From: Brucella haematophila
Lineage (GTDB): Bacteria > Pseudomonadota > Alphaproteobacteria > Rhizobiales > Rhizobiaceae
Direction of reading: 5' to 3'
NCBI RefSeq assembly: GCF_005938105.1
Contig: NZ_VCPE01000022.1
Span: 1-64,000 of the forward strand
DNA: 64,000 nt
Part shown: positions 1 through 64,000 of the stretch, piece by piece
Position numbering within the stretch: the stretch's first letter is position 1
How the letters are laid out: each line of letters starts with the position of its first letter
The notes under the pieces: model-generated
Databases searched by the model: none
What the model was told of the DNA's origin: nothing
What the model saw: the letters and a program-made list of their open reading frames with translations, nothing else
Translations under genes and position numbers: made by a program

Positions 1-287
1 CAGGCGGCATGAAGGCACTCGTCTTCCAGTTTGCAACGCTGACCGATGTCGGCTGGCAGATGTCGGGCGAGGTCATCCTGATGACGCTGCTTGGCGGCAT
101 CGGCACGCTGATCGGACCCATCGTCGGCGCCGCCTTCGTCGTCGCCCTCCAGAACTATCTCGCAACATCCGACTTCCCAGTCACAATCGTCACGGGCCTC
201 ATCTTCATGGCATGCGTCATACTCTTCCGTAAAGGTATCATCGGAGAGTTCTATGCCTCACGTCTAGGAAAGAAACTGTTCGGGTAA
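1..287 (+). CDS. Branched-chain amino acid ABC transporter permease (LivM type), C-terminal part
   Basis: The frame is already open at the left edge (first complete codon at position 3), so only the last 95 or so residues of an integral inner-membrane permease are visible. The segment LGGIGTLIGPIVGA, followed by two hydrophobic stretches and a short basic C-terminal tail, is typical of the LivM/LivH family, which forms the channel of high-affinity branched-chain amino acid importers. The downstream GMC oxidoreductase is on the same strand 63 bp away. The substrate cannot be told from this fragment, since the rest of the transporter lies outside the window. Confidence 0.85.
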   Translation, partial: GGMKALVFQFATLTDVGWQMSGEVILMTLLGGIGTLIGPIVGAAFVVALQNYLATSDFPVTIVTGLIFMACVILFRKGIIGEFYASRLGKKLFG

Positions 288-350
288 CTACCCATCAATG
301 AGCCGCTGTATCGGCTGATCGCGGCTCCGCATTTTACTGGATATACAATC

Positions 351-1949
351 ATGACCGACACCTACGATTACATCGTGGTTGGCGCGGGCACGGCAGGTTG
401 CGCCCTCGCGAACCGACTGTCCGAGAATCCCGACCGTTCCGTCCTGCTGCTGGAAGCGGGCGGCAAGGACAATTATGCGTGGATCCACATCCCGGTCGGC
501 TATCTCTATTGTATCGGCAATCCGCGCACCGACTGGTGCTTCACCACGGAAGCAGAACCCGGCCTGAACGGCCGCGCGCTCGGCTATCCGCGCGGCAAGG
601 TGCTTGGCGGCTGCTCGTCGATCAACGGCATGATCTATATGCGCGGTCAGGCCCGCGACTATGATCTCTGGCGGCAGGCCGGTTGCGAAGGTTGGGGCTG
701 GGACGATGTGCTGCCGCTGTTCAAGAAATCGGAGGATTATTATGCGGGCGCCAGCGCCCTGCACGGCACCGGCGGCGAATGGCGTGTCGAAAACGCCCGC
801 CTGCATTGGGATATTCTCGATGCTTTCCGCGATGCCGCCGTTGCCGCTGGCATCCCCGCCACCGACGATTTCAATCGCGGCGACAATGAAGGCGTGTCCT
901 ATTTCAAGGTCAACCAGAAGCGCGGCATTCGCTGGAATACCGCCAAGGCCTTTCTGCGCCCGGCGCTGGAGCGCAAAAACCTGCGCGTCGAAACCGGCGC
1001 GCATGTGCGCCGCATCGAGATTGCAGAGCTGCGCGCCAATGGTGTGACCTTCGACCAGAACGGCGCAACCCGGACCGTCAAGGCCCGGCGCGAGGTCATT
1101 CTCGCTGCCGGTGCGGTCGGCTCGCCACATGTGCTGGAACTGTCAGGCATCGGGCGCGGTGACGTGCTGCAACAGGCAGGCATTCCGGTCACGCTGGAAC
1201 GCAACCAGGTTGGCGAGAACCTTCAGGATCATTTGCAGCTGCGCTGCGCCTATAAGGTCACGGGAATTCCGACCCTCAATGAAAAGGCCAACAAGCTTCT
1301 CGGCAAGGCGATGATCGGGCTGGAATATCTGCTGCGCCAATCCGGCCCCATGTCGATGGCCCCAAGCCAGCTTGGCGTCTTCACCCGTTCGGACCCGTCC
1401 TATGAAACCGCCAATCTGCAATATCATGTGCAGCCGCTGAGCCTGGAAAAATTCGGCGAAAACGTTCACCCCTTCCCCGCTTTCACCGCCAGCGTATGCA
1501 ATCTGCGCCCGGACAGTCGCGGCTCGATCCACGTCAAATCGCCAGATCACCGCGCGCAACCGGCCATCCGGCCGAACTATCTGACGGAAGAAAGCGACCG
1601 CCGCGTCGCCGCCGATGCAATCCGCCTCACCCGCCATATCGTTGCACAAGCGCCCTTGCAGCAATACCGCCCGGAGGAGTTCAAGCCCGGCCCGAGCTAT
1701 GAAACACAGGAACAGCTGGAGAAAGCCGCAGGCGATATCGGCACAACCATTTTCCACCCGGTCGGCACCTGCCGCATGGGACAGGATGTGGAAGCGGTTG
1801 TCGATCCGCGCCTGCGGGTCAACGGCATTGCGGGTCTGCGCATTGCTGATGCGTCCATCATGCCGACCATCACGTCCGGCAACACCAATTCGCCGACGCT
1901 GATGATCGCCGAGAAGGCCGCACAGATGATTATCGCGGATAATCGATAG
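351..1949 (+). CDS. GMC-family FAD-dependent oxidoreductase (choline/alcohol dehydrogenase-like)
   Basis: 532 residues, the normal length for bacterial GMC oxidoreductases. Visible features: the Rossmann FAD motif GAGTAGC at residues 11-17 with the ribose-binding Glu near residue 36 (LLLEAGG), the GMC signature around GGCSSINGMIYMRG (residue ~87 on), and the C-terminal catalytic segment with His in FHPVGTCRMG plus the second active-site Asn in NTNSPTLM. The family oxidises alcohols (choline, polyethylene glycol, long-chain alcohols) with FAD. No BetB or BetI gene is adjacent, so a specific choline dehydrogenase assignment is not supported. It follows a branched-chain-type permease on the same strand, so the two may be co-transcribed. 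Confidence 0.9.
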   Translation: MTDTYDYIVVGAGTAGCALANRLSENPDRSVLLLEAGGKDNYAWIHIPVGYLYCIGNPRTDWCFTTEAEPGLNGRALGYPRGKVLGGCSSINGMIYMRGQARDYDLWRQAGCEGWGWDDVLPLFKKSEDYYAGASALHGTGGEWRVENARLHWDILDAFRDAAVAAGIPATDDFNRGDNEGVSYFKVNQKRGIRWNTAKAFLRPALERKNLRVETGAHVRRIEIAELRANGVTFDQNGATRTVKARREVILAAGAVGSPHVLELSGIGRGDVLQQAGIPVTLERNQVGENLQDHLQLRCAYKVTGIPTLNEKANKLLGKAMIGLEYLLRQSGPMSMAPSQLGVFTRSDPSYETANLQYHVQPLSLEKFGENVHPFPAFTASVCNLRPDSRGSIHVKSPDHRAQPAIRPNYLTEESDRRVAADAIRLTRHIVAQAPLQQYRPEEFKPGPSYETQEQLEKAAGDIGTTIFHPVGTCRMGQDVEAVVDPRLRVNGIAGLRIADASIMPTITSGNTNSPTLMIAEKAAQMIIADNR

Positions 1950-2170
1950 AACCAGATTCCTGAGAGCATGGTGAGCGGAAACAGCAATCCGCTCACATGT
2001 CTGTGAACGCAATTTCAGATTTGCAGCCGCTCGATTTTCAGAAAAAATTTTCCTTGTTTAATTCCATGCAAACGGGAATTATCGGCTTCAAGGAGGGCTG
2101 GGGAGAATGATCATCTAATGATCGCAATCCGGGACCGGCTTTCTCTGTTGCTTAGACAAGGAAAACAAAA

Positions 2171-3007
2171 ATGTCGTCAGCCCTTTCCCGTTACGCTTTG
2201 AGCCGCCGCGCCGGTCTGAAAGCCCTTCTCTTCACCGCTGCTGCGCTGACCGTTGGCTTCGCCTCCGCTCCGAGCCATGCAGAAGACAAGACCATCAAGG
2301 TCGGCATCATGGGCGGCGAAGACGAAGACGTCTGGAAAGTTGTCGCCGAAGAAGGCAAGAAGCACGGCCTCAACATCGAGCGCGTAACCTTCAACGACTA
2401 TAACCAGCCGAATGAAGCTCTGGAGCGCAAGGAAATCGACGCTAACGCCTTCCAGCACAAGCCTTATCTCGATGAACAGATCAAGCAGCACGGCTACAAG
2501 ATCAGCGTTGCCGGTTACACGGCTGTCTGGCCGATTGGCATCTATTCGCGCAAGCACAAGAGCCTCGACGAAGTCAAGGAAGGCGGCGTCATCGGCGTGC
2601 CGAACGATCCGTCGAACGAAGGCCGCGCGCTTCGCGTTCTCGAAGAAAAGGGCCTGATCAAGCTGAAGCCGGATGCAGGCATTCTCGCAACGCCGATCGA
2701 CATCGTCGAAAACCCGAAGAAGCTTGAGATCAAGGAACTCGACGCCGGTGTGGTTGGTCGTTCCATCGACGATCTCGATGCAGCCATCGTCAACAATGAC
2801 TGGGCTGCCAAGGCAGGTCTGAAGAAGGAAGAAGCCATCGGTTGGGAATCGAAGGAAAACAATCCTTACAACAACTTCATCGCGGTGCGCACCGAAGATG
2901 AAAACGCCGAATGGGTGAAGAATCTGGTCGCTTCGTTCCAGAACGACGCCGTGAAGGCCGAGCTTGACCGCGCCTATAAGGGCACCGGAATTCCGGCCTG
3001 GAAATAA
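2171..3007 (+). CDS. metQ: Methionine ABC transporter substrate-binding protein MetQ
   Basis: 278 residues of the NlpA/MetQ family. After the signal peptide the mature part starts EDKTIKVGIMGGEDEDVWK, and the family pattern NDYNQPNEALERKEIDANAFQH is clear (residues ~75-97). It binds methionine in the periplasm and delivers it to MetNI, encoded just downstream. The signal peptide has SRRAGLKALL and ends APSHA before ED, with no cysteine at the cleavage site, unlike the lipoprotein MetQ of E. coli, so this one is probably a free periplasmic protein. The start ATG is preceded by AAGGAAAAC. A strong terminator follows at 3027-3059, so metNI must be read through it or have its own promoter. Confidence 0.93.
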   Translation: MSSALSRYALSRRAGLKALLFTAAALTVGFASAPSHAEDKTIKVGIMGGEDEDVWKVVAEEGKKHGLNIERVTFNDYNQPNEALERKEIDANAFQHKPYLDEQIKQHGYKISVAGYTAVWPIGIYSRKHKSLDEVKEGGVIGVPNDPSNEGRALRVLEEKGLIKLKPDAGILATPIDIVENPKKLEIKELDAGVVGRSIDDLDAAIVNNDWAAKAGLKKEEAIGWESKENNPYNNFIAVRTEDENAEWVKNLVASFQNDAVKAELDRAYKGTGIPAWK

Positions 3008-3026
3008 GCTTTTCATCCGCAAAACA

Positions 3027-3060
3027 CCGCGCCGGAAACTGTTTCCGGCGCGGCTTTTAT
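3027..3060 (+). terminator. Rho-independent terminator after metQ
   Basis: Perfect 12-bp stem CCGCGCCGGAAA (3027-3038) / TTTCCGGCGCGG (3042-3053) with a 3-nt loop, followed by CTTTTAT. It lies 20 bp after the metQ stop and before metN, so it probably sets a higher level of binding protein than of the membrane components. Confidence 0.9.
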
Positions 3061-3205
3061 TGACGTATGAAAAAAAATTGCCCAAAAGCATCGGCGTTGA
3101 GCATTAGCTCCATGGCTTAGCCAGGCCTCATCTTTCCTTGAAGCCTTATCCGATTGCAGTTTGCCGCTGTGCGCAGCGGCGCTTCAAACTATAGAAGAAA
3201 CGACC

Positions 3206-4285
3206 GTGACCCCCGTGACCCCCGCGATCATTGAACCGCCATCCACCGCAACAGCGCCCATCGTCGAGATGAAAGACGTGCGCCGAATGTTCGGTAACAC
3301 GGCAGCCATCAATGGCGTGTCGCTCTCCGTATCGCGCGGCGAAATCCTCGGCATTATCGGTCGCAGCGGCGCGGGCAAGTCCACGCTGATCCGCTGCGTC
3401 AACGGGCTCGAAAAGCCAGACTCAGGCTCGATCCGCATCGAAGGCCGCGAAATCAGCGGCCTTGGCGAAACCGAATTGCGCCCTTTGCGCCGCCGCATCG
3501 GCATGGTGTTCCAGCATTTCAATCTGCTCTCGGCCAAGACCGTCACCGATAACATCGCCCTGCCGCTCAAGATCGCAGGCAAATCCAGGACCGAGCGTGC
3601 GCGCCGTGTCGCCGAGCTCCTCGAACTGGTGGGCCTGTCCGACAAGGCAAACCATTATCCAGCCCAGCTTTCCGGCGGCCAGAAGCAGCGTGTCGGCATC
3701 GCACGCGCGCTTGCCGCCGAGCCTGCGCTTCTGCTGTCCGACGAAGCGACCTCGGCGCTCGACCCGGAAACCACCCAGTCCATTCTGGCGCTGCTGAAAG
3801 ACATCAACACCAAGCTTGGCCTGACCATCCTCCTCATCACCCATGAGATGGATGTCATCCGCCGCATCGCAGACCGCGTTATCGTGCTCGATCATGGTGC
3901 GATTGCCGAAGAAGGCCCGGTCTGGAAGGTCTTCGCCAATCCGCAATCGCCGGTCACCCAGAGCATGTTGCAGGTACTGACGCCGGAACTGCCCGCCTCG
4001 TGGCGCGCACGCCTGACGGACAAGGCGGGGGATAAGGCCATCCTCCGCGTCAAGCTTTCAGGTGAAGCCGCGCGCGGCGCTTTCTTCAACGATGTGGCAG
4101 CGGCCACCGGCCTCGTGCCGCAGTTGATCCATGGCGGCATGGACACGATCCAGGGCGAGCCGGTCGGCACGCTGTTCATCAGCCTGCCCGCTCAGGACAA
4201 AGCGAAATTCGAAGCCGGTATTGGCTATCTCAACACCCATGCAGACGCCACGGAGGTACTCGGCTATGTCTCAGGCGATGCTTGA
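3206..4285 (+). CDS. metN: Methionine ABC transporter ATP-binding protein MetN
   Basis: ATPase subunit of the MetNIQ D/L-methionine importer. Walker A GRSGAGKST, signature LSGGQKQRVGIARAL, Walker B LLLSDEATSALDP and the switch His in LLITHEMD are all present. The last ~90 residues form the NIL/ACT-like regulatory domain that binds methionine and causes trans-inhibition in this family. The frame is open further upstream to a TTG at 3161; I prefer GTG 3206 because AGAAGAAA lies just before it and the ABC core (IVEMKDVRRMFG) then begins about 20 residues in. The start remains uncertain. The 3' end overlaps metI by 20 bp, which indicates translational coupling. Confidence 0.9.
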   Translation: MTPVTPAIIEPPSTATAPIVEMKDVRRMFGNTAAINGVSLSVSRGEILGIIGRSGAGKSTLIRCVNGLEKPDSGSIRIEGREISGLGETELRPLRRRIGMVFQHFNLLSAKTVTDNIALPLKIAGKSRTERARRVAELLELVGLSDKANHYPAQLSGGQKQRVGIARALAAEPALLLSDEATSALDPETTQSILALLKDINTKLGLTILLITHEMDVIRRIADRVIVLDHGAIAEEGPVWKVFANPQSPVTQSMLQVLTPELPASWRARLTDKAGDKAILRVKLSGEAARGAFFNDVAAATGLVPQLIHGGMDTIQGEPVGTLFISLPAQDKAKFEAGIGYLNTHADATEVLGYVSGDA

Positions 4286-4931
4286 TCTTCTCTGGCGCTC
4301 CTTCTGGGAGACCATCATCATGACCGGCTTTTCGAGCCTGATTTCGCTCGTGGTCGGTCTGCCGCTCGCCCTCATCATGATCCTGACCGAACGAGGTGGC
4401 CTGGCGCAGAACCTGACGATCAACACCTTATTGGGCGCGATCATCAACGGCTTCCGTTCGGTGCCGTTCATCATTCTTCTGGTGGCGCTTATCCCCGTGA
4501 CCCGCTTCATCGTCGGCACGTCGATCGGCACATGGGCCTCCATCGTCCCGCTGTCGATTGCGGCTATCCCCTATTATGCGCGCATCGCGGAAGTATCGCT
4601 GCGCGAGGTGGATCATGGTCTGGTCGAAGCGGCGCGCTCTATGGGCGCAAGCCGCTGGACAATCGTGCGTGAAGTGCTGGTTCCGGAAGCCCTGCCCGGC
4701 ATCATTGCGGGTTTCACCGTGACGATCATCACGCTGGTGGGCGCATCGGCCATGGCTGGCGCTATCGGCGCAGGCGGTCTTGGCGACCTCGCCATCCGCT
4801 ACGGCTATCAGCGTTTCGAAACGCAGATCATGATCGCCGTGGTGATCATTCTAATCATCATGGTCTGCGGCATTCAGTGGATCGGCGACCGTCTGGTCAG
4901 TCGCCTCGACAAGCGGAACCTACGCGCCTGA
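4266..4931 (+). CDS. metI: Methionine ABC transporter permease MetI
   Basis: 221 residues from the ATG at 4266, whose start (MSQAMLDLLWRSFWETIIMT) aligns with the usual MetI N-terminus; the frame is open upstream to 4131 but that part is only metN read in another frame. Five hydrophobic segments and the permease EAA loop (EAARSMGASRWTIVREVLVPEALPG, residues ~118-142) that docks onto MetN are visible. With MetQ and MetN it imports methionine across the inner membrane. It ends 10 bp before the convergent glyoxalase-like gene. Confidence 0.93.
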   Translation: MSQAMLDLLWRSFWETIIMTGFSSLISLVVGLPLALIMILTERGGLAQNLTINTLLGAIINGFRSVPFIILLVALIPVTRFIVGTSIGTWASIVPLSIAAIPYYARIAEVSLREVDHGLVEAARSMGASRWTIVREVLVPEALPGIIAGFTVTIITLVGASAMAGAIGAGGLGDLAIRYGYQRFETQIMIAVVIILIIMVCGIQWIGDRLVSRLDKRNLRA

Positions 4932-4940
4932 TCAGGCGCG
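4923..4940. terminator. Palindrome at the metI / glyoxalase convergent junction
   Basis: CGCGCCTGA (4923-4931) / TCAGGCGCG (4932-4940) is a perfect 18-bp palindrome that includes the metI stop codon and touches the end of the opposing gene. There is no U-tract, so termination activity is only possible. Confidence 0.4.
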
Positions 4941-4941
4941 C

Positions 4942-5364
4942 TTACCGCTTCCTCTCACGGAAACCCGCTTCCAGCGTGTTTCCGTCGGGATCGAAGACCA
5001 GCGCCGCGTAATAGCCCATCTCTTCCGGCCCCTGATAGGCGGGGCCGCCGCTGTCGCTGCCACCGGCGCTCAATGCCACGCGGTGAAAGGCTTCCACCGC
5101 ATCGCGGCTTCCAGCTGTGAACATGAGATGCAGATGCTCGCCCGGCTTCGCCTCGGCTGCATCCATGGCCGCCCCGTCGGCAGGACCTCCAGAGCCATGG
5201 ATCCAGAGGAAAGGCACAGGTGCCCTCTCCCCGCCGCTGACGAAGAAGCCGCTGCCCGAACGCGCAATCACTTCCAGTCCAAGCTCAGGCATACAGCTTT
5301 CATAGAATGAAAGGCTGCGGCGAATATCTTTGGCTTTGAAGCCTATGTGATCGAAGAGCGACAT
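4942..5364 (-). CDS. VOC-superfamily (glyoxalase/bleomycin resistance-like) protein
   Basis: 140 residues from the ATG at 5364 (an in-frame GTG two codons earlier is an alternative). The sequence starts FDHIGFKAKDIRRSLSFYE, with the first metal-ligand-type His in DHIGF, and ends with the typical VFDPDGNTLEAGF strand containing the C-terminal Glu. This is the paired beta-alpha-beta-beta-beta fold of vicinal oxygen chelate enzymes (glyoxalase I, ring-cleaving dioxygenases, resistance proteins). The central His in HLHLMFTA is also present. The substrate cannot be inferred from the sequence or neighbours. Confidence 0.85.
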   Translation of the reverse strand: MSLFDHIGFKAKDIRRSLSFYESCMPELGLEVIARSGSGFFVSGGERAPVPFLWIHGSGGPADGAAMDAAEAKPGEHLHLMFTAGSRDAVEAFHRVALSAGGSDSGGPAYQGPEEMGYYAALVFDPDGNTLEAGFRERKR

Positions 5365-5394
5365 ACTCACTAATATATCGCGGGCAGGTATAAA

Positions 5395-5428
5395 GAAAAG
5401 CGGCGCGCTCGATTTTGGAGCACGCCGC
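5395..5428 (-). terminator. Terminator after the TPR lipoprotein gene
   Basis: CGGCGCGCTC (5401-5410) pairs with GAGCACGCCG (5418-5427), with one mismatch. Read on the minus strand, the stem is followed by CTTTTC. It lies about 30 bp beyond the stop of the TPR gene. Confidence 0.7.
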
Positions 5429-5454
5429 CATAGAATTGGAAATGTTTTCGCAAA

Positions 5455-6375
5455 TTATCCGCGTGTGCGTGAAAGACCGTCCTTCGCAGGCTGGTATCGC
5501 GGATCAAGCTGCACAGCCTTCGAATAAGAGCTGGCGGCTTTCGCCTTTTCACCGCGATGCTCGTAAACCAGCGCCTGATTGGCCCAGCTTTCCGCAACGC
5601 CCTGATCCAGCGTGATGGCCGTGTTGAAATCGTCGAAAGCGTTGTCGTAGTCGTTCAGCGCCACATAGGAAAGGCCGCGGCCGTTATAAGGCTCCGGCGC
5701 TGTGGAGTTGAGCGAAATCGCCTTGGAGAAATCTTCGATGGCCTGCTTGTGCTGGCCCTTGGCCTGATAGATCAGACCGCGATTGTGATAGGCGCGACCA
5801 TCGGTCGTCTGCAAGGCAATCGCCTGATTGAAATCGCTCAGAGCCTGATCCAGACGGCCCGCCTGACGGTAGACATTGCCGCGACCGATATAAGCGGCGT
5901 CATACTGTCCATTGAGCTGGATGGCCTTGCTGTAATCCTGCGCAGCCTTGTTGGTATCGCCCATATAGCGATAGACCAGCGCGCGGTTGGAATAGGCCTG
6001 ATAGAAATTCGGATTGAGCGAAATCGCCTGATCGAAATCGCGGATCGCTTCCTTGTAACGCCCGGCCTTGCCATAAGCAGAACCGCGAACATTATAGCCT
6101 TCCGGATCACGTGGATTGGACTGGATCACGCTGGTGAGCGAGCTGATATTCTCGCTCGAACCCTGCGCCCGATCAACAGTGCTCAGCGCCGTCGTGGTCG
6201 AGCTTTGGCAGCCAGCCACAGTCAGAGCCAACAGCGTGGCGGCAATCAAAAAACCGTGACGACCGATTCCAGCCCCACGGTTTGCACCGAATGTCTCAAC
6301 TCCCGAAATCCTGGTTTCGGACGATTGCAGCACCTTCAAGCGTGTTGGCAACGACAGTGTTCCTTTTAGTTCCAT
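5455..6375 (-). CDS. TPR-repeat lipoprotein
   Basis: About 306 residues from the ATG at 6375; the frame stays open to 6447, and the in-frame TTG/GTG codons after 6375 are alternatives. The signal sequence FLIAATLLALTVAGC ends in a lipobox (VAGC) with Cys near residue 55, so this is a predicted lipoprotein. Six 34-residue tetratricopeptide repeats follow (units end in AISLNPN, AIQLNGQ, AIALQTT, AISLNST, AITLDQG, AVQLDPR). TPR lipoproteins act as periplasmic or outer-membrane scaffolds for protein complexes. The hydrophilic stretch before the hydrophobic core is unusually long, so the real start may be further in. Monocistronic, with its own terminator. Confidence 0.8.
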   Translation of the reverse strand: MELKGTLSLPTRLKVLQSSETRISGVETFGANRGAGIGRHGFLIAATLLALTVAGCQSSTTTALSTVDRAQGSSENISSLTSVIQSNPRDPEGYNVRGSAYGKAGRYKEAIRDFDQAISLNPNFYQAYSNRALVYRYMGDTNKAAQDYSKAIQLNGQYDAAYIGRGNVYRQAGRLDQALSDFNQAIALQTTDGRAYHNRGLIYQAKGQHKQAIEDFSKAISLNSTAPEPYNGRGLSYVALNDYDNAFDDFNTAITLDQGVAESWANQALVYEHRGEKAKAASSYSKAVQLDPRYQPAKDGLSRTRG

Positions 6376-6759
6376 CGAAACCGGGCAGTTACGGCCCGTT
6401 TCTTCTCCATCCCGTCCCGGCTCTTGTTCAACGCATGGGCGTTTCACCGCCGAAGAGTCTCGCGGGACTGCCTTGTTCGTTTCAGTCCGGGCCAGCCCGG
6501 CAAGGGCTCACTGGAACTGTCAGATAAAAACAGCGAAAAGGCGGCAGCAAACAATCTGTATCGCCTTCCAATATCCAGCCCGAAAGCTGAACATCCTAAT
6601 CATTTGTTTTTACACATAACTGGCCCGCCAAAGTCTAGAAACTTTTTTGGGTGCCGCGCTAAACTTTAATAAAAAGATGAAACCGAGCTGTTTCGGCAAC
6701 AAAAATTCTGAAATCAAGACATGCAAAAACCGGCGCAACCGAGGGAAGCACCGGAAAGC
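6376..6759. other. Intergenic region upstream of the TPR gene
   Basis: About 380 bp between the TPR gene start and the rpsU terminator. It should hold the promoter and leader of the TPR lipoprotein gene (minus strand). Short open frames on the plus strand show no family resemblance or ribosome-binding site. I see no RNA gene or repeat here. Confidence 0.5.
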
Positions 6760-6784
6760 AAAAAGGCGCCACAACAGCGGCGCC
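6760..6784 (-). terminator. Rho-independent terminator after rpsU
   Basis: GGCGCC (6765-6770) and GGCGCC (6779-6784) form a GC stem around ACAACAGC. On the minus strand the stem is followed by TTTTT (6760-6764). It sits 15 bp after the rpsU stop. Confidence 0.85.
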
Positions 6785-6798
6785 TGTTTTGAGGTCGA

Positions 6799-7026
6799 TC
6801 AGCGAGCGCCGCGGGCGCCGCCAACGAGGCCTTCACGCTGTGCGCGCTTGCGAGCGAGCTTACGAGCGCGACGAACGGCTTCTGCCTTTTCGCGAGCGCG
6901 CTTTTCAGATGGCTTTTCGTAGTGGCCGCGCATCTTCATTTCGCGGAAGATACCTTCGCGCTGCATCTTTTTCTTGAGAGCGCGGAGAGCCTGATCAACA
7001 TTATTATCGCGGACGAGTACCTGCAC
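6799..7026 (-). CDS. rpsU: Small ribosomal subunit protein bS21
   Basis: 75 residues beginning [20 protein letters not shown], the classic S21 N-terminus, followed by the very basic tail ([14 protein letters not shown]). S21 binds the 30S platform near the anti-Shine-Dalgarno end of 16S rRNA. The open frame extends upstream to 7116, but homology begins at the GTG at 7024-7026, preceded by GGGAA, so GTG is the likely start. The C-terminus is Gly/Ala/Arg-rich ([10 protein letters not shown]), as in related alphaproteobacteria. Monocistronic, with a strong terminator. Confidence 0.93.
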
Positions 7027-7409
7027 GTGTATTCCCGTATCGGTTAGAATTTCGGTTAAGCCTGAGGCCGTTCGGGGGTCTTTTAACGATTTCAGCCGGT
7101 CTGACCGGCCGAGCAACGCCCTAAGGCTCCCAAGCTTCGCAACGGAAACGCTGCAAATTGGTGCTGGCTATTACCAGATCGAGCCCGGGCTGTCCACCTC
7201 AACATGCAAATTTGGCCATCTCCCCCTGTGAAATACCGCCTTTACACCAATTGACTATAGTTCCGGTCGGACAAATGCGTTAATGAGCCGCTCGTTTCCC
7301 GCATAATTCGGCCTCAATAGTCGTCCAATGGGGATGCCCCACCTCGCGACCGGCCCTCTACAGAATTAACCGGCACGTTTCCTGTTTTTTGATTCCATTT
7401 GTTTGTTTC
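7027..7409. other. Divergent intergenic region rpsU / hydrolase
   Basis: About 380 bp holding the promoters of two divergent genes. Nothing in it resembles a gene. The 5' leader of rpsU must lie in the left part. No clear operator or riboswitch could be recognised. Confidence 0.5.
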
Positions 7410-8606
7410 ATGTCCCTCCGCAAGCGACTCGTTATCCAGTTCACAGGCTATGAAGGCCTGCACCCCAAAGCCGTCCGCGTGCGCCACGCGCAAGTCCTGA
7501 AAGACTTTGACAAGCTCTGGAACGCCAAGACCAAGCTGCCGCCCATGACGGACGAGCCGAACGATAGCGGCACGACCTTGGCTGTCACTGAGGGCAATGG
7601 CTGGCGAACGGAAACCGCGTTCTGCCAGTTCGGCACGGCGGATATTTTTGACGATTATGCCGCGCGCTCGACGCCCAGGCGGATGCTGACCGGCTTTTTC
7701 GCCTTCATGAACATCCTCTTCACCGGCACGCTGTGGCGCTATCTCACGACGAGCTGGCGTTTCGTGCTGTTCTTCCTGTGGCCCTTCCTGCTGTCGCTCG
7801 CCATTTTGGGCGTTGCAGCCCTTATCGCCACAGCGCCAATGCTGGCAGGCTTTTCGGCGCTGCATCTTCTCTGGTCCGCGCCGCTCGCCGCCTTCCTTGC
7901 AACGCTTCTGGTGCGCAAGCCCGGCGACAAGTTCTTCATGTCCTATCTGCTTGACGACTGGTCGGCAGCCTATGACCGCATTCATGACCGCAACGCGAAG
8001 CTGAACCAGCGCCGGACGGCCTTTGCCGAGGCGCTGATGCGCAAGATCGAACAAAGCCATGCGGATGAAGTTATCATTGTCGCGCATAGTCTCGGCACTG
8101 TGCCAGCTGTCGAGGCGCTTGCCGCCGTTCAGCGCCAGCGCCCCGACCTTCTGAAACGGCAGCCGGTATCGCTGCTCGCTGTCGGCTCCTGCCTGATGAT
8201 GATCGCGCTGCACCCACGAGCGAAAGCGCTCCGTGAGGATGTGCGTGTGGTGCTTGAGGACAGCCCGGTTCTGTGGTCGGAATTCCAGGTGCTGACGGAT
8301 ATCATCCATTTCTATGGTTCCGATCCTGCCAGCGCCCTGAAGATCAAGACGGAGAACCCGCCGCTCATCCATCGCGTCCGCTTCAAGAATGTGCACAGCG
8401 AAAACCGTTACAAGCGCTCCAAGGGCAACTTCTTCCTGATGCACCTTCTCTATGTGCGCGGGGCGGAGAAGAAAAACTTCTACGATTTCGGCATGTTCCT
8501 GCATGGCCCGTTTTTCTTCCGCGAGCTGATGACCAAGCATAAAGGAAAAGCCGCCCCTCTCGATGAAGAAGGGCGGCTTCCGGTTTCCTATCGCGAAGCG
8601 GCTTAA
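7410..8606 (+). CDS. Membrane-associated alpha/beta-hydrolase-fold protein
   Basis: 398 residues from the ATG at 7410 (MSLRKRLVIQFTGYEGL); seven more in-frame codons exist upstream. Two closely spaced hydrophobic segments (residues ~113-138 and ~143-165) form a hairpin of transmembrane helices. The C-terminal half has the nucleophile elbow AHSLGTVPAVEAL (GxSxG-type, Ala replacing the first Gly) after DEVIIVAH. It therefore looks like a serine hydrolase tethered to the membrane. The N-terminal strand VIQFTGYEG also resembles the first strand of hydrolase folds. No substrate can be proposed. Its 3' end contains the terminator of the opposing MaoC gene. Confidence 0.75.
   Translation: MSLRKRLVIQFTGYEGLHPKAVRVRHAQVLKDFDKLWNAKTKLPPMTDEPNDSGTTLAVTEGNGWRTETAFCQFGTADIFDDYAARSTPRRMLTGFFAFMNILFTGTLWRYLTTSWRFVLFFLWPFLLSLAILGVAALIATAPMLAGFSALHLLWSAPLAAFLATLLVRKPGDKFFMSYLLDDWSAAYDRIHDRNAKLNQRRTAFAEALMRKIEQSHADEVIIVAHSLGTVPAVEALAAVQRQRPDLLKRQPVSLLAVGSCLMMIALHPRAKALREDVRVVLEDSPVLWSEFQVLTDIIHFYGSDPASALKIKTENPPLIHRVRFKNVHSENRYKRSKGNFFLMHLLYVRGAEKKNFYDFGMFLHGPFFFRELMTKHKGKAAPLDEEGRLPVSYREAA
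8541..8579 (-). terminator. Terminator of the MaoC-like gene, inside the opposing coding region
   Basis: AAGCCGCCC (8548-8556) and GGGCGGCTT (8571-8579) form a perfect 9-bp stem. On the minus strand it is followed by TTCCTTT. It lies 40 bp past the stop of the MaoC-like gene and within the last 60 bp of the hydrolase gene. Confidence 0.7.
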
Positions 8607-8618
8607 TGCTGCCCAGCC

Positions 8619-9095
8619 TTAGTCCTTGGGCGGCTCCACCACGGCAATCGTCAGCCAGGTGGCCGTCAAGGCAGGCTTCAGCGAATTCTCGATTTCGAGC
8701 GTCACATCGTAATAGTTCACGACTCTTCCCGATGGGCGAATATCGGCATCGGCCAGCTTGAAGCGCGCACGCACCCGTGCACCGGTCTTCACCGGCGACT
8801 GGAAGCGCAGCTTGTCGAAGCCGTAATTGATGCCCATGGTCGCGCCTTCCAGCATGGGCAGCGCTTCATAGGCCAGCGTGGACAATAGCGACAGCGTCAG
8901 AAAGCCATGCGCAATGGTGCCGCCAAAAGGCGTTTCGTTAGCGGCGCGTTCCGGATCGACATGGATGAACTGATGATCGTCCGTCGCATCCGCGAACTGG
9001 TTGATCATTTCCTGCGTGACTTCGCGCCACTCGGAACATCCGATTTCCGTGCCGATTGCGTCGCGCAACTGATCGAGCGTGATTGCGTCTTTCAT
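8619..9095 (-). CDS. MaoC-like hot-dog dehydratase
   Basis: 158 residues from the ATG at 9095. The open frame runs on to 9272, but that part comes from a palindromic repeat (9153-9292). The hydratase-2 signature is clear: FADATDDHQFIHVDPERA, with the catalytic Asp/His pair (D in ATDDHQ and H in FIHVD), followed by FGGTIAHGFLTLSLL. The family hydrates trans-2-enoyl-CoA to (R)-3-hydroxyacyl-CoA or acts on related thioesters. Single-domain members of this size are often called NodN-like or PhaJ-like. No beta-oxidation or PHA gene is adjacent. Confidence 0.88.
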   Translation of the reverse strand: MKDAITLDQLRDAIGTEIGCSEWREVTQEMINQFADATDDHQFIHVDPERAANETPFGGTIAHGFLTLSLLSTLAYEALPMLEGATMGINYGFDKLRFQSPVKTGARVRARFKLADADIRPSGRVVNYYDVTLEIENSLKPALTATWLTIAVVEPPKD

Positions 9096-9152
9096 TCGCT
9101 GGCCATTCCTGCTGAACTGATTTGCCTTCTGTTTAACCCATAGCGCGCTTAG

Positions 9153-9292
9153 TGTCTGAATCAAAAAGCGACAGGCCGTGGCGAAAATGGTGATTTCGAG
9201 AACCGGAGCGCAGCGTACATTTGGGTACGTGAGCCTAGGTAAGCGCAGAAATTGCCATTTGCAGACCGGCATGGCGACTTTTGGATCAGACG
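9153..9292. repeat. Palindromic intergenic repeat, family A, copy 1
   Basis: About 140 bp with imperfect terminal inverted repeats: GTCTGAATCAAAAAGCG at 9153-9169 against CGACTTTTGGATCAGAC at 9275-9292. A central hairpin carries ACCGGAGCGCAGCGTAC, then TTTGGGTACGTGAGC. Related copies are at 14938-15080, 20487-20624 (inverted) and 59056-59197. It lies between the MaoC gene start and the end of the HAD gene. It resembles the Bru-RS type palindromes known from Brucella, but that identity was not checked. Confidence 0.75.
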
Positions 9293-9293
9293 C

Positions 9294-9965
9294 TTAGGCG
9301 GCAACCAGAATTTCCCGCGCAATATCATCCCAATGCGTGAAAACCTGATGCGCGCCCTTGGACGAAAGGCGCTCGGCGTGGCCGTCATAGGTATGCGCGC
9401 CGCCGGTATAGCCAAATGCGGTCATGCCCGCTGCAATTGCGCCTTCGACGCCGAAGGGCGAATCCTCGATCACCACGCAGCGCGACGGGTCAACGCCCAT
9501 CTTGTCGGCTGCGAACAGAAACAGATCCGGCGCAGGCTTGCCGCGCTTGACCATGGTTGACGAATAAACGGCATCGCCGAAATAATGGTTGATGCCGGTC
9601 TTCTCCAGACTGAACGCAATGCGCTCCGGATGCGAGGAAGAGGCCACGCAACGCTTCTGCGGCAGTTCACGCAGGAAGCTCGCGATGCCAACGGTCGGCT
9701 CCAGCGCTTCGGCAAACAAGGTTCGGGTGGCAGGCCAGAATTCGCCATCGACGCCATCCGGCAGGCGATGGCCGGTCATATCCTCGATCATCTTCATGAT
9801 ATCGGCCTGTTTCATGCCGATGCCCTTGGCCACCGTGCCCTGCGGCAGTTCCATGCCGTGATTGGCATAGACGCGCTCGAAAGCGAGGCAGGACAGAACT
9901 TCGCTATCGACGAGAACGCCGTCACAATCGAAGATCACCAGATCAAAGGGGGATACACTGCTCAT
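9294..9965 (-). CDS. HAD-superfamily (subfamily IA) phosphatase
   Basis: 223 residues. Motif I is DLVIFDCDGVLVDSE (nucleophile Asp near residue 13), motif II is ASSSHPER (residues ~109-116), the motif III Lys is in KRGKPAPDLF, and motif IV is VVIEDSPFGVEGA. This matches the beta-phosphoglucomutase/sugar-phosphatase group (GPH/YniC-like). The small helical cap between motifs I and II is intact. It is divergent from the SAF-domain dehydrogenase at 10195, so the two may share a regulatory region and a sugar-acid pathway; that link is inference. Confidence 0.88.
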   Translation of the reverse strand: MSSVSPFDLVIFDCDGVLVDSEVLSCLAFERVYANHGMELPQGTVAKGIGMKQADIMKMIEDMTGHRLPDGVDGEFWPATRTLFAEALEPTVGIASFLRELPQKRCVASSSHPERIAFSLEKTGINHYFGDAVYSSTMVKRGKPAPDLFLFAADKMGVDPSRCVVIEDSPFGVEGAIAAGMTAFGYTGGAHTYDGHAERLSSKGAHQVFTHWDDIAREILVAA

Positions 9966-10057
9966 TTTGGCTCCAGTGGCCCTATAAAGGGATGCATATT
10001 TTGTCGCGCAGATTGGGGATGCGCGCTTGTCGGTGTTGATATAGAGACTGTTGGTCT

Positions 10058-10071
10058 ATTACGCACGTAAT
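10058..10071. promoter_or_regulatory. Palindrome in the divergent HAD / dehydrogenase promoter region
   Basis: ATTACG (10058-10063), spacer CA, CGTAAT (10066-10071): a perfect inverted repeat in an otherwise AT-rich divergent region. It could be an operator for a local regulator, but none is encoded next to it. Confidence 0.4.
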
Positions 10072-10109
10072 TCAACACGAACGTGACAATATTACCGATT
10101 ACCGGCCAG

Positions 10110-10153
10110 GCATTCCCAGCAAAAGTGTGAAGCGGTTTTGCGTTTGGGAATGC
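10110..10153. repeat. Palindromic repeat, family B (RIME-like half element)
   Basis: GCATTCCCA (10110-10118) pairs perfectly with TGGGAATGC (10145-10153) around the family core AAAAGTGTGAAGCGGTTTT. The same core occurs at 57793-57837, 42340-42383 (inverted) and, degenerate, near 20230 and 20423. Here it is in the 5' leader of the dehydrogenase gene. Confidence 0.65.
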
Positions 10154-10194
10154 GTAGATACAAAATTGCGGCCATTAGCTTTGCGGAGAGTTTC

Positions 10195-11511
10195 ATGACG
10201 ACAAATGTGGCATTGGTTGGACTGGCACGCGATCTTGCAGCGCGGGCTGAAACCGGCAAGCCGATCCGCATCGGTCTGATTGGCGCTGGCGAGATGGGCA
10301 CTGACATCGTCACGCAGGTGGCAAGGATGCAGGGCATTGAAGTCGGAGCACTTTCTGCCCGCAGGCTACCCAACACGTTCAAAGCTGTGCGCACGGCCTA
10401 TGGCGACGAAGAAAACGCGCAGGAAGCCAATAGCGAAGCGGCAATGACCCGCGCTATCGAGAATGGCAAGATCGCCGTCACCGGCGACAATGACCTGATC
10501 CTCTCCAACCCGCTGATCGACGTTGTCATCGACGCCACCGGCATTCCGGAAGTGGGTGCGGAAACCGGCATCAAGGCGATCCGCAACGGCAAGCATCTCG
10601 TCATGATGAATGTCGAAGCCGATGTCACCATCGGGCCCTATCTCAAGGCCGAGGCCGACAAGCAGGGCGTGATCTATTCGCTGGGCGCTGGCGATGAGCC
10701 TTCATCCTGCATGGAGCTGATCGAATTCGTGTCCGCCATGGGCCACAAGGTGGTAGCCGCCGGCAAGGGCAAGAACAATCCGCTCAATTTCGATGCGATC
10801 CCCGACGATTATCAGGAGGAGGCGGACCGCCGGAACATGAATGTCCGCCTGCTGGTGGAATTCATCGACGGCTCCAAGACGATGGTTGAAATGGCGGCCA
10901 TCGCCAACGCCACCGGGCTTGTGCCGGACATTGCCGGCATGCACGGCCCCAGAGCCGCAATCGACGAGCTGAACCGCACCCTGATCCCGAAGGAAGACGG
11001 CGGTGTTCTCAACAAGTCGGGCGTGGTCGATTATTCCATCGGGCGCGGCGTATCGCCGGGCGTCTTCGTCATTGCCAAGATGGAGCATCCCCGCCTGGTC
11101 GAGCGTCTGGAAGATTTGAAGATGGGCAAAGGCCCCTATTTCACCTTTCACCGCCCTTTCCACCTCACCTCGCTGGAAGTGCCTCTGACCGTGGCGCGCG
11201 TGGTGCTGCACGGCAAAACCGATATGGTGCCATTGCCGAAGCCGGTGGCGGAAGTCTGCGCGGTTGCCAAGAAGGATCTGCAGCCGGGCGACCGTCTCGA
11301 TGCCATTGGCCAATATTGCTATCGCTCGTGGATCATGACGACGCCTGAAGCCCGCGCGGCCAAGGCTATTCCCTGCGGCCTGCTCCAGAACGGCTCGGTC
11401 ATCGCGCCGATCAAGAAGGGCGAACTCATCACCTATGCCAATGCTGCACCGCAGCCTGGCTCGAAGATCGCCGAACTGCGCGCTTTGCAGGATGCGATGT
11501 TAGGGGAGTAA
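10195..11511 (+). CDS. NAD(P)-dependent homoserine-dehydrogenase-like oxidoreductase with C-terminal SAF domain
   Basis: 438 residues from the ATG at 10195, preceded by GCGGAGAG. The N-terminal Rossmann motif is IRIGLIGAGEMGTDIV (residues 23-38). A homoserine-dehydrogenase-type middle follows (VVIDATGIPEVGAE, KHLVMMNVEADVTIG, YSLGAGDEPSSCMELIEF). The last ~90 residues (VCAVAKKDLQPGDRLDAIG to GSVIAPIKKGELIT) are a SAF (FlgA/antifreeze-like) domain. Proteins of this architecture occur in sugar-acid catabolism, where some are oxidoreductases or oxidoisomerases. The last residues (LGE and stop) are encoded by the start of the octamer array at 11502. Confidence 0.82.
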   Translation: MTTNVALVGLARDLAARAETGKPIRIGLIGAGEMGTDIVTQVARMQGIEVGALSARRLPNTFKAVRTAYGDEENAQEANSEAAMTRAIENGKIAVTGDNDLILSNPLIDVVIDATGIPEVGAETGIKAIRNGKHLVMMNVEADVTIGPYLKAEADKQGVIYSLGAGDEPSSCMELIEFVSAMGHKVVAAGKGKNNPLNFDAIPDDYQEEADRRNMNVRLLVEFIDGSKTMVEMAAIANATGLVPDIAGMHGPRAAIDELNRTLIPKEDGGVLNKSGVVDYSIGRGVSPGVFVIAKMEHPRLVERLEDLKMGKGPYFTFHRPFHLTSLEVPLTVARVVLHGKTDMVPLPKPVAEVCAVAKKDLQPGDRLDAIGQYCYRSWIMTTPEARAAKAIPCGLLQNGSVIAPIKKGELITYANAAPQPGSKIAELRALQDAMLGE

Positions 11512-11655
11512 GGGAGTAAGGGAGTAAGGGAGTAAGGGAGTAAGGGAGTAAGGGAGTAAGGGAGTAAGGGAGTAAGGGAGTAAGAAAATGCGGTCCGTAT
11601 ATTTGCAAGTCAAACATACTGCCCTATTCCCCTACTCCCCTATTCCCTTCCTAGT
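11502..11655. repeat. Inverted octamer-repeat element 1 (8-bp VNTR) between convergent genes
   Basis: Forward arm 11502-11584: about ten copies of an 8-bp unit (AAGGGAGT, first unit AGGGGAGT). Spacer of ~33 bp, then reverse arm 11618-11655 with complementary octamers (ACTGCCCT ATTCCCCT ACTCCCCT ATTCCCTT). The stop codon of the dehydrogenase is inside the first forward octamer and the TAG of pntB is at the edge of the reverse arm. Brucella carries the related octamer AGGGCAGT at its HOOF-print VNTR loci; AGGGCAGT itself occurs here as the complement of ACTGCCCT. Arms can pair to form a terminator-like hairpin. Confidence 0.85.
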
Positions 11656-13051
11656 GGTCCAACGCCTTCACAATGCTCTCGACCATCTTCTTCGCATCAG
11701 CGAAGAGCATCATGGTGTTATCGCGGAAGAACAGTTCGTTTTCCACGCCCGCATAGCCGGAGCCCATGCCGCGCTTGATGAACAGAACCGTGCCTGCCTT
11801 GTCGACATCAAGGATCGGCATGCCGAAGATCGGTGACTTCGGATCGGTCTTCGCAGCCGGATTGGTGACGTCATTTGCGCCGATCACGAAAGCCACATCG
11901 GCCTGCGCGAATTCCGAATTGATGTCTTCCAGCTCGAACACTTCATCGTAAGGCACGTTGGCCTCAGCCAGCAGCACGTTCATATGGCCTGGCATACGAC
12001 CCGCCACCGGATGGATGGCGTATTTGACTTCCACGCCTTCCGCCTTGAGCTTGTCGGCCATTTCACGCAGCGCGTGCTGGGCCTGCGCCACCGCCATGCC
12101 GTAGCCCGGTACGATGATGACCTTGGAAGCGTTCTTCATGATGAAGGCCGCATCGTCGGCAGAACCCTGCTTGACCGGACGCTGTTCAACCTCGCCAGCC
12201 GGACCGCCAGACGTATCGCCGCCAAAGCCGCCAAGAATGACCGAGATGAACGAGCGGTTCATGCCCTTACACATGATGTAGGACAGGATCGCGCCCGACG
12301 AACCAACCAGCGCGCCGGTGATAATCAGCGCCAGATTGCCAAGCGTGAAGCCGATGCCTGCCGCTGCCCAGCCCGAATAGGAATTGAGCATGGAGACCAC
12401 GACCGGCATGTCTGCACCGCCGATTGGCACGATGATCAGCACACCAAATACCAGCGACAGAAGCACGATCAGCCAGAACACGAAATGGCTTTCGGTGTTC
12501 ACCAGCACAACGACCAGCACCACGATGGCTGCGGCCAGCGCGGCATTGATGACATGACGTCCCGGCAGCATGATCGGCTTGCCCGACATGCGACCATCAA
12601 GCTTGAGGAAGGCGATGATCGAGCCGGTGAAAGTGATCGCGCCGATGGCGACGCCCAGCGACATTTCGATCAGCGCCTGACCATGAATCTGGCCTACTTC
12701 GCCGATACCGAAGGAATGCGGCGAGTAAATTGCGGCGGCGGCCACCAGAACGGCAGCAAGGCCGATCAGCGAGTGGAACGCGGCCACGAGCTGCGGCATT
12801 GCCGTCATGGCGATGCGGCGCGCAATGACTGCACCGATGCCGCCACCAATGGCGATGCCGATGACGATCAGCGCCAGACCGCCGAAGCTTGGACGCGCCA
12901 ACAGAAGCGTGGTGACGATGGAAATCGCCATACCAATCATGCCGTACATATTGCCCTGACGGCTGGTCGTCGGATGCGACAGGCCGCGCAGCGCCAGAAT
13001 GAACAGCACGCCGGAGACGAGGTAAAGGAAGGCTGCGAGATTAACGCTCAT
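11651..13051 (-). CDS. pntB: NAD(P) transhydrogenase subunit beta
   Basis: 466 residues. The N-terminal half is a run of eight or nine transmembrane helices (domain II). The C-terminal ~190 residues are the NADP(H)-binding domain III, with VPGYGMAVAQAQHALREM, HPVAGRMPGHMNVLLAEA and VIGANDVTNPAA. The protein uses the proton gradient to drive hydride transfer from NADH to NADP+, supplying NADPH. It is the last gene of pntAA-pntAB-pntB, 12 bp after pntAB. Its stop codon abuts the octamer element at 11618-11655, which probably serves as its terminator. Confidence 0.96.
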   Translation of the reverse strand: MSVNLAAFLYLVSGVLFILALRGLSHPTTSRQGNMYGMIGMAISIVTTLLLARPSFGGLALIVIGIAIGGGIGAVIARRIAMTAMPQLVAAFHSLIGLAAVLVAAAAIYSPHSFGIGEVGQIHGQALIEMSLGVAIGAITFTGSIIAFLKLDGRMSGKPIMLPGRHVINAALAAAIVVLVVVLVNTESHFVFWLIVLLSLVFGVLIIVPIGGADMPVVVSMLNSYSGWAAAGIGFTLGNLALIITGALVGSSGAILSYIMCKGMNRSFISVILGGFGGDTSGGPAGEVEQRPVKQGSADDAAFIMKNASKVIIVPGYGMAVAQAQHALREMADKLKAEGVEVKYAIHPVAGRMPGHMNVLLAEANVPYDEVFELEDINSEFAQADVAFVIGANDVTNPAAKTDPKSPIFGMPILDVDKAGTVLFIKRGMGSGYAGVENELFFRDNTMMLFADAKKMVESIVKALDH

Positions 13052-13063
13052 AATGGTTCAGCC

Positions 13064-13483
13064 TCACTTTTCTTTTTTCTTGTACATGGCGAGCATGCGC
13101 TGGGTGACCAGGAAGCCGCCAAAAATGTTGACGCTCGCCAGAATGAGCGCAATGAAACCGAAGCCGGTTGCCCAGCCCGAAAGCGAAAGGCCGACGGCCA
13201 GAAGCGCACCAACAACTATCACCGATGAAATGGCGTTGGTAACAGCCATCAGCGGGGTGTGCAGCGCGGGCGTAACCGACCACACGACGTAATAGCCGAC
13301 GAAAATCGCCAGAATGAAAATCGCAAAGCGGAACACGAACGGATCGATCGCGCCGCCCGATGCGGCATGCGCGGCAGCAGCCGCAGCATCACCCAGACCA
13401 CCGGCGTTTTCCGCAGCCTGACGGACAGCATCTGCGGCCTGGTTCAAGCTCTCAAGAGCTTTATCGAGACTAGTTTCGGCCAT
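13064..13483 (-). CDS. pntAB: NAD(P) transhydrogenase subunit alpha, part 2 (membrane)
   Basis: 139 residues. An Ala-rich hydrophilic N-terminus of ~45 residues ([20 protein letters not shown]) is followed by three or four transmembrane helices ([57 protein letters not shown]) and a basic tail. In alphaproteobacteria the alpha subunit is split and this piece supplies its membrane helices. The ATG overlaps the pntAA stop (TAATG), indicating translational coupling. The N-terminal extension is longer than in many homologues. Confidence 0.94.
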
Positions 13484-14832
13484 TATGCCTCTCCTCCATC
13501 AACAGGAGACTTGGGGGAAGACGAAGACTTTGCGGCAGCCTTCGGTGCTTTTGCAGGCGCTTTTTTCGCTGCTTTCGGCGCCGGTTTGGCATCGCCGACT
13601 ACTTCTGCCTTCGCCACTTTCGGCTTCGGTGCCGCTTTCGGCTTGGCAGCGGGTTTGGCTGGCTTTTCGGCTGCAGGCGCGGCTGCGGCAGGCACAGCAT
13701 CAGCCTTGGCGAAAGCCGGATGCAGGATCGCGCCCTGATGGGTCAGAAGCGTTGCCTTGACCAGCTCGTCCTGCGGATCGATCTTGAGCAGCTTGGTTTC
13801 CTTGTCGACGAGCGTTTCAAGGAAAGCGATCAGGTTGCGCGCATAAAGCTGCGACGCGCTCGCGGCGATGCGGCCCGACATATTGAGATGGCCGACAATC
13901 CTGACGCCATTCACTTCGGCAACTTGACCGGGGATAGCGCCTTCGACATTGCCGCCGCGCTCGACGGCGAGATCGACCAGAACGGAACCCGGACGCATGG
14001 AAGCGACCATTTCCTTGGACACCAGACGCGGGGCCGGACGGCCCGGAATGAGCGCCGTGGTAATGACGATGTCCTGCTTGGCGATATGGTCGGCAACGAG
14101 TGCGGCCTGCTTCGCCTGATATTCCTTCGACATTTCCTTGGCATAACCGCCAGAGGTTTCGGCAGCCTTGAACTCATCATCCTCGACGGCGATGAATTTC
14201 GCGCCAAGCGAGGCAACCTGTTCCTTGGCAGCAGGGCGAACGTCGGTTGCCGTCACGACAGCACCGAGACGGCGTGCCGTTGCGATGGCCTGAAGACCGG
14301 CAACGCCTGCGCCCATCACGAAGACCTTGGCGGCGGGAACCGTACCGGCTGCCGTCATCATCATCGGCATGGCGCGGTCATAAACTTCCGCCGCGTCGAT
14401 CACAGCCTGATAACCGGCAAGGTTTGCCTGTGACGACAGCACGTCCATCACCTGCGCACGGGTGATGCGCGGCATGAACTCCATGGTGAAAGCAGAAATT
14501 CCGGCCCTGGCAAGTGCCGCCACCGCATCTTCATGACCATAGGGATCAAGCATGGCAAACAGTGCTGCGCCCGATTTATACCCTTTGAGTTCCGTATCCG
14601 TGGGACGGCGCACTTTCAAAATGACGTCTGCCGTTTTGGCATCTGCCGTCGTGCCTATACGGGCACCGGCTGCCGCAAATTCGGCATCGGGAATGCGCGA
14701 TTTCTCACCAGCGCTTTTTTCGACGACGACATCGAAGCCGAGCGCGATGAATTTCTTCACCGTCTCCGCCGATGCCGCAACGCGTGTCTCGTTGGGGTCA
14801 CTCTCTAGCGGGATAAATAACGTCTGGGCCAA
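13483..14832 (-). CDS. pntAA: NAD(P) transhydrogenase subunit alpha, part 1 (NAD-binding)
   Basis: 449 residues beginning at a TTG (AAGGGAAACCAGC precedes it), [19 protein letters not shown]. This is the soluble NAD(H)-binding domain I with the alanine-dehydrogenase-like motif [22 protein letters not shown] (residues ~170-191) and the [15 protein letters not shown] loop that contacts domain III. The last ~65 residues are an Ala/Lys/Pro-rich low-complexity tail ([19 protein letters not shown]...) ending [11 protein letters not shown], reminiscent of lipoyl-domain linkers and longer than the core needs; it could tether domain I to the membrane part. First gene of the operon. Confidence 0.95.
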
Positions 14833-14937
14833 GCTGGTTTCCCTTTCATGGTCTTAATCCGGGCTTGATCCGGCCTTGCGGTCGGGCAGAATTGCGAGCC
14901 TCTCAAATGAGACTCTTTTCGAAAGAATTGAGATTGA

Positions 14938-15080
14938 CACTACAGTTGCAAATTCGTCAGGCCGTGGCGAAACGAGTGATTTTCGAGCACCGGAGCGGAG
15001 CGTACTTTTGGGTACGTGAGCACCGGTGCGCAGGAAATCGCGCGTTGCAGCCCGGCATGGCGAAGAATGCGACTGTAGTG
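14938..15080. repeat. Palindromic intergenic repeat, family A, copy 2
   Basis: Ends are near-perfect inverted repeats: CACTACAGTTGC (14938-14949) and GCGACTGTAGTG (15069-15080). The core is CACCGGAGCGGAGCGTAC, then TTTTGGGTACGTGAGCACCGG, and the flanking GGCCGTGGCGAAA ... CCCGGCATGGCGAA is shared with copy 1. It fills much of the gap upstream of pntAA (14833-15219), so it may lie in the operon's 5' region or between its promoter and the gene to its right. Confidence 0.75.
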
Positions 15081-15219
15081 CTAAGACATGCATAAAACCT
15101 CGGCATAGTAACCCATGCCAAGGCATTCGATCAAATCATGCGGGGTTAATCCCGGTTCGCTCTTAAATCTTGCAGCATTTTCGCAAGGCCGGATGTTGCC
15201 ATCTGGCCGCATCAATGCG

Positions 15220-15441
15220 CTAGAGGATGAACCAGGCGGCGACGCAGACTAGGACAAAAAGAATGGTCGCGGAAAAGAAACCACCAGCGAAAAAGCCGAA
15301 CGCCATGGCAATCATAAGGGCGACAACCGCCACCGTGCCCCATTTAAACAGGCCCGTGAAACCGGCATAAGTTTTCTCATGCTCAGCATAGTCCATCGGT
15401 GCGCCAAGTTCAGCCGGAGCCGTCGTATGATGTTCTGCCAT
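15220..15441 (-). CDS. aa3-type cytochrome c oxidase subunit IV (small)
   Basis: 73 residues from the ATG at 15441, with GGTGGAACGAAA before it; the frame is open five codons further. The N-terminal segment MDYAEHEKTYAGFTGLFKW is the signature of the small bacterial aa3 oxidase subunit IV family. Two hydrophobic segments follow (GTVAVVALMIAMAFGFFAGG and SATILFVLVCVAAWFIL). The protein lies at the edge of the terminal oxidase in the inner membrane and is not needed for catalysis in studied species. It is not next to the main cox genes here. Confidence 0.88.
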   Translation of the reverse strand: MAEHHTTAPAELGAPMDYAEHEKTYAGFTGLFKWGTVAVVALMIAMAFGFFAGGFFSATILFVLVCVAAWFIL

Positions 15442-15670
15442 TTTCGTTCCACCCATTCAGATTTTCCACCCAACATCGATGATGTTAAGCGAAAACACCT
15501 GCAATCTTCAATCTGCACACAACAAAAGCCCGGCACGAACGCCAAGTCTTTTCGTCGCAGCAACCCTCTCTCTCCGCGTAAAGCGGTTCCGCAGTCTTCG
15601 TAAATCGGATTCGCGCAATGCGCTACATCTAATTATTTAGAACACTGCCTATAGAACGCATAGTAATCGC

Positions 15671-16417
15671 TTATACGCCCAGTCCCGTATATTTCGCAGT
15701 CGGCAATATCGTCAGCGGCACAACAGTGCTGCGTCTATCGGCAAACATCGCCTGCCGCTCGCGCGGCAATGATTTGAAGAATGGAAAGCGCACCGCAACC
15801 GCATCGCGGATATTGCGGATCGGCGCGGCACCCAACCCGACCTTGATGCCATAGCCTGCATGCTCACGCGCATCGGCCATCATCGACGTGCCGAAAATGC
15901 GCTTGTAAAATGCCATATGCTCCGGCTTGACCGAGGCAAGGCATTGATCTGCAACGAAAAATTCCGACGCCATCGCAGCAATACGCAATGTGATATAGGG
16001 GATGGCCGGGTACTCGCTCAGCAACTCCGGATCGGCGGCAAAGCGGGTCGGATCGACGAAATGCATGCCGCTATTGAGCAGCGGATCGAGAATATCGGGA
16101 AAAAGCGCATAGCTCGTTCCCTTGCGATGATCGGGCGTGATGTGATGAATACGCAATGTGCTCACGAGCTGCCCGTCGACATGCACCCCATAGACGAAAG
16201 CGTGGCTGTCCCGGTCAATATCGTCGACAATGGACGGCACTTCGGCCTCATCCATCACATTGCGGGTACGATAGGAGCGGTAGCGAAGCCGACCGATCTC
16301 TTCCAGATCTTCCGCATGGACGATCCGCCGATATTCAACACGATCCAGAAAATGCAGCAGCTGTCGCGCAAAATTGGATAGCGGCGGTTTCTCCCCCGAG
16401 ACAGCTGAATCAGTCAT
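15671..16417 (-). CDS. GNAT-fold N-acyl amino acid synthase-like protein (FeeM / autoinducer-synthase-like)
   Basis: 248 residues. The region VEYRRIVHAEDLEEIGRLRYRSY followed by VYGVHVDGQLVSTLRIHHI matches the N-acyl amino acid synthase FeeM / LuxI-like N-acyltransferase fold. It includes the long linker (FPDILDPLLNSGMHFVDPTRFA) and PYITLRIAAMASEFFVADQCLASV. Such enzymes transfer a fatty acyl group from acyl-ACP to an amino acid or a related amine. No LuxR-type regulator is adjacent. The product cannot be inferred; the annotation is at fold level. A palindrome at 16487-16504 lies ~70 bp upstream. Confidence 0.72.
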   Translation of the reverse strand: MTDSAVSGEKPPLSNFARQLLHFLDRVEYRRIVHAEDLEEIGRLRYRSYRTRNVMDEAEVPSIVDDIDRDSHAFVYGVHVDGQLVSTLRIHHITPDHRKGTSYALFPDILDPLLNSGMHFVDPTRFAADPELLSEYPAIPYITLRIAAMASEFFVADQCLASVKPEHMAFYKRIFGTSMMADAREHAGYGIKVGLGAAPIRNIRDAVAVRFPFFKSLPRERQAMFADRRSTVVPLTILPTAKYTGLGV

Positions 16418-16774
16418 ATAAGCGATTTCCGCACCATCAAATCATGCAAATCATACATTTCAATTCAGCGGCAGAATAAGCAGGTTTACCTTCATGTAAA
16501 GGTATAAGTTCAACTGCATATACGCCCCCGCGCCATTTTCCCGGCACAGTATTGCCACAGATTCGCCACATGGAAACAGCGTTTTTTCGATGCTCAGCGT
16601 GAGAAATGCGCTAGAAACCGCATTTCAGGGCCTTTTGCCATCTTTGCCGCAATGAGGTGCTCGCTCCGGAGCGAAATTCCTGATGAGCGGTACGAAATTC
16701 AGCCTGCCCCGTCCGCATCCGTCGCGCGCAATTGTCACGGGGTGCGGTCTGGCCAAAAAAGATCAGGCCGATGG
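16418..16774. other. Intergenic region upstream of the FeeM-like gene
   Basis: About 360 bp between the FeeM-like gene and the end of the GGDEF-EAL gene, both on the minus strand. It contains the palindrome at 16487-16504 and an imperfect GC-rich hairpin around GCTCGCTCCGGAGCGAA (16659-16676). No credible gene is present. Confidence 0.5.
16487..16504. promoter_or_regulatory. Candidate operator upstream of the FeeM-like gene
   Basis: TACCTT (16487-16492), spacer CATGTA, AAGGTA (16499-16504) is a perfect 6-6-6 inverted repeat, ~70 bp upstream of the FeeM-like start. Spaced ACCTT/AAGGT half-sites are common in MerR-family operators, but no MerR gene is nearby; assignment is speculative. Confidence 0.35.
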
Positions 16775-19072
16775 TCAGGCGACGGTACGGCCGCCTTCGC
16801 GCCATGTGACGGATTTTGTCGTCATCGAGCCGATTGTATCCGCAGGCAGCGGCATGCCGAGAAGATAGCCCTGCACCAGATCGGCACCGGCGGCAACGCG
16901 GATCAGCGCAAGCTGTTCTTCCGTTTCCACGCCTTCGACGGTCACGCCAAGACCCAGCTCATGCGAGAGCTGCGTCACACCGCGCAACAGCATCAGCGAC
17001 CGGCGGTCGGTGGTGATGTCGCGGACAAAGGAGCGGTCCACCTTCACCTTGGTCAACGGCAGCGTGTTGAGATAGCTGAGGCTGGAATAGCCCGTGCCGA
17101 AATCGTCGAGCGCAATATTGATGCCGGCGTTCTTCAGCCGCTGCAAAACCATCGACGTCTTGTTGCGGTCGGCGATGATTGCGCTTTCCGTCACTTCGAC
17201 TTCCAGACGATGGGCGGGAAGACCGGATTTCTGCAAGGCAGAAGCGATATCGCGGGCAATCTCGTTGCTCTTCAGATCGATAGCCGACAGATTAACGGAA
17301 ACGCCGATACGATCACCCCAGGTCAGACAGTCCTTGCAGGCCTGATCCAGCATGAATCGGGTGATATCGGTGATGATGCCCATTTCCTCGGCCAGAGGAA
17401 TGAACTCGGCAGGCGGCACCGAACCCAGCTCCGGATGCACCCAGCGCGCCAGCGCTTCACAAGCCACAATGCGCAGAGACTGCGCACTGACGATTGGCTG
17501 GTAGACAACCTTGATTTCATTGTTGCCGATGGCCTGTCGGAGATCAGCCTTGAGCTTCTGGCGGCTGCGATATTTGGTATCCATCGCGCCGACGAAAACC
17601 GCCCATTGCCGGTCTTCATGGCCCTTCGCTTCATATAGCGCCAGATCCGCATTGATATGCATATTGCCGACATCGCAATTGGCAATGTTCTCAATCGCAA
17701 TACCGGCGCTGATGTCGATATGAACATGATCGCCGTCGAGATCATAAACGCCGGACACGACCGACGTGATATGATCCATGATGCCGGTAATTTCCGCCTG
17801 GGTCTGAAGATTGAAAACAAACACGACGAATTCGTCACCACCAAATCGCGAAACCACAAAGCGTTGCTGGTCGAGCGAATAAAGCCGCTGCGCAAACAGC
17901 CGCAGCAACACGTCGCCCGTATGGTGGCCGAGCGTATCGTTGACATGCTTGAAGTGATTGATGTCGATGACGACTAGCGCCGCAAAACTGTCCGCAGACT
18001 GATGGGCGCGCAATGTGCGCACCATGGTCTCGAAATAATTACGGTTCGGAAGGCCGGTTAGTCCGTCGAACCGCGCCATGTGCTGAATGCGGGCTTCTGC
18101 CTCGACACGCTGCGTCACATCCTCGAACATGAGAACCGCACCATCGCCGACAGTCTGGTTGCCGATACATTCTATATAGCGTTCACCGGAAAGCTGGAAA
18201 ATGTCGCGCGTCTTGCGTCCGGCGACAAGGTCGGTCATGCGGGCGCGTACATTCGCCATATCATTATGCGGAAACAACCCTTCCCGCGCGCAATAGCGCA
18301 GCAGGACTTCCAGCCGGCGCCCGTGCAACTTGGTGTGCTCGGCGATCCGCAGCATCGCCTTGGCCTTGTTATTGATCACCGCAATGCGCTGCTGGCCATC
18401 GAGCATGAGCAGACCCTGCGGCATATTGTTGAGCGCGGCATCAAAGCGTCCAGCGACAATCGACAGGCGGCGCTTGCCCATCACGGCCGCGAAGAGAAAC
18501 TCACGCAGGCCGTTGGCCATTTCGATATTGGACAGGAAATACGGGATCAGCAGCAGGCCGATGATGATGTGAAAGGGAGTCCCCGCAAGCACGAGCCCGG
18601 CGAGCACCGGAATCAGCGTGCAGATCGACATCAAAACGACGGCCTTCGCCGAGGCATAATTGCGCCCGACGATGGAAACGACCGAAGCCAGCAGAATGGT
18701 CAGACTGGCCAGCTCGGCAAAAGGATCACGCAGCACGAAGATCGAGAAGAAGCACAACATGCCAAGCGTCGCGCAGACCAGCGAAGCGCCAATGAGATAG
18801 CGCAACTCCCAGCGGTCGAGATCGGCGGATGTAAGGTGACCTAGCCTGGCACGGTCGAACTGTCGCATGTCGTAGAGACGACCGAGAGCGACGACGGCAA
18901 AAAGCCCGGCAAAGCCGATGAAATGCCAGTCAACAGTTTTCACATAGATGACAACACAGGCCACCACATGGGCCAACAAGCCAAACCACAGCGTGGTGCG
19001 ATTACCGTAAAGTGATCGCATGAAAGAAAGCCGCACGTCTGCAGGTATGTCAGGTTTACGGCTCCGCCACAT
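16775..19072 (-). CDS. Membrane-bound GGDEF-EAL cyclic-di-GMP enzyme
   Basis: 765 residues. Domain order: five or six transmembrane helices (residues ~25-200), a PAS-like sensor (~205-320, DGQQRIAVINNKAKAML), GGDEF (~335-500) with intact RFGGDEF at ~406, and EAL (~510-755) with CEALARW at ~540 and DDFGTGYSS at ~660, the key phosphodiesterase motifs. Both active sites look intact, so it may make or degrade c-di-GMP; such dual proteins are often net phosphodiesterases. The EAL residues NLSAIDLK and EVEVTESAII (metal-binding) are also present. Transcribed alone. The membrane sensor's ligand is unknown. Confidence 0.93.
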   Translation of the reverse strand: MWRSRKPDIPADVRLSFMRSLYGNRTTLWFGLLAHVVACVVIYVKTVDWHFIGFAGLFAVVALGRLYDMRQFDRARLGHLTSADLDRWELRYLIGASLVCATLGMLCFFSIFVLRDPFAELASLTILLASVVSIVGRNYASAKAVVLMSICTLIPVLAGLVLAGTPFHIIIGLLLIPYFLSNIEMANGLREFLFAAVMGKRRLSIVAGRFDAALNNMPQGLLMLDGQQRIAVINNKAKAMLRIAEHTKLHGRRLEVLLRYCAREGLFPHNDMANVRARMTDLVAGRKTRDIFQLSGERYIECIGNQTVGDGAVLMFEDVTQRVEAEARIQHMARFDGLTGLPNRNYFETMVRTLRAHQSADSFAALVVIDINHFKHVNDTLGHHTGDVLLRLFAQRLYSLDQQRFVVSRFGGDEFVVFVFNLQTQAEITGIMDHITSVVSGVYDLDGDHVHIDISAGIAIENIANCDVGNMHINADLALYEAKGHEDRQWAVFVGAMDTKYRSRQKLKADLRQAIGNNEIKVVYQPIVSAQSLRIVACEALARWVHPELGSVPPAEFIPLAEEMGIITDITRFMLDQACKDCLTWGDRIGVSVNLSAIDLKSNEIARDIASALQKSGLPAHRLEVEVTESAIIADRNKTSMVLQRLKNAGINIALDDFGTGYSSLSYLNTLPLTKVKVDRSFVRDITTDRRSLMLLRGVTQLSHELGLGVTVEGVETEEQLALIRVAAGADLVQGYLLGMPLPADTIGSMTTKSVTWREGGRTVA

Positions 19073-19443
19073 GTCCTTGCTTGTGTCCCTATCGTGAGGG
19101 CGATTATTGCACTAATGACTTAAAAATATCTTTCGCGAAATGAAACCACAAGCTGTTACCCCCGCCACCATAAGATGTATCCCAATTATTCACAGGGGAA
19201 CAACTTAACAGCAACCTGCGAAATAACAATACAACCATAGGCTTTCAAAGCGGAGGCCTTCAAACAATTTGGCCGTGAAAGCAGAGTGGCAAAACACCCT
19301 GTATTACGCCTCGCGGCGCGATTGCAATTCACAAGCATTCTACAACAAAACTAGAGAATATCACCGAATAGCAATCGCCGACGGGGAAAACCCGGAGGAA
19401 AGCACGCCAACGCGGAATAAATCCCTATCCCGTTGGGGCGCAC
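19073..19443. other. Intergenic region upstream of the GGDEF-EAL gene
   Basis: About 370 bp, fairly AT-rich in its left part, holding the promoter region of the GGDEF-EAL gene. A 67-codon plus-strand frame (19269-19472) runs into the opposing SDR gene and lacks any family feature, so I do not call it. No repeat or RNA gene seen. Confidence 0.5.
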
Positions 19444-20193
19444 TCAGAGGCTGTGTCCGCCGTCCACATTGACGATGGTGCCGGTCATGTAGCGGCTGGC
19501 ATCGGAGGCCAGCATGAGCACCACACCATCCAGATCCTGCGGTTCGCCGAGACGGCGCAGCGGATTACGCCCTTTGAAGTAGCCCGCAGCCGGTCCATTG
19601 AGCTGTTCTTCATTGATTCGGGTCGGAAACCACCCCGGCGAGATCGCATTGACGCGAATATCATGTGCGGCCCATTCGAGTGCAAGCGCACGCGTCATCT
19701 GCGTGATGCAGGCTTTCGACATGGAATAGGCGGCAGCGCCTTTCTGCGGCCTGTCGCCCAAAATACTGGTCGTATTGATGATGGAGCCGCCCGCGCCTTG
19801 CGCGATCATGCGACGTGCAGCTTCCTGCGCCACGAAGAAAGCGCCCGCCACATTGACCTCGAAAATATGTTCGAGCATGTCGCGTGTCGTATCGAGCGCA
19901 CGCGCCATATGGGCGACGCCGGCATTGTTGAACAGGGTCGAGATCGGCCCGAAACGCTGCTCTGCTTCATCGAAGGCGCGCATGATTTCATCCGGATGGG
20001 TTACATCCGCCATGATTTCAAGAACTTCCCCACCCGACGGACACAGGCTTTCGCCCGCATGCGTGCGCGAAATAGAGATCACCCGCGCCCCGTGCCCGGC
20101 CAGCACATGCACCATGCGCAAGCCCAGACCCGAGGAGCCTCCCGTCACGGCAATAACCTTGCCCCGGACGGAGAAAAGCTGATCGTCAGTCAT
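19444..20193 (-). CDS. SDR-family oxidoreductase
   Basis: 249 residues from the ATG at 20193 with a strong GAGGGGA site just before; the frame is open to 20280 but that part is repeat-derived. Cofactor motif AVTGGSSGLGLRMV (residues ~17-30), NNAGVAH (~91-97), catalytic Ser in INTTSILG and YSMSK (Tyr/Lys) followed by the usual DIRVNAISPGWF. The C-terminus YMTGTIVNVDGGHSL is typical of classical SDRs of about 250 residues. The group contains many sugar, polyol and 3-oxoacyl reductases; the substrate is unknown. Confidence 0.9.
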   Translation of the reverse strand: MTDDQLFSVRGKVIAVTGGSSGLGLRMVHVLAGHGARVISISRTHAGESLCPSGGEVLEIMADVTHPDEIMRAFDEAEQRFGPISTLFNNAGVAHMARALDTTRDMLEHIFEVNVAGAFFVAQEAARRMIAQGAGGSIINTTSILGDRPQKGAAAYSMSKACITQMTRALALEWAAHDIRVNAISPGWFPTRINEEQLNGPAAGYFKGRNPLRRLGEPQDLDGVVLMLASDASRYMTGTIVNVDGGHSL

Positions 20194-20422
20194 ACATCCC
20201 CTCAACTGCCAATCCATCTTTGCCCCTAGTAGAACACATCCCGAAACCTGTGAAACAGTTTTCAGATAGATGCACCTCATTGCAAAATTCTAGAGCACAT
20301 TCATAGCGGCATTTGAACTGCGCGCAGGCTCGAATTTCGCCTCAAATCAGGACAATACACAAAAGGCGCGCGAGCGTGATGAAAAGACGACACTAATTGC
20401 CAATTGCGAGAGGTTATGCCGA

Positions 20423-20468
20423 CGCACATCCTGTCCGAAAACTGTTTCACTCTTTTCTGGATGTGTTC
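20423..20468. repeat. Palindromic repeat, family B (degenerate)
   Basis: CGCACATCC near 20423 and GGATGTGT near 20459 close a hairpin around a degraded form of the family core (CCGAAAACTGTTTCACTCTTTT). Nearly the same layout is seen at 20230-20300, on the other side of a short spacer. Confidence 0.5.
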
Positions 20469-20486
20469 TATTGCACAAGGCTGAGA

Positions 20487-20624
20487 GCCTGTTCCAAAAG
20501 TCGCCCTGTGCGGCTGCAAATGGCAATTTTCTGCATTCCGGTGCTCACGTACCAATAGTACGCTCCGCTCCGGTACTCGAAAATCACCATTTTCGCACAC
20601 ACATGCCGCTTTTTGATTCAGGCC
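20487..20624. repeat. Palindromic intergenic repeat, family A, copy 3 (inverted)
   Basis: Ends are GCCTGTTCCAAAAGTCG (20487 on) and TTTTTGATTCAGGC (20611-20624). The core reads GGTGCTCACGTACC then AGTACGCTCCGCTCCGGTA, i.e. the reverse complement of copies 1, 2 and 4, flanked by GCTGCAAATGGCAATTTT and GAAAATCACCATTTTCG as in copy 1. Confidence 0.75.
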
Positions 20625-20669
20625 TAAATACTGCTCCAGATAAGAGCCAAATCAACGGATCCGAATGCT

Positions 20670-21425
20670 ATGTCGAAGTCCCGCCCCCTGATTGCCGTAC
20701 CGACTGACGTCAAACCTTTCGAGAATTACACCTGGCATGCAGCACCGGATCAATATCTGGCTGCGGCAATCGATGTTGCGCAAGTGACGCCGCTTCTGGT
20801 GCCGAGCTTCGGTGACAAGATCGACCTCGACGCCATTCTCGACGCCGTGGACGGCGTGTTGATCACCGGCTCGAAATCGAACGTCAACCCGTCGCTTTAT
20901 GGTGTGGAACCGAGTGCTGCCTTCGAACCCTATGACAAAGCCCGCGACGCGACCTCGCTACCGCTGATCCGTGCCGCCATTGAAAAAGGCGTGCCGGTGC
21001 TGGCAATCTGCCGTGGCATTCAGGAACTGAATGTAGCGCTGGGCGGTACGCTCGCCACTGAAATTCAGGAATTGCAGGGGCGCATGGACCACCGCGCACC
21101 GCAATCGGAAAGCCAGGCTGAGCGTTTCGCGATCCAGCACCCGATCCGCATCAAGCCGGATTCATGCCTTGGCGCAATTTTGAAAGAAGACAGCGTAAAG
21201 GTAAACTCGGTGCACCGTCAGGCCATCGACCGGCTTGCGCCGCGCCTTGAAGTGGAAGCTGTGGCTGAAGACGGCACCGTGGAAGCCGTTTCCGTCAAGG
21301 ACGCCAAGGGCTTTGTCGTCGGCGTCCAGTGGCACCCGGAATATTGGGTCCAGTCCGATGCTCCCTCGCGGAAGATATTCGAGGCGTTTGGCGATGCGGT
21401 GCGCGAACACAAGGGACGGGAATAG
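20670..21425 (+). CDS. Class-I glutamine-amidotransferase-like hydrolase (PuuD / gamma-Glu-GABA hydrolase family)
   Basis: 251 residues. The nucleophile elbow is LAICRGIQELNVALGGTL (Cys near residue 113) and the catalytic His/Glu are in GVQWHPEYW (near residue 220), with VNSVHRQAIDRLAP between. This is the peptidase C26 / gamma-glutamyl-gamma-aminobutyrate hydrolase family, which cleaves gamma-glutamyl amides such as those of putrescine catabolism. No puu cluster is adjacent, so the substrate is open. The C-terminus HKGRE with the stop TAG runs into octamer element 2. Upstream sits a cluster of repeats. Confidence 0.87.
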   Translation: MSKSRPLIAVPTDVKPFENYTWHAAPDQYLAAAIDVAQVTPLLVPSFGDKIDLDAILDAVDGVLITGSKSNVNPSLYGVEPSAAFEPYDKARDATSLPLIRAAIEKGVPVLAICRGIQELNVALGGTLATEIQELQGRMDHRAPQSESQAERFAIQHPIRIKPDSCLGAILKEDSVKVNSVHRQAIDRLAPRLEVEAVAEDGTVEAVSVKDAKGFVVGVQWHPEYWVQSDAPSRKIFEAFGDAVREHKGRE

Positions 21426-21548
21426 GGGAATAGGGGAATAGGGGAATAGGGGAATAGGGGAATAGGGGAATAGGGTGATTGACGCGGAAGCGTCTATCAA
21501 GCTCCTTCTTCACTTACTCCCCTACTGCCTTACTCCCCTACTCCCTTA
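21418..21548. repeat. Inverted octamer-repeat element 2 between convergent genes
   Basis: Forward arm 21418-21475: about seven copies of the 8-bp unit GGGGAATA. Spacer with a small hairpin GACGC GGAA GCGTC (21481-21494), then reverse arm ~21512-21548 containing CTTACTCC, CCTACTGC, CTTACTCC, CCTACTCC. The forward arm carries the stop of the amidotransferase-like gene; the reverse arm encodes the last residues (KGVGE) and stop of the convergent dehydrogenase. The unit differs from that of element 1 (GGGAGTAA), but both derive from the same AGGG-type octamer. Confidence 0.85.
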
Positions 21549-22504
21549 ACATGCTCCGTTTCCGGCACTGGCGTGATCGCCTTGCCGGTATCAAACCATG
21601 AAATGAGATTGTCGATCACAAGATCCGCCATGGCCTGACGGGTTTTATGCGATGCAGATGCGATATGCGGCAGCAAAACCGTATTTGGCGCATCGAGCAA
21701 ACCTTGCGGCACGGAGGGTTCGTTCGCGAAGACGTCCAGACCCGCAGCGGCAATGGTGCCATTGTTCAGCGCCGCAGCCAGCGCGTCCTCATCGACCAGT
21801 GAACCGCGACCGACATTGATCAGCACGCCATCCGGGCCGAGCGCTTGCAGCACTTCTGCATTCACCGCCTTGGCAGTTTCCGCGCCGCCCGGGGCAACCA
21901 GAATAAGCGTGTCGACCGCCTTGGCCAGTTCAAGCAGGCTCGGGTAGTAATCGTAGGAGACGCCTTCAGCCTTGCGGCGGTTGTGATAGGAAACCGGCAG
22001 GCCGAAAGCCTCCACGCGATGGGCGACCGCCTTGCCAATACGGCCAAGGCCGAAAATGCCGACCTTGCGTCCGCGCAGCGACAGCTTCGACAGCGGATAG
22101 CGGCCTTCCTTTTCCCAGCGGCCTGCGCGCAGGAATTCCTGCGACTTCGACAGTTCACGCACGGTATCGATCAAAAGGCCAAGCGCGGTATCGGCCACTT
22201 CGTCGGTCAGCACATCAGGCGTGTTGGTAACCATCACGTTGCGGGCAGCGGCATGTTTGGCGTCAACCGCATCATAACCAACGCCGAAATTGCCGATGAT
22301 TTTCAGATTTGGCAAAGCGTCGATCAGCGCCGCATCGACAGTGGACATACTGGCAATGCCACGCACATCGTTCGCCCAGGCGGCATCAACCAGCGCAGCA
22401 TCACCGCGCGGGATACGGCGGACAGAAAATTCACCCGAAAGGCGTTCGACGGCATAATCGTTGAAGTTTCCGAGCACCAGAACGGTTGCGTCGCGCTTGG
22501 TCAT
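21530..22504 (-). CDS. D-isomer-specific 2-hydroxyacid dehydrogenase
   Basis: 324 residues with GAGGAA eight bases before the ATG. NAD-binding motif VGIFGLGRIGKAVAHRV (residues ~147-163). Catalytic residues: Arg in INVGRGSLVDE, Glu in VFANEP and His in VLLPHIASAS. Family members reduce 2-oxoacids such as hydroxypyruvate, glyoxylate or 2-ketogluconate. The basic residue RRK at about 177-179, after the second strand, suggests NADP preference. It lies 83 bp downstream of a LacI-type regulator on the same strand, which may control it. The final five codons are made of octamer repeats. Confidence 0.9.
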   Translation of the reverse strand: MTKRDATVLVLGNFNDYAVERLSGEFSVRRIPRGDAALVDAAWANDVRGIASMSTVDAALIDALPNLKIIGNFGVGYDAVDAKHAAARNVMVTNTPDVLTDEVADTALGLLIDTVRELSKSQEFLRAGRWEKEGRYPLSKLSLRGRKVGIFGLGRIGKAVAHRVEAFGLPVSYHNRRKAEGVSYDYYPSLLELAKAVDTLILVAPGGAETAKAVNAEVLQALGPDGVLINVGRGSLVDEDALAAALNNGTIAAAGLDVFANEPSVPQGLLDAPNTVLLPHIASASHKTRQAMADLVIDNLISWFDTGKAITPVPETEHVKGVGE

Positions 22505-22587
22505 GACAATATTCCTCTGGGAAGCATTTCGCAGTTCACGGGGAGACCGGCGACCGGTCAGGCTGAACCGGACCCGGAGCGGGGGAA

Positions 22588-23607
22588 TCAGGGATGTTTG
22601 GGCTTGGACGTCGATTGCCGGATATGCAGCTCCGGCTTGATGAGTTCCTGCGTCGAGGCAACCTCGACACCATTCAACTGATCGAGCAAAGCGCGGGCGG
22701 CGCGACGACCGACTTCGCGCTGGCCGTTCCAGACGGTTGTAAGCGCGGGCGTGGCAATGGCCGCCTCTTCCAGATCGTCATAGCCGGTGACGGAAATATC
22801 GTCACCCGGCACCAGTCCGGCGCGTGCAATGCCGTTCATCAGGCCGATTGCGGTCAGATCATTCCAGCAGACGGCAGCGGTCGGCTTGTCCTTCAAGGCG
22901 AGGAACTGCGGCGCGACTTCGAACCCGCCCTGCTTGGTACGCGGACCCGCAATGCGCCAGTCGTCGCGAATTTCCAGCCCGGCTTTGTCCATCGCCTGCA
23001 CATAGCCGCGATAGCGGTCACGACCGGTCGAGGTCTGGTCGGTGCCGCCGATCATGGCAATGCGCTTGTGACCAAGTGAAATCAGGTGGTTGGTGGCAAG
23101 GCCGACGCCATAGGCATCGTCACCGCGGAACACCGGCGCATGAACGCCTTCGACACTGCGCGCGATGAAAACGACCGGCAGGCCGTTATCCTCGGCGATC
23201 TGGATATCTTCCGGCGGCGTGCCGATGGCGGGCGACATGATCACGCCGTCAGCGCCAAGCTGCAAAAGCGTGTCCATGAAGGTGCGCTGCTTTTCCAGCT
23301 GATCGTAGTGATTGGACAGAATGAAGGTCTGGCGAGACCGGTCGAGTTCCGATTCGATGGATTTCAGAATTTCCGCGAAAAACGGATTCATGATGTCATG
23401 CACCACGACGCCGACGATCCCCGACCGCGACGTGCGCAGGCTCGCTGCCCGACGGTTATAGATATAACCGATGGCGCGGGCATGTTCCTTGATCTTCTCA
23501 CGGGTCTGGTCGGCAACAAGCGGGCTGTCGCGCAGCGCAAGCGAAACGGTAGCCGTCGAAACACCCAGCGCATCAGCGATGGTCGAAAGCTTGATTTTCT
23601 GGGCCAA
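22588..23607 (-). CDS. LacI-family transcriptional regulator
   Basis: 339 residues from a TTG at 23607, preceded by a very strong site GGGGGAGG four bases upstream; a GTG at 23634 is the longest alternative. Helix-turn-helix at the N-terminus (LSTIADALGVSTATVSLAL) followed by the hinge (IGYIYNRRAASLRTSRSG) and a periplasmic-binding-like sugar domain (IVGVVVHDIMNPFFAEILK to SVTGYDDLEEAAIATPALTTV). LacI members respond to sugars or sugar acids. The nearest likely target is the hydroxyacid dehydrogenase just downstream, and the regulator may also act on itself. Confidence 0.9.
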   Translation of the reverse strand: MAQKIKLSTIADALGVSTATVSLALRDSPLVADQTREKIKEHARAIGYIYNRRAASLRTSRSGIVGVVVHDIMNPFFAEILKSIESELDRSRQTFILSNHYDQLEKQRTFMDTLLQLGADGVIMSPAIGTPPEDIQIAEDNGLPVVFIARSVEGVHAPVFRGDDAYGVGLATNHLISLGHKRIAMIGGTDQTSTGRDRYRGYVQAMDKAGLEIRDDWRIAGPRTKQGGFEVAPQFLALKDKPTAAVCWNDLTAIGLMNGIARAGLVPGDDISVTGYDDLEEAAIATPALTTVWNGQREVGRRAARALLDQLNGVEVASTQELIKPELHIRQSTSKPKHP

Positions 23608-23741
23608 GTCGCCTCCCCCAACGGTCCATGCCACGAACGCCCATACGTCTTACGTCACACGGGCGTCATCATTAAAACGGTTATGCCATTGCAATTATTG
23701 AATTGAAAGTTTTTTTGGCAGTAACCCGCAGCCGGATTTGC

Positions 23742-24233
23742 TTATTCGGCTTCGTCATCCTCAATGGTATCGGTGGACGCTTCTTCAACCACGCGCGACA
23801 GACCGCGCAGCGCAAGATTGCCTTCCATACGGCCAAGCATTTTCAGGAAAGTCTTGCGTTCCTTCTTGTCGAGCCCCTTCAGCATGTCCTTGTCGGTCTT
23901 GCGAATGGATTTTTCGATGGCCTTGATCGTCTCAAGCCCGGTCTGGGTGAGATAGACATGCGACTGACGCTGATCGGTTTCGGACGCACGCTTGGCGACA
24001 AAGCCCTGCCCTTGCAGGCGCGCAATCGTCTTGGTGATGGTCGGCGGGCGCACACCGAGGCGCTGCGCAAGAACGCCAGGTGTCAGCCCGTCTTCGGCAG
24101 CCAGTTGCAGCATGACTGCATCCTGCCCGGCATAAAGTCCCTGTTCCAGAAGCCGTGTGGCCAGAACTGTTCTTGAAAGACGCGCGACGGATTGCAACCG
24201 GTAAAGTACAACCGCTTTATTGTCCTTGTTCAT
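23742..24233 (-). CDS. MarR-family transcriptional regulator
   Basis: 163 residues from the ATG at 24233, preceded by GGGTGAGGTGGC; the frame is open 16 codons further. The winged helix is GLTPGVLAQRLGVRPPTITKTIARLQGQGFV with the wing KRASETDQRQSHVYLT. Members control stress, antibiotic or aromatic-compound genes. It is divergent from the creatininase-like gene (24439), the obvious candidate target. The C-terminal tail is unusually acidic (STDTIEDDEAE). Confidence 0.9.
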   Translation of the reverse strand: MNKDNKAVVLYRLQSVARLSRTVLATRLLEQGLYAGQDAVMLQLAAEDGLTPGVLAQRLGVRPPTITKTIARLQGQGFVAKRASETDQRQSHVYLTQTGLETIKAIEKSIRKTDKDMLKGLDKKERKTFLKMLGRMEGNLALRGLSRVVEEASTDTIEDDEAE

Positions 24234-24438
24234 TGCCACCTCACCCTTTGTTGCGACTTCATTTTGTCGCTCGATCGACATTGCCCGAGATGTTTATAGC
24301 GTAAAATATTGTCCGACTTATGAAACAACAAGGTTAAAAACGTTCCGCTAAATCAAAAGCCAGTCTTGTTGTCGCTTGGCTTGCCCCTCCGGCTCCCCGG
24401 GTTTAGGTTCAGGGCCCGATAAACAAAGTGAGGAAAAC

Positions 24439-25197
24439 ATGACGGAACTGCGCGATCAGAACAGCGATATGATTGTCGTCCTGCCCCTTGGCGCACACGA
24501 ACAGCATGGCCCTCATTTGCCATTCGATACGGACACAATCATCGCGGAAGGCATTGTCGCGCGGGTTGGCGAGGCGATTCCGGCTGGTCTGAACGTCAAC
24601 TTCCTGCCGGTGCAGCCTGTCGGCTATTCGATCGAACATATGGATACGGAAGGCACCCAGAGCCTTGCCTTTTCCGAAGCGGTCAACCAGTGGATCGGCA
24701 TCGGCGAAAACCTGCATGCGGGCGGCATTCGCAAGCTGGTCATGCTCAACGCCCATGGCGGCAATTCGCCCCTGATGACCATCGTTGCGACCGAATTGCG
24801 CGTCCGGCTCGGCATGCTCGCAGTCGCAACCAGCTGGACCCGCTTCGGCCTTCCTGAAGGACTGATCACCCCGGAGGAAAAGGCGCTCGACATCCATGGC
24901 GGCTTTATCGAAACCTCGGTGATGCTCGCGCTGCGGCCTGACCTCGTGGATATGTCGAAAGCGCGCAATTTCAGCAATGCGCAGTCCGGCTTTGCCGAAG
25001 AGTTCAAATATCTGCGCGCCTATGGCCCGCATGCGTTTGGCTGGAAAATGCACGACCTGAATACCGATGGCGTTGCAGGCAACGCTGCTGCGGCGACGGC
25101 GGAGGCCGGCGAAAAGCTGATCGCCAATGCCGTGTCGGGCTTTGTCGATCTGTTACGCGATGTCGACCGCTTCGACCTGGCGCGGTTCAAATCCTGA
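24439..25197 (+). CDS. Creatininase-family amidohydrolase
   Basis: 252 residues from the ATG at 24439, preceded by GTGAGG; the frame is open 21 codons upstream without a site. Metal-binding motif LPLGAHEQHGPHLPFDTDTI (Glu, His, Asp ligands) and NAHGGNSPLM with a further Asn/His are as in creatinine amidohydrolase, a decameric Mn/Zn enzyme. HGGFIETSVMLAL supplies the last Glu ligand. The family also includes enzymes acting on other cyclic amides and the MftE peptidase; the substrate is undefined. It is divergent from the MarR regulator. Confidence 0.87.
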   Translation: MTELRDQNSDMIVVLPLGAHEQHGPHLPFDTDTIIAEGIVARVGEAIPAGLNVNFLPVQPVGYSIEHMDTEGTQSLAFSEAVNQWIGIGENLHAGGIRKLVMLNAHGGNSPLMTIVATELRVRLGMLAVATSWTRFGLPEGLITPEEKALDIHGGFIETSVMLALRPDLVDMSKARNFSNAQSGFAEEFKYLRAYGPHAFGWKMHDLNTDGVAGNAAAATAEAGEKLIANAVSGFVDLLRDVDRFDLARFKS

Positions 25198-25267
25198 AGC
25201 GGGAAACCGGGCATTTCCAGTCAATCCGACCCGCAGTTCATCAATGGCGGGAATGTGATGGGGCAGA

Positions 25268-25287
25268 TGTAATAATATAGCATTGCA
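25268..25287. promoter_or_regulatory. Zur-box-like palindrome upstream of the CobW gene
   Basis: TGTAATAATATAGCATTGCA is a 20-bp near-palindrome of the TGxAATxxTATxxxATTxCA type, which resembles zinc uptake regulator (Zur) operators of alphaproteobacteria. It lies ~110 bp upstream of the CobW start. Zur control is inferred. Confidence 0.6.
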
Positions 25288-25395
25288 TATGGTATTACTG
25301 TCGCCGTTCCCTTATATGAATTGTCCGATCTGAAGCCCCGCCATGCGCCTTTGTGCGCCGACCGATCCGGGGCCGTAACTTCAAGAGGCAAGACC

Positions 25396-26577
25396 ATGAG
25401 CCAGGCTGAAGCCCAAACCACAGCAGAGGCGACCACTGAAGCTGGCCGCATTCCCGTTACCGTTCTCACCGGCTATCTGGGCTCGGGCAAGACCACCCTT
25501 CTCAACCGCATTCTGACCGAGAATCACGGCAAGCGTTATGCCGTCATCGTCAATGAATTCGGCGAGATCGGCATCGACAACGACCTGATCGTCGAGTCGG
25601 ATGAAGAAATCTACGAAATGAACAATGGCTGCATCTGCTGCACCGTGCGTGGCGACCTGATCCGCGTGGTGGAAGGCCTGATGCGCCGCCCGGGACGCTT
25701 CGACGCCATCGTCGTGGAAACCACCGGCCTTGCCGACCCGGTTCCGGTCGCACAGACCTTCTTCATGGATGACGACGTGCGCGCCAAAACCGGCCTCGAC
25801 GCCGTTGTCGCGCTGGTCGATGCCAAGCATCTGCCGCTGCGTCTCAAGGACAGCCGCGAAGCCGAAGACCAGATTGCCTTTGCCGATGTGGTGCTGATCA
25901 ACAAGACTGATCTGGTGACGCCGCAGGAACTGGCCACCATTGAAGCGACCGTGCGCGCCATCAATCCGCATGCCGTGATTCACCGCACCGAGCGCGCTTC
26001 GATCCCGCTTGAGCGCGTGCTCGACCGTGGCGCCTTCGACCTGAAGCGCGTGCTGGAAAACGACCCGCATTTCCTCGACCATGATCATCCTGATCATGTC
26101 TGCGGACCGGATTGCGACCACGATCATGGGCATGACCACCATCATCATGATCATCACGGGCACGATCACCACGCGCATGATCACGACCATGATCATCATC
26201 ACCATGACCACGATCATGTCTGCGGCCCGGACTGCGATCACGATCATCACCATCATGACCACGCCTCGCCGATCCACGATGTCACCGTGAAGTCCGTTTC
26301 GCTGCGGGCCGGGGAAATCGATCCGGCGAAATTCTTCCCGTGGATTCAGAACATCACCCAGACTCAAGGGCCGAATATTCTGCGTCTCAAGGGCATCATC
26401 GCTTTCAAGGACGACCCGGACCGCTATGTGGTTCAGGGCGTACACATGATCATCGAAGGCGATCACCAGCGCGCATGGAAGCCGGAAGAAAAGCGGGAAA
26501 GCCGCCTTGTCTTCATCGGACGCGAACTCGACCCGGCTGAATTGAAAGCCGGTTTCGAAAACTGCCAAGTTAAATAA
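25396..26577 (+). CDS. CobW/COG0523-family GTPase with histidine-rich metal-binding segment
   Basis: 393 residues from the ATG at 25396. G1 motif [16 protein letters not shown] (residues ~21-36), the conserved metal site [13 protein letters not shown] (CxCC, ~74-86), ETTGLADP and INKTDLV. Residues ~227-292 form a His/Asp-rich stretch with two copies of [11 protein letters not shown]. The COG0523 family contains zinc metallochaperones and nitrile hydratase or cobalamin accessory proteins; the long His-rich stretch and a Zur-like box upstream favour zinc. The C-terminal CobW_C domain ([22 protein letters not shown]) is intact. The WD40 gene follows 17 bp later. Confidence 0.9.
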
Positions 26578-26593
26578 GAAATACTGGACACTG

Positions 26594-27568
26594 ATGCCTA
26601 CAGTTGCCCCGCTTGACCTCGAAGGTCATTGTCTTCATGCACGCTTCGTCGGCGGCGTTCCATTTTTTGCCATGGCCGATGGGACGATCCACCGGCTCGA
26701 TAACGGCAGCCAGAGTTCAACGGCCCATGACGGGCTGTTGAGCGCTGCGGTTGCCGTTGACGGCAAATCACTCATCACCGGCGGCGAAGACGGTCGCGTC
26801 TGCCGCACCGATGCCAATGGCACGGTGACCGAACTTGCCAAAGTTCCGCGCAAGTGGATGACGGCGGTTGCTGCCGGTCCCGGCGGCACGGTCGGCTTTG
26901 CATCGGGCCGCTCGGCCTGGGTGCGCAGTTCTGATGGCAAAGTGCAGGAATTCCCGCAGGAACGCAGTGTTGAAGGCATTGCCTTCGCACCAAAGGGCCA
27001 GCGGCTTGCGATCGCCCGTTACAACGGCGCAACGCTGATCTGGACCGGGACTGCCGCCAAGCCTGCCGAACTGGAATGGAAAGGCGCGCATATCGGCGTC
27101 ATTTTCTCGCCGGATGGCCGCTTCCTCATCACCTCGATGCAGGAAAATGCCTTGCATGGCTGGCGTCTCGAAGACACCAAACACATGCGTATGACCGGCT
27201 ATCCGGCGAAGGTTAAGGACTGGTCGTGGAGCGTGAAGGCCAAGTGGCTTGCAACGTCCGGTGCGCCTGCGGCCATTGTCTGGCCTTTTGCAGGCAAGGA
27301 CGGCCCGATGGGCAAGGCCCCGCTTGAGCTTGGCCTGCGCGGCGACAGCATGGTGACGGCGGTTGCCTGCCATCCTGTCGAGGATATCGTCGCCATTGGT
27401 TATAATGACGGCATGATCATGCTGGTTCGTTTTGCCGATCAGAAGGAAGTTTTGCTGCGCCGCCCCGGCAAAGGCGCGGTCTCCAGCATGGGCTGGGACG
27501 ATCAGGGCCACCGCCTCGCCTTCGGTTCGGAAGCGGGGGATTGTGGCATCGTTTCGTTAAGGGATTAG
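26594..27568 (+). CDS. WD40-repeat protein, probable partner of the CobW GTPase
   Basis: 324 residues of beta-propeller type: repeating Gly-Asp segments such as LITGGEDGRVCRTDANGTV, GVIFSPDGRFLITSM, KWLATSGAPAAIVWPF and VAIGYNDGMIMLVRFADQ, giving seven likely blades. No signal peptide or membrane segment, so cytoplasmic. It follows the CobW gene by 17 bp, so it is probably co-transcribed and under the same control. WD40 proteins act as docking platforms; a role in metal homeostasis is inferred from the neighbour only. It stops within octamer element 3 (SLRD-stop in AAGGGATTAGGGG). Confidence 0.85.
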   Translation: MPTVAPLDLEGHCLHARFVGGVPFFAMADGTIHRLDNGSQSSTAHDGLLSAAVAVDGKSLITGGEDGRVCRTDANGTVTELAKVPRKWMTAVAAGPGGTVGFASGRSAWVRSSDGKVQEFPQERSVEGIAFAPKGQRLAIARYNGATLIWTGTAAKPAELEWKGAHIGVIFSPDGRFLITSMQENALHGWRLEDTKHMRMTGYPAKVKDWSWSVKAKWLATSGAPAAIVWPFAGKDGPMGKAPLELGLRGDSMVTAVACHPVEDIVAIGYNDGMIMLVRFADQKEVLLRRPGKGAVSSMGWDDQGHRLAFGSEAGDCGIVSLRD

Positions 27569-27670
27569 GGGAATAAGGGAGTAAGGCAGTAGGGGAATAG
27601 GTCTTAAGAGAGTGTCAGGCGCTTCTTGCCCAACATACTGCCCTATTCCCTTATTCCCCTACTCCCCTAG
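27559..27670. repeat. Inverted octamer-repeat element 3 between convergent genes
   Basis: Forward arm ~27559-27601 with degenerate octamers AGGGGAAT, AAGGGAGT, AAGGCAGT, AGGGGAAT; spacer of about 35 bp; reverse arm 27637-27670 (ACTGCCCT, ATTCCCTT, ATTCCCCT, ACTCCCCT). The sequence CAACATACTGCCCTATTCCC is nearly shared with the reverse arm of element 1 (AAACATACTGCCCTATTCCC), so the two have a common origin. The WD40 stop is in the forward arm; the convergent hydrolase stops (TGA at 27674) 4 bp beyond the reverse arm. Confidence 0.8.
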
Positions 27671-27673
27671 AAC

Positions 27674-28555
27674 TCAGGGTCTCTTCATCGAAACCGCAGG
27701 TGCGCCGTCCGGTCCGAGCGATGCGACCCACTGGCTGATCGCGGCGGCATCCTTGTCACAAAGCATGTGATCGGCATCAATCGTGCGCGCATCGACACGC
27801 GCGCCGCTGGAGCGCAGAAGTGCGGAGAGCGCAGGCGCAAACGGCGAATAGAGCTTGTCTTCCTCGCCGGTGATCGTCAGCACGCGCGTCTTGCTCAGAT
27901 TGGCAACCGGCGCATTGTCCAGCACCGGCATCGAGCGCATCAGCACAGCGCGTTTCACCATATCAGGATGCAGCATCATGGTTGCCGCCAGAAGATTGGC
28001 GCCGTTCGAATAGCCCACGAATGTCGCATGAGTGAGGTCGAGGTCCTTGTCATCGGCAAGGCGCGTCAGGAACGTCACAAAAGCATTGGCTTCGAGCTGG
28101 ATGTCCTTCTGGTCGAACTTGACCGGCGTGATACGCTTATACCAGCGCGTGCCGCCGTCCTGCATGACGCGACCGCGAATGCCGAGCAGCGTCGCGCGCG
28201 GCCAGATCTTGGACGCCAGCGGAATGAGGCTGGTTTCATTGCCACCCGAGCCGTGCAGCAGGATAACCAGCTCGTTGGACGCCTTTTCCGGCGTATAGAA
28301 GCGGTGAATGAACTGCTTGCTGCGGGAAAAATTCTGTTCCGGCGTGATTTCCGTATCCATCTTCTTCTCGCGCATGGTGACGCCTTCACCGAGTTTGGGG
28401 GCGCCTTCTTCTTCCTTCATCGAAGCGGCAATGCCGCTCAGTGCCTTGCCCTGACCTTTCGTAGAGACAGCCACAGGCTGCCCCTCAGCAAAAGCCGAGC
28501 CGGTCGATACCATAAGCGCAGCCGCCAAAGCGGCAATAAACATCTTCTTTACCAT
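27674..28555 (-). CDS. Secreted alpha/beta-hydrolase (phospholipase/carboxylesterase-like)
   Basis: 293 residues. Signal peptide KKMFIAALAAALMVSTGSAFA, cut before EGQPV. The fold motifs are ELVILLHGSGGNETSLIP (oxyanion hole HGSGG), the nucleophile elbow VGYSNGANLLAA, the Asp in ITGEEDKLYSP and the His in DADHML. This is the carboxylesterase/phospholipase 2 family (DUF-type serine esterases such as EstB/YpfH), here exported to the periplasm. The region 55-75 (GEGVTMREKKMDTEITPEQ) separates the signal peptide from the core. Substrate unknown. Confidence 0.87.
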   Translation of the reverse strand: MVKKMFIAALAAALMVSTGSAFAEGQPVAVSTKGQGKALSGIAASMKEEEGAPKLGEGVTMREKKMDTEITPEQNFSRSKQFIHRFYTPEKASNELVILLHGSGGNETSLIPLASKIWPRATLLGIRGRVMQDGGTRWYKRITPVKFDQKDIQLEANAFVTFLTRLADDKDLDLTHATFVGYSNGANLLAATMMLHPDMVKRAVLMRSMPVLDNAPVANLSKTRVLTITGEEDKLYSPFAPALSALLRSSGARVDARTIDADHMLCDKDAAAISQWVASLGPDGAPAVSMKRP

Positions 28556-28834
28556 GATCTCAACATAGCCAACGAGACGTTAACGAAGGTTTGAAAGCGG
28601 CACTCGCAGAAAGCCCATAACGTGCCTGCCTTCGCGGCGAATGCAACTCCCTTAACAGCAGAGATTGAGCGAGAATATGGCAGAATAACGAAAAGTTTCG
28701 ACGTGTTACAATTCTGTTACAAATTGGGAAAATCATCAACAATGCGTGAGCCACGAACTAGTGGACAAAACACCATGTTTCTGACGCGTTCAGCGTCAAA
28801 ATAGGGTATTATTCCAGGAGGATGGATAACGGAC

Positions 28835-29806
28835 ATGAGCAGCTTCAAACCCGGTCGTCTTTCGCATGCCCGTCTCACGCATGATGCGGTGACACCGAAA
28901 AACATCTATCTGCATCGCCGCCAGTTTATGGCAGGTCTCGGCGCGCTTGCCACAATAGGTACTGTCGGGGGCTTCGCATCCTCGGCATTTGCAGATCCGC
29001 TCAAGGCCGCCGCCTCTGCCTACAAGGTCGATGAAAAGCTGACGCCGAAGGAAGACGTTACGACCTATAACAATTTCTACGAGTTCGGCACCGACAAGAG
29101 CGATCCTTCCGCCAATTCCGCCGACTATAAGCCGCTGCCCTGGAAACTGACCGTCGACGGGCTGGTGAAACAGCCAAAAGAATTCGACATGCGCGACCTG
29201 ATCGCCAAAATGCCGCTGGAAGAGCGCATCTACCGTATGCGCTGCGTCGAGGCGTGGTCGATGGTGATCCCGTGGATCGGCTTTCCGCTTGCAAGCCTGC
29301 TGTCGCAAGTGGAACCGCTCGGTTCCGCCAAATATATCGCCTTCACCGGCGTCGTGCGCCCGGAGGAAATGCCCGGCCAAAAGGGGCTGTTTCAGGTGCT
29401 GAACTGGCCCTATGTCGAAGGGCTGCGACTGGACGAAGCCCGGCATCCGCTGACTATTCTGGCTGTCGGGCTTTATGGCGAGACGCTGCCCAACGCCAAT
29501 GGCGCGCCAATCCGGCTCGTCGTGCCATGGAAATATGGTTTCAAGGGCATCAAGGCCATTACCCGCATCAGCTTTGTGGAAAAGCAGCCGCCCACTTCCT
29601 GGCAACAGCAGGCCGCCAATGAATATGGCTTCTACGCCAATGTGAATCCGGCGGTCGACCATCCGCGCTGGAGTCAGGCAAGCGAACGGCGCATCGGCGA
29701 AAACAGTTTCTTTTCCTCAAGCCGCCGCCCGACCTTGCCTTTCAACGGCTATGCGGACGAAGTCGCATCGCTTTATGCTGGCATGGATCTGAAAGCGAAT
29801 TATTGA
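28835..29806 (+). CDS. msrP: Protein-methionine-sulfoxide reductase catalytic subunit MsrP
   Basis: 323 residues. A Tat signal is visible ([16 protein letters not shown], residues ~27-42). The molybdopterin-ligating Cys is near residue 137 ([13 protein letters not shown]). MsrP reduces methionine sulfoxide in periplasmic proteins using electrons from MsrQ, coded 1 bp downstream. The strong site AGGAGGATGG is ~14 bases before the ATG, further than usual, so the start is slightly uncertain. The 279-bp upstream gap holds an unusual repeat of GTTACAATTCTGTTAC but no gene. Confidence 0.94.
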
Positions 29807-29807
29807 C

Positions 29808-30491
29808 ATGACGGCTGAGAGGGCAGCGACAAACGAAACGCGCATGCAAAAGCCGGCGGCCCGCAAATCCGATGGCTGGAAGGTCTGGCTGCTCTATGCG
29901 GTCGGGTTCGTTCCCGCGATCTGGACCTTCTATCTCGGCGCGACTGGCGGTCTTGGCGCTGATCCGGTCAAGACTTTCGAACATACGCTTGGTCTCTGGG
30001 CGCTGCGCCTCCTGATCCTGACCCTGCTCGTGACGCCGATCCGCGATCTGACCGGCATCAGCCTGCTGCGCTATCGCCGGGCGCTCGGTCTTCTCGCCTT
30101 CTATTATGCGCTCATGCATTTCACGACCTATATGGTGCTCGATCAGGCACTGAATTTCCCGGTTATCCTCGCCGATATTCTCCGCCGCCCCTTCATCACC
30201 ATCGGCATGGTCAGTCTCGCTTTGCTGGTGCCGCTGGCGCTAACGTCGAATAACTGGTCGATCCGGCGGCTCGGACGCCGCTGGACCAGCCTGCACAGAC
30301 TGGTCTATGTCGCCATCGCAGGCGGCGCGATCCATTTCATCATGTCGGTAAAAAGCTGGCCTGCGGAGCCGATCATCTACGCCGCCATTGTCGCAGCGCT
30401 GCTCCTGTGGCGCGTGGTGCGTCCTTACAGGCGTAGCCGCAAGACAACCGCGCCGCGTCCGCGCGGAGAGGCCGTCGCTCTAAAGAAGTAA
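29808..30491 (+). CDS. msrQ: MsrPQ heme-binding membrane subunit MsrQ
   Basis: 227 residues with a basic N-terminus and six transmembrane helices. Conserved His residues for heme binding are seen in YALMHFTTYMVLDQ, TSLHRLVYVAIAGGAIHFIMSV. MsrQ belongs to the ferric-reductase-like family and passes electrons from quinol/flavin donors to MsrP. The gene begins immediately after msrP (stop TGA, then ATG two bases later), so the pair forms an operon. Confidence 0.94.
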   Translation: MTAERAATNETRMQKPAARKSDGWKVWLLYAVGFVPAIWTFYLGATGGLGADPVKTFEHTLGLWALRLLILTLLVTPIRDLTGISLLRYRRALGLLAFYYALMHFTTYMVLDQALNFPVILADILRRPFITIGMVSLALLVPLALTSNNWSIRRLGRRWTSLHRLVYVAIAGGAIHFIMSVKSWPAEPIIYAAIVAALLLWRVVRPYRRSRKTTAPRPRGEAVALKK

Positions 30492-30641
30492 CATCTTATA
30501 GAAGTGCTGGTTTTTAAAGATTCCAGTCTATTGAGATAAATTTCTCCGATTTCTGGATAGGCACTGACATAGTGCCGCAAATCATGTCAGTATCGCCGCA
30601 GATTCCGCAATGATTACCGCAACCGGCGAGCACTGAGGCAC

Positions 30642-31637
30642 ATGACGTCTATTTTAAGATCGGCGCCCGTTCGCATTGCAGGCAAGTTTATCTTCGTTGT
30701 TTTCGCTCTTATCTTTGCGATCTGGGCGAGTTTTGCGATGTGGTACCAGTTGCCGTTCGGTACTGTTGTTCGCCAGGCAGTCATCGCGGTGTGGCTGCTC
30801 ATCACGCTTTGGATCATTGCCGGGGAACGGCAGTTTTCCTGCTGGCGCAAACGACTGTTCTTCTGCTTCCTCGCGCTCCTCATCCTCGGCTGGTGGGCGA
30901 CGATCCGCCCTTCCCTCGACCGCATCTGGGCACCCGATGTTGCGCGCATCGTCACCGGCAAGGTGGATGGCGACATGGTCACCTTGTTCAATGTCCGCGA
31001 TTTCGAATGGCGCACGACCGAAGACTTTACCGAAAACTGGAAAGACGAAACCTACGATCTGAGCAAGATCACCTCGGTGGACATCTATCTATCCTACTGG
31101 TCAAGCCCGGCCATCGCCCACACGCTGCTTTCCTTCGGCTTTGCCGACGGACGCCATGTGGTTTTCTCCGGCGAGATCCGTCGCGAGCATCATGAGGTCT
31201 TTTCGTCCATTGGCGGCTTTTTCCGCGAATTCGAGCTGGCGATGATCGCCGCCGAGGAGCGGGACATCATTTACCTGCGCACCAATGTCCGCAAGGAAGA
31301 TGCCTATCGTTATCAGGTCAGATTGCCGCCCGGCCCGGCCAGACAATTGTTCCTGTCCTATGTCGAGCGTGGCAACCAACTGGCCGCCAAGGCGGAGTTC
31401 TACAACACGCTGACCACCAACTGCACGACCATGATCTTTGACATGGCGCGCCTGCTCGACCCGACATTCCCGTTCGACTACCGCATTCTGCTGTCGGGCT
31501 ATCTACCCGGTTATCTCTACGACAATCACTGGATCGAGAACGGCGGCTCGCTGGAAGAAGTACGCCAGCGCGCATCCATTGATGCCAGAGCACAGGCAGG
31601 CGGACGCGACGACTTTTCGCAACGCATCCGCGAATAA
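30642..31637 (+). CDS. DUF4105 domain-containing membrane protein
   Basis: 331 residues. Three transmembrane helices in the first ~95 residues (FIFVVFALIFAIWASFAMWY, ..., RLFFCFLALLILGWWATI) are followed by a large extracytoplasmic domain. That domain contains HTLLSFGFADGRHVVFSGEIRRE and AEFYNTLTTNCTTMIFD, the Asn-Cys motif of the DUF4105 family (papain-like cysteine fold, Lnb N-terminal domain-like). The family is uncharacterised in most bacteria; the Cys looks catalytic. It ends at a strong terminator shared with the convergent RidA gene. Confidence 0.82.
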   Translation: MTSILRSAPVRIAGKFIFVVFALIFAIWASFAMWYQLPFGTVVRQAVIAVWLLITLWIIAGERQFSCWRKRLFFCFLALLILGWWATIRPSLDRIWAPDVARIVTGKVDGDMVTLFNVRDFEWRTTEDFTENWKDETYDLSKITSVDIYLSYWSSPAIAHTLLSFGFADGRHVVFSGEIRREHHEVFSSIGGFFREFELAMIAAEERDIIYLRTNVRKEDAYRYQVRLPPGPARQLFLSYVERGNQLAAKAEFYNTLTTNCTTMIFDMARLLDPTFPFDYRILLSGYLPGYLYDNHWIENGGSLEEVRQRASIDARAQAGGRDDFSQRIRE

Positions 31638-31666
31638 AAAAGCCCCGCAAAAGCGGGGCTTTCTCA
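31636..31666. terminator. Bidirectional terminator between DUF4105 and ridA-like genes
   Basis: AGCCCCGC (31641-31648), loop AAAA, GCGGGGCT (31653-31660), then TTCTC; A5 precedes the stem, giving a T-run on the minus strand. It serves both convergent genes. Confidence 0.85.
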
Positions 31667-31682
31667 TGCATTCGCGCTGGGA

Positions 31683-32027
31683 TCAGATCGCAGCGGTGAT
31701 GATGATTTCAACCTTGTAATCCGGCGTTGCAAGCGCTGCTTCACCGGTTGCGCGGGCTGGGGTGTGCTCCGGATGGACCCATGCGTCCCAGACAGCGTTC
31801 ATTTCGGCGAAATCCTTCATGTCGGCCATCCAGATGATCGCCTGGAGGATCTTGGTCTTATCCGAACCGGCTTCCTTGAGCAGGCGGTCCACTTCACCCA
31901 GAACGGCCTTGGTCTGGTCGGTCACGCTGGCGCCTGGCAGACCCACCTGACCGGCGAGGTAAACAGTATTGCCGTGAACCACGGCCTGGCTCATGCGCGG
32001 ACCAACTCCGATGCGACGGATGCTCAT
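31683..32027 (-). CDS. RidA-family enamine/imine deaminase
   Basis: 114 residues, GAGGAG six bases before the ATG. Family pattern NTVYLAGQVG, QAIIWMADMKDFAEMNAVWDAWV and the ligand-binding Arg in ARATGEAALA, with the terminal KVEIIITAAI. RidA proteins hydrolyse reactive 2-aminoacrylate-type enamines made by PLP enzymes, forming trimers in the cytoplasm. The subgroup differs from classic RidA (no CRxxV end), so the precise activity is not assured. Confidence 0.88.
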   Translation of the reverse strand: MSIRRIGVGPRMSQAVVHGNTVYLAGQVGLPGASVTDQTKAVLGEVDRLLKEAGSDKTKILQAIIWMADMKDFAEMNAVWDAWVHPEHTPARATGEAALATPDYKVEIIITAAI

Positions 32028-32165
32028 GGTGAACTCCTCTGAATGCTGCTGCGGAACGTGCTCCGCATTGGAAAAAATGTGCGCTCTCTTATGGAAGTCT
32101 ATGCGCAGTTTGGCAATGGCATTGCCATGCGTGATCGCTTAATTTCGAAAACAGGAGGAACCACC

Positions 32166-32549
32166 ATGCAGAACCCGCTTGCCGACATCTACCGGGATTA
32201 TATCGCCTGCCTGAACGAGCAGGATTGGGATAATCTCGGGCGCTTTGTCCATCAGACGGTCTCGCATAATGACAGGCCGTTCGGACTGGCTGGCTATCGC
32301 GCCATGCTTGAGCAGGATTTCAAGGCGATCCCCGACCTCCAATTCAATATAGAACTGCTCGTCAGCGAACCGCCAACGATCGCCGCGCGTCTGGCTTTCG
32401 ATTGCACGCCTGTTGGCGCGTTGTTTGGCCTGCCGGTCAACGGTCGCAATATCCGGTTTGCGGAAAACGTCTTTTACACCTTCGAGAATGGCCTTATAAA
32501 AGCGGTCTGGTCGATTATCGACAAAGCAGCCATCGAAGCGCAGCTTTGA
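32166..32549 (+). CDS. SnoaL-like ester-cyclase family protein
   Basis: 127 residues from the ATG at 32166, which follows an ideal AGGAGGAACCACC; the frame stays open to 32043 without merit. The pattern VHQTVSHNDRPFGLAGYRAML and DLQFNIELLVSEPPTIAARL, then FAENVFYTFENGLIKAVWSIIDK, fits the NTF2-like SnoaL/ester cyclase superfamily. Members include polyketide cyclases and many proteins of unknown role. Divergent from the RidA-like gene, with 138 bp between. Confidence 0.82.
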   Translation: MQNPLADIYRDYIACLNEQDWDNLGRFVHQTVSHNDRPFGLAGYRAMLEQDFKAIPDLQFNIELLVSEPPTIAARLAFDCTPVGALFGLPVNGRNIRFAENVFYTFENGLIKAVWSIIDKAAIEAQL

Positions 32550-32672
32550 TCGCATCTGCGGATTGACTCTTGAGGCCCCTCCCCCTATAAGCCGCGTCAC
32601 GTTCGCCCGCGCGGGTTAACGGATGGTTTGCGCTGTCCGCCGCAAGGGAAAAGAACCAGCTCCTGTTCATGA

Positions 32673-32720
32673 GAGCATGATCCCGGAAAAGGGAAACCGG
32701 CTTCGGGCCAGATCATGCTC
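32673..32720. repeat. Palindromic repeat, family B-like, upstream of rpmH
   Basis: GAGCATGATC (32673-32682) and GATCATGCTC (32711-32720) are a perfect 10-bp inverted repeat around a GAAACCGGCTTCGGG core. It shares the GCATGATCCCG end with the element at 57793-57837. It lies about 50 bp upstream of rpmH, within the likely leader. Confidence 0.65.
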
Positions 32721-32768
32721 AACTGAAAAACAGAATTAAGAAGGGCCGCACACCGCGGTATTAAAAAA

Positions 32769-32903
32769 ATGAAGCGCACTTATCAGCCATCCAAGATCGT
32801 CCGCAAGCGTCGTCACGGTTTCCGTGCACGCATGGCTACCACCGGCGGCCGCAAGGTTCTCGCCGCTCGCCGTTCGCGCGGCCGTAAGCGGCTTTCCGCT
32901 TAA
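32769..32903 (+). CDS. rpmH: Large ribosomal subunit protein bL34
   Basis: 44 residues: [20 protein letters not shown] at the start and [11 protein letters not shown] at the end, the universal L34 pattern. Cytoplasmic, in the 50S subunit. It starts at the ATG at 32769 and is followed 34 bp later by rnpA, the conserved rpmH-rnpA-yidC order seen in most bacteria. It is shorter than a typical ORF cutoff and overlaps an antisense frame. Confidence 0.97.
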
Positions 32904-32937
32904 TCTTATCCCGCGCAGCAGCGCGGTGATCAGAAAC

Positions 32938-33363
32938 ATGAAAAAGCCGAAACAAATACTCCGCCTTCGCAAGAGAGCGGAGTTTTTGGCTTTAAGGAAC
33001 GGTGAAAAGCGGCGTGGTCCGCTGTTTCTTCTCGAAGTCCGCGAGCGGACGGAAGAGGAATCGGCAGTGGCCAAAATTGGCGACAAGCCCCGCGCCGGCT
33101 TCACCGTCACCAAGAAGAACGGCAACGCCGTGATACGAAATCGCATCCGTCGCAGGTTGAGAGAAGCGGTACGTTGTCACGCAGGACGTGACATGGCGCC
33201 TTCGACCGACTATGTGATCGTAGCGCGCGAGCAAGCTCTCACTGCGCCCTTTTCGCGACTGACCGAGGAACTCACCCGCCGCATCACGGCAAAGGGTGAG
33301 CGGAAAGGCGAAGGGAAACGCCGAACGGAAAGACCGGAATCAGGACCCGTCAATGGAAAATAA
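32938..33363 (+). CDS. rnpA: Ribonuclease P protein component
   Basis: 141 residues from the ATG at 32938 ([20 protein letters not shown]); the longer open frame upstream is rpmH read out of frame. RNase P motif [18 protein letters not shown] (RNR) is present. It binds the M1 RNA and helps mature the 5' ends of tRNAs. The last ~20 residues are a hydrophilic tail ([17 protein letters not shown]). It overlaps yidC by 11 bp, so the two are coupled. Confidence 0.95.
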
Positions 33364-35185
33364 ACGCAATTTCTTCATCACCATTGCCCTGTCCATCCTC
33401 ATACTGACGCTGTGGCAAGTGTTTTATCTGGGTCCGAAAACGGAAGCCCAGCGGGAGCAGGCACGCATTGAGGAGCAACAGCGGCAGGCCCAGCAGGCAG
33501 CCCAGGGTAGCCAGGCAGGCAACAGCGCGGGCGATACGCCGCAGGCGCCAGCCGCCTCGGGCACAATTCCCGGCCATGGTGATGTGGCAGCCGCAGGCGG
33601 CGCGCTGACCCGCGAAGCCGCAATCGCCCAGACCCAGCGCGTCCAGATCGACACGCCTTCGCTGCGCGGTTCGATCAATCTGACCGGCGCGCGTCTTGAT
33701 GACCTCTTCCTCAAGAACTACCACGAGACGGTCGACGACAATTCTCCGAATATCGAACTGCTTGCGCCTTCCGCGCTGAAGCAGGGCTATTTCGTTGAAC
33801 TCGGCTTCACCGGCAATGACACGACCGGCCCGGTTCCGGGTCCGAACACGGTCTGGTCCGTGGAAGGCAACGACAAGCTGACCCAGACCACGCCGGTCAC
33901 GCTGACCTATACCAACGAGAAGAACATCACCTTCAAGCGCGTCATCTCGGTTGACGACGCTTATATGTTCGCCGTTGACGACACGATCACCAACAATACC
34001 GGTGCGCCGATTTCGCTGGCCTCCTATGGTCGCGTAACCCGCTTCAACCAGCCGCAAAATGCCAGCGCCACCTATGTTCTGCATGAAGGCCTGATCGGCG
34101 TCATGGGTCAGGACGGCCTGCAGGAAATCAAGTATTCCAAGGTCGAAGACGACAAGGACATCTCGTTCAAGGACGTCAATGGCGGCTGGCTCGGCATCAC
34201 CGACAAGTACTGGGCCGCAACGCTGGTACCGCCGCAGGACGAAAAGTTCACCGGTCGCTTCTCGCACTTCACCAATGATCGCCCGCGCTACCAGACCGAT
34301 TTCCTCGGCGCGCCGATGACCATTGAGGCTGGCCAGTCGCAGACGCTGAAGAACCACGTCTTTGCCGGTGCAAAGGTCGTCACCCAGATTCAGGCTTATG
34401 AAAAGCAGCTCGGCATCAAGCAGTTCGAACTGCTGATCGACTGGGGCTGGTTCTACTTCATCACCAAGCCGATGTTCTACCTCATCGACTGGATCTACAA
34501 GTTCTCCGGCAATTTCGGCGTCGCCATTCTGGTTGTCACCGTTCTGCTCAAGGGCCTGTTCTTCCCGCTCGCCAACAAGTCGTACAAGTCGATGGCGCGC
34601 ATGAAGCTGGTTCAGCCGAAGATGACGGAAATCCGCGAAAAATACGCGGACGACAAGATGAAGCAGCAGCAGGCCATGATGCAGCTGTACAAGGAAGAGA
34701 AGATCAATCCGCTCGCAGGCTGCTGGCCGGTGCTGGTGCAGATTCCGGTGTTCTTTGCCCTGTATAAGGTTCTCTACGTCACCATCGAAATGCGCCACGC
34801 GCCGTTCTTTGGCTGGATTCAGGATCTTGCAGCACCGGATCCAACCTCGCTCTTCAACCTGTTCGGCCTGCTGCCTTTCGCCGTGCCGCACTTCCTGATG
34901 ATTGGCGTCTGGCCGCTCCTGATGGGTATCACGATGTTCCTGCAGATGCGCATGAACCCGACCCCGCCGGATCCGACACAGGCTGCGATCTTCACCTGGA
35001 TGCCGATCATCTTCACCTTCATGCTGGCTTCGTTCCCGGCTGGTCTGGTGATCTACTGGGCATGGAACAACCTGCTCTCGATCACCCAGCAGGGCATCAT
35101 CATGAAGCGTCAGGGCGTCAAGATCGAGCTCTTCGATAACCTCAAGGGCATGTTCAAACGAAAGCCCAATGAGGCGAAGAAATAG
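33353..35185 (+). CDS. yidC: Membrane protein insertase YidC
   Basis: 610 residues from the ATG at 33353, within the last codons of rnpA. The N-terminal membrane anchor [21 protein letters not shown] is followed by a large periplasmic beta domain (~40-350). The C-terminal insertase core has five membrane segments including [37 protein letters not shown]. It inserts and folds inner-membrane proteins with or without SecYEG. A terminator follows at 35195-35218. Confidence 0.96.
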
Positions 35186-35194
35186 AACTGAAAG

Positions 35195-35218
35195 AACCCC
35201 GCTCAGGCGGGGTTTTTT
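35195..35218 (+). terminator. Rho-independent terminator after yidC
   Basis: AACCCCGC (35195-35202), loop TCAG, GCGGGGTT (35207-35214), then a run of T to 35218. It separates yidC from engB. Confidence 0.9.
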
Positions 35219-35294
35219 ATGCCGTCATGTTGACAATGCGGCCCATACCATTGATGCGTGTGTTCTACAGAATAAAGCGACCAGGATAAAAACA

Positions 35295-36020
35295 TTGAGC
35301 GAGCAGGATAAGAAGCAGGCGGCAATCAATGCAGCTCAGGCGGCGGCAGATGCGACCCGCGCGGCGCAGGCGGCACTGGTCGAGCAAGGCCGTGCACTGT
35401 TCAAGAAGTCGTGGATCTTTATCCGCGGCGTGCCGTCGATGCAGTTCCTGCCACCGGAAGGCCCGGTGGAAATCGCCTTTGCCGGACGCTCCAATGTCGG
35501 CAAGTCATCGCTGATCAACGCTCTGGTCAACAAGAAGGGCCTTGCGCGCACATCCAATACGCCGGGCCGCACGCAGGAACTGAACTATTTCGTGCCGGAC
35601 GGTTATTCCGGCGAGAACGGCGACCTGCCGCCGCTGGCCCTCGTGGACATGCCCGGCTATGGCTTCGCCGAAGCACCCAAGGCCCATGTCGATGCCTGGA
35701 CGCGGCTTGTTTTCGACTATTTGCGCGGACGCACCACGCTGAAGCGCGTCTATGTGCTGATCGACGCCCGCCACGGCATCAAGAAGAACGACGCCGAGGT
35801 GCTCGACCTTCTCGATAAGGCTGCCGTGTCCTACCAGATCGTGCTGACCAAGATCGACAAGATTAAACCGGCGGGCGTGCCGCGCCTGATGGCGGATACG
35901 CACAAACTCACCTTCCGCCGCGCAGCCTGCTTCCCCGGTATTATCGCCACCTCGTCGGAAAAGGGCCTCGGCCTCGACGATTTGCGCGCCGCTATTGCTC
36001 TGGTGATCAAAGAATCCTGA
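35295..36020 (+). CDS. engB: Ribosome biogenesis GTPase EngB (YihA/YsxC)
   Basis: 241 residues from a TTG at 35295 (AGGAT ten bases before); the frame is open to 35169 through the yidC terminator, which makes the longer form unlikely. Motifs: G1 [13 protein letters not shown] (residues ~63-75), G3 [12 protein letters not shown]4 LTKIDKIKP and G5 TSSEKGLG. EngB GTPases act late in 50S assembly. The N-terminus (~45 residues, [18 protein letters not shown]) is an extra Ala-rich helix. The start codon choice is uncertain by a few residues. Confidence 0.93.
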
Positions 36021-36030
36021 TCTCAGCCTG

Positions 36031-36053
36031 ACCTGTCCTCAAAGAGGACAGGT
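36031..36053. terminator. Hairpin at engB / histidine phosphatase junction
   Basis: ACCTGTCCTC (36031-36040) and GAGGACAGGT (36044-36053) form a perfect 10-bp stem with loop AAA, followed by TTCC. It overlaps the stop of the convergent gene (36039-36041). Confidence 0.6.
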
Positions 36054-36671
36054 TTCCGGCAGATTGTTCAGTCCCTGATTGCGGTGCTCGAACTGCACGT
36101 CGATCTTTTCCCCGTCGCGGGTCATGCGCAGCACATAGATGCTGTCGAAATCGTCGCCCGACCATTTGGGCACGCTGTGCTTGTCGCCACCATTCTCCTT
36201 GACGATGTCGCGTACCAGCTTGACGATCTGCTTGTGCTCCCAGCCAACCAGAACGGTCGCATTGCGATAGGCGGGTGCTGCCAGCGCTTCTTCCAGCTTG
36301 TCGATATCTTCGAAGCCAAAACGCGTATCGACCGGCAGGCCGAGCGAAATCGCGGTTGGCTCGACGGTGGCCAGCGGACGCACATAGGCATAGGTCTCGC
36401 CCTTGTCATCCTTCTCCTCGGACGGATTGGGCGCAAAAATCGCCGCAGGCTTGCCGAACTGTTTTGTAATGACCGCTGGCAGTTTCAGCGAGCGGTTCAG
36501 GCCGCGACAGCTTAGCTGCCCCAATCCTGCTTCCGGCTTTTCGCCATGGCGGACAAAGATCACGGTTTGTGTGGAGGATGCCGCAGCAGCAGTGCTTTGA
36601 GCAGCATTGAGGGCAAAGAGCGAAACCAGAGCGGTCAAAATCAACCGACGCATTGAAACAACTTTCTTCAT
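36039..36671 (-). CDS. Periplasmic histidine phosphatase family protein
   Basis: 210 residues. Signal peptide MRRLILTALVSLFALNAAQSTAAA, cleaved near residue 31. The phosphatase motif VIFVRHGEKPEAG (RHG, ~residues 38-50) and the distal VLVGWEHKQI His are present. It resembles the branched histidine phosphatase family (phytase/SixA-like), here exported. Substrate unknown. Convergent with engB, transcribed alone. Confidence 0.82.
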   Translation of the reverse strand: MKKVVSMRRLILTALVSLFALNAAQSTAAAASSTQTVIFVRHGEKPEAGLGQLSCRGLNRSLKLPAVITKQFGKPAAIFAPNPSEEKDDKGETYAYVRPLATVEPTAISLGLPVDTRFGFEDIDKLEEALAAPAYRNATVLVGWEHKQIVKLVRDIVKENGGDKHSVPKWSGDDFDSIYVLRMTRDGEKIDVQFEHRNQGLNNLPETCPL

Positions 36672-36840
36672 GGAACAGTGAAACTATAAAATCAGGATTT
36701 ACATAGAACACTGGCAGCAGTGTCCAGCCAACTATTCGTGAAAAATAAGCCGCGAGACCGTTTTCGCGGATTCCATTTGAATCAAAACCGGTCTAGAAAA
36801 GCCTGCCTCTTCTGCCCTGTCGCCAGCCATGGAGCCCGCG

Positions 36841-37731
36841 ATGACGACCCTTGAAAATTCCGAAAAGCAAGCGCAACTCCTCTCCGCCGCCCTGCCCTAT
36901 ATGCAGCGCTACGAGAACAAGCACGTCGTCGTGAAATATGGCGGCCACGCCATGGGCAATCCGGAGCTTGGCAAGGCGTTTGCCCGCGATATTGCGCTTT
37001 TGAAACAGTCCGGCATCAACCCGATCGTCGTGCATGGCGGCGGACCGCAGATTCAGGCCATGCTGACCAAGCTCGGCATCGAATCCCGTTTTGAAGGCGG
37101 ATTGCGCGTCACCGACGAAAAGACCGTCGAAGTGGTGGAAATGGTTCTGGCCGGTTCCATCAATAAGGAAATCGTCGCCCTCATCAATGCCGAAGGCGAA
37201 TGGGCCATCGGCCTGTGCGGCAAGGACGGCAACATGGTTTTCGCGCAGAAGGCGCACAAGACCGTCATCGACCCCGATTCCAACATCGAGAAGGTACTCG
37301 ATCTCGGCTTCGTCGGCGAACCGGCGGAAGTGGACCGCACGCTGCTCGATCTTCTGGCGCGTTCCGAGATGATCCCGGTCATCGCGCCGGTCGCTCCCGG
37401 CCGCGACGGCCACACCTACAACATCAATGCCGACACCTTTGCCGGTGCTATCGCAGGCGCGCTTGCCGCAACCCGCCTTCTGTTCCTGACCGACGTTCCG
37501 GGCGTGCTGGACAAGGACAAGAAGCTGATCAAGGAACTCTCCGTTGCTGATGCGCAGGCGCTCATCAAGGACGGTACGATTTCCGGCGGCATGATCCCCA
37601 AGGTCGAAACCTGCATCGAAGCAATCCGCCGTGGCGTGGAAGGCGTTGTCATCCTCAATGGCAAGACCCCGCATTCCGTCCTGCTGGAACTTTTCACCGA
37701 ACATGGTGCCGGCACGCTGATCGTGCCATAA
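36841..37731 (+). CDS. argB: Acetylglutamate kinase
   Basis: 296 residues from ATG 36841 (GGAG before it; an in-frame ATG at 36829 is the alternative). Motifs: [11 protein letters not shown] (substrate Lys loop), [13 protein letters not shown]-independent ATP site [17 protein letters not shown] and [10 protein letters not shown]. It catalyses the second step of arginine biosynthesis (N-acetylglutamate to its 5-phosphate). The N-terminal ~25-residue helix is of the hexameric arginine-inhibited type, so feedback by arginine is likely. The nucleotidase follows 6 bp later. Confidence 0.96.
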
Positions 37732-37737
37732 AGCCCC

Positions 37738-38454
37738 ATGACCAATAGTTCCAACGCTTCGGCCTTCACTCCAGCTTTTCAGCATATCACTGACTGGGTG
37801 TTTGATCTCGACAACACGCTCTATCCCCACGCCGCCAATCTGTTTTCGCAGATCGACGTGAAGATGACGAGCTATGTCGAAAACCTGCTGCAATTGCCGC
37901 GCGAGGAAGCGCGTCGCATCCAGAAGCAGTTCTATCTCGACTATGGCACCACGCTGAAAGGCCTGATGGAATGCCATCAGATCGATCCGGACGACTTTCT
38001 GCAAAAGGTGCACGACATTGACTATAGTTGGCTGAAGCCCGATCCGGCGCTTGGCGAAGCGATCAAGTCCCTGCCGGGCCGCCGCTTCATCTTCACCAAT
38101 GGCGATCGCGGCCATGCCGAGCGCGCGGCACGCCAGCTCGGTATTCTCGATAATTTCGACGATATTTTCGACATCGTCGCTGCCGGGCTGATGCCAAAGC
38201 CGGAACGTGTCACCTATGACCGTTTTCTGGGCGCTTTTGGTGTCGATGCCAGTAAGGCCGTGATGTTCGAGGATCTGGCGCGCAACCTCGTCGTGCCCAA
38301 GGCGCTCGGCATGAAAACCGTTCTGGTGGTGCCGAATAATTTCGAGCCGACCTTCTCGGAAATCTGGGAAAGCGATCCGGAATTTACCGATCAGGTCGAC
38401 TATGTGACGGATAATCTGACCCAGTTTCTGGAACAGATCATTGCAGGCAGATAG
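37738..38454 (+). CDS. Pyrimidine 5'-nucleotidase-like HAD phosphatase
   Basis: 238 residues. Motif I is WVFDLDNTLYP (Asp nucleophile at ~22), motif II FIFTNGD, motif III K in MPKPERVTY, motif IV VMFEDLARNLV. It matches the Sdt1/YjjG-type pyrimidine 5'-nucleotidase subfamily, which is fused to or next to arginine genes in several alphaproteobacteria. Cap insertion YVENLLQLPREEARRIQKQ is present. It overlaps the next gene by 14 bp. Specificity is inferred from family only. Confidence 0.87.
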   Translation: MTNSSNASAFTPAFQHITDWVFDLDNTLYPHAANLFSQIDVKMTSYVENLLQLPREEARRIQKQFYLDYGTTLKGLMECHQIDPDDFLQKVHDIDYSWLKPDPALGEAIKSLPGRRFIFTNGDRGHAERAARQLGILDNFDDIFDIVAAGLMPKPERVTYDRFLGAFGVDASKAVMFEDLARNLVVPKALGMKTVLVVPNNFEPTFSEIWESDPEFTDQVDYVTDNLTQFLEQIIAGR

Positions 38455-39361
38455 GCATTTTACTGGCCTCGAACAGTCTATCGATGCGGCGGCCCACCGT
38501 GTCCTCGACCGGCTGCCGCGCAACCGCCTGACCGACGGACTGATTGAATTTCTGGTCTTCGGCCTCAAACAGGCTTGGGCCTGCCTGTTTGGCGGCGCCA
38601 TGCTCGGCCTCATCATCCTCACCCGCTGGCTGTGGCCGGAAAGCGGGGTTGGCGGTATCGCCGGTTACGTCACGCGCTATGATTTTCTCTTCCTTTCCGC
38701 GCTGGCTATCCAGCTTGCCATGCTGGTCTTCAAGCTGGAGGCATGGGAGGAAGCCAAGGTCATCCTGATTTTCCATGTCGTCGGCACGGCCATGGAAGTG
38801 TTCAAGACCCATGCCGGTTCATGGATCTATCCGGAAGAGAACTTCTTCCGCATCGGCGGCGTGCCACTGTTTTCAGGCTTCATGTATGCGGCAGTCGGCT
38901 CCTATATGGCGCGCATCAACCGCATCTTCGACATTCGGCTGAACCATTATCCGCCGCTCTGGACAACACTGGTGCTGGCGGCTGCGATCTATGTCAATTT
39001 CTTCGCCCATCATTTCATCTGGGACATTCGCTGGCCGCTGTTTGCGCTGACATTCGCCTTGTTCTGGCGCACCAGCATGCATTATCGCGTGTTCCGCTTT
39101 CGGCACAAAATGCCTCTGCTCCTCGCCTTTCTGCTAACCTCGCTCTTCATCTGGTTTGCGGAGAATATCGGCACGTGGTCGAAGGCCTGGCTCTATCCCA
39201 ACCAGCATAATGGCTGGGTGCCGGTTTCGCTCGGCAAGCTCGGCTCATGGTATCTCCTGATGATCATTTCCGTCGTGCTGGTCACGCTGGTTCATCGTCC
39301 TCGCCCCTATGAGGGCGAGAAAGACGCACAATCGCTTACTCCTGAAAAGGCAGAAGCATAA
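38441..39361 (+). CDS. DUF817 family integral membrane protein
   Basis: 306 residues, starting at a TTG at 38441 inside the nucleotidase end. Seven or eight membrane segments (LFGGAMLGLIILTRWLW, FLFLSALAIQLAMLVFKLE, VILIFHVVGTAMEVFKTH, LVLAAAIYVNFFAHHFIW, LLLAFLLTSLFIWFAEN, LGSWYLLMIISVVLVTLV) with the pattern HAGSWIYPEE and FFAHHFIWD. The family is uncharacterised; conserved His/Trp/Glu residues hint at a metal or lipid interaction. The overlap suggests it is cotranscribed with the nucleotidase. Confidence 0.85.
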   Translation: MQADRHFTGLEQSIDAAAHRVLDRLPRNRLTDGLIEFLVFGLKQAWACLFGGAMLGLIILTRWLWPESGVGGIAGYVTRYDFLFLSALAIQLAMLVFKLEAWEEAKVILIFHVVGTAMEVFKTHAGSWIYPEENFFRIGGVPLFSGFMYAAVGSYMARINRIFDIRLNHYPPLWTTLVLAAAIYVNFFAHHFIWDIRWPLFALTFALFWRTSMHYRVFRFRHKMPLLLAFLLTSLFIWFAENIGTWSKAWLYPNQHNGWVPVSLGKLGSWYLLMIISVVLVTLVHRPRPYEGEKDAQSLTPEKAEA

Positions 39362-39376
39362 GCCTGCAACGTCCGG

Positions 39377-41851
39377 TCAAAACTTGCCCGTGACATCAAT
39401 GCTCGCGCCATAGGCCATATCCCGGTTAACGGTTCGCGCAAGATAAGGCGTCACGCCAACACTCAAGACCTCGCTGAACGCATAGGACAAACTGGTCGAA
39501 AGGCTGCCGCGTGTATGCGCTGCATCTGCATCGAAGCTGAGCGCGCCGATATAGTCGGCGCTCGCCATCACGCTCGGATCATCATGCAGGATATCCTGTT
39601 CGATCTCCGCATTAATCAGCCAGCGCACCCGCTCGCTCAACGGCATGGCATAGTTCGCCCCAAGATAGACGCCCAAGCGCCGCGATTTCACATCGGAATA
39701 GGTGAACGGGAAATAAGCATTGGTTTCCGTGTACCCATCCATCTTGAGATCGCTGTAGCGCAGCCCCGCATAATAACCGATGGCAGCATTGTCCGGGAGA
39801 TCGTGCGACCGTCCCGCTTCGAGCGATGCCCCCCAGCCCCTGATTGTGCTCTCGCCCGTGCCCGCCTCGGTATAATTCAATACCTGCCGCGTCCGCTCAA
39901 TATCGTAGCGATTGGCGGCAACCGAACCTTGCAGATACCAGTGACCCGTTGCTGTTGGCGCGCGCCAGCGGGCATAGAAGCCGCCGCCCAGATTGTCATT
40001 ATCCCGGTCGAAACTTTCCGGCATGTCGCGCCAGAAGGAATGTGCGACTGTGATGCCTGCCAGAAAATTATCAGTGAAGGCATGCGCCATGGAAATCCAG
40101 CCAAGCGCATCGGTCTTCCCGCCCGCATGCCCAACATCGGCTGAAAGCGAGTAGCAACTTTCGCCCGCCTTCGCGACATCACATGCGCGCTGCAAGCGCC
40201 CCAATGTTCCGCGTTGTGATTCCATCAGCGAAAATGTGTCTCCCGCCAAAGCAGCGACAGTCTTCGCCGTATTGGTCACATCGACACCGACCGACTGCAC
40301 AGTTTGCGTTGAACCAGCCCCCGCTGTCGGCGATTGTGAAGATTCCGTCGTCGTCGACGAACCCGATTGAGCGCCAGACCCTGCTTCAGTTCCGGCTGTC
40401 TGTTGTTCGGCTCCCCCCGAGCCAGACTCTGTGGGCGTTCCGTTGTCCGATGGTGTCGAGCCTTCGCCCGCTGCCGGTGGTTGCTGAGATTCTGCACCCG
40501 TAGACAATCCCGATTGACCGCCTGAGCCAGCTTCAGACCCGGGTGACTGCTGCTCTGTTCCGCCCGCGCCGGGATCCGGTGTAGGAGTTTCGACAACCGG
40601 CGGTGTTGCCGTTTCGCCCGGATCAGGATTCGGTGTTGGCGTGCCTGTGACCGGCGGAGCCGAAATCAGGAGCTTCCAAATGGTTGCATGTGAAACCCCG
40701 GACGCGAGTGTCGACGTTCCGACCACAACTGTCCCATCTGCCGACATGGCATTGGCCGTAGAAGACACGCCGCCAAGTGTTCCGAGATCAGTGGGCGCGG
40801 TTGCGCCATTCGCCCAGTAAACCGCGTGCAGATTGCCGTCTGTTGCCGACGACGATCCCGCGATGATCGAACCGTCGGCGGAGATGGACGCAACATCGGA
40901 ATAATAACCGCCAAGTGTGCCAAGATCGGTCGGCGTCGTCGCGCCGTCCCTCCACGAAACGGCGTGGGTTTCACCCATCTCGGTATAGGATATGCCCGCG
41001 AGGACCGACCCGTCAGCGGAGAGCGTGAACACATCGGAATAGAACCCGCCGAGCGTGCCCAGATCGACCGGCGATGATGCACCATCGGCCCATGATGCGG
41101 CATGGATTTCACCACCGCTCGTTTCCGACTGCCCTGCAATGACGCGCCCATTTGCCGATACGACATTTGCTGCGGAATTTGAGCCGCCAAGCGTGCCGAG
41201 ATCCGCTGGTGTCAAGGCGCCATTCGTCCAGGAAACTGCATGATTAGCGTTGGACACGGAAGCCGCATAGCCGACAATCACCGATCCATCCGCAGAAACG
41301 GCCTTGGCATAAGAGCCGTTGCCGTTGAGCGTTCCAAGATCAGTTGGAGAGGTCGCTCCGCTCGTCCACTTGACCGCACGGTTCATGCCGCCCGAAGTGG
41401 TGGAATTGCCGACAATGACACTGCCATCTGAGGACAGCGCAACCGCTTCGGAAAAACTGCCGCCAAGCGTGCCAAGATCGGTAGCCAGCGTCGCACCATT
41501 TGCCCAGGACACAGCGTGTAGGGCAGCACCGATCTGTGCCTGACCGACGATGAATGTGCCGTCAGCCGAGACCGCATTGACGACAGAGTTGCCACCACCC
41601 GATGTTGAGAGAACGACCGGCGTAGCGTTGCCCGCAGTCCAGGATACCGCCGATAGTCCGCCGCCGGACGTGTAGGCTCGCCCCGCCATAACTGACCCAT
41701 CAGCCGACACGGCTGTCGCGGCGGCATCCCCGGTAAGCGCTCCGAAATCGAGAGTTGGCCCCGATTGCTCGACATTCGCGGCGCGAGCCGGGCAGACAGC
41801 AGCCACCGTCCCGAGCATCAGCCCGGAAATAATTTTAAGAATCGCTTTCAT
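39377..41851 (-). CDS. HAF-repeat autotransporter 1
   Basis: 824 residues. Signal peptide MKAILKIISGLMLGTVAAV ending ARA before ANVE. Residues ~30-395 contain eight repeats of about 45 residues (two N-terminal ones degenerate) with the HAF signature DLGTLGG...AVSADGSVIVG and AVSWANGA. Then a ~125-residue Pro/Thr/Gly/Ser linker with Asn/Gln-rich parts, and from ~525 an autotransporter barrel ending TGKF (terminal Phe). Outer-membrane exposed adhesin-type protein. It is a tandem paralogue of the gene at 42385-44619, whose linker is only ~20 residues. Confidence 0.88.
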   Translation of the reverse strand: MKAILKIISGLMLGTVAAVCPARAANVEQSGPTLDFGALTGDAAATAVSADGSVMAGRAYTSGGGLSAVSWTAGNATPVVLSTSGGGNSVVNAVSADGTFIVGQAQIGAALHAVSWANGATLATDLGTLGGSFSEAVALSSDGSVIVGNSTTSGGMNRAVKWTSGATSPTDLGTLNGNGSYAKAVSADGSVIVGYAASVSNANHAVSWTNGALTPADLGTLGGSNSAANVVSANGRVIAGQSETSGGEIHAASWADGASSPVDLGTLGGFYSDVFTLSADGSVLAGISYTEMGETHAVSWRDGATTPTDLGTLGGYYSDVASISADGSIIAGSSSATDGNLHAVYWANGATAPTDLGTLGGVSSTANAMSADGTVVVGTSTLASGVSHATIWKLLISAPPVTGTPTPNPDPGETATPPVVETPTPDPGAGGTEQQSPGSEAGSGGQSGLSTGAESQQPPAAGEGSTPSDNGTPTESGSGGAEQQTAGTEAGSGAQSGSSTTTESSQSPTAGAGSTQTVQSVGVDVTNTAKTVAALAGDTFSLMESQRGTLGRLQRACDVAKAGESCYSLSADVGHAGGKTDALGWISMAHAFTDNFLAGITVAHSFWRDMPESFDRDNDNLGGGFYARWRAPTATGHWYLQGSVAANRYDIERTRQVLNYTEAGTGESTIRGWGASLEAGRSHDLPDNAAIGYYAGLRYSDLKMDGYTETNAYFPFTYSDVKSRRLGVYLGANYAMPLSERVRWLINAEIEQDILHDDPSVMASADYIGALSFDADAAHTRGSLSTSLSYAFSEVLSVGVTPYLARTVNRDMAYGASIDVTGKF

Positions 41852-42284
41852 AGCGACATCTTAATTTGGAAAGAAGAACGATGCTGGAATATATATAATA
41901 TTATTCATATAATAAAAATACATGGTACACCCCCAACAAAACCATATAAGTTTATCATATATTTATTTTTAACGACGGCAATATCTATTGTTTCAAATTT
42001 AAACAATCAATTTACAATGAAAATTACTTTTAAAGAAACTGCGAAAATTCAAAACGAAAATCCATCTGCTTACAAACATAAGCGTACGCCAACGATTTAT
42101 TTAAGCCCCGAAAGCAGCCCTTTTTAGCAAACTCGCCAAAAACGAGGCAGGCGAGAAAGGTTGCCCTCTCCCGCCTGCCTAATCTTATCAAATCGGCTTC
42201 CATCAAACGGCACGTCGAAGACGAACTATCTTTCGTTGTTGCGCTTCATTCCACGCGAAACCGTTCGTGCCTCCGGTGAGACCT
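41852..42284. other. AT-rich intergenic region upstream of autotransporter 1
   Basis: About 430 bp, strikingly AT-rich in 41866-42060, between the two autotransporter genes. It holds the promoter of gene 1. A 120-codon plus-strand frame here is rich in Lys/Asn/Ile and shows no gene features. From 42286 a family-B repeat begins. AT-rich upstream tracts are typical targets of MucR-type silencers in this group (inference). Confidence 0.5.
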
Positions 42285-42285
42285 T

Positions 42286-42388
42286 AGAGCGCGTTTCGAT
42301 CTGATTGGATCAGATCGGCGCTCTAATTCTTTGTTTTAACGCGCATCTTTCCCGAAAGCCGTTTCACACTTTTCGGGATGCGCTCTAG
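42286..42388. repeat. Palindromic repeat, family B (full RIME-like element) at end of autotransporter 2
   Basis: Two adjacent hairpins: AGAGCGC (42286-42292) / GCGCTCT (42318-42324) around TGATTGGATCA, and GCGCATCTTTCCCGAAAG / CTTTTCGGGATGCGC spanning 42341-42383. The inner part is the reverse complement of the core AAAAGTGTGAAACGGCTTTC. The last bases include the stop codon of the autotransporter 2 gene (42385-42387). The element fits the Rhizobium-specific intergenic mosaic element type. Confidence 0.7.
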
Positions 42389-44619
42389 AACTTACCGGAA
42401 AGACCGATGATCGCCCCAAAACCGGTATCCTTGTTCACCGTGCGGTTCACATAAGGCGTTACACCAATGCTGACGGCATCGCTGAACGCATAGGAAACTG
42501 TGGTGGACAGACTGCCGCGAGTGTGTGCCGCATCAGAGTCGAACTTATAGGAACCGACATAATCGGCACTCGCAGTGACGCTCGGGTCCTTATGCGAAAG
42601 GTCCTGCTCAATCTCCGCATTGACAGACCAGCGCACCTTGTCGGTCAGCGCCATGCCGTAATTAGCACCGAGATAAGCGGTCGTACGCTGCGATTTCACA
42701 TCCGAATAGGTGAACGGGAAATAGGCGTTGGTTTCCGTATAGCCATCCATCTTCAGATCATCGTAGCGGAGACCACCGTAATAGCCGAATGAGGACTTGT
42801 TCGCGAGATCGAAGGATTGACCCGCTTCCAGCTGCACGCCCCAGCCATTGATGGTGCTGTCACCGGTACCCGGTTCGGTGTAACCCAGAACTCGTCGCGT
42901 CCGCTTGACATCATAACGGTTGATCGCGGCAGAACCCTGCACATACCAGCTGCCATTGGCCGTCTGGTCTCTCCAGCGGGCATAAAGACCACCGCCGAGA
43001 TTGTTATCCTCGTGGTCGAAATCGCCCGGAAGATCGCGCCACAGGGAATGCGCAACGGAAACACCTGCCGAGAAATTATCGGTAAAGGCGTGACCGAGCG
43101 TCATCCAGCCGAGCATATCCTTGGAGTTGCCCGATTTGCCGATATCGGTCGAGATCGAATAGCAGCTTTCGCCAGCCTTCGAGACATCGCAGGACGTTTG
43201 CAGACGACCAAGCGTTGCCCGCTGCGATTCCATGACAGAGAAGGTGTCGTGAGCAAGTGCTGCCACCGTCACCACCGTGTTCGTCACATCAATACCCACC
43301 GGTGTCGGTGCGGGTGTGGGGTCTGGAGTTGGATTCGGCGCGGGCGGCGGAACGAGCTTCCAAAGAGCCACATGATCGAAATCGTTATCGTTTGCCACAG
43401 ATCCGACAATTACCGTGCCGTCGTCGGAAACTGCGTTTGCGACACTCGTATCCCGACCAAGCGTGCCGAGATCCATCGCTTGCGTCGATCCGTTTACCCA
43501 TGCCGCCGCGTGTTGATTGCCGTCAGTGTAATCCGCCCCTCCAACGATGACCGCGCCATTGTTGGAAACTGCCTTTGCGGTACTCGAATTTCCGCCAAGC
43601 GTGTTGAGGTCTGTCGCTTCCGCCGATCCGTTCAGCCAGGATACTGCATGAAATTCTGCGGAGCCATTATCTGAAAACCCGACAACAACCTTGCCGTCAC
43701 CGGAAACTGCAACCGCCTTGCTGATATTTCCGCCAAGAGTGTTAAGCACTGTCACATTGCTTTGACCAGTGGCCCATGAAAGCCCGCGTTCATGATTGGA
43801 ACCGAGATCTTCATTTCCAATAATCATCGTACCATCGGCAGAAACGCCAATGGCCTGACTACTGACCGCATCAGCAGATGCACCGAGTTGTGTCGGGGTT
43901 GTTGTGTCACCCACCCAAGATGTCGCGTATTGTTTTCCCGTACTATCCTGCGCCCAGCCAACGATAACGTTACCGTCGCGGGATACTGCCAGTGCATCGC
44001 TGCTGTTTCCGCCGAGTGTGTTTAAATCTGTGGCGTAATGTTCAACGCTCGGATCGTCTGAAATATTTACCCATTTTACCGCGTGATTAATACGGTTCTC
44101 GTCCTGCGCACTACCAACAATCACACTGCCGTCGCCAGAAAGCGCGTGCGCCTCAGCAGCTGTATCGATAAAGCCGTCGCCCAAGTCAACGCCATCGAGG
44201 CCCACGCCCTTTGACGAACCGTTCAACCACACAGTAGCCTGCTTATCTGGATCCTCAAGACGTTCACCCGACCACCCAATGATCACCTTGCCGTTCGCGG
44301 AAACTGCTACTGCACCACTCGCTGAACCATCTGCGGACGCATAAGCAGAGTCTAATGTAGCTACACCGTCCACCCAAGTTGCCGCGCGCTGGGAGACGAC
44401 AGATAGCCCTTGAGGATTGGTGTGCTCGACAAAAGCCGATCCAACAATCACCTTTCCGTCGGCGGAAACTGCAACCGCCCCACTCCCGTTCTCGCCGAAA
44501 CCATCCAACAAGCCCGACTGCCCAAGCGTCCAATCATCCGCCATCGCAATGTTCACGCATCCCATCAGTGCGGACGTACCAAGCAACAGCGCAGCTGCCC
44601 TTTTCAAAACCGTGTTCAT
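42385..44619 (-). CDS. HAF-repeat autotransporter 2
   Basis: 744 residues. Signal peptide MNTVLKRAAALLLGTSALMG ... NIAMA before DDW; a Cys (MGCVN) at ~21 would make a lipobox, but AMA/DD cleavage fits better. Eight repeats of 45-60 residues, many with AVSADGKVIVG and DLNTLGGNSS, run to ~415. A ~20-residue Pro-rich linker (PNPTPDPTPAPTP) leads to the autotransporter barrel, closely similar to that of gene 1 (ETNAYFPFTYSDVKSQR, SADYVGSYKFDSDAAHTRG), ending SGKF. The stop is inside a palindromic repeat. Probably a surface protein; function unproved. Confidence 0.88.
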   Translation of the reverse strand: MNTVLKRAAALLLGTSALMGCVNIAMADDWTLGQSGLLDGFGENGSGAVAVSADGKVIVGSAFVEHTNPQGLSVVSQRAATWVDGVATLDSAYASADGSASGAVAVSANGKVIIGWSGERLEDPDKQATVWLNGSSKGVGLDGVDLGDGFIDTAAEAHALSGDGSVIVGSAQDENRINHAVKWVNISDDPSVEHYATDLNTLGGNSSDALAVSRDGNVIVGWAQDSTGKQYATSWVGDTTTPTQLGASADAVSSQAIGVSADGTMIIGNEDLGSNHERGLSWATGQSNVTVLNTLGGNISKAVAVSGDGKVVVGFSDNGSAEFHAVSWLNGSAEATDLNTLGGNSSTAKAVSNNGAVIVGGADYTDGNQHAAAWVNGSTQAMDLGTLGRDTSVANAVSDDGTVIVGSVANDNDFDHVALWKLVPPPAPNPTPDPTPAPTPVGIDVTNTVVTVAALAHDTFSVMESQRATLGRLQTSCDVSKAGESCYSISTDIGKSGNSKDMLGWMTLGHAFTDNFSAGVSVAHSLWRDLPGDFDHEDNNLGGGLYARWRDQTANGSWYVQGSAAINRYDVKRTRRVLGYTEPGTGDSTINGWGVQLEAGQSFDLANKSSFGYYGGLRYDDLKMDGYTETNAYFPFTYSDVKSQRTTAYLGANYGMALTDKVRWSVNAEIEQDLSHKDPSVTASADYVGSYKFDSDAAHTRGSLSTTVSYAFSDAVSIGVTPYVNRTVNKDTGFGAIIGLSGKF

Positions 44620-45254
44620 AAAAACCCTTTAAAGTAAGCTTTGCAGTATTTCGCCCCACGCACTGGAAAAGAGGCATGGGGAGAGCCCAAGAGGCGGGAA
44701 GAGTCCTCCCCACCACATTGACGCGACCGGAGCGCAAATGTGGAAACAACCGAGAATTTTCCGGAAGATGAAAATAATTAAATCAAAGAAACACAGAAAC
44801 GGACACGCCCGCGCATCATCGAGACGAAGGCCGCAGCAATCACGCATACGCAATGAACAGCCATCAGGACAATGACACAAACACCGCCATCTTGATATTC
44901 AATTGATATTTATATTACCCACCTTTTATATAGAAATTCAATTTGGATGGTATTTTAAATTCAAACTCAGACAATACAGATGAATCCCAAATGTATTTTC
45001 AGATTATTTCATTCTAAATTTCTAATTGAATATACTGTTAATATTGAAAATGTATCCACATTCACCTGTTGAAAGGGCGCAGATTTGTGAATTAATCTAA
45101 GAAAAGCGCCCGATCTGAACGCATGCCGTGCGTGTTCAATCACATATCGATTGCAGATTTTAGACCGCGCCCGAACGGGACCTGCACCGGGGTTCGGCGC
45201 ATCCGATAGAATCGAAACCGCCCCCCGGTAGTCCAAGCACTACAGCTTGGCAGC
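44620..45254. other. Long AT-rich intergenic region upstream of autotransporter 2
   Basis: About 635 bp without a supportable gene. 44890-45060 is strongly AT-rich (for example TTGATATTCAATTGATATTTA). This should contain the promoter and regulatory region of autotransporter 2 (minus strand). Short antisense frames were rejected. The size is large for a genome of this density. Confidence 0.55.
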
Positions 45255-46094
45255 CTAGAGCTTATAAAAATCCTTGATCTGATCCCAGGCTTCGTCCGCC
45301 GTTTCGACGAAGTTCAGAAGCTCGATATCGGCCGGCGAAATCGTGCCCTGTTCGGCCAGAAACTCGATATTGATCGCCTTGGTCCAGAACTCCTTGCCAA
45401 ACAGGATCAGCGGCATGCGCTCCATACGGTTGGTCTGGATCAGTGTCATTGCTTCAAAAAGTTCGTCCATCGTGCCGAAGCCGCCCGGAAAAACGCAGAT
45501 CGCCTTGGCGCGCATCAGGAAGTGCATCTTCCTGATCGCGAAATAATGGAAGTTGAAGCAAAGCTCCGGCGTCACATAGGGGTTGGGCGCCTGTTCATGC
45601 GGCAGCACGATGTTGAGGCCGATGGTCGGCGCACCGACATCCGCCGCACCACGATTGCCCGCTTCCATCACGCCCGGTCCGCCGCCCGTCACCACGATGA
45701 ACTCGCGATAATAGGTCGTGGCGGAATATTCCGAGCACAGGCGGGCGAATTTGCGCGCTTCCTCGTAATAATGTGAATTGGCTTCGAGGTTCTTTTTCTG
45801 CACCTCGTTCTTGGCCGCCCATGCCTCGCCGCCCGGCTCCGGAATACGCGCGCCGCCAAACATCACCACCGTCGATTTGATGCCACGGTCGGCAAGGATC
45901 AGCTCCGGCTTGAGAAGTTCGAGTTGCAGGCGCACAGGGCGCAGGTCGCGACGCGTCAGAAAATCGTCATCCGTAAAGGCAAGGCGATAGGCAGGCGCTT
46001 CCGTCTGGGGCGTTTGCGGTACGGTTTTCGCCTGCTTGATCGCTTCCTCGGAATTCGGGAACGGCGTCCAGCCGGACTTCTCCATCGGGTTCAT
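45255..46094 (-). CDS. LOG-family protein (TIGR00730-type, cytokinin riboside phosphoribohydrolase-like)
   Basis: 279 residues from the ATG at 46094, preceded by GAGCAGGTGAGAAGC. The Rossmann motifs are VVMFGGARIPEPG (residues ~78-90), VVTGGGPGVMEAGNRGA and FPGGFGTMDELFEAMT (PGGxGTxxE, at ~208). LOG enzymes remove ribose-phosphate from N6-modified adenine nucleotides; bacterial members often act on AMP or related nucleotides. The N-terminal 75 residues form an extra region compared with short LOG proteins. Divergent from dapD. Confidence 0.88.
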   Translation of the reverse strand: MNPMEKSGWTPFPNSEEAIKQAKTVPQTPQTEAPAYRLAFTDDDFLTRRDLRPVRLQLELLKPELILADRGIKSTVVMFGGARIPEPGGEAWAAKNEVQKKNLEANSHYYEEARKFARLCSEYSATTYYREFIVVTGGGPGVMEAGNRGAADVGAPTIGLNIVLPHEQAPNPYVTPELCFNFHYFAIRKMHFLMRAKAICVFPGGFGTMDELFEAMTLIQTNRMERMPLILFGKEFWTKAINIEFLAEQGTISPADIELLNFVETADEAWDQIKDFYKL

Positions 46095-46326
46095 GCTTCT
46101 CACCTGCTCCTTACAACCTGCTACCAAATCCATTCTGGCGCTAAATGCTTAATCTGTCTCAAACATGACAGACATTGTTCGAGAATGGAGATCAAGAGAG
46201 CGCAATTGCACCGTGATCAATAGGTGATTGACCCATATGGCGCCTTCGCTTAATCACTTTCATGACAATCGGCCGGACCAAGTGCCCGGTCTGCCATCCG
46301 CTGCCCTTTCACGGAGACTGCACCCC

Positions 46327-47181
46327 ATGACCAAGCCAGACCTCGCCTCCCTTGAAAAGACCATCGACAAGGCTTTTGACGAGCGCGACGGTGTCAATAC
46401 GGCAACCCGCGGCGAAATCCGCGATGCCGTTGAACAGTCGCTTATCCTGCTCGATCGCGGCGAGGCCCGTGTCGCAGAAAAACAGGCGGACGGCAACTGG
46501 CAAGTCAATCAATGGCTGAAGAAAGCCGTGCTGCTCTCCTTCCGGCTCAACCCGATGGAAGTCATCAAGGGCGGCCCCGGCCAGTCCTCCTGGTGGGACA
46601 AGGTGCCGTCCAAGTTCGACGGCTGGACTGCCAATGAGTTCGAAAAGGCCGGTTTCCGCGCTGTGCCCAACTGCGTCGTGCGTCACTCGGCCTATATTGC
46701 GCCGAACGCTATCCTGATGCCGTCTTTCGTCAATCTCGGCGCTTATGTCGATGAGGGCACCATGGTCGATACCTGGGCGACCGTCGGTTCCTGCGCACAG
46801 ATCGGCAAGCATGTGCATCTGTCCGGCGGCGTTGGCATCGGCGGCGTTCTGGAACCGATGCAGGCCGGACCGACCATCATCGAAGACAATTGCTTCATTG
46901 GCGCGCGTTCGGAAGTCGTCGAAGGCTGCATCGTGCGTGAAGGTTCAGTGCTCGGCATGGGCGTGTTCATCGGCAAGTCGACCAAGATCGTCGACCGCGC
47001 CACCGGCGAAGTGTTCTATGGCGAAGTTCCGCCTTACTCGGTGGTTGTTGCAGGCACCATGCCCGGCAAGAACGTGCCGGGCGAAAACTGGGGTCCGAGC
47101 CTCTATTGCGCCGTGATCGTCAAGCGCGTCGATGAAAAGACCCGCTCGAAGACCTCGATCAACGAATTGCTGCGCGACTGA
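46327..47181 (+). CDS. dapD: 2,3,4,5-tetrahydropyridine-2,6-dicarboxylate N-succinyltransferase
   Basis: 284 residues from the ATG at 46327 ([20 protein letters not shown]), the normal length; the frame is open upstream to 46228. Left-handed beta-helix hexapeptide repeats run from ~110 ([17 protein letters not shown] ... [20 protein letters not shown]) and end [14 protein letters not shown]. It uses succinyl-CoA in DAP/lysine and peptidoglycan synthesis; the matching desuccinylase dapE is 2 kb downstream on the same strand. A strong terminator follows. Confidence 0.96.
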
Positions 47182-47204
47182 CGCCTTGCAGCGCTAACAG
47201 ACAA

Positions 47205-47240
47205 CAAAAAGGCGAAGCTTGTGCTTCGCCTTTTTGTTTT
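47205..47240 (+). terminator. Rho-independent terminator after dapD
   Basis: GGCGAAGC (47211-47218), loop TTGT, GCTTCGCC (47223-47230), flanked by A-run and TTTTTG. It ends the dapD transcript 25-50 bp past the stop. Confidence 0.9.
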
Positions 47241-47287
47241 GGGGGTCGTTTGATGCAATCGATCTCTGGATCGACTGCTCCCATCGG

Positions 47288-47336
47288 ATGGCACGAAGCC
47301 TCTGGTCCGGGCATGTGTCCGAGGAGGCTTCGCAGC
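47288..47336. terminator. Stem-loop after the secreted-paralogue gene
   Basis: CGAAGCCTC (near 47294) and GAGGCTTCG (near 47324) form a perfect 9-bp stem with outer ATGGCA/AGCCAT support. It lacks a T-run on the minus strand. It lies ~35-80 bp beyond the stop of the small secreted protein gene 47371-47631. Confidence 0.45.
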
Positions 47337-47370
47337 CATCCTCCGGGGAGATTCTTATGCTATCGAACCA

Positions 47371-47631
47371 TTAGTTCTCATAGCTGGAGGGCGAAGCATC
47401 GCCGAAGCGATTGGCTGAACCATCATGATAAACCGGGGCCGACTGACGAATGGTGGCGGTTGCGGTGTAGTCCACATCGCCCTTTGTACCGAAGAGCGGG
47501 GCCGTATTCGGAGTCTTGAAGGCCTTGTCCTGAACGACCTGGGATTCCGGCATGCCGACATAAGGATTTTCGGCATAGGCAGCACCGGCGCTAAGAGCAA
47601 CTGCAAGGGCAGCAAGAGCGAACTTTTTCAT
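47371..47631 (-). CDS. Small secreted protein, paralogue 1 (unknown function)
   Basis: 86 residues from the ATG at 47631 (six codons upstream are open but less likely). A clear signal peptide, MKKFALAALAVALSAGAAYA, precedes ENPYVGMPESQVV. The mature protein is ~66 residues and ends APVYHDGSANRFGDASPSSYEN. It shares the end motif PVY-x-DGSANRFGDA with the gene at 47815-48030, so the two are tandem duplicates. No known domain recognised; probably periplasmic. Confidence 0.8.
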   Translation of the reverse strand: MKKFALAALAVALSAGAAYAENPYVGMPESQVVQDKAFKTPNTAPLFGTKGDVDYTATATIRQSAPVYHDGSANRFGDASPSSYEN

Positions 47632-47814
47632 TTTCGTATTCCTTTGCATCCTGTCCCCTTCCTCGGCATCTGGCCGTTCAAGCCTTCTTCAGGCATCAGG
47701 GACTTCGAGGTTGAGCTTAATTGAGCCTTTGCGGCTTTCCCTTCCGGCATCCGGCAGATCTTCAAGACCCGTTCCGACAACACCTTCGGGATGACATGCT
47801 ATGGCTGAAAGCCA

Positions 47815-48030
47815 TTAGCCCTGATTGGCATCGCCAAAACGATTGGCCGAACCATCGCGGTAAACCGGAGTGCTGATCGCTGCAGGCGCAGTGTAGTCAA
47901 CGGATTGCGATGCAACCGGGGTACGATCATTTGCATAGAGATTCTCAGGTTCACCAACGCGTGGATTTTCAGCGAAAGCAGCACCGGCACTCAAAGCAAG
48001 GGCAGCAGCGGCAAGAACAAACTTCTTCAT
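47815..48030 (-). CDS. Small secreted protein, paralogue 2 (unknown function)
   Basis: 71 residues. Signal peptide MKKFVLAAAALALSAGAAFA precedes ENPRVGEPENLYANDR. The mature part is about 51 residues, ending TPVYRDGSANRFGDANQG. It matches paralogue 1 in signal peptide, ENPxVGxPE and the C-terminal motif, but lacks ~13 residues in the middle and the last residues. The start ATG follows CAGGAGATTGAA. Function unknown. Confidence 0.82.
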   Translation of the reverse strand: MKKFVLAAAALALSAGAAFAENPRVGEPENLYANDRTPVASQSVDYTAPAAISTPVYRDGSANRFGDANQG

Positions 48031-48352
48031 TTCAATCTCCTGATAAAATGGAGCGGCGTATCAATTCGCCGTTCCGATATGTCCGAAATGGGTAACAATG
48101 GCGAAAAGTTCCAGTCACAAAAACTTTAGAAAGACCACACATTCGTGCACAGCGCTTACGGCAATCGTTGCAATTAATTCAAAAAAAATAATTAAAAACA
48201 AAATGATAGTTTTATTATTCGTCATCACGGACGCATTACAGTCGTTAATTTGTTCACCAAACCCGAACAGTGTGTCTCGGGTTATTGTATAATAAACGTG
48301 AACAATGACGGCATTGCCCGCCCTCCGACCCAAGACCAGCAAAGTCAGCGCA
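48031..48352. other. Intergenic region upstream of the paralogue pair
   Basis: About 320 bp, AT-rich at 48120-48300, with the promoter of the small secreted protein gene(s) toward the left. A 64-codon plus-strand frame here lacks a ribosome-binding site and family match. No repeat identified. Confidence 0.45.
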
Positions 48353-48384
48353 ACAAAAAAGCCGCATCGAGGATGCGGCTTTTC
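48353..48384. terminator. Terminator after the LapG-type protease gene
   Basis: AGCCGCATC (48360-48368), loop GAG, GATGCGGCT (48372-48380), with A6 before and TTTTC after. It fits as the terminator of the minus-strand protease gene and may act both ways. Confidence 0.88.
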
Positions 48385-48423
48385 AGAAAACAGGTTTGGG
48401 GAACGCGCCCCCTCGGCTCGCTA

Positions 48424-49008
48424 TCAGTTATTCGCGACGGCAACCGAACGACCGGCAATGGAAACCCACTGGCCGGAATTGGCAGGCGACTGCATCTTGA
48501 TATAACGATAGGACGTCTTCTCCACTGGCAGCACGTCGTCGCGCAGGTTGTCGAGAATATAATCGCCGTGATCAGTACGGGCGGTGAGCACAATATGCGC
48601 CTCGCTGCCCTGCACCATGGTGATGAGAAGCTGCGACGCACTCATGCCGCGCGCCATCAACTGCGCACGCTTCATCAGCACATAATCCTCGCAATCGCCC
48701 TTGCCATTGACTGGAATGGTCCAGTAATCGCGCTTACCGTAATTATCCTGATCGGAAACGGGCTTGATACGGTGATTGACGGAGCTGCTTACGCTCTGCA
48801 GGAGCTTCATACGCTGTGGAGTGAGCTGCATCGGCGGCAACACGCTATGGCCACGGCAATCGCGTGGATTGCGCCCGCAATAGTCCTTGTGTCCGTAAGG
48901 GATGCTTGTCACTCCGCCCGCTTCACTCCACTGTGCAGCCTTGGCTGGTACCATCGTTGCTCCGAAGAGCGCCATCATGCCTGCTACAGTTGTGGTGATT
49001 AAACGCAT
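48424..49008 (-). CDS. Transglutaminase-like cysteine protease (BTLCP/LapG family)
   Basis: 194 residues with signal peptide MRLITTTVAGMMALFGATMVPAKA. The catalytic triad motifs of the bacterial transglutaminase-like cysteine peptidase family are visible: Cys in GKGDCEDYVLMKRAQL, His in EAHIVLTARTDHG and Asp in DYILDNLRDDV. LapG, the studied member, is a periplasmic protease that releases surface adhesins under c-di-GMP control. It may act in the periplasm on local targets; no LapD is adjacent. Monocistronic. Confidence 0.87.
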   Translation of the reverse strand: MRLITTTVAGMMALFGATMVPAKAAQWSEAGGVTSIPYGHKDYCGRNPRDCRGHSVLPPMQLTPQRMKLLQSVSSSVNHRIKPVSDQDNYGKRDYWTIPVNGKGDCEDYVLMKRAQLMARGMSASQLLITMVQGSEAHIVLTARTDHGDYILDNLRDDVLPVEKTSYRYIKMQSPANSGQWVSIAGRSVAVANN

Positions 49009-49263
49009 GCACAGTTTCCCATTATTAAAAACGTTCCCGCTGATCGGCCCGTTTCCCGGGTCTCGTTATCAACTCTTTTTTAACTAACGATGACAGACGC
49101 CCTCCGGTCAAGAAAATTTCGTTCCCGAATTGCAACCAAGTTGGAAAAGCGCGTGAAGAGTGAATTTTCAGACATGGCTACGGCCAACGGTTTGTGGTTC
49201 CATCCGGACGCATCCCGATCTAGTCTCACTCTCCAGACGATTCTTGAGTAAGAAGCCGACATC

Positions 49264-50451
49264 ATGAGCCTAGCAGTCAATCCCGCCGAAAATCTCGCCG
49301 CCCTCATCCGCTGCCCATCCGTAACGCCCGCCGAAGGCGGCGCGCTGACGGCGCTGGAAGCGATGCTGAAACCAATGGGCTTTTCCGTTGAACGGCCCGT
49401 CTTCAGCGAAGACGGCACGCCCGACATCGAAAACCTCTATGCCCGCAAATCCGGCAACGGACCGCATTTGATGTTTGCCGGCCACACGGACGTCGTTCCG
49501 CCCGGCGATGAAAACGACTGGAAGCACCCCCCCTTCTCCGCCGCTATCGAAGACGGCGTCATGTATGGGCGCGGCGCTGTGGACATGAAGGGTGGCGTTG
49601 CCTGTTTCGTTGCTGCTGTCGCCCGCCATGTGGAAAAGCATGGCAGCCTGAAAGGCAGCGTCTCCTTCCTCATCACCGGCGACGAAGAAGGTCCTGCGGT
49701 CAACGGCACCGTAAAACTGCTCGCCTGGGCAAAGCAGCGCGGCGAAAGCTGGGACGCTTCGATTGTCGGTGAGCCGACCAACCCAAATGCGCTTGGCGAC
49801 ATGATCAAGATTGGTCGTCGCGGCTCGCTTTCCGGCACGATTACCGTTCACGGCGTGCAGGGCCATGCGGCCTATCCGCATCTGGCGGAAAACCCGGTGC
49901 GCGGCATCACCACGCTGGTGGAAAGCCTGCTTTATCCGGCCTTCGATCAGGGCACTGCCGATTTCCAGGCCAGCAATCTGGAAGTCACCACCATCGACGT
50001 TGGCAACAAGGCCACCAATGTCATCCCGAACAAGGCCACGACCTCGTTCAATATCCGTTTCAACGACACATGGACGGCGGAAAGCCTGCAAGCCGAAATC
50101 CGCGCACGCCTCGAAAAGGCCGCCCGCGACAATCGTCTGCGCCCCGGCCGCGAAACGCCGATCAGCTATGAGCTGGCATGGCGCGAAAGCCCAAGCCACG
50201 TCTTCCTGACCCGCGATGAAAAGCTGATCGGTACGCTGACAGCCTCTGTCGAAGCGGTGACCGGCAAGCGGCCAGAGCTGTCGACCTCCGGCGGCACGTC
50301 GGATGCGCGTTTCATCAAGGATTATTGCCCGGTGGTGGAATTCGGCCTTGTGGGCCAGACCATGCATATGGTCGATGAACGCGTGGCCCTTGCCGACCTT
50401 GAAGGGCTGACACAGATTTATGAGCGTTTCATCGCTGATTTCTTTGGGTAA
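49264..50451 (+). CDS. dapE: Succinyl-diaminopimelate desuccinylase
   Basis: 395 residues. M20 metallopeptidase motifs: [13 protein letters not shown] (metal His/Asp), [25 protein letters not shown] (catalytic Glu), and [21 protein letters not shown] for the dimerisation domain; [12 protein letters not shown] and [12 protein letters not shown] close the site. It releases succinate from N-succinyl-L,L-DAP, completing the DAP path started by DapD. The upstream 255 bp hold the promoter region; the small membrane gene follows 62 bp later. Confidence 0.96.
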
Positions 50452-50513
50452 CGCATAGGCCCGGAAAGCTGCATGACTTTTCGGACTGGATCATGCGAAA
50501 CATTGGGGAGCCC

Positions 50514-51119
50514 ATGCCGAGCCTGGACGATATTTACCGATATTTCCTGGGCGTCTGGAAAATGATGCTCGGTCGCCGCGACGGTCTCGATTATCTCGAC
50601 ATATCCGCCGAGGGTTTCTGGTCTTCCTTTTTCGCAATAGCGGTGGCTCTGCCACCGCTTTTTGCCAGTTGGGTAGCCTATGCCGCCGATCTCACCGCCG
50701 GGCGCGAGGAAGCGGGCATCCGCTTTGCCATCGTCATGAGGGCGGCCTTCGTCGATATTGCAGCATGGGTGGTGCCGCTTGCCATCATCGGCATGCTGGC
50801 CAAGCGGATCGGCATTGTCAAACGCTATGCGGCCTATGTGATCGCCACCAATTGGGGCAGCGCGCTTCTGGCCTGGGTCTTTGCCCCGATCACCCTGCTA
50901 CAGCTGTTCTTTCCGGGGCGTTTTGATGTCGCGACGCTTTTCGCGTTCATCATGTTCGGTGCTTCGATTGTGCTGAGTTATCGGCTGACCTTTGTGGCGC
51001 TGCAACGTCCGCATGCTTTCGCAGCACCGTTCTTCGCCTGCGTCTTCTTCGGCTCGCTGTTCCTCACCGTGCTGCTTCAGCAGATCTTCGGCATCGGCTT
51101 CGACCCGCACGCTTATTAA
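50514..51119 (+). CDS. Small integral membrane protein of unknown function
   Basis: 201 residues from the ATG at 50514, preceded by GGGGAGCCC; seven further codons upstream are open. Five membrane segments ([94 protein letters not shown]). The pattern [32 protein letters not shown] recurs in alphaproteobacterial proteins near dapE, but I know no function. Convergent with truA, overlapping its last codon region (51116-51119). Confidence 0.75.
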
Positions 51120-51871
51120 AACGGGAAAGCGTAATCGACACCGATTAGATAAAGACCGTAAGGCGGCGCGACCTGACCGCAAGCCTTGCGGTCGCGTGCT
51201 TCAAGCGCCGCCTGCAAATCATCCGCCGTCCAGCGACCGACGCCCACTTCCATCAGGCTGCCTGCAAAGGAACGCACCTGATTGTGCAGGAAAGAGCGCG
51301 CCGAAACACGCATTTCGATGATTTCGCCATCACGCGTAATATCAAGCCGGTCGAGCGTCTTGACCGGGCTTTTGGCCTGGCACTGCGTGGCGCGAAAGGT
51401 CGTGAAATCGTGTTCGCCCAGAAGAAGCTGCGCCGCTTCGTGCATAGCCTCGTGATCAAGGCGCTTTTGCACCCACCAGGCGCGCTGATAATCGACAGCC
51501 AGCGGAGCACGACGATTGTGGAAGCGATAGAGATAATGTCGTCCTTGCGCGGAAAAACGCGCATCGAAACTGTCCGTCGTCTTCTCGACATTGAGGATGC
51601 TCACGCGCTCATTGGCCATGACCAGATGCGCATTGACCGCATCGCGCACCTTGCCCGCGCCCCAATCCTTGCTGAGATCGACATGCGCAACCTGCGCCGT
51701 CGCGTGCACGCCTGCATCGGTGCGACCCGCCGCGCTTAACGCCAGATCCTCGCCGCAGAATTTCTTGAACGCCTGCTCGATAGCGCCCTGAACGGTATGG
51801 CCGTTTTCCTGACGCTGCCAGCCCGCATAGGGGGTGCCGTCATATTCGACCAGAAGCCTGTAGCGCGGCAC
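51116..51871 (-). CDS. truA: tRNA pseudouridine(38-40) synthase TruA
   Basis: 251 residues from a GTG at 51871 ([20 protein letters not shown]); the open frame runs on inside fmt but that is not used. Catalytic Asp in [15 protein letters not shown] (about residue 55), plus [13 protein letters not shown] and [17 protein letters not shown]. It makes pseudouridine at positions 38-40 of tRNAs. Its GTG lies 4 bp after the fmt stop (51876), forming the def-fmt-truA operon. Confidence 0.95.
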
Positions 51872-51875
51872 GGGC

Positions 51876-52796
51876 CTACAAAACCTTCGTAACCGTCGCG
51901 CCGCGCAGAAATTCCTGCGCTGGCAAAGACTTGCCGCCTGAACGCTGCAAGGTGACGAGCCGCACGGCGCCCCCGCCGCAGGCAACCGTCAGCCGGTCGT
52001 CCAGCATAGTACCCGCAGCACCGGAACCTTCGCCCAGCGTCGAGCGCTGAAGTTTCACACGCTCGACAGCGCCATTGATTTCCATCTCGCACCATGCACC
52101 CGGAAAAGGCGCAAGGCCGCGAATGGCATTGTGCACATCACGGGCAGGCTTCGACCAGTCAATGCGTGCTTCGGCCTTGTCGATCTTGGCGGCATAGGTG
52201 ACACCTTCTTCCGCCTGCGGCTGCAATGTCAGGCTTTCGCGCTCAAGCGCGCCCAACGCCCGCACCATCAGGTCGGCACCGATCATGCTCAGGCGATCAT
52301 GCAATTCGCCTGCCGTCATATCCGGCGTGATCGCCACTTTTTCAGCCATGGCGACCGGGCCCGTATCCAGCCCTTCGTCCATCTTCATAATCATCATGCC
52401 GGTTTCACTATCGCCCGACATGATGGCCCGCTGGATGGGCGCGGCACCGCGCCAGCGCGGCAGAAGCGAGGCATGGCCATTGTAGCAGCCTAGCCGCGGC
52501 GCATCGAGAATAGCTTTGGGCAACAGCAAACCATAGGCGACGACGATGGCGACATCAGCCTCCAGGCTCGCAAACACTTCCTGCTCTTCCGCACCCTTGA
52601 GGCTCTTCGGCGTGAAGACGGGGATACCGAACTGCTCGGCCTTTTCATGGACAGGCGACTTGGTCAGTTCCAGCCCTCTGCGTCCTGCCGGACGCGGCGG
52701 TTGCGAATAGACGGCCACCACATCATAGCCCTGCCCGATAATGGCGGTCAGGATCGGCACGGAAAAATCCGGCGTGCCCATGAAGACAATACGCAT
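51876..52796 (-). CDS. fmt: Methionyl-tRNA formyltransferase
   Basis: 306 residues. [15 protein letters not shown] at the start, the formyl-folate site [18 protein letters not shown] (His, with Asn in CYNGHAS), [11 protein letters not shown], and the C-terminal domain [20 protein letters not shown]. It formylates initiator Met-tRNA. Its ATG abuts the def stop codon (52797), so def and fmt are coupled, the usual bacterial arrangement. Confidence 0.96.
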
Positions 52797-53324
52797 CTAA
52801 AGAGCCTTTTTCGACGCCCGCTGGCTGGCGAGCTTCTTGAACTTCTTGATGACCATATCGCGCTTCAACTTGGAAATATGATCGATGAAGAGCACACCAT
52901 TGAGATGATCGATCTCGTGCTGCAGGCAGGTTGCCATCAGGCCATCGGCTTCCATTGCGTGCGGCTTGCCATCGGCATCGAAATATTTGACCTGAATGGC
53001 GGCTGGCCGTTCCACTTCCGCATAATAATCCGGAATGGACAGGCAGCCTTCTTCATAGGTGCTGACTTCATCCGTCACGCCGACAATCTCGGGATTGATG
53101 AAGACATGCGGCGCTTTATCCTCGCCTTCCTTTGCAAGGTCGATGACGAGCATGCGGATCGGCTCGCCAACCTGAATGGCGGCAAGGCCAATGCCCGGCG
53201 CGTCATACATGGTGTCGAACATGTCGCCGGCAAATTTGCGCAGCTGATCGTCAAAGCGCTCCACTGGCTTGGAAACCAGGCGCAACACAGGATCGGGAAG
53301 GATGATAAGCGGTTTTACTGACAT
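52797..53324 (-). CDS. def: Peptide deformylase
   Basis: 175 residues from the ATG at 53324 ([20 protein letters not shown]); the open frame extends 16 codons more. All three deformylase motifs: [23 protein letters not shown] (metal Cys) and [12 protein letters not shown] (two metal His and catalytic Glu). It removes the formyl group from new proteins. First gene of def-fmt-truA; divergent from rmuC, 101 bp apart. Confidence 0.97.
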
Positions 53325-53425
53325 GCGCTTCACGTAATCGCTTGTGACAGAATCGTCAATTGTGCTTTGCAAAATGTTCCTGTTTTGATCTCATCAAGCC
53401 CGTACGAATCAGCTAAGCTTCGCAC

Positions 53426-54655
53426 ATGGAAAACCAGAACCTCTTGAATGAGCCGCTTTTGCAGCTCGGTGCCACATCGCTCACGCTGGGAGATATTCTT
53501 CTGGCTGGCATTGTGGTGGTGGTGCTCTGCCTTGTCATTTTCCTGATCGCCGCAACGCGCTCTGCGCGCCTGCGCGCCGTTGCCGAAGCACAGGCCGAGG
53601 ACCGCGCCCGCGACGCCGAATATCGCATGGCGGAAATTCTGAAAGCACAGGCGGAGATGCAGGGCCGCATGCAGACCATGGCGGAGGTTTTCGGCTCACG
53701 ACAGGCGGAGTTGAACCAGTCGATCCGCGAACGGCTCGACGGCATGACGCATCGCATCGGCCAGACCATGACCGAGCAGACCCGCTCGACCCATGAAAAT
53801 CTTGCCAAATTGCAGGAGCGTCTGGCCGTCATCGACACGGCACAGAGCAATATCCAGTCGCTCGCCGGACAGGTGGTGCAGTTGCAGGCGATCCTCGCCA
53901 ACAAGCAGACGCGCGGTGCTTTCGGCCAGTCACGCATGGAAGCGATCATCGCCGACGGTTTGCCACAAGGCGCTTATGAATTTCAGGCGACGCTCTCCAA
54001 CGGCACCCGTCCCGACTGCCTCGTGCGCATGCCCAACAAAGCACCGTCACTCGTGATCGACGCCAAGTTTCCGCTCGAAGCTTGGAACGCCATGCGTGAG
54101 AAGGAGCATCCTGACGCCCGCAAAGCTGCTGTTGTGCAGTTCCGTCGCGATATGGAAATCCATATCAAGGATGTTTCCGACAAATATCTGATCCCCGGCG
54201 AAACGCAGGATACGGCTTTCCTGTTCGTGCCGTCGGAATCGATCTTCGCTGATATTCACGAACATTTCGAAGCGCTGATCCAGCGCGCGCACCGGGCGCG
54301 GATCGTGATCGTTTCGCCGTCGCTGCTAATGCTGTCGATACAGGTCATTCAGGCGATCCTGAAAGACGCCCGCATGCGCGAACAGGCGCATGTCATTCAG
54401 GGCGAAGTGATCCGCCTCATGGAAGATGTGGGCCGCCTCGACGAGCGCGTGCGCAAGCTGCAGACGCACTTTGTGCAGGCCAACAAGGATATTGACGATA
54501 TTCTGGTGTCATCCAACAAGGTCACCCGGCGCGGCGCGAAAATCGAAGCGCTGGAATTTGGCGAAAAGCCTGCCGAGGAAACGCCCCGCCCGCAGCCAAG
54601 ACCGGCGGAAAGCGCGCCCACCCAAATGCGCCTGCGCGTGGTGGATGAGGACTGA
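53426..54655 (+). CDS. rmuC: DNA recombination protein RmuC
   Basis: 409 residues. An N-terminal membrane segment (ILLAGIVVVVLCLVIFLIA) is followed by a coiled coil (~45-160, RDAEYRMAEILKAQAEMQGR) and the nuclease-like RmuC domain (LVIDAKFPLEAWNAM, FVPSESIFADIHEHFEAL, RIVIVSPSLLMLSIQVIQA). RmuC limits inversions/rearrangement between short repeats. The coiled coil suggests a membrane-anchored oligomer. It ends just before a palindromic repeat cluster. Confidence 0.94.
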   Translation: MENQNLLNEPLLQLGATSLTLGDILLAGIVVVVLCLVIFLIAATRSARLRAVAEAQAEDRARDAEYRMAEILKAQAEMQGRMQTMAEVFGSRQAELNQSIRERLDGMTHRIGQTMTEQTRSTHENLAKLQERLAVIDTAQSNIQSLAGQVVQLQAILANKQTRGAFGQSRMEAIIADGLPQGAYEFQATLSNGTRPDCLVRMPNKAPSLVIDAKFPLEAWNAMREKEHPDARKAAVVQFRRDMEIHIKDVSDKYLIPGETQDTAFLFVPSESIFADIHEHFEALIQRAHRARIVIVSPSLLMLSIQVIQAILKDARMREQAHVIQGEVIRLMEDVGRLDERVRKLQTHFVQANKDIDDILVSSNKVTRRGAKIEALEFGEKPAEETPRPQPRPAESAPTQMRLRVVDED

Positions 54656-54663
54656 TCGTGTTT

Positions 54664-54785
54664 TCCCTCGTCCTTCGATGAACTCATGATGAGGTGCCGC
54701 TTCGCACCTCCTCAGGATGAGGGAAGCTTACAATAGAGGCGCTGCCGTCGCCCTCATCCTGAGGTCATCGAAGGATCGGAGTAAG
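54664..54785. repeat. Palindromic intergenic repeat, family C
   Basis: CTCGTCCTTCGATGAACTC (from 54668) pairs with the distal GGTCATCGAAGGATCGGAG (to 54781). An inner hairpin GAGGTGC (54691-54697) / GCACCTC (54704-54710) and the stretch CCTCAGGATGAGGG / CCCTCATCCTGAGG give a multi-branched palindrome. The motif CCTCATCCTGAGG with TCGAAGGA is a widespread rhizobial/Brucella repeat. It separates convergent rmuC and the Rdx gene and could terminate both. Confidence 0.78.
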
Positions 54786-54791
54786 AACCCT

Positions 54792-55097
54792 TCATGAATT
54801 GGCTGGTCGGTCCGAATGACCGAGATCGCGTTCCGGCCAGACGAGATCGCGGACGCGTTGTTTCAATACTTTGGCTTCCGGAAAGCCGCCGTCGCGCTTG
54901 CGCTCCCAGATGAGTTCTTCGTTGCCATCTGGCATCAGCACGCGGATTTCAAAAACCCCGCCAGTCCCCGGACGCAATGCAACTTCCCCCAGATCCTGCC
55001 CGAAAGTCTGCAACAGTTCCTGTGCCATCCACGCAGCGCGCAGCAGCCAATTGCATTGGGTGCAGTAGGTGATGGAGATGCGGGGATTTGCGGACAT
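54792..55097 (-). CDS. SelT/SelW/SelH (Rdx) family protein
   Basis: 101 residues. The redox motif is ITYCTQCNWLLRAAWMAQEL (CxxC, residues ~12-15), with FGQDLGEVALRPGTGGVFEI and GGFPEAKVLKQRVRDLVWPERDLG. The Rdx fold is thioredoxin-like; selenium-free bacterial forms keep Cys-x-x-Cys. Function unknown; redox activity is assumed. Monocistronic, AAGGCAAG before the ATG. Confidence 0.88.
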   Translation of the reverse strand: MSANPRISITYCTQCNWLLRAAWMAQELLQTFGQDLGEVALRPGTGGVFEIRVLMPDGNEELIWERKRDGGFPEAKVLKQRVRDLVWPERDLGHSDRPANS

Positions 55098-55241
55098 TTA
55101 TTATCTTGCCTTTCTTTAACTTAAGATGGATGCTTATATATTAGTAAATCAATATATTAGAAGTATATAATCTTATTATCACCTCTTTAATATGTAAAAG
55201 TCACCCCTATATTATCATATCTATATTAGAACGGAGCCCTC
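55098..55241. other. AT-rich spacer upstream of the orphan gene
   Basis: 144 bp, very AT-rich (for example AGTATATAATCTTATTATCACC), in contrast with the flanking genes. It should contain the promoter of the orphan gene and that of the Rdx gene. No repeat boundary seen. Confidence 0.5.
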
Positions 55242-55904
55242 ATGCCCAATTTCGGAATTTCTTCATTTCTTAAAATTCTACACTTAAACGAAAAACCTCA
55301 AAAGACAGAAATTCGCAAGCGCCTGAATCCTAGTGACGGAGGAGGCTACGACTTTCACGGAAGCGTTCGGAGACTTTGTGCAGACCTGGCGCTGAATAAC
55401 GCTGATCCAAGGGCGGTCATTGAACGCCTCAAAGACATAAAAAAGGTATCAGAGAGAGATTCGGCTCGAACTGGTCTTCAAGCGTTTATAAAATGGAAGA
55501 ATGAACACCCAGCCCAGTTTGTGATGGCCAACAACGTTATCTACAACAGCCCTAAATCTCTGTTTAAACTGACATTTAAACCAAACTTCAGTTTGATTAC
55601 TGATGACAAGGTTGCTGCGGTCCATATTTGGAATACTGCCCGGCCAGCACTCGATGATCATCTTGTCAGAGCGGTATTATCTGTATTCCCGGCGTTATAT
55701 ACAGTGAACAAGCCCGATGATCTTGCCGTTCTTTGCCTAAGGTCAAAGCGGCTCATTCGGCTAGGCGAACCCGATCCAAAAATACAAGAACTTGGAATTC
55801 TGCTAATTAAGAAAGTCGATAAAATTATTACTGACTTAAACGAAAGCGGTGATGGAAAGCCTTACGATACCGGCGACCATCCAACACCACCGTTCTTGCA
55901 TTAA
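55242..55904 (+). CDS. Orphan protein of unknown function, probably acquired
   Basis: 220 residues from an ATG with GGAGCCCTC before it. I recognise no domain. The sequence begins PNFGISSFLKILHLNEK, has a Lys/Arg-rich N-terminal part with helical ALNNADPRAVIERLKDIKK, and ends in a hydrophilic tail GDGKPYDTGDHPTPPFLH. No signal peptide or membrane segment is seen. Base composition and codons (many AAA, ATT, TTA) are AT-richer than those of neighbours rmuC and lepA, suggesting horizontal origin. A GC-hairpin follows at 55914. Confidence 0.65.
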   Translation: MPNFGISSFLKILHLNEKPQKTEIRKRLNPSDGGGYDFHGSVRRLCADLALNNADPRAVIERLKDIKKVSERDSARTGLQAFIKWKNEHPAQFVMANNVIYNSPKSLFKLTFKPNFSLITDDKVAAVHIWNTARPALDDHLVRAVLSVFPALYTVNKPDDLAVLCLRSKRLIRLGEPDPKIQELGILLIKKVDKIITDLNESGDGKPYDTGDHPTPPFLH

Positions 55905-55913
55905 AGCGCGCAC

Positions 55914-55937
55914 TTGCCTGCCCGCAAAGGCAGGCAA
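55914..55937. terminator. Hairpin between the orphan gene and lepA
   Basis: TTGCCTGCC (55914-55922), loop CGCAAA, GGCAGGCAA (55929-55937): perfect 9-bp stem between convergent genes, 1 bp before the lepA stop. The plus strand lacks a U-run. Confidence 0.65.
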
Positions 55938-57746
55938 TCAATCATCACCCATCTTGAGCGCCTGAATAAAGGCCTCCTGCGGGATTTCGACCTTGCCGAA
56001 CTGGCGCATGCGCTTCTTGCCTTCCTTCTGCTTTTCCAGAAGTTTGCGCTTACGCGTCACGTCGCCGCCGTAGCACTTGGCCGTCACGTCCTTGCGCAGC
56101 GCCGAGATGGTCTCGCGCGCCACGATGCGGCCGCCGATAGCAGCCTGGATCGGAATCTTGAACATGTGCTGCGGGATCAGCTCTTTCAGCTTCTCGCAAA
56201 GCGCACGGCCGCGCTTTTCCGCAGCCGTTCGGTGAACCAGCATCGACAGCGCATCGACCGGCTCTTCGTTCACGAGAATCGACATCTTGACCAGATCGCC
56301 CTCGCGATATTCCGAGAGGTTATAGTCGAACGAGGCATAGCCCTTCGAGATCGACTTCAGCCGGTCGTAGAAATCGAACACCACTTCATTGAGCGGCAGT
56401 TCATAGGTGATCATGGCGCGCGGGCCGACATAGGTGAGGTCCACCTGAATGCCGCGGCGGTCCTGACACAGTTTCATGATCGCGCCGAGATAATCATCCG
56501 GCGTCATGATGGTTGCCTTGATCCAGGGCTCTTCGATGGCCGAAATCTTCACCACATCCGGCATATCGGCCGGGTTGTGCAGTTCCTTCTGTGTGCCGTC
56601 GATCATGTTCAGGCGATAAACGACCGAAGGCGCTGTCGTGATGAGGTCGAGATTGAACTCGCGCTCAAGACGTTCCTGAATGATTTCCAGATGCAGCAAG
56701 CCGAGGAAGCCGCAACGGAAGCCGAAACCGAGCGCTGCCGAGGTTTCCATTTCGAACGAGAACGAAGCGTCGTTGAGGCGCAGCTTGCCCATAGCGCCGC
56801 GCAGATCTTCAAAATCCGCTGCATCAACCGGGAACAGGCCGCAGAACACCACCGGCTGCGCAGGCTTGAAGCCGGCCAGCATCTTGCTCGTCGGGCGACG
56901 ATCATCGGTGATCGTATCGCCGACGCGCGTATCGGCCACTTCCTTGATGGAAGCGGTGATAAAGCCAAGCTCGCCCGGGCCGAGTTCGTCCATCTGAACC
57001 ATTTTCGGCGTGAACACACCGGTGCGTTCCACCGGATATTTCGCGCCCGTGCCCATCATGCGGATGGTCTGGCCCTTCTTGAGCACGCCGTCGATGACGC
57101 GCACCAGAACGATAACGCCGAGATAGGAATCATACCAGCTGTCAACCAGCATGGCCTTGAGCGGCGCATTGCGGTCGCCTTCCTTCGGCGCGGGCAGCTG
57201 GGTGACGATGGCTTCCAGCACGTCTTCGATGCCGATGCCGGTCTTGGCAGAAATATGCACGGCCTGCGACGCATCGATGCCAATGACTTCCTCGATTTGG
57301 CTCTTGACGCGCTCAGGCTCGGCAGCGGGCAGATCGATCTTGTTCAGCACGACCACGATTTCATGATTGTTGTCGATGGCCTGATAGACATTGGCCAGCG
57401 TCTGCGCTTCCACGCCCTGGGAAGCATCCACCACGAGAAGCGAACCTTCGCAAGCCGCCAGCGAACGCGAGACTTCATAAGCGAAGTCGACATGTCCGGG
57501 GGTGTCGATCAGGTTCAGCACATAATCTTCGCCGTTCTTCGCCTTATAGGTGAGACGGACGGTCTGCGCCTTGATGGTGATGCCGCGCTCGCGCTCGATA
57601 TCCATCGAGTCGAGAACCTGATCCTTCATCTCGCGCGTATCCAGACCGCCAGTCAATTGAATGAGGCGGTCGGCCAGCGTCGATTTGCCATGATCGATAT
57701 GGGCGACGATCGAAAAATTGCGAATATGGTCAAGTGGTGTGCTCAT
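55938..57746 (-). CDS. lepA: Elongation factor 4 (LepA)
   Basis: 602 residues. GTPase motifs [15 protein letters not shown] (G1), [13 protein letters not shown] (G3), [11 protein letters not shown] (G4), followed by domains II, III, V and the LepA-specific C-terminal domain ([25 protein letters not shown]). It back-translocates or remodels stalled ribosomes. Family length about 600, fully matching. The upstream 250 bp contain a family-B repeat. Confidence 0.97.
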
Positions 57747-57792
57747 GCGCGCGATTTAACAGCAAGCAGCGGAATCTCAAAGCTCTATTCGA

Positions 57793-57837
57793 GCATGATC
57801 CCGAAAAGTGTGAAGCGGTTTTCGGATAAGATCATGC
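57793..57837. repeat. Palindromic repeat, family B, upstream of lepA
   Basis: GCATGATC (57793-57800) and GATCATGC (57830-57837) close a hairpin around CCGAAAAGTGTGAAGCGGTTTTCGG, the family core in full. It sits ~50 bp upstream of the lepA start and ~160 bp upstream of the divergent epimerase-like gene. Confidence 0.7.
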
Positions 57838-57998
57838 TGAAACACAAAAAACGAACACGGGAAAAAGCCCCGCTATCATGATCGTGACAACAAGTCCCCT
57901 TTGCCTTGTGGCAAAAAGGCGATAAATCACCGGCAATACAGACGCATTGCGGCTGCTGCTCGCAAGCGGCCCAACTGGCTTTCATGCAGGAGTTTAGG

Positions 57999-58985
57999 AT
58001 GAAGACCGAACCGAACGAAGTCCACAACAGGCCGAAACTGGTCACCGTTTTCGGCGGCTCCGGCTTTGTCGGGCGCGCGGTCGTAGCAAGTCTCACCAAG
58101 CGTGGCTATCGTGTGCGCGTTGCCGTGCGCAAGCCCGAAGTGGCTTATTACATGGCTCCGCTCGGCAATGTCGGGCAGATCCAGATGGTACAGGCCAATG
58201 TCCGCAATCGCGCTTCGGTCGAGCTGGTCGTCAAGGGTTCCGACCATGTCGTGAACCTCGTCGGCATTCTCGCAGAAAGCGGTCGCCAGCGTTTCAACAC
58301 GGTTCAAGTGCTGGGCGCGAAGAACATTGCCGAAGCCGCCAAGGCCGCCGGCATTCCGATGACCCACGTTTCGTCGCTCGCTGCCGATGTGAATTCGGCT
58401 TCGGATTATGCCCGCACCAAGGCTGAAGGCGAAAACGCCGTTCTCGCCGTGCTGCCGGAAAGCGTTATCCTGCGTCCGTCGATCATTTTCGGTCACGAAG
58501 ACCGCTTCTTCAACCGCTTCGCCAATATGGCGCGCTTCTCGCCCTTCCTGCCGGTCATCGGCGGCGGCGAAACGAAGCTTCAGCCGGTCTATGTCGGCGA
58601 TGTCGCAGAAGCCGTTGCCCGCGCCGTTGATGGCAAGCTGATGCCGGGCGGCGTCTATGAACTCGGCGGTCCGGATGTGCAGCCGTTCAAGAACTGGATG
58701 AAGGACATGCTGCGCGTCATCGACCGCAAGCGCGTTCTCATCTCGCTGCCGTGGTGGGTCGCCCGCCTGCAGGCTTCGGTTCTCAGCCTGCTGCCGAACC
58801 CGCCGATCACCAACGATCAGGTGACGCTCCTGAAATCCGACAATGTCGTTTCGGAAGCAGCCATCAAGGAAGGCCGCACCTTGCAGGGCATGGGCATTAC
58901 GCCGGAAGGCGTCGACGCCGTGCTGCCCGCCTATCTCTGGCGCTACCGCGTGGCCGGTCAGTACACCAAGACCGGTTTTGCGTGA
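57999..58985 (+). CDS. NDUFA9-like NAD-binding protein (complex I accessory family)
   Basis: 328 residues from the ATG at 57999 (AGGAGTTTAGG before it). Rossmann motif VTVFGGSGFVGRAVVASL (residues ~13-30); ELVVKGSDHVVNLVGILAESG; the atypical short-chain site ASDYARTKAEGENAVL. It belongs to the extended SDR group that contains the mitochondrial complex I subunit NDUFA9, common in alphaproteobacteria; an N-terminal extension is absent. Possible role in respiratory chain or quinone work is inferred. A strong terminator follows. Confidence 0.88.
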   Translation: MKTEPNEVHNRPKLVTVFGGSGFVGRAVVASLTKRGYRVRVAVRKPEVAYYMAPLGNVGQIQMVQANVRNRASVELVVKGSDHVVNLVGILAESGRQRFNTVQVLGAKNIAEAAKAAGIPMTHVSSLAADVNSASDYARTKAEGENAVLAVLPESVILRPSIIFGHEDRFFNRFANMARFSPFLPVIGGGETKLQPVYVGDVAEAVARAVDGKLMPGGVYELGGPDVQPFKNWMKDMLRVIDRKRVLISLPWWVARLQASVLSLLPNPPITNDQVTLLKSDNVVSEAAIKEGRTLQGMGITPEGVDAVLPAYLWRYRVAGQYTKTGFA

Positions 58986-59007
58986 GATATCGATAATCGG
59001 AAATGAA

Positions 59008-59034
59008 TAAAGGGGCCTCGCGGCCCCTTTTTTT
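59008..59034 (+). terminator. Rho-independent terminator after the NDUFA9-like gene
   Basis: AGGGGCC (59011-59017), loop TCGC, GGCCCCT (59022-59028), followed by a run of seven T (59028-59034). Confidence 0.93.
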
Positions 59035-59055
59035 GTTCTGCTTTTATGCGCCGAA

Positions 59056-59197
59056 GCTCTGTCAGGATTTTCGTTCTGTCGAGGCGAAAATGGCGGTTTT
59101 CGAGAACCGGAGCGGAGTGTACTTAAGGGTACATGAGCACCGGAAGCGTAGAAAAACGTCATTTGCAGACCGACAGTGCGGAAATAATGGCGGAGCG
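59056..59197. repeat. Palindromic intergenic repeat, family A, copy 4
   Basis: It contains GAAAATGGCGGTTTTCGAGAACCGGAGCGGAGTGTAC, then GGGTACATGAGCACCGG, and CATTTGCAGACCGACAGTGCGG as in copy 1. It lies between the NDUFA9-like terminator and the stop of uppP (59198). Terminal repeats are weaker than in copies 1 to 3. Confidence 0.72.
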
Positions 59198-60004
59198 TTA
59201 GCCCCAGATCAGAAGGGCGGCTAGCCCCGCCGAACCGACGATAAGACGCCACCAGGCAAAGAGCTTGAAGCCATGGCGCGAAACATAGTCGAGCAGGTAG
59301 CGCACGACGAACACACCCGAGATGAAAGCCATCACGAAGCCGACAGCGATCAACGCGCCATCATTCATCGTTAGCATGTCACGGCTCTTGTACAGATCGT
59401 AGGCGAAGGCCCCGGCCATGGTCGGCATGGCGAGGAAGAACGAGAATTCCGCAGCCGACCGCTTGTCCGCGCCCAGCAGCAGCGAACCGACAATCGTGGA
59501 ACCCGAACGCGACACGCCGGGGATCATGGCAAGGCACTGGATGAAGCCAATGGCAAGGCACATCGGCAGCGGATAATCCATCACATCATGATAGCGCGGC
59601 TTCAGATTGAGCTGGTCGACCCAGAGCAGGATCAGACCGCCGACAATCAGCATGATGCAGACAAGGATCGGCGTTTCGAAGAGCACGCTCTTGATGAAGC
59701 CATGTGCGAGCGCGCCGATCACCGCGGCGGGCAGGAAGGCGACCAGAATACCGAAGACAAAATGACGCGTGCGCGCATCTCGCGGAAAATCCGCAAGAAG
59801 CTTCAGCAATTTCGCCGAATAAACGGTCAGAATGGCCAGAATAGCGCCAAGCTGGATCAGCACTTCGAACGTCTTTCCTGTGGATTCAAATCCCAGAAAA
59901 TGCCCGACCAGCAACAAATGCCCGGTGGATGAAACCGGGATAAACTCGGTCAACCCTTCGATGAGACCGAGAAACGCGGCTTCCAGCAGATTAAAAATAT
60001 CCAT
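59198..60004 (-). CDS. uppP: Undecaprenyl-diphosphatase UppP (BacA)
   Basis: 268 residues with eight or so membrane segments. The conserved motifs [18 protein letters not shown] (residues ~17-34) and [22 protein letters not shown] (~165-186) are intact. It dephosphorylates undecaprenyl diphosphate to recycle the lipid carrier for peptidoglycan; overproduction gives bacitracin resistance. Transcribed alone. Confidence 0.95.
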
Positions 60005-60262
60005 GAAGTCAGTACCTTAGAATGGTTGGCACGATGATGGCATCTGAACCGGCTCGCATTAGCGGCTGTGGCGACTAAAACGGGCACTTCCAGCGATTGC
60101 TTGTCTCCCGCAAACATAGGTCTTATAGACTTTATATTCCGTTGAGGCGGCGTCGAATCGCTCGGCAGCAGAAATAGCCTGCTGCATGGGCAAACGCCAG
60201 CCGCCGTACCAATCTCCGGACGTTCAATTCAAGCTGTGTCAGTCGAGAGTACCGCGTCGATC

Positions 60263-60955
60263 ATGCTTACGCTGTTTCATCATCCCATGTCTTCAGGCTC
60301 ACGTTATGTGCGGCTTATCCTCGGCGAATATGGCGTGGAAGCGGAACTGATCGAGGAAAGGCCGTGGTCGCGCCGCAAGGAATTTCTGGCGCTGAACCCG
60401 GCTGCCACCTTGCCTGTGCTGCTTGCGGAAAACGATCTGCCGGTCGTCGGCGCAACAGTGATCGCCGAATATCTCGATGAAACGCGTGGTGCATTGAAGC
60501 GCAGCCGTCGTCTCCTGCCGGAAAGCCCGATGGAGCGCGCCGAAGTGCGCCGCCTCGTGGACTGGTTCTTGCTGAAATTCGAAAACGAAGTCACCCGCCA
60601 CATCACGCGCGAGCGCGTTTATAAATTGCAGATGGCGGCTGAAATGGGCGGCAGCGCGCCGGATTCGACCGCGATCCGCGCCGCGCGCACCAATATTCGC
60701 CAGCATATGAAATATATCGACTGGCTGGCCGCTACCCGCGACTGGCTGGCAGGCGCGCATCCAACCTATGCCGACATGGCGGCCGCAGCGGCGGTTTCTG
60801 CGCTCGATTATCTCGGTGAAATCGAATGGGGCGAAACCCGCGCCGCGCGCGACTGGTATGCGCGAATGAAGTCGCGCCCTGCTTTCCGCCCGCTTCTGTC
60901 CGATCGCGTGCGCGGGCTTGCCCCGGTGGCCCATTATGGCGACCTCGACTTCTAA
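60263..60955 (+). CDS. Glutathione S-transferase family protein
   Basis: 230 residues from the ATG at 60263 ([20 protein letters not shown]); a GTG at 60236 is an alternative. The N-terminal thioredoxin-like domain has SGSRYVRL (active site region) and [26 protein letters not shown] (with the cis-Pro and ESxxI-type segment). The C-terminal helical domain follows. Soluble conjugating or redox enzyme; substrate unknown. It overlaps queG by 20 bp, so they are co-transcribed. Confidence 0.88.
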
Positions 60956-62081
60956 TTCGAAGACCGACAAGCTGAAGCGCTTCCTCATCGAAGAAGCCAA
61001 AGCCGTGGGCTTCGACGCTGTCGCCTTCACCACACCGGATGCTATTCCACAGGCGCCTGAACGCCTGCGGCAATATCTTGCCGATGGCCATCACGCCGAC
61101 ATGCTCTGGATGGAAGAGACCGAAGAACGCCGGGCCAATCCCGGCGTGCTCTGGCCGGAAGTTCGTTCCATCATGATGCTGGCCATGAATTACGGGCCGG
61201 ACACCAACCCGCTGGCTGTGCTTGATCAGAAGGATCGCGCAGCCATATCGGTCTATGCGCAGAACCGCGATTATCACGACATCATCAAGGGCAAGCTGAA
61301 GCATGTGGCGAGTCGCTTTGCCGCGCGCGCCGGGCAGGATGTCAAAGTCTTCGTCGATACCGCGCCCGTCATGGAAAAGCCGCTGGCGGAAGCTGCCGGG
61401 CTTGGCTGGCAAGGCAAGCACACCAATCTGGTCAGCCGCGAGCTTGGTTCATGGCTGTTTCTCGGCTCGATATTCACCACAGCGGAAATCGCGCCGGATG
61501 AGCCGGATCACGATCATTGCGGCTCCTGCCGCGCCTGTCTCGACGCCTGTCCGACCAAGGCCTTTCCAGCGCCCTACCGCATCGATGCAGGCCGCTGCAT
61601 TTCCTATCTCACCATCGAGAACAAGGGTCCTATTCCGGCGGAGTTTCGCAAGGCCATGGGCAACCGCATCTATGGTTGCGACGACTGCCTTTCGGTCTGC
61701 CCGTGGAATAAATTCGCGCAGGCAACCAGCGAAATGAAGCTGAAGGCGCGCGACGATCTGAAAGCGCCACGTCTGAGCGACCTGCTGGCGCTTGATGATC
61801 CGGCGTTCCGTGCGCTTTTCTCCGGTTCACCAATCAAGCGGATCGGGCGCGACCGCTTCATCCGCAACGTGCTGATCGCAGCGGGCAATTCGGGCGATGC
61901 AACGCTGTTGCCGCAAGTCGAGGTTCTGCTTGGCGATGCCGCGCCTGTCGTGCGCGGGGCGGCGGTCTGGGCCTTGAAGCAGTTGGCCGAGCCGAGCCAT
62001 GTCGATGCCTTGCAAAAACGTCTGGCCTCCGCGGAAGAGGATGCTACGGTGCAGAAAGAGTGGAATACGGAGACAGTCTGA
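60936..62081 (+). CDS. queG: Epoxyqueuosine reductase QueG
   Basis: 381 residues from the ATG at 60936, inside the end of the GST gene. Two [4Fe-4S] motifs: [17 protein letters not shown] and [13 protein letters not shown]. The first domain has the cobalamin-binding region ([20 protein letters not shown]). The C-terminus carries HEAT-like repeats ([20 protein letters not shown]). It performs the last step of queuosine synthesis in tRNA. An epimerase-like gene begins two bases after its stop. Confidence 0.95.
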
Positions 62082-62082
62082 C

Positions 62083-62952
62083 ATGCGCATTTTCCTGTTC
62101 GGGGCCGGATATTCGGCACAAGCCTTTGCCAAGCGGATGACGGGAGAAGTAGAGCGCATTGACGGGACAACCCGGCATGAACAGAAATTCCCAACTCTTG
62201 AGAAATCCGGCATTTCGCCAGTCTTGTTCGATGGTGAAACGCCCTCGCCCGAACTTCTGGAGCGGCTTGCCAAGGCAACCCATGTGGTGATTTCGATTGC
62301 GCCCGGCGAAGCGGGCGACCCGGCGCTTGCATGGGTCGAAGAAGCGCTGCGCCGTCCCGACAATACGATTCGCTGGATCGGCTATCTCTCGACCGTCGGT
62401 GTTTATGGCGATCATAAGGGCGCATGGGTGGATGAAACCACGCCCTGCAAGCCGGTTTCGCGCCGCAGCCTCGAACGTGTCGAGGCAGAGCAAGCCTGGA
62501 CAAGCCTGAGCGAGAGGCACGGAACGCCGCTGGCTATTCTGCGGCTGTCCGGCATTTACGGCCCCGGCCGCAATGCTTTCGTCAATCTGGAGCGCGGCAC
62601 GGCGCGACGTCTCGTCAAGCAGGATCAGGTTTTCAACCGCATCCATGTGGAAGACATTGCTGGCGCTTTGCGCTTTCTCGCGGGCACCGATACGGGCGGT
62701 ATTTTCAACATTACCGATAATGAGCCATCGCCGCCGCAGGATGTCGTCACCTATGCGGCAGAGCTGATGGGCGTCACGCCGCCGCCGGAAGTGCCGTTCG
62801 AAGAAGCAGAACTGACGCCGATGGCGCGCTCCTTCTATGGCGAGAACAAGCGTGTCTCCAATCAGCGCATTCAGGCGCTCGGCTACACATTCGCCTATCC
62901 CGACTACAGAACCGCCTTTTCGGCCATGTGGCGGGACGGGAGCTGGCGCTGA
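62083..62952 (+). CDS. NAD-dependent epimerase/dehydratase-like protein (YeeZ type)
   Basis: 289 residues starting 1 bp after the queG stop. Atypical Rossmann motif MRIFLFGAGYSAQAFA, then STVGVYGDHKGAWVDE (YxxxK-like but incomplete: YGDHK) and LRLSGIYGPGRNAF. This is the YeeZ-type SDR group of uncertain reaction, possibly a nucleotide-sugar binding protein. Probably cotranscribed with GST-queG. Confidence 0.82.
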   Translation: MRIFLFGAGYSAQAFAKRMTGEVERIDGTTRHEQKFPTLEKSGISPVLFDGETPSPELLERLAKATHVVISIAPGEAGDPALAWVEEALRRPDNTIRWIGYLSTVGVYGDHKGAWVDETTPCKPVSRRSLERVEAEQAWTSLSERHGTPLAILRLSGIYGPGRNAFVNLERGTARRLVKQDQVFNRIHVEDIAGALRFLAGTDTGGIFNITDNEPSPPQDVVTYAAELMGVTPPPEVPFEEAELTPMARSFYGENKRVSNQRIQALGYTFAYPDYRTAFSAMWRDGSWR

Positions 62953-63001
62953 TTGCACGCGTGCAGCCCTTCGGGTAAAACGCGCTGACGCAAATTCCAA
63001 A

Positions 63002-63085
63002 CCGGGACATAACAATGGGTAACAGCAAGTCAGCAGATAAATAAGCCGCAACAGCTTTTCCAACCTGTTGCGGCATCTGTCCCGG
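63002..63085 (+). promoter_or_regulatory. Chloramphenicol-type translational attenuator (leader hairpins)
   Basis: Outer stem CCGGGACA (63002-63009) with TGTCCCGG (63078-63085) is a perfect 8 bp. Inner stem GCCGCAACAG (63045-63054) with CTGTTGCGGC (63065-63074) is a perfect 10 bp and begins one base after the leader stop codon. The outer stem covers GGGACA, the only ribosome-binding-like sequence before the leader ATG. This is the expected layout of phenicol-inducible attenuators; induction is inferred. Confidence 0.75.
63015..63044 (+). CDS. Nine-codon leader peptide upstream of the CmlA/FloR-like exporter
   Basis: Encodes M-G-N-S-K-S-A-D-K then TAA, 101 bp before the exporter ATG. The cmlA leader, as I recall it, reads M-S-T-S-K-N-A-D-K, of the same length and with the same S-K-x-A-D-K end; chloramphenicol stalls ribosomes on it. 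The hairpin at 63045 begins right after its stop. Confidence 0.78.
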   Translation: MGNSKSADK

Positions 63086-63145
63086 ACCAACGTCTTCCAT
63101 TGCAGGCAGATTGCCGCCCGATTGTCTTCGAGCGGATGCTTTGTC

Positions 63146-64000
63146 ATGCCATTTGATCATCAGAAAACTCCATCCTGGAGCTTCACTTTGCCATTCGCGC
63201 TTGCGCTGATGGCTCCCTTCGACATTCTCGCCTCGCTGGCCATGGATATCTACCTGCCGGTGGTTCCATCCATGCCGGCAATTCTGCAAACAACGCCTGC
63301 CATGGTGCAACTCACACTCAGCCTCTACATGGTGATGCTGGGTGTCGGGCAACTCCTCTTCGGTCCATTGTCCGACCGCATCGGGCGCAAGCCGGTGCTG
63401 TTGGGCGGCGGTGCCATATTTGTGCTTTCTTCCTTTGCGCTGGCGGCGACGGATAGCGCCACGGTTTTCGTCGCCTTGCGTTTCACCCAGTCTGTCGGCG
63501 CTTCAGCCGCGCTCGTTGCAACCTTTGCCACGGTGCGTGACGTTTATGCCGACCGCCCGGAAGGCGCGACAATCTACGGCCTTTTCAGCGCCATGCTCTC
63601 CTTCGTTCCGGCCATCGGCCCCATCGCTGGCGCACTGATCGCCAGCGGTTTCGGCTGGCGCGCGATTTTCGTAGCGCTCGGCATGTTTGGCCTTGTCGCA
63701 ACATGGCGGGCGTTCCGCCTCTGGCCGGAAACACGCCCGGACGGAACTCGCGTTGACCACCTAAGCGCATTGAAAATATTGAGGGATTTTCCGTTCTGGG
63801 CCTACACGCTGGGCTTCGGCACGGCGATGGGCACCTTCTTTGTTTTCTTTTCCACGGCGCCGCGCATCCTGATCGAAAGAGGCGGCTTCGGAGAGACGAC
63901 GTTCAGCCTGGCATTTGCAAGCGTTGCCATGGTTATGATTGCCGCCACGCGCCTTCTGTCACCTTACACCCGAAAGTGGGGTGTACGAAAAAGCGTGGCG
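63146..64000 (+). CDS. MFS phenicol exporter of the CmlA/FloR family (partial, cut by the window edge)
   Basis: The first 285 residues of a 12-helix transporter (about seven to eight helices visible). Strong family match: FALALMAPFDILASLAMDIYLP, then MVQLTLSLYMVMLGVGQLLF, then GPLSDRIGRKPVLLGGG (the A-loop motif), DVYADRPEGATIYGLFSAML and GTFFVFFSTAPRILIERGG. The CML group (CmlA, FloR, Cml-like) exports chloramphenicol and often florfenicol through the inner membrane, driven by protons. Both FloR and CmlA share the MDIYLPVVP signature seen here. The leader peptide and hairpins upstream suggest inducible translation. The C-terminal third lies outside the window. Confidence 0.85.
   Translation, partial: MPFDHQKTPSWSFTLPFALALMAPFDILASLAMDIYLPVVPSMPAILQTTPAMVQLTLSLYMVMLGVGQLLFGPLSDRIGRKPVLLGGGAIFVLSSFALAATDSATVFVALRFTQSVGASAALVATFATVRDVYADRPEGATIYGLFSAMLSFVPAIGPIAGALIASGFGWRAIFVALGMFGLVATWRAFRLWPETRPDGTRVDHLSALKILRDFPFWAYTLGFGTAMGTFFVFFSTAPRILIERGGFGETTFSLAFASVAMVMIAATRLLSPYTRKWGVRKSVA

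What the first reader, a model, noticed from the sequence alone, without database searches (positions are those of the whole stretch)
63002..64000. Phenicol exporter with a cmlA-like leader-peptide attenuator in a chromosomal context
A nine-codon leader (M-G-N-S-K-S-A-D-K, 63015-63044) precedes a CmlA/FloR-family exporter. Its length and S-K-x-A-D-K end match the leader I recall for integron cmlA (M-S-T-S-K-N-A-D-K), on which chloramphenicol-bound ribosomes stall. A perfect 10-bp hairpin starts right after the leader stop, and an 8-bp outer stem traps the leader's own ribosome-binding sequence. The exporter sits among ordinary chromosomal genes with no integron, transposon or insertion sequence visible, so this could be a native ancestor of mobile cmlA/floR genes and their attenuators.
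Basis: partly seen in the sequence, partly recalled or inferred. Interest (0 to 1): 0.85.

Follow-up and report, generated by a model that had tools for sequence, protein, structure and literature searches.

The report
Chromosomal chloramphenicol-sensing leader RNA switch
A soil-type bacterium's own chloramphenicol pump gene is preceded by a nine-residue leader and a folding RNA that look like the drug sensor known from mobile resistance genes, and the same arrangement precedes nearly all the related pump genes that were checked.

Summary
In detail: leader MGNSKSADK (63015-63044), 10-bp hairpin and outer stem are present before a CmlA/FloR-family exporter (from 63146).

78 of 80 named relatives have a leader whose stop abuts the hairpin; the other two keep the peptide motif but not that stop. 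A plasmid floR has the identical peptide with different codons. All 42 distinct leaders in 85 loci have Ala/Ser before the predicted P-site residue, as published chloramphenicol rules predict.

Both covary. This could explain floR, whose first hairpin, two papers note, misses the ribosome-binding site.

In two samples (398 and 397 genomes) all 23 exporters above the family cut-off are preceded by the element; the one other hit looks like chance.

The gene is native: 16 same-genus genomes, window included, hold it at this locus. 'Ancestor of mobile cmlA/floR' is not supported, though not formally rejected.

Weak point: predicted exposure of the ribosome-binding region is small. Drug-induced expression was not testable. 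Verdict: a new member of a known kind, with a fuller proposed mechanism.

The parts
63002..63009 (+). outer stem, 5' arm (CCGGGACA), contains the leader's GGGA at 63004-63007
   Evidence: lineage-specific: duplex of -7 kcal/mol or better in 32 of 52 non-redundant sequences; 4 of 2000 permutations as good as cognate
63015..63044 (+). leader ORF MGNSKSADK; predicted chloramphenicol stall with Asp8 (63036-63038) in the P site, Ala7 before it, Lys5 at -3, Lys9 in the A site
   Evidence: stall position by analogy with the cmlA leader toeprint (PMC11190716 passages) and the context rule (PMC11832420 passages)
63045..63054 (+). segment 1, 5' arm of hairpin 1:2
   Evidence: 99.2% of cells paired over the 11-pair family helix
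63065..63081 (+). segment 2: 63065-63074 pairs with segment 1; 63070-63081 can pair instead with segment 3
63078..63085 (+). outer stem, 3' arm (TGTCCCGG); overlaps the end of segment 2
63105..63121 (+). segment 3: 63105-63117 pairs with segment 2 (12 bp, one bulge); 63114-63121 pairs with segment 4; the shared 63114-63117 makes the two mutually exclusive
63128..63135 (+). segment 4 (TCGAGCGG), overlaps the exporter's presumed ribosome-binding region
63146..64000 (+). CmlA/FloR-family phenicol exporter, 397 aa; continues to 64339 on contig C15
   Evidence: 59% identical to FloR, 46% to CmlA1

Best explanation
A chloramphenicol-inducible translational attenuator of the cmlA kind, with a four-segment RNA switch. 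Without drug, ribosomes finish the leader; hairpins 1:2 and 3:4 form and 3:4 covers the exporter's ribosome-binding region. With drug, the ribosome stalls with Asp8 in the P site and Lys9 in the A site, because Lys(-3), Ala(-1) and Asp(0) are the residues that favour chloramphenicol arrest. Its footprint covers the start of segment 1 and opens 1:2. Segment 2 then takes segment 3, segment 4 is freed and the exporter is translated. Shown here by computation: presence, conservation, covariation of 1:2, 3:4 and 2:3, and association with the exporter. Inferred: stalling on this leader, the switch in the cell, induction, and phenicol export.
For: Leader: 78 of 80 named loci have a stop abutting the hairpin; the other two keep KSADK or KSSDK but read on. 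42 of 42 distinct peptides in 85 loci have Ala/Ser at -1, 41 of 42 Lys/Arg at +1. Codons 5-9 differ synonymously in 1089 of 3403 codon differences against 398 of 3403 for random changes of the same size. Context rule Ala, less Ser/Thr (-1), Asp(0), Lys(-3): PMC11832420 passages. cmlA leader arrest at Asp8/Lys9: PMC11190716 passages. RNA, 45 sequences: permutations as good as cognate pairing were 0 of 2000 for 1:2, 0 of 2000 for 3:4, 15 of 2000 for 2:3, and 1971 of 2000 for the 2:4 control. Two-sided changes that keep pairs: 8 of 21 pairs in 1:2 plus 3:4, 5 of 12 in 2:3. Folding, 52 sequences: 2:3 goes from 1.2 to 8.8 expected pairs when an assumed footprint is removed (shuffled 1.7 to 5.3); 3:4 is 10.3 in the free RNA against 5.5 shuffled. 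The ribosome-binding zone is less open than shuffled controls, 0.21 against 0.32. Association: 23 of 23 exporters above cut-off; on loci left out of the model, 10 of 10 exporter loci and 0 of 17 loci of lower-scoring homologues (some of the ten are close kin of model rows).
Against: Predicted release of the ribosome-binding zone is weak: 0.21 to 0.26 open, 12 of 52 sequences gaining more than 0.1; over a different zone 0.34 to 0.41 against 0.33 to 0.36 shuffled. In the S. meliloti RNA hairpin 3:4 persists after footprint removal, and the window's fold in that state is no stronger than shuffles (z 0.57). RNAalifold alone finds only 1:2. cmlA1 itself (L033, -2.1 kcal/mol) and L039 (-0.6) lack a good 3:4 in the aligned place, and plasmid floR L034 has a weak one (-5.9). 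Synonymous excess is also present, though smaller, in codons 2-4 (625 of 2881 against 385 of 2881). The covariation controls do not correct for relatedness. No expression, toeprint or probing data exist for this genome.
Confidence: 0.75

Rival explanations
1. The leader stall acts mainly on the RNA's amount: the stalled ribosome prevents premature termination (Rho-type) or protects the mRNA from decay, and the hairpins serve that. Not exclusive of the best explanation.
For: floR mRNA rises on phenicol exposure: an 8-fold rise is cited in PMC5890775 (passages) and induction of two variants is reported in PMC8256890 (passages). Hairpin 3:4 need not open much at equilibrium.
Against: Hairpin 1:2 in the window is not followed by a run of T. 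Helix 3:4 sits over the ribosome-binding region and covaries, which termination does not need.
Confidence: 0.2
2. The decisive step is at the leader's own ribosome-binding sequence: the outer stem gates leader translation.
For: The 8-bp stem is perfect in the window and forms in the fold; 4 of 2000 permutations are as good as cognate pairing.
Against: 32 of 52 sequences reach -7 kcal/mol, so it is not general, while 1:2 and 2:3 nearly are. It leaves exporter translation unexplained.
Confidence: 0.08
3. The element is an inherited relic and the exporter is expressed constitutively.
For: No expression data from this genome.
Against: Excess of synonymous change in the leader, covariation and presence at all 23 exporters above cut-off indicate selection.
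Confidence: 0.04

Closest known systems
cmlA1 translational attenuator (Stokes and Hall 1991, known to me here through the review PMC8876359, passages)
   Same: 9-codon leader ending S-K-x-A-D-K, stop abutting a GCCGC hairpin, alternative stem-loops proposed that hide or free the cmlA start region, exporter of the same family
   Different: integron cassette with its own promoter; exporter 46% identical; no good 3:4 in the aligned place
putative floR attenuator (PMC5890775 and PMC8256890, passages)
   Same: identical leader peptide in the plasmid floR read here (L034) and the same kind of hairpin
   Different: mobile gene; those papers say the stem-loop does not overlap the floR ribosome-binding site and leave the link open. 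The 2:3 / 3:4 switch proposed here supplies one
ermC and cat attenuators (PMC5418344 passages, and recall)
   Same: drug-stalled leader ribosome frees a downstream ribosome-binding site
   Different: different leader peptides and genes

Membership tests
cmlA-type chloramphenicol translational attenuator | short leader ORF with its own ribosome-binding sequence, upstream of the exporter | tested here: met
cmlA-type chloramphenicol translational attenuator | chloramphenicol-stall motif in the leader sequence | tested here: met
   sequence only: K-S-A-D-K against the published rule
cmlA-type chloramphenicol translational attenuator | chloramphenicol-dependent ribosome stalling on the leader | not testable with these tools
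   needs a toeprint
cmlA-type chloramphenicol translational attenuator | hairpin directly after the leader, within reach of a ribosome stalled at the penultimate codon | tested here: met
   opening by a ribosome is inferred
cmlA-type chloramphenicol translational attenuator | exporter ribosome-binding site sequestered without drug | tested here: met
   as a prediction:
cmlA-type chloramphenicol translational attenuator | ribosome-binding site freed on stalling | tested here: inconclusive
   2:3 replaces 3:4 in the mean, but net opening is small
cmlA-type chloramphenicol translational attenuator | drug-induced expression of the exporter | not testable with these tools
   no expression data
CmlA/FloR exporter family (NF033134) | score above the curated cut-off | tested here: met
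   600.4 bits, cut-off 450
FloR proper (NF000219) | score above the curated cut-off | tested here: not met
   495.7 bits, cut-off 700
CmlA proper (NF000509) | score above the curated cut-off | tested here: not met
   369.3 bits, cut-off 875
recent mobile insertion | a boundary between neighbours and exporter that differs between relatives | tested here: not met
   same neighbours in 16 same-genus loci; one presence change on the SDR plus mepA tree
integron cassette | attC site and integrase | not tested
   no attC or integrase search was run
any Rfam family | covariance model match | tested here: not met
   0 matches at E up to 1 in 62500-64000

The most novel reading that the evidence does not exclude
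The cmlA/floR attenuator is an old chromosomal chloramphenicol-sensing RNA of Proteobacteria, not matched by any Rfam model in the stretch tested, kept together with its exporter and tuned to the ribosome's best chloramphenicol-stall motif. It uses a general 1:2 / 3:4 against 2:3 switch and was carried along when these exporters became mobile. Mobile cmlA and floR would then be separate captures of an already finished sensor-plus-pump unit.
Probability: 0.55. Interest if true: 0.65.

Novelty: new member of a known kind. Interest (0 to 1): 0.55.

Why it matters
It turns a puzzle in print (how a floR hairpin that misses the ribosome-binding site could control floR) into a testable switch. It supplies 42 natural leader peptides that all fit the main chloramphenicol context rule. 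It also places the sensor in chromosomes of soil and plant-associated bacteria. Finding it before all 23 above-cut-off exporters in two genome samples suggests that sensor and pump are an old unit; that it was assembled before becoming mobile is inferred, not shown.

Tried and rejected
Rfam: no match. RNAalifold on A3 found only hairpin 1:2, so 3:4 and 2:3 rest on named-structure counts and swap tests. Pairing of the last leader codons with the bases after the hairpin: 1504 of 2000 permutations as good as cognate; dropped. Ancestor of mobile floR: the free tree puts FloR elsewhere, but the AU test did not reject the joint clade. The exporter tree was the quick method, with a warning that CmlA1 and the outgroup are long branches that meet. 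The weak model hit in G604 has no leader and lies inside or beside a 500-codon kinase-like frame (kinase by eye): taken as chance. The leader-finding script found leaders in 9 of 13 model loci; it missed the window's own locus, which has one, and L159-L161.

Rows dropped before counts: 3 of 88 loci (L080, L085, L087) by rule; 33 of the 85 left as near-duplicates, giving 52; 7 of 52 with long spacers, giving 45 for A3. These ten (3 plus 7) were the left-out exporter loci. In one search, of 119 exporter-like rows, L049 and L054 (short reads to the first stop), 25 rows over 97% alike and 10 further outgroup rows were left out, giving 82. In one search one of 11 exporter-less loci (L138, at a contig end) was left out.

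Full report
Observation. The window ends inside a CmlA/FloR-family exporter that starts at 63146 and runs to 64339 on its 72,263-base contig. It scores 600.4 bits against NF033134, cut-off 450, and stays below the FloR-proper and CmlA-proper cut-offs; it is 59% identical to FloR and 46% to CmlA1.

Leader. In 80 named genome loci fetched with an exporter alignment (the best 80 kept of 396 confirmed), 78 have a leader whose stop codon is followed at once by GCCGC. The other two, L080 and L087, keep K-S-A-D-K or K-S-S-D-K but have a Tyr codon where the stop would be and read on to 29 and 24 residues. Of 88 loci (these 80 plus the window and seven plasmid-collection loci), 85 passed the extraction rules, with 42 distinct peptides. 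Position -1, before the predicted P-site residue, is Ala or Ser in 42 of 42; +1 is Lys or Arg in 41 of 42; 0 is Asp or Glu in 33 of 42; -3 is Lys in 29 of 42. In the window's own group several relatives have M-(G/S)-S-T-E-L-A-T-R, which keeps Ala at -1 but not Lys(-3) or Asp(0). Further leaders outside the 85 also have Ala, Ser or Thr at -1 where the script found one. Published rules say chloramphenicol arrests best with Ala, then Ser and Thr, at -1, helped by Asp at 0 or Lys at -3 (PMC11832420, passages). The cmlA leader was toeprinted with Asp8 in the P site and Lys9 in the A site (PMC11190716, passages). The plasmid floR leader (L034) has the same peptide as the window with six different bases. 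In codons 5-9 of the 9-codon non-redundant leaders, 1089 of 3403 codon differences are synonymous, against 398 of 3403 for random changes of equal size; in codons 2-4, 625 of 2881 against 385 of 2881 (sequence pairs are not independent). This points to selection on the peptide, strongest at its end.

RNA. The first hairpin alone does not reach the exporter's ribosome-binding region, some 53 bases further on. Two papers say the same of floR and leave the link open (PMC5890775 and PMC8256890, passages). Downstream I find segment 3 (63105-63121) and segment 4 (63128-63135). 3:4 covers the ribosome-binding region; 2:3 is a 12-bp helix that shares bases with both 1:2 and 3:4. In the window the full RNA folds as outer stem, 1:2 and 3:4. 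From 63051 on, that is without the part I assume the stalled ribosome covers, it folds with 2:3, though that fold is no stronger than shuffles (z 0.57). Across 45 aligned sequences, the permutations as good as cognate pairing are 0 of 2000 for 1:2, 0 of 2000 for 3:4, 15 of 2000 for 2:3 and 1971 of 2000 for a 2:4 control. Pair counts agree: 93.1% of cells paired in 1:2 plus 3:4 with 8 of 21 pairs changed on both sides, and 92.2% with 5 of 12 such pairs in 2:3. Slid versions of the two structures pair 30.5 to 55.6% of cells. RNAalifold on its own predicted only 1:2. cmlA1 (L033) and L039 have no good 3:4 in the aligned place, and plasmid floR L034 a weak one.

Folding simulation, and what went against it. 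Over 52 non-redundant sequences, expected 2:3 pairs rise from 1.2 to 8.8 on removal of an assumed footprint ending about 15 bases after the P-site codon's first base (shuffled spacers 1.7 to 5.3); 3:4 falls from 10.3 to 6.5 (shuffled 5.5 to 6.4). The zone -18 to -10 before the exporter start is 0.21 open against 0.32 in shuffled controls, but opens only to 0.26, with 12 of 52 sequences gaining more than 0.1 and none losing as much. I chose that zone after a first one (-16 to -4) showed little change (0.34 to 0.41, shuffled 0.33 to 0.36). In S. meliloti 3:4 persists. So sequestration and the competing helix are supported, and the amount of release is not. Folding during transcription or wider occlusion by the ribosome could matter; neither was modelled.

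Association. A covariance model of the element was run on 398 genomes across the phylum: 13 genomes have it, and they are exactly the 13 with an exporter above the family cut-off. In 397 genomes of the order, 15 have such exporters and all 15 have the element; the sixteenth genome with a hit (E 6e-4) looks like chance. Together this is 22 different genomes, six of them in both samples and one of them the window's own, with 23 exporters. In 22 of 23 the element ends within 16 bases of the family match; in G114 it ends 133 bases before it. These searches used stricter filters that lose weak matches. Of loci left out of the model, 10 of 10 exporter loci hit and 0 of 17 loci of lower-scoring homologues did.

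Native or mobile. The order SDR-type gene - exporter - mepA is shared by 16 same-genus loci, the window's included; in 11 others the SDR-type gene lies next to mepA with no exporter. These are 27 of the 35 same-genus genomes; the other 8 were not examined at this site, and one of them (G031) has a more distant exporter elsewhere (L019). On a tree of SDR plus mepA (26 genomes, rooted at the midpoint) presence changes once; the exporter group has support 92/97. Gain or loss thus happened once and the gene then passed down. The exporter tree (82 rows, quick method) puts the window in an 11-row Brucellaceae-type clade, FloR inside a 16-row group with Rhizobium, Mesorhizobium and other mainly alphaproteobacterial rows, and CmlA1 with a same-phylum homologue (66% identical) on long branches. 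The joint clade of window and FloR groups is not rejected (p 0.197), so 'ancestor' is unsupported rather than excluded.

Prior art. Attenuation of cmlA, alternative stem-loops included, is old knowledge (PMC8876359 passages), and a putative floR attenuator is in print. In my searches (I saw listings, and passages of nine papers) I saw no description of the leader in chromosomal alphaproteobacterial exporters and no 3:4 / 2:3 switch for floR. The library lacks most subscription journals and all bioRxiv preprints. An Ochrobactrum strain with such a gene was chloramphenicol-resistant (PMC6069005, passages), which fits but does not prove the function.

Verdict. A real, conserved, chromosomal member of the cmlA/floR attenuator kind, with a fuller proposed mechanism. 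As far as those searches show, it is new as a member and as a family-wide description, not as a principle.

Noticed in passing
L043, L044, L045, L047, L048, between hairpin 1:2 and segment 3: The spacer of several relatives holds an insertion resembling a dispersed palindromic repeat (seen); the repeat pattern (up to 3 mismatches) has 60 copies in the window's own genome and 0 for its reversed control. The switch segments on both sides are kept.
   Followed up: partly
window 42352-42382: One copy of the same dispersed repeat, minus strand, one mismatch.
   Followed up: no
L086 and L154, upstream of the exporter: A floR-type exporter preceded by the cmlA1 leader peptide MSTSKNADK: apparently a natural hybrid of the two attenuators.
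   Followed up: no
leader codon -1 across 52 non-redundant loci: When the residue is Ala the codon is GCA in 40 of 40, although other positions use several codons; unexplained.
   Followed up: no
L159, L160, L161 (same phylum, other class): Weaker model hits (42.5-43.8 bits) before exporters of 586-587 bits; in L161 the frame that ends at the hairpin reads MNNGNGPQTVR, with Thr at -1 (read by eye).
   Followed up: partly
G758, contig C3 at 6196 and 72015: Two exporters in one genome, both with the element.
   Followed up: no
L012 and L017: The exporter and mepA matches are split into pieces in two assemblies of low completeness (85% and 69%); possibly assembly errors.
   Followed up: no
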